A stretch of 5,380 nt of DNA from Acidobacteriota bacterium. Its GTDB lineage: Bacteria; Acidobacteriota; Terriglobia; Terriglobales; Acidobacteriaceae. The position numbers and the translations under genes were made by a program. The DNA is taken from NCBI GenBank assembly GCA_021778875.1, contig JAJYBT010000261.1, forward strand, positions 1 through 5,380, read 5' to 3'. The notes beneath the pieces were generated by a model. It was not told where the DNA came from. It made no database searches and saw nothing but the letters and a program-made list of their open reading frames with translations. This document shows, one piece after another, positions 1 to 5,380 of this stretch (its first letter is position 1; each line of letters opens with the position of its first letter).

Positions 1-240
1 CTGGGCTGAGGCGGGCTCGGCGACTGCCTCGATGCCGTAGCCGGCGGCGGGCTGCATGTCTTTGAAGAGCAGGTTGTAGAGCCTGCCGGTCCTGAGGTCT
101 TTCATAACCAGGCAATGCGGCTGGATGCCGCGCTCGACGCAGCCCTGCAGATGGATCTGAGCGGGATTGGGCAACTGGGCTGCGATGAGCGGCTGGCCGG
201 TGAGCGAGAGGACAATGCCGAGTATGGCAAGGTACTGCAT
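1..240 (-). CDS. Secreted protein of unknown function, 5' portion only (runs off the left edge)
   Basis: The minus strand is open from an ATG at 240-238 to the window edge, giving 80 residues with no stop. The start is supported by GGAAGGGAG on the minus strand (positions 255-247), 6 nt before the ATG. Residues 1-20 form a hydrophobic export signal (LAILGIVLSL core) with likely cleavage near the LIAAQ sequence at residues 18-22. The n-region lacks a basic residue, which is unusual. The mature part has two cysteines (C34, C43) nine residues apart, flanking a GCVERG stretch, then CLVMKD and TGRLYNLLF; these could form a disulfide in a small beta domain. I recall similar short secreted proteins in acidobacteria but cannot name a family with certainty. 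The gene is divergent from the kinase gene, so nothing ties it to the cytochrome module. The C-terminus is missing. Confidence 0.7.
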   Translation of the reverse strand, partial: MQYLAILGIVLSLTGQPLIAAQLPNPAQIHLQGCVERGIQPHCLVMKDLRTGRLYNLLFKDMQPAAGYGIEAVAEPASAQ

Positions 241-485
241 GGCCGGCTCCCTTCCACGACAGGGAATAGCGTCCTTATCTTAGTGCAAAACGGGATGGCG
301 CGCGGGGGGAATGTCCGGGGTGGAAAGGGCGCCGGGCCAATGGAGCCGGCCTGACATCGTGCGAGCGTCCGGCTGGCTTTGGGCGATGGAGGCGGCGCCG
401 GACGAAGTGAGATTCGAGGGCAATTTATTGCGGGCGGCGCAGACAGGCGAGCCAAGGCAGAAGCCGACCCACTACACTTAAGCCT
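241..485. other. Divergent intergenic region between the secreted-protein and kinase genes
   Basis: No convincing gene lies here. It must hold promoters for both directions. On the minus strand a weak -10-like TAAGAT lies at 282-277 without a recognisable -35 box. On the plus strand TACACT (473-478) is -10-like and would start transcription at about 485-486, again without a -35 box. A short palindrome at 420-431 is listed separately. None of these is strong enough to call a promoter alone. Confidence 0.5.
420..431. repeat. Short palindrome GCAAT-TT-ATTGC, possible operator
   Basis: Five-base arms form a perfect inverted repeat around a 2-base centre, in the only AT-rich patch of the region upstream of the kinase gene, about 55 bp before its ATG. 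The position would suit a regulator or a DNA-bending site. A 10-base match can arise by chance, so this is only a candidate. Confidence 0.25.
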
Positions 486-1562
486 ATGGAAGAGGAACAG
501 GACCAGCGGACGGATCCCCCGGCGGGGAGCCTGATGACACGGCTTGTGCCGTGGGTGGGCGGGGTGTGGGTTCTGCCGCTGCTGGTGGTGGCGCTGTGGC
601 TGCATGCCACGTCGGAGGTGGACTTTGCGCTGGCGGTGATTGTCGCCACGCTGCTGGCACCTATTCCCATGGTGCTGCTGGCGCGCCGGTTGCAGAGGCA
701 CTGGGAGGCGCGCGCGGAGAAGGCCGAGGAGAGCGCTGCACAACTGCGGCTGCAACTGGACACGGTGCGCTATCGCACGACGCGGCTGCGCGAGGAGTTG
801 CAGGCGGCGGACCGGCAGGCGAGGCTGTCGCACCAGTTGACGCTGCTGGGGCAGTTCACGGCGGGATTCATGCATGAGTTCAACAATCCGCTGGCGATTG
901 TGGCGGGGCGGATTGAGGTGCTGCTGGACGAGCGGAAAGACGATGCGGAGCTGTGCGGCGACTTGCAGCAGATGCTGAAGGAGACGCGGTACATGGGCAG
1001 CATTGCACGCACGCTGCTGCAGGCTCTGCGTCGCGAGCGCGGCGGCGAGGTGTTTGAGGCGTCGATGCCGCAGAAGGCGCTGGAGGAGGCTCTGGAGGCG
1101 TTTCGGCCGGGGGCCCGCGCGCAGGGAGTGAAGCTGCTGGAGGAGTTTGGCGAAGCGCCCAGGGTGGATGTGCCGGAGCACGTGGTGGGCGAGGTGGTGC
1201 GGGGACTTATCAGCAATGCGCTGGAGGCCCTGAAAGACACGGAAGATGCGGCGATCTGGGTGCGGCTGGAGCCCTACCGGACGGCGGGCGCGAAGGTGGT
1301 GGCGCGGGTGGAAGACAACGGGCCGGGAGTGCCGGAGACGATTCGCGAGCATCTGTTTGAGCCGTTTATCACGCAGAGCAGCGGACGGGAGCGGCTGGGG
1401 CTGGGATTGTTTCTGGCGGCCAGCCTGCTGGATATGTACGATGGCCGGATTCGTTATGAAGCGCGGGAGGAAGGCGGCGCCAGCTTTGTGATTGAGCTGC
1501 CGCCGGCGCGGTTTACGCGTGGCCAGCCTTACCATTGGTTTGCCGGAGGAGCGACGGAGTGA
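486..1562 (+). CDS. Membrane sensor histidine kinase, NtrB-like catalytic core
   Basis: It autophosphorylates on a histidine and passes the phosphate to the response regulator encoded next. The 358 residues read in order: a cytoplasmic N-terminus; two hydrophobic helices at about 25-42 and 47-66 separated by only a few residues; a charged, coiled-coil-like linker at about 69-115; the H-box FMHEFNNPL with phospho-accepting H130; the N-box LISNALEAL with N244; the G1 box VEDNGPGVP (277-279 region); the F-box LFEPF (290-294); and the G2 box RLGLGLFLA (303-311). All kinase motifs are intact. There is no PAS domain and essentially no periplasmic domain, so the signal is probably sensed in the membrane, in the cytoplasm or through a partner. 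The ATG at 486 has no clear ribosome site. An internal ATG at 534 (residue 17) has GGGGAG at 524-529 and would still include both helices. The stop overlaps the regulator start (GTGA), so the pair is translationally coupled. Confidence 0.93.
   Translation: MEEEQDQRTDPPAGSLMTRLVPWVGGVWVLPLLVVALWLHATSEVDFALAVIVATLLAPIPMVLLARRLQRHWEARAEKAEESAAQLRLQLDTVRYRTTRLREELQAADRQARLSHQLTLLGQFTAGFMHEFNNPLAIVAGRIEVLLDERKDDAELCGDLQQMLKETRYMGSIARTLLQALRRERGGEVFEASMPQKALEEALEAFRPGARAQGVKLLEEFGEAPRVDVPEHVVGEVVRGLISNALEALKDTEDAAIWVRLEPYRTAGAKVVARVEDNGPGVPETIREHLFEPFITQSSGRERLGLGLFLAASLLDMYDGRIRYEAREEGGASFVIELPPARFTRGQPYHWFAGGATE
1545..1550 (+). promoter_or_regulatory. Ribosome binding site that fixes the GTG start of the response regulator
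   Basis: GGAGGA lies inside the 3' end of the kinase gene, 8 nt before GTG at 1559-1561. An upstream in-frame TTG at 1535 lies before this site and would add eight residues (MVCRRSDG) ahead of a normal receiver-domain start, so GTG 1559 is preferred. Confidence 0.75.
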
Positions 1563-2959
1563 GCCGCATAGTGGTGATTGACGATGAGCCAGCGCTGGGC
1601 GAGAACATCCAGCGCATGCTGCGCCTTCCGGGGGCCACGGTACAGACGTTTACGGATCCGGCGAAGGGGCTGGCGTGCGCGCTGGCGCATCCTCCGGACC
1701 TGGTGCTGCTGGATGTGCGGATGCCGGGGATGTCGGGCGAGGAGGTATTTGCCCGGCTGCACGAGGAGCATCCGGCGCTGCCGATTGTGTTTTTGACGGC
1801 GTATGGGTCAGTGGAGAGCGCGGTGCTGGCGATGCGCAACGGCGCATTTGACTACCTGCAGAAGCCTTTCAAGCGCGAAGACCTGATGCTGGTGGCGAAG
1901 CGGGCGCTTTCGCACTCTTCGCTGGAGCACGAGGTGGCAAGGCTGAAGGGGCGTCTGGAGTCGCTGGGCGACACGGACGCGGCGCAGAGCCACAGTCCGG
2001 CGATGCTGGAGCAGATGGAGAAATGCCGCCGCGCCGCAGCCACGGATGCCACGGTGATGATCCTGGGCGAGAGCGGAACGGGCAAGGAAGTGATGGCGCG
2101 GTTTTTGCACTCGATGAGCCGCCGCAAGGATGGCCCGTATGTGCCGGTGGAGTGCAGCGCGATGCCGGGGGCGCTGATTGAGAGCGAGCTTTTTGGCTAC
2201 GAGAAGGGCGCCTTTACCGGGGCAGAGCGGATGAAGAAGGGGCTGATCGAGTCGGCCGATGGCGGAACGCTGTTCCTGGACGAGATTGGCGACCTGGGCG
2301 TGGAGCTGCAGACACGGCTGTTCCGGTTTGTGGAAGAGCGGGCGCTGCGCCGGCTGGGCGGACTGACGCAGGTGAAGGTGGATTGCCGCATCCTGTGCGC
2401 GACCAACCAGGACCTGATGGCCAAGATCAAGGCGGGATCGTTTCGCGAGGAGCTCTTCTACCGGTTGAGCGTGGTGACGGTGAAGCTGCCGCCGCTGCGG
2501 GAGCGGCCGGAGGATATTCCGCATCTGGCGCGGTTCTTTCTGGAGCGGTTTTCGCGGCGATATGGGAAGAGCGTTTCCGGCTCTCCGCAGTTCTATGAGG
2601 CACTGCTGAGACGGCGCTGGCAGGGGAATGTGCGGGAGCTGAAGAACGTGATGGAACGGCTGCTGGCGCTGCATCCGGGCGGCATTCTGCGGCCGGAGGA
2701 TCTGGAAGAGGAGATTCAGCAGCAGGAAGGCATTGGGCACCTGGCCGTTTTGCCGTGGAAGGATGCGCGAGACCGGTACCTGGCGGGCTTTGAGAAGTCC
2801 TATGCGCAGGCGGTGCTGGCGCGTTGCGGGGGGAACGTGAGCGCAGCGGCGCGCGAGGCCGGGGTGGACCGGAAGACCTTCTATCTGTTGCTGAAAAAGG
2901 ACAGGGAACCGCAGGGTGGGGAATTCATTCCTCAACTTGAGCCGGGGATCGGGGAGTAG
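1559..2959 (+). CDS. NtrC-family sigma-54-dependent response regulator
   Basis: This is a phosphorylation-controlled transcription activator that remodels sigma-54 RNA polymerase using ATP. It is 466 residues from GTG 1559, the usual length for the family. The receiver domain (about 1-118) has acidic-pocket D8/D9, phospho-acceptor D52 in LLDVRMPG, T80 and K102. The AAA+ domain (about 145-385) has Walker A GESGTGKE (170-177), the sigma-54-contacting GAFTGA loop (217-222), Walker B GGTLFLDE (235-242), FREELFYRL (295-303) and GNVREL (356-361). The C-terminal Fis-type helix-turn-helix is at about 424-447 (GGNVSAAAREAGVDRKTFY). Every key motif is present, so it should be an active sigma-54 activator. 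Its gene overlaps the kinase gene by 4 bp, making the kinase its obvious partner. The next operon begins 101 bp downstream with a sigma-54-like promoter, making it the obvious target. The target assignment is inference. Confidence 0.95.
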   Translation: MSRIVVIDDEPALGENIQRMLRLPGATVQTFTDPAKGLACALAHPPDLVLLDVRMPGMSGEEVFARLHEEHPALPIVFLTAYGSVESAVLAMRNGAFDYLQKPFKREDLMLVAKRALSHSSLEHEVARLKGRLESLGDTDAAQSHSPAMLEQMEKCRRAAATDATVMILGESGTGKEVMARFLHSMSRRKDGPYVPVECSAMPGALIESELFGYEKGAFTGAERMKKGLIESADGGTLFLDEIGDLGVELQTRLFRFVEERALRRLGGLTQVKVDCRILCATNQDLMAKIKAGSFREELFYRLSVVTVKLPPLRERPEDIPHLARFFLERFSRRYGKSVSGSPQFYEALLRRRWQGNVRELKNVMERLLALHPGGILRPEDLEEEIQQQEGIGHLAVLPWKDARDRYLAGFEKSYAQAVLARCGGNVSAAAREAGVDRKTFYLLLKKDREPQGGEFIPQLEPGIGE

Positions 2960-2966
2960 ACTCCCC
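2951..2966 (+). repeat. Perfect hairpin GGGGAG-TAGA-CTCCCC spanning the regulator stop codon
   Basis: A 6-bp GC-rich stem closes a 4-nt loop that contains the TAG stop codon. No T-run follows, so it is not a canonical intrinsic terminator, though it could weaken read-through or protect the mRNA end. Its right arm overlaps CCCACGC (2964-2970), which could instead pair with GCGTGGG at 3010-3016. Confidence 0.5.
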
Positions 2967-2991
2967 ACGCGGCAGTAGGAATGGGCGTTAA

Positions 2992-3002
2992 GTTACTGAA
3001 AC
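2992..3002. promoter_or_regulatory. Imperfect dyad GTTACTGAAAC, weak candidate activator site
   Basis: Four of five base pairs are symmetric around T2997. It lies about 20 bp upstream of the -24 element. Fis-type domains of NtrC regulators bind short dyads, but usually 80-150 bp upstream of the promoter, which here would fall inside the regulator gene. A single imperfect copy is weak evidence. Confidence 0.2.
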
Positions 3003-3017
3003 GATTAGAGCGTGGGT

Positions 3018-3034
3018 TTGGTCTGTGACTTGCT
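3018..3034 (+). promoter_or_regulatory. Sigma-54 (-24/-12) promoter for the cytochrome operon
   Basis: TTGGTCTGTGACTTGCT matches the sigma-54 consensus YTGGCACG-N4-TTGCW. The invariant GG (3020-3021) and GC (3032-3033) are exactly 12 bp apart, the -12 element TTGCT is complete, and the -24 element has TTGG and the final G. It lies between a gene for a GAFTGA-bearing sigma-54 activator and the cytochrome operon, in the right direction. The predicted start of transcription is at about 3045, just before the ribosome site at 3046-3051, so the leader would be only about 16 nt. That closeness is the main reason for caution. Confidence 0.6.
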
Positions 3035-3045
3035 AAGGGAATGGC

Positions 3046-3051
3046 AGGGAG
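3046..3051 (+). promoter_or_regulatory. Ribosome binding site of the porin-cytochrome gene
   Basis: AGGGAG lies 9 nt before the ATG at 3061. It is unusual because it would sit at the extreme 5' end of the mRNA if the sigma-54 promoter at 3018-3034 is used. Confidence 0.55.
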
Positions 3052-3060
3052 CAGCCAAAG

Positions 3061-4392
3061 ATGAAATTCTGGAAATCAGGCTTCAAGACATTCCTTTTTC
3101 TCTCAGTTCTATTTCTATTGATGCCTCAGCCGGGGCATGCGATTCCGGCATTTGCTCGGAAGTTTGGCGTAAAGTGCTACACCTGTCACACCATTCCACC
3201 CGCGTTGAACAAGAACGGCTACATGTTCAAGCGGTTGGGATATCGTATGCCTCCGGACGAGATGGACGGAAGCAAGCCGGCACCGAAGGTGAGCGAGCTG
3301 GACAAGGACATCAAGTTCAGCCTCACGAATTCGTTTGCCGTGATTCTGCAGGGCAGCGTTACCGAGGATAAGACAGTATCGGATTCAGGAACGACGACGT
3401 CGGTTTCTCCGTCGACCTCCTGCGGCAGCGATACGTCCTCCTCGTCCACATGCTCGAGCTTCAACCTGGACGAAGCGGCGATGTTCTTTGCCGGCGCGGT
3501 TCCGGACTCGGGCTTCTCCTACTTTGGGCACTATGAACTGTACCAGGACGGCGGCAGCGGTCTGGAGCAGGGTTTTGGCGTTTACACGGGCGGCCGCGCC
3601 AACAGCAGCTACTTTGTGAAGGGCGGCGAAATTCACATGCAGGAAGGTGAGGGAACGCGCGCAGCGATGTTCTACAACCTTTTCCCTGACCCGTCTTACA
3701 CGCTGACGAATGTTGATCCGATCGGCTTCACGCTGGATCAGCATCCGACGGGTGTGGACTTCGGCTACACGTGGGCGTCTCCGTACTTCGGCAAGATCTT
3801 TGCGGTATCGGCAAAGGTGACCAATGGCCTGGCTGCGGACGGCAGCGAAATTCTGAACGGCTCAACGAAGAACTCGAAGGATGTGTGGGCCGACGCGGAC
3901 TACTGGTTTGGACCGGATGGCGGCGTGACGGTGATGATGTATCGCGGCTCGAAGGATCAGAACCAGACGGATGCCAACGGCAATCCATTCACCTTCAGGC
4001 CGACCTTCTATCGCGTAGGCGCATTCGGCAACTACCTGTTCTTTGACAAGCTGGATCTGTTGGGCGGCTACATCCACAGCAATGATGACTGGCTGTGGAA
4101 CCAGGGCGGAACGATGTCGCACTACACGGCCAACAGCTACCGCGGAGAGGCTGATTACTACATCAAGACCGGAACGGCGCTGATGGCGCGGTTCGATCGC
4201 TCGAACCAGAAGATCGATCCCAATCCGCTGATGCACACGCGGGCATGGGGTGTTGGCGCCGAGCATGCGATGACGGACCTGGGCAATGTGGTGGTTCGTG
4301 CGACGTACAATCAGGAGCACGATGGCGACCCCGTTGCGCTGGTAGGCAGCACCGACAAGAAGTTCATGCTGGACTTCCGGTTCATGTGGTAA
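3061..4392 (+). CDS. Fused monoheme cytochrome c / outer-membrane porin, Cyc2-like
   Basis: It probably carries electrons through the outer membrane. The 443 residues begin with a signal peptide (hydrophobic core 11-21, likely cleavage after GHA at residue 27). The mature N-terminus reads IPAFARKFGVKCYTCH, with one covalent-heme motif (C39, C42, H43), then PALNKNGYMFKRLGY (47-61). This A-P-F-A-R-x-x-G-x-x-C-x-x-C-H then G-x-x-F-K-x-x-G-Y layout is that of the Cyc2 porin-cytochrome family (400-500 residues), whose studied members oxidise Fe(II). The rest has alternating, aromatic-rich stretches and ends FMLDFRFMW, with the terminal aromatic typical of outer-membrane beta-barrels. A Ser/Thr-rich insert (about 105-133) holds two extra cysteines (C121, C131), possibly in a surface loop. 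It is the first gene of a two-cytochrome operon behind a sigma-54-like promoter. Related acidobacterial porin-cytochromes have no proven substrate, so iron oxidation is only one possibility. The fusion is secure; the exact subfamily is less so. Confidence 0.85.
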   Translation: MKFWKSGFKTFLFLSVLFLLMPQPGHAIPAFARKFGVKCYTCHTIPPALNKNGYMFKRLGYRMPPDEMDGSKPAPKVSELDKDIKFSLTNSFAVILQGSVTEDKTVSDSGTTTSVSPSTSCGSDTSSSSTCSSFNLDEAAMFFAGAVPDSGFSYFGHYELYQDGGSGLEQGFGVYTGGRANSSYFVKGGEIHMQEGEGTRAAMFYNLFPDPSYTLTNVDPIGFTLDQHPTGVDFGYTWASPYFGKIFAVSAKVTNGLAADGSEILNGSTKNSKDVWADADYWFGPDGGVTVMMYRGSKDQNQTDANGNPFTFRPTFYRVGAFGNYLFFDKLDLLGGYIHSNDDWLWNQGGTMSHYTANSYRGEADYYIKTGTALMARFDRSNQKIDPNPLMHTRAWGVGAEHAMTDLGNVVVRATYNQEHDGDPVALVGSTDKKFMLDFRFMW

Positions 4393-4404
4393 GGGGAGAG
4401 GACA

Positions 4405-4812
4405 ATGCACAAAGCAATTCAATGGATGGCAATTGCCTGTATGAGCGCGCCGCTGTTTGTGGTTGCGCAGAGCAGCAACGTAACGCTTCCGCAGGATAAG
4501 GGGCCGAGCTCGATCAATGTCTCTTCGTATCCGCCGGAGCAGCAGAAGGCCTACAAGGTGTTTGTGGACAAGTGCGCGAAGTGCCACACGATTGCTCGCC
4601 CGATCAACACGTCGATGAGCAAGCCGGAGTGGGAGCGCTATGTGAAGCGCATGATGCACAAGCCGAACTCGGGCATCAGCGACAAGCAGGCGAAGGACAT
4701 CTTCGAGTTCCTGGCGTATGACCAGCAGGTTCGCAAGGACAAGAATCCCTCCGCCTTCTACAAGTCGCTTTCCGATGCAGAGATCGAGAAGCTGAAGGCG
4801 CAACAGCACTAA
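4405..4812 (+). CDS. Small exported monoheme cytochrome c
   Basis: A 135-residue periplasmic electron carrier. Residues 1-21 form a signal peptide with likely cleavage VVA/QS. The single heme motif is CAKCH (C57, C60, H61). A downstream EWERYVKRMM segment (76-84) supplies M83 or M84 as the probable second heme ligand, as in small class I-type cytochromes, and is followed by the C-terminal helix AKDIFEFLAYD. The lysine-rich tail (111-135) could aid docking to an acidic partner. A strong ribosome site AGGGGAGAGG (4392-4401) overlaps the preceding stop codon, and the genes are only 12 bp apart, so they are very likely co-transcribed. The obvious role is to exchange electrons with the periplasm-facing heme of the porin-cytochrome. 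The terminator downstream closes the operon. Direction of electron flow is unknown. Confidence 0.9.
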   Translation: MHKAIQWMAIACMSAPLFVVAQSSNVTLPQDKGPSSINVSSYPPEQQKAYKVFVDKCAKCHTIARPINTSMSKPEWERYVKRMMHKPNSGISDKQAKDIFEFLAYDQQVRKDKNPSAFYKSLSDAEIEKLKAQQH

Positions 4813-4976
4813 GACGTGCGCAGGGATTGTTCCTTGCCACATAACCGCAAGTTGCTTTACCTGGACCCCGGCGAGCATCTGGCCCGCTCGCCGGGAGTAT
4901 TTTCAAAAGAAGTCAGGGAAGCGCGGGCCATGGCTGTTGAGTGTAGTTGCTGAGAATTTTTGGAGGTTGGGACCGC
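4813..4976. other. Intergenic region between the cytochrome operon and the oxidoreductase gene
   Basis: It holds the intrinsic terminator listed separately and a weaker hairpin, CTTGC (4833-4837) with GCAAG (4847-4851) around a 9-nt loop. A promoter for the next gene should lie between about 4904 and 4960, but I see no convincing -35/-10 or -24/-12 pair there. Confidence 0.5.
4867..4903 (+). terminator. Intrinsic terminator of the cytochrome operon
   Basis: CCCGGCGAGC (4867-4876) pairs perfectly with GCTCGCCGGG (4886-4895), giving a 10-bp GC-rich stem with a 9-nt loop, followed within 4 nt by TATTTT. It lies 54 bp after the small cytochrome's stop, so it should separate that operon from the oxidoreductase gene. 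Confidence 0.9.
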
Positions 4977-5357
4977 ATGAGCTATTCCATCAAGATCCCG
5001 GACAGGGAGTACTTTGACAAAAATATTCCCTGCCAGTCGGCCTGCCCGATTCATACCGAGTGCGGACGCTATGTGCAGGCGATTGGGATCTCGCAGGACG
5101 AAGAAGCCTATCTGCTGGCACGCGCGCCAAATCCGTTTGCGTATGTGCTGGGAAGGATCTGCGCGCATCCATGCGAGGATAACTGCCGCCGCGGGAAGAT
5201 TGACGAGCCGATTGCCATTTGTGCGCTGAAGCGCTACGCGACAGACAGGCACAACCTGGGCATGGGGCATGATCCGGCAAGGAAGGCCCTGCCGCGGCGA
5301 AACCCCCCGGCGACGCGCTGGCTGAACCGATACGAGGTCATCCAATCCAGCTCGTAG
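4977..5357 (+). CDS. N-terminal iron-sulfur domain of a GltD-like FAD oxidoreductase, broken
   Basis: Starts at ATG 4977 with GGAGG at 4962-4966, 10 nt upstream. Residues 1-91 match the N-terminal [4Fe-4S] domain shared by glutamate synthase small subunits and related NAD(P)H-dependent oxidoreductases: CQSACPIHTEC (C19, C23, C29), NPFAYVLGRICAHPCEDNC (C62, C66, C70), then RRGKIDEPIAICALKR. Such proteins are normally about 450 residues or more and continue into FAD and NAD(P)H domains starting with a GxGxxG motif. Here the frame ends after 126 residues with none. From about residue 99 the plus-strand reading (KALPRRNPPATRW onwards) is antisense to a coherent monooxygenase fragment on the minus strand, so the real gene fragment ends at about 5271-5283. 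Whether this is a DNA rearrangement or an assembly join cannot be settled here. It follows a terminator, so it is probably transcribed separately from the cytochromes, though a related redox role is plausible. Confidence 0.75.
   Translation: MSYSIKIPDREYFDKNIPCQSACPIHTECGRYVQAIGISQDEEAYLLARAPNPFAYVLGRICAHPCEDNCRRGKIDEPIAICALKRYATDRHNLGMGHDPARKALPRRNPPATRWLNRYEVIQSSS
5271..5283. other. Junction between two unrelated, oppositely oriented gene fragments
   Basis: To the left, the plus strand encodes an iron-sulfur oxidoreductase N-terminus. To the right, the minus strand encodes a flavin monooxygenase. Both lose homology within about a dozen bases of each other. The bases CCGGCA (5274-5279) fit both genes (codons for Pro-Ala on plus, Ala-Gly on minus), consistent with a microhomology join or an assembly overlap error. 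Confidence 0.55.
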
Positions 5358-5380
5358 GCCACATTCGGGCCGATCACCTG
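5273..5380 (-). CDS. Internal fragment of an FAD-dependent (aromatic-hydroxylase-type) monooxygenase
   Basis: Reading the minus strand from 5380 gives an open frame containing VAYELDWMTSYRFSQRVAGG, then FRRGRAFLAG. This is the segment that precedes the FAD-contacting GDAAH motif in flavoprotein ring hydroxylases, with the usual W...Y...RVA..(Y/F)R.GR(V/A)FLAG spacing. Exactly where GDAAH should follow, the reading changes to SCPMPRLCLSVA and stops at 5236-5234. It therefore breaks at the same point where the plus-strand oxidoreductase loses homology. The N-terminal part lies beyond the window and the C-terminal part is absent. No function beyond the family can be assigned. Confidence 0.6.

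Follow-up and report, generated by a model that had tools for sequence, protein, structure and literature searches.

The 5,380-nucleotide window of Acidobacteriota DNA considered here (the whole stretch that was analysed) appears to hold the first half of an operon that would serve electron exchange with the cell exterior. On balance, we think it probable that this is an inducible operon in which an NtrC-type switch acts on a sigma-54 promoter to produce a Cyc2-type conduit and an NAD(P)-linked Rieske/cytochrome b complex, with electrons most likely moving inward. Conduit and complex would apparently stand under single-target NtrC/sigma-54 control. The gene content and order, the anatomy of the control region, the one palindrome pair per genome, the co-inheritance, and the similarity to Cyc2 and to Kuenenia Rieske proteins can all be read from sequence. 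The features of the window are as follows.

486..1562, plus strand: histidine kinase (358 amino acids), with HisKA (HEFNNPLA) and HATPase domains and a conserved coiled coil
1559..2959, plus strand: NtrC-family response regulator (466 amino acids), with receiver, sigma-54 AAA+ domain carrying GAFTGA, and Fis-type HTH
2917..2934, no strand assigned: putative upstream activating palindrome 1, TGGGGAATTCATTCCTCA, within the last codons of the regulator gene
2950..2967, no strand assigned: putative upstream activating palindrome 2, CGGGGAGTAGACTCCCCA, which overlaps the stop codon of the regulator gene
2989..3001, no strand assigned: position of an IHF-like element, found with at most one mismatch in 20 of 34 relatives
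3018..3034, plus strand: sigma-54 -24/-12 element TTGGTCTGTGACTTGCT, a pattern match
3061..4392, plus strand: Cyc2-like porin-cytochrome (443 amino acids), with a signal peptide-like start, an AIPAFARKF...CYTCH...PAL haem domain and a predicted barrel of 16 to 17 strands
4405..4812, plus strand: monohaem cytochrome c (135 amino acids), probably secreted
4867..4895, plus strand: GC-rich 10-bp hairpin with a weak T tract, after the small cytochrome gene
4977..5357, plus strand: start of a gene for a GltD/NfnB-like FAD-NAD(P) oxidoreductase with Fer4_20 (614 amino acids in locus L001)

As originally predicted, a kinase, a sigma-54 activator, a sigma-54-like promoter, a porin-cytochrome and a small cytochrome follow one another in one direction, the four genes occupying positions 486 to 4812. 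The start proposed for the module, 1559, is that of the activator gene, but the kinase gene precedes it. By eye, the N terminus of the kinase is a hydrophobic hairpin with no evident periplasmic domain, and no sensor domain could be recognised in the protein. The regulator gene has a GTG start, overlaps the kinase stop by 4 nt, and encodes every feature looked for in an NtrC-family sigma-54 activator (receiver, AAA+ domain with GAFTGA, and Fis-type HTH). The set is not self-contained, as had been supposed: in relatives it runs on through an NAD(P)-type flavoprotein, a Rieske protein, a cytochrome b and a hexahaem cytochrome c, and the module extends beyond the window. The flavoprotein sequence of the window diverges from that of L001 at position 5295, and a search of a relative's genome with bases 5295 to 5380 gave no match. 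In one genome (G137) the whole gene set sits on a single contig of 5.99 Mb, which makes up essentially all of the 6.0-Mb genome.

The region between the activator and the porin-cytochrome genes has what reads as a textbook sigma-54 control layout. Two palindromes of the form TGGGGAAT-NN-ATTCCCCA, absent from the original prediction, lie upstream of the -24/-12 element, which is ∼100 bp from the first of them; we know of no described operator that this form matches. Their spacing was exactly 33 bp in 29 of 36 loci, 32 or 34 bp in L013, L017, L022, L024 and L028, 89 bp in L031 and 105 bp in L034. Column information was computed on the 29 loci with no more than 6 mismatches in the palindrome pair. 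The window's own IHF-like copy, TAAGTTACTGAAA, has 2 mismatches to the IHF consensus, on which all of the IHF-like calls are based; the count of these elements covers 34 of the 36 loci, L017 and L034 being left out. In the window alone, the -24/-12 pattern occurred three times against 0.52 expected, a number reached in 4 of 200 shuffles, and the other two matches fall inside genes. This count is not decisive. The count across relatives is: among 36 regulator-bearing loci, 33 had the strict form 10 to 80 bp 5' of the gene, where Markov-shuffled sequence would give 0.66 (first-order samples, as for the IHF-like element), which bears out the sigma-54-like promoter that had been proposed. The strict pattern was absent from the remaining three regulator-bearing loci (L020, L025 and L035). 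The start of the porin-cytochrome gene has a broken reading in L035, because of which the palindromes there were placed after the estimated gene start. A sigma-70 promoter scan of the window returned nothing. The rpoN gene was found in all 25 genomes checked, so that the -24/-12 element, the upstream palindromes at fixed spacing and the sigma factor gene expected of an enhancer-dependent promoter occur together. The promoter was also retained where the porin-cytochrome is swapped for a distant paralogue.

In order to be counted as regulator-bearing in the first round, a locus had to give a tblastn match of >150 bits; weak matches to NtrC at other places (L040 among them) did not count. Of the 48 first-round loci, 36 had the regulator upstream of the porin-cytochrome; among the remaining 12, two (L029 and L044) are truncated by a contig end. 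Among 298 genomes of the order, with up to five first-look candidates scored per genome, 20 held a regulator orthologue (E up to 1e-120). It adjoined a porin-cytochrome in all 20, and all 20 fall within the 29 genomes with a porin-cytochrome; of the nine without the regulator at this cutoff, one (G186) has a partial match of 59%. The pair is thus conserved beside the cytochromes. Absences are to be taken with caution, since most of these genomes are draft MAGs.

It might be argued that the kinase and regulator are mere neighbours that control other genes, since adjacency alone never proves control and the end of the regulator's own coding sequence is overlapped by the palindromes in close relatives. 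We consider this very improbable, because the palindromes track the promoter and not the regulator gene, are absent where the regulator is absent, and have no second copy in the genomes that carry the pair. The palindromes remained at the promoter in loci where the regulator gene is 0.25 to 2.1 kb off (L019, L021 to L024 and L030) and its tail lacks them; on this ground, the idea that they are a by-product of the C-terminal peptide of the regulator was rejected. With a threshold of ≤3 mismatches in 24 fixed bases, the pair was found at a single place in 27 of 30 regulator-bearing genomes, by coordinates always at the promoter of this operon; none of the 27 showed a second pair. None of 29 genomes without the regulator had the pair, a set in which two (G027 and G028, of nine with a porin-cytochrome) were checked for the regulator around the locus only. 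Of 20 genomes, 15 had single palindromes with ≤1 mismatch, at 16 places that by coordinates all lie at this promoter, and the other five had none. Because the pattern had been drawn from the same first-round loci, hold-out loci were used: both palindromes were present in all six with the regulator and in none of the eight without it beside the gene. The six include L067 (G186), taken as regulator-bearing from its 59% partial match, which is below the genome-survey cutoff; it has both palindromes and no strict -24/-12 element. Two hold-out loci without the regulator, L058 and L060, have sigma-54-like patterns. The host genomes of L055, L061 and L066 do have the regulator, but on a different contig and next to a different porin-cytochrome. 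The local, dedicated control by an NtrC-type pair that was first proposed therefore gains strong support, as far as sequence can give it, from the co-occurrence of regulator and promoter and from the position of the palindrome pair.

The porin-cytochrome is Cyc2-like in its sequence and in its predicted fold, as had been claimed. Cyc2 proteins carry the motif AXPXFAR[Q/K][T/Y] before CXXCH (PMC8406198, in the part of the text available to us), and AIPAFARKF of the window fits at all but the last position, which is F rather than T or Y. The full motif was present in 22 of 34 rows of one alignment (A1) and 12 of 32 of a second (A2), AXPXFAR[Q/K] in 34 of 34 and 25 of 32, and a single CXXCH with PXL downstream in every row of both. 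An AF2 model (pLDDT 73.6, pTM 0.73) has 16 to 17 strands and a haem domain modelled with low confidence, consistent with an outer-membrane barrel of ∼16 strands fused to a haem domain. In Foldseek the barrel matched 16-strand porins and OprO/OprP (TM ∼0.5); a PDB sequence search with the porin-cytochrome profile gave one match, at chance level (E 1.5). The protein thus shares with the fused cytochrome-porins of Acidithiobacillus, Mariprofundus and Leptospirillum (Cyt572) a signal peptide-like start, one CXXCH, AXPXFAR[Q/K], PXL after the haem site, a ∼16-strand barrel and a length of >365 amino acids; it differs from them in the last motif position and in neighbours and control unlike those of the rus operon. 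Among Cyc2 proteins, the function of Cluster 3 is termed the most uncertain (PMC8406198).

The hairpin at 4867 to 4895, first described as a strong terminator, did not hold up as one: the terminator scan of the window gave three terminator-like matches, not above shuffles (mean, 4.0). In the original prediction the hairpin ended a complete two-cytochrome module, which would leave the Rieske/cytochrome b genes as a separately controlled unit. The gap after the small cytochrome, counted from the tblastn match end with stop codons included, would suit such a unit in 21 of 37 measured loci, where it is 92 to 292 nt (the window's species included) and in 14 of the 21 contains a hairpin of 6 to 13 bp. 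However, in the other 16 it is 12 to 46 nt, too short for much control, and no hairpin was found there. Moreover, in the 36 regulator-bearing loci the downstream genes were missing only where the contig or the retrieved stretch ends, and L037 holds the conduit and Rieske/b genes together even without the regulator and the flavoprotein. Because the gene set continues past the hairpin and short gaps lack it, the hairpin does not mark the end of the module, and separate control seems improbable; the hairpin is perhaps a leaky terminator.

An assignment of the 151- and 428-amino-acid downstream proteins as NuoE and NuoF was ruled out by Pfam, which gave Rieske and cytochrome b. In cytochrome b, the position usually occupied by PEWY has APWYF in 24 of 28 sequences, the remaining four not being matched by the search, so its quinone chemistry may be unusual. 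It is a single 428-amino-acid protein with both halves, and has Tyr where b6 has the Cys that presumably holds haem cn. The best PDB matches of the Rieske protein were 9rk4 and 9rk3 (E 2.6e-22 and 7.2e-22; next, 1.3e-14), two Rieske proteins of Kuenenia. These come from complexes that contain an NAD(P) oxidoreductase. The flavoprotein best matched the sequence of 9bov/9bp5, and 9bp5 (NfnABC) is named as a structural relative in what we could consult of the Kuenenia paper (PMC12954380). Rieske protein, cytochrome b, multihaem cytochrome c and NfnB-like flavoprotein are therefore encoded together, as in Kuste4569-4574 and Kustd1480-1485 of Kuenenia, which have the closest solved Rieske proteins, an NfnABC-related flavoprotein and a hexa- or octahaem cytochrome c (hexahaem here). 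The Kuenenia complexes differ in having a b6-like four-helix cytochrome b with a separate subunit IV-like protein and haem cn (PMC12954380, in the part seen), an arrangement not found in this gene set, and in being encoded with a nitrite-reductase-like octahaem protein in place of an outer-membrane conduit.

In the reading that we favour, the membrane-attached kinase would phosphorylate the regulator, which would bind the two palindromes 33 bp apart and open the sigma-54 promoter, probably its only target, with the intervening DNA bent, probably by IHF. The promoter would drive the Cyc2-type cytochrome-porin and the periplasmic monohaem cytochrome and, directly or through a leaky hairpin, the Rieske/cytochrome b/hexahaem c complex and the flavin NAD(P) oxidoreductase. 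Fe(II) or some other donor outside the cell would most likely supply electrons to the outer-membrane protein, and these would pass through the monohaem and then the hexahaem cytochrome to the Rieske/b complex, which would drive a portion of them uphill, to quinone and NAD(P)H. Induction, cotranscription and assembly into one complex are what we infer, and so, above all, are the donor and the direction of flow.

It is possible, although we lean against it, that the same parts and switch send electrons outward. The Rieske/b complex would then oxidise menaquinol. The low-potential electron would go to NAD(P)+, and the high-potential one would travel by way of the hexahaem cytochrome, the monohaem cytochrome and the porin-cytochrome to Fe(III) or humics outside the cell. 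Passages of the literature accessible to us lend this some weight: quinol bifurcation was proposed for those complexes of Kuenenia that contain an NAD(P) oxidoreductase and a Rieske protein related to the one here (PMC12954380), Fe(III) reduction occurs in acidobacteria, Acidobacterium capsulatum among them, and Cyc2 was proposed as a terminal ferric reductase (PMC8790237). RuBisCO-family matches were also few (4 of 25 genomes), so most hosts need not be lithoautotrophs. However, one of the four is the window's own species, haem-copper oxidase genes were present in 20 of 20 genomes, and those Cyc2 proteins that have been characterised were shown to oxidise Fe(II) (PMC8406198 and PMC7029218, in the parts consulted).

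More tentatively, we suggest that a single operon wires the cell surface to a flavin-containing Rieske/b complex making NAD(P)H, either with uphill electrons from Fe(II) or by quinol bifurcation against an extracellular acceptor, that the promoter of the operon is the only genomic target of the switch, and that the outer-membrane tip (porin-cytochrome and partner cytochrome) can differ from one lineage to the next through exchange, with switch and complex retained.

Taken singly, the parts are like things already known; what looks new is how they are combined and controlled. The Acidithiobacillus rus/pet system likewise has an outer-membrane Cyc2, a periplasmic cytochrome and a b-type complex, its bc1 complex serving uphill electron flow. 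However, the rus operon has the order cyc2-cyc1-cox-rusticyanin with sigma-70 promoters (PMC10654088 and PMC5506826), and rus, with its own oxidase, and pet are under sigma-70/RegA (PMC5506826), according to the portions seen. Neither oxidase nor rusticyanin was among the L001 cluster genes, and the set here has a control region of sigma-54 type and includes a gene for an NAD(P) oxidoreductase. NtrC/AtoC-type systems with tandem enhancers and IHF share the domains, GAFTGA, paired palindromes, bend-like site and -24/-12 element, but here there is apparently one target per genome. Sigma-54 control of extracellular electron transfer genes is as such not new, RpoN having been tied to these genes in Geobacter (PMC2725144, as far as seen); that regulon is broad and partly indirect, with no dedicated regulator for a Cyc2-like operon. 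Among the top-ranked open-licence PMC papers, subscription papers lying outside the search, we found neither an earlier account of the cluster nor one of cyc2 under NtrC/sigma-54 control.

The hosts are uncultured Acidobacteriota from bogs, fens, soils, acid water and other settings. Beyond a few models, little is known of how organisms that trade electrons with minerals make reducing power and of how they switch this on. The conserved operator offers a clean handle, one regulator and apparently one promoter: the operator pair could serve to locate the operon and to report on it, and the inducing signal could be screened for with a reporter. In these uncultured hosts, gene order ties an NAD(P)-type Rieske/b complex to a conduit in the outer membrane, and a second setting would be gained for the mechanism of energy coupling that has been put forward for the anammox complexes.

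Within the window, whose GC content is 61%, the following genes were read in a single direction.

486-1562, + strand, histidine kinase with HEFNNPLA, N and G motifs
1559-2959, + strand, NtrC-type response regulator with receiver Asp motif, Walker A, GAFTGA and Fis-type HTH
3061-4392, + strand, porin-cytochrome
4405-4812, + strand, small monohaem cytochrome c
from 4977, + strand, start of a flavoprotein, in a frame that stops at 5357

In an alignment of 31 kinases, the N terminus was a short, weakly conserved hydrophobic hairpin followed by a strongly conserved coiled coil, and no periplasmic sensor was seen by eye. An 80-aa secreted-looking frame on the - strand (1-240), opposite to the operon, runs off the window start and had no match in Pfam or NCBIfam.

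A scan of genome contigs yielded 48 loci with a porin-cytochrome, all in MAGs of Acidobacteriota groups. Because the porin-cytochrome protein of locus L001 (BP5.bin97) was identical to that of the window, L001 was taken to represent the same species. The two sequences differed at 13 bases before position 5250 and diverged heavily from 5295, for 79 differences overall. No match to 5290-5380 was found in the L001 genome, and the flavoprotein reading departed from that of L001 within 5295-5380, the last 86 bases, so this end was treated as a strain difference or a contig-end artefact, probably the latter.

Gene content in the relatives indicates that the conserved module is continued past the end of the window. 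In L001 the flavoprotein, an FAD/NAD(P) oxidoreductase of 614 aa, contains Fer4_20 as well as ferredoxin domains at its C terminus. Next come genes for a Rieske protein, for a cytochrome b of 428 aa that includes both N and C parts, and for a cytochrome c of the hexahaem type. The regulator (tblastn match of >150 bits) was found in 36 of the 48 loci. The kinase accompanied it in 32 of these 36, the contig beginning within the regulator gene in the other four. The small cytochrome and the flavoprotein were each present in 35/36, the Rieske protein and cytochrome b in 30/36 and the hexahaem cytochrome in 27/36; gene order was unchanged, and each absence coincided with the end of a contig or of the available sequence. 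Six CXXCH motifs were counted in 25 of the 27 hexahaem cytochromes (five in one, seven in one), and the APWYF motif occurred in 24 of 28 cytochromes b. The cluster cytochrome b was rarely the sole copy, with at least two matches to the family in 24/25 genomes.

The gap between the small cytochrome and flavoprotein genes could be measured in 37 loci, two of which (L029 and L044) showed no regulator. In 16 loci it was 12 to 46 nt and held no hairpin that the search found; here a single transcript likely spans both genes. In the remaining 21 the gap was 92 to 292 nt, with a hairpin of 6 to 13 bp in 14 of them; in such loci, which include the window's species, the hairpin may lower readthrough and need not block it.

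Two further gene arrangements were observed. Locus L037 has a porin-cytochrome, small cytochrome, Rieske protein, cytochrome b and hexahaem-type cytochrome, with neither regulator, flavoprotein nor palindromes, and is perhaps an ancestral core. After the cluster in L001 (16859-17545) lies a CytoC_RC-like protein (photosynthetic reaction-centre cytochrome family) with CXXCH motifs, matched by tblastn in 10/48 first-round loci, L001 included.

The control region ahead of the porin-cytochrome gene was largely conserved in its elements and in their spacing. A strict -24/-12 pattern lay 10 to 80 bp 5' of the porin-cytochrome in 33 of the 36 regulator-bearing loci (0.66 expected from first-order Markov shuffles). 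A palindrome near TGGGGAAT-NN-ATTCCCCA, with at most two mismatches, occurred within 260 bp in 34/36 (0.0 expected), and two copies were present at up to four mismatches in 34/36, their starts separated by exactly 33 bp in 29/36. When the pattern was relaxed a little, a -24 element beginning 99 to 102 bp after the first palindrome was seen in 32/36, and none was shown in L020, L031, L034 and L035. Between the palindromes and the -24 element, 70 to 73 bp from the first palindrome, 20 of the 34 loci examined have an IHF-like site with at most one mismatch to the consensus, against 1.84 expected; the window's copy has two mismatches.

The last codons of the regulator gene contain the first palindrome in close relatives, and its stop codon is overlapped by the second; the repeats might have been a peptide signal of the regulator C terminus. 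Loci L019, L021 to L024 and L030 ruled this out: the regulator ends 250 to 2100 bp away and its tail lacks the palindrome codons. The palindromes remain 142 to 144 and 109 to 111 bp before the porin-cytochrome (134 and 101 bp in L021). Because the pair keeps its place despite the distant regulator, the palindromes were considered a DNA signal. In L022, L023, L024 and L030, 1.3 to 2.1 kb of other sequence separates the regulator from its promoter.

The palindromes were largely confined to this promoter. A single palindrome with at most one mismatch occurred at 16 places in 15 of 20 regulator-bearing genomes (none in five), and by coordinates all 16 were this promoter. At up to two mismatches a few scattered single sites appeared, two of them in G005, a genome whose porin-cytochrome locus has no regulator and in which the reversed control pattern scored too. 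For the palindrome pair (24 fixed bases, at most three mismatches), 27 of the 30 genomes with the regulator gave a single location, which by coordinates was always this promoter; the three missed (G016, G024 and G026) are the genomes of L013, L022 and L028, in which the palindromes are spaced by 34 bp. The pair was found in 0 of 29 genomes counted as regulator-less, comprising 9 with a porin-cytochrome and no regulator seen and 20 with neither.

The genes were also inherited together. The order was represented by 298 genomes, of which 29 were matched by the porin-cytochrome profile; a regulator orthologue (E up to 1e-120) was found in 20, all within the 29 and with the two genes adjoining in 20/20. 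Among the nine others, a partial match to the regulator was found in G186 (L067). In a hold-out of 14 further regions drawn from this search, the six with the regulator all had both palindromes (at most three mismatches) and five had the -24/-12 pattern, while in the eight without a regulator beside the gene no palindrome was found at up to four mismatches and a sigma-54-like pattern was found in two. RpoN was present in 25/25 genomes searched.

The cyc2-containing rus operon is sigma-70 dependent and under RegB/RegA; in the same organism, two other operons that lie next to sigma-54-dependent response regulators have sigma-54 promoters (PMC5506826). In Geobacter, RpoN influences extracellular electron transfer genes (PMC2725144). 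NtrC/sigma-54 control of a Cyc2-like gene, which the original prediction did not know to be described, was not found among the top-ranked open-licence PMC papers, nor was the pairing of such a gene with a Rieske/b complex of the NAD(P) type.

The motif of Cyc2 is AXPXFAR[Q/K][T/Y] before CXXCH and PXL after it (PMC8406198), and the window protein reads AIPAFARKF...CYTCHTIPPAL. The full motif was present in 22 of 34 aligned close relatives and all but its last position in 34/34; in a wider alignment the figures were 12/32 and 25/32. The AlphaFold2 model (pLDDT 73.6) has 16 to 17 strands and resembles 16-strand porins and OprO/OprP, templates named for Cyc2, with a TM of about 0.5. Leptospirillum Cyc572 has been linked to acidobacterial and Nitrospira homologues (PMC10654088).

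The two best solved relatives of the Rieske protein were 9rk4 and 9rk3, which are Kuste4569 and Kustd1480, from complexes that contain a putative NAD(P) oxidoreductase and for which quinol bifurcation has been proposed (PMC12954380). The best match of the flavoprotein was the 9bov/9bp5 sequence; the structural relative named in PMC12954380 is likewise 9bp5 (NfnABC). Unlike the Kuenenia complexes, the cluster has a single-chain cytochrome b and is associated with an outer-membrane conduit. Where b6 has the cysteine for haem cn, its cytochrome b carries Tyr.

Electrons could flow in either direction through such a chain. Inward, they would come from Fe(II) or another extracellular donor and pass partly uphill to NAD(P)H. 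Haem-copper oxidase genes in 20/20 genomes, a RuBisCO-family match in the genome of the window's own species and the Fe(II) oxidation shown for characterised Cyc2 proteins (PMC8406198, PMC7029218) count for this direction. Outward flow, in which quinol electrons would reach Fe(III) or humics and bifurcation, as proposed for the Kuenenia complexes (PMC12954380), would yield NAD(P)H, also fits: acidobacterial isolates are known to reduce Fe(III), Fe(III) reduction has been suggested for Cyc2 (PMC8790237), and RuBisCO-family matches were found in just 4/25 genomes. Inward flow is favored with modest confidence.

Some divergent porin-cytochromes were found with neither the regulator nor its palindromes. 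Upstream of the porin-cytochrome in the regulator-less loci L038, L040 and L047, at -94 to -106, lies a sigma-54-like site of another kind, and in L038 (CTTTGCCTCAAATGAGGCAAAG) and L047 the palindrome differs from that of the cluster. A second activator perhaps acts on these loci from elsewhere, and because of these differences sigma-54 control may have several origins or have been rewired repeatedly. In L066 a Rieske-cytochrome b-multihaem set is found close to a divergent porin-cytochrome that has no regulator, but on the opposite strand; the regulator of that genome (G158) is on another contig.

In four loci (L056, L062, L063 and L064) the kinase, regulator, small cytochrome, flavoprotein, Rieske protein, cytochrome b and hexahaem cytochrome are 71 to 88% identical to the window set, and the porin-cytochrome is a distant paralogue, 37 to 38% identical to the window's and 48 to 52% to that of L038. 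An extra monohaem cytochrome of 124 to 128 aa accompanies the paralogue in the three that were read (L056, L062 and L064). L046, where the contig ends within the cluster, looks similar (37%). The paralogue-bearing loci keep both palindromes at the promoter. Because the paralogue sits in an otherwise conserved cluster with its promoter palindromes intact, the outer-membrane part appears to be exchangeable, swapped while the switch and the inner-membrane part are retained.
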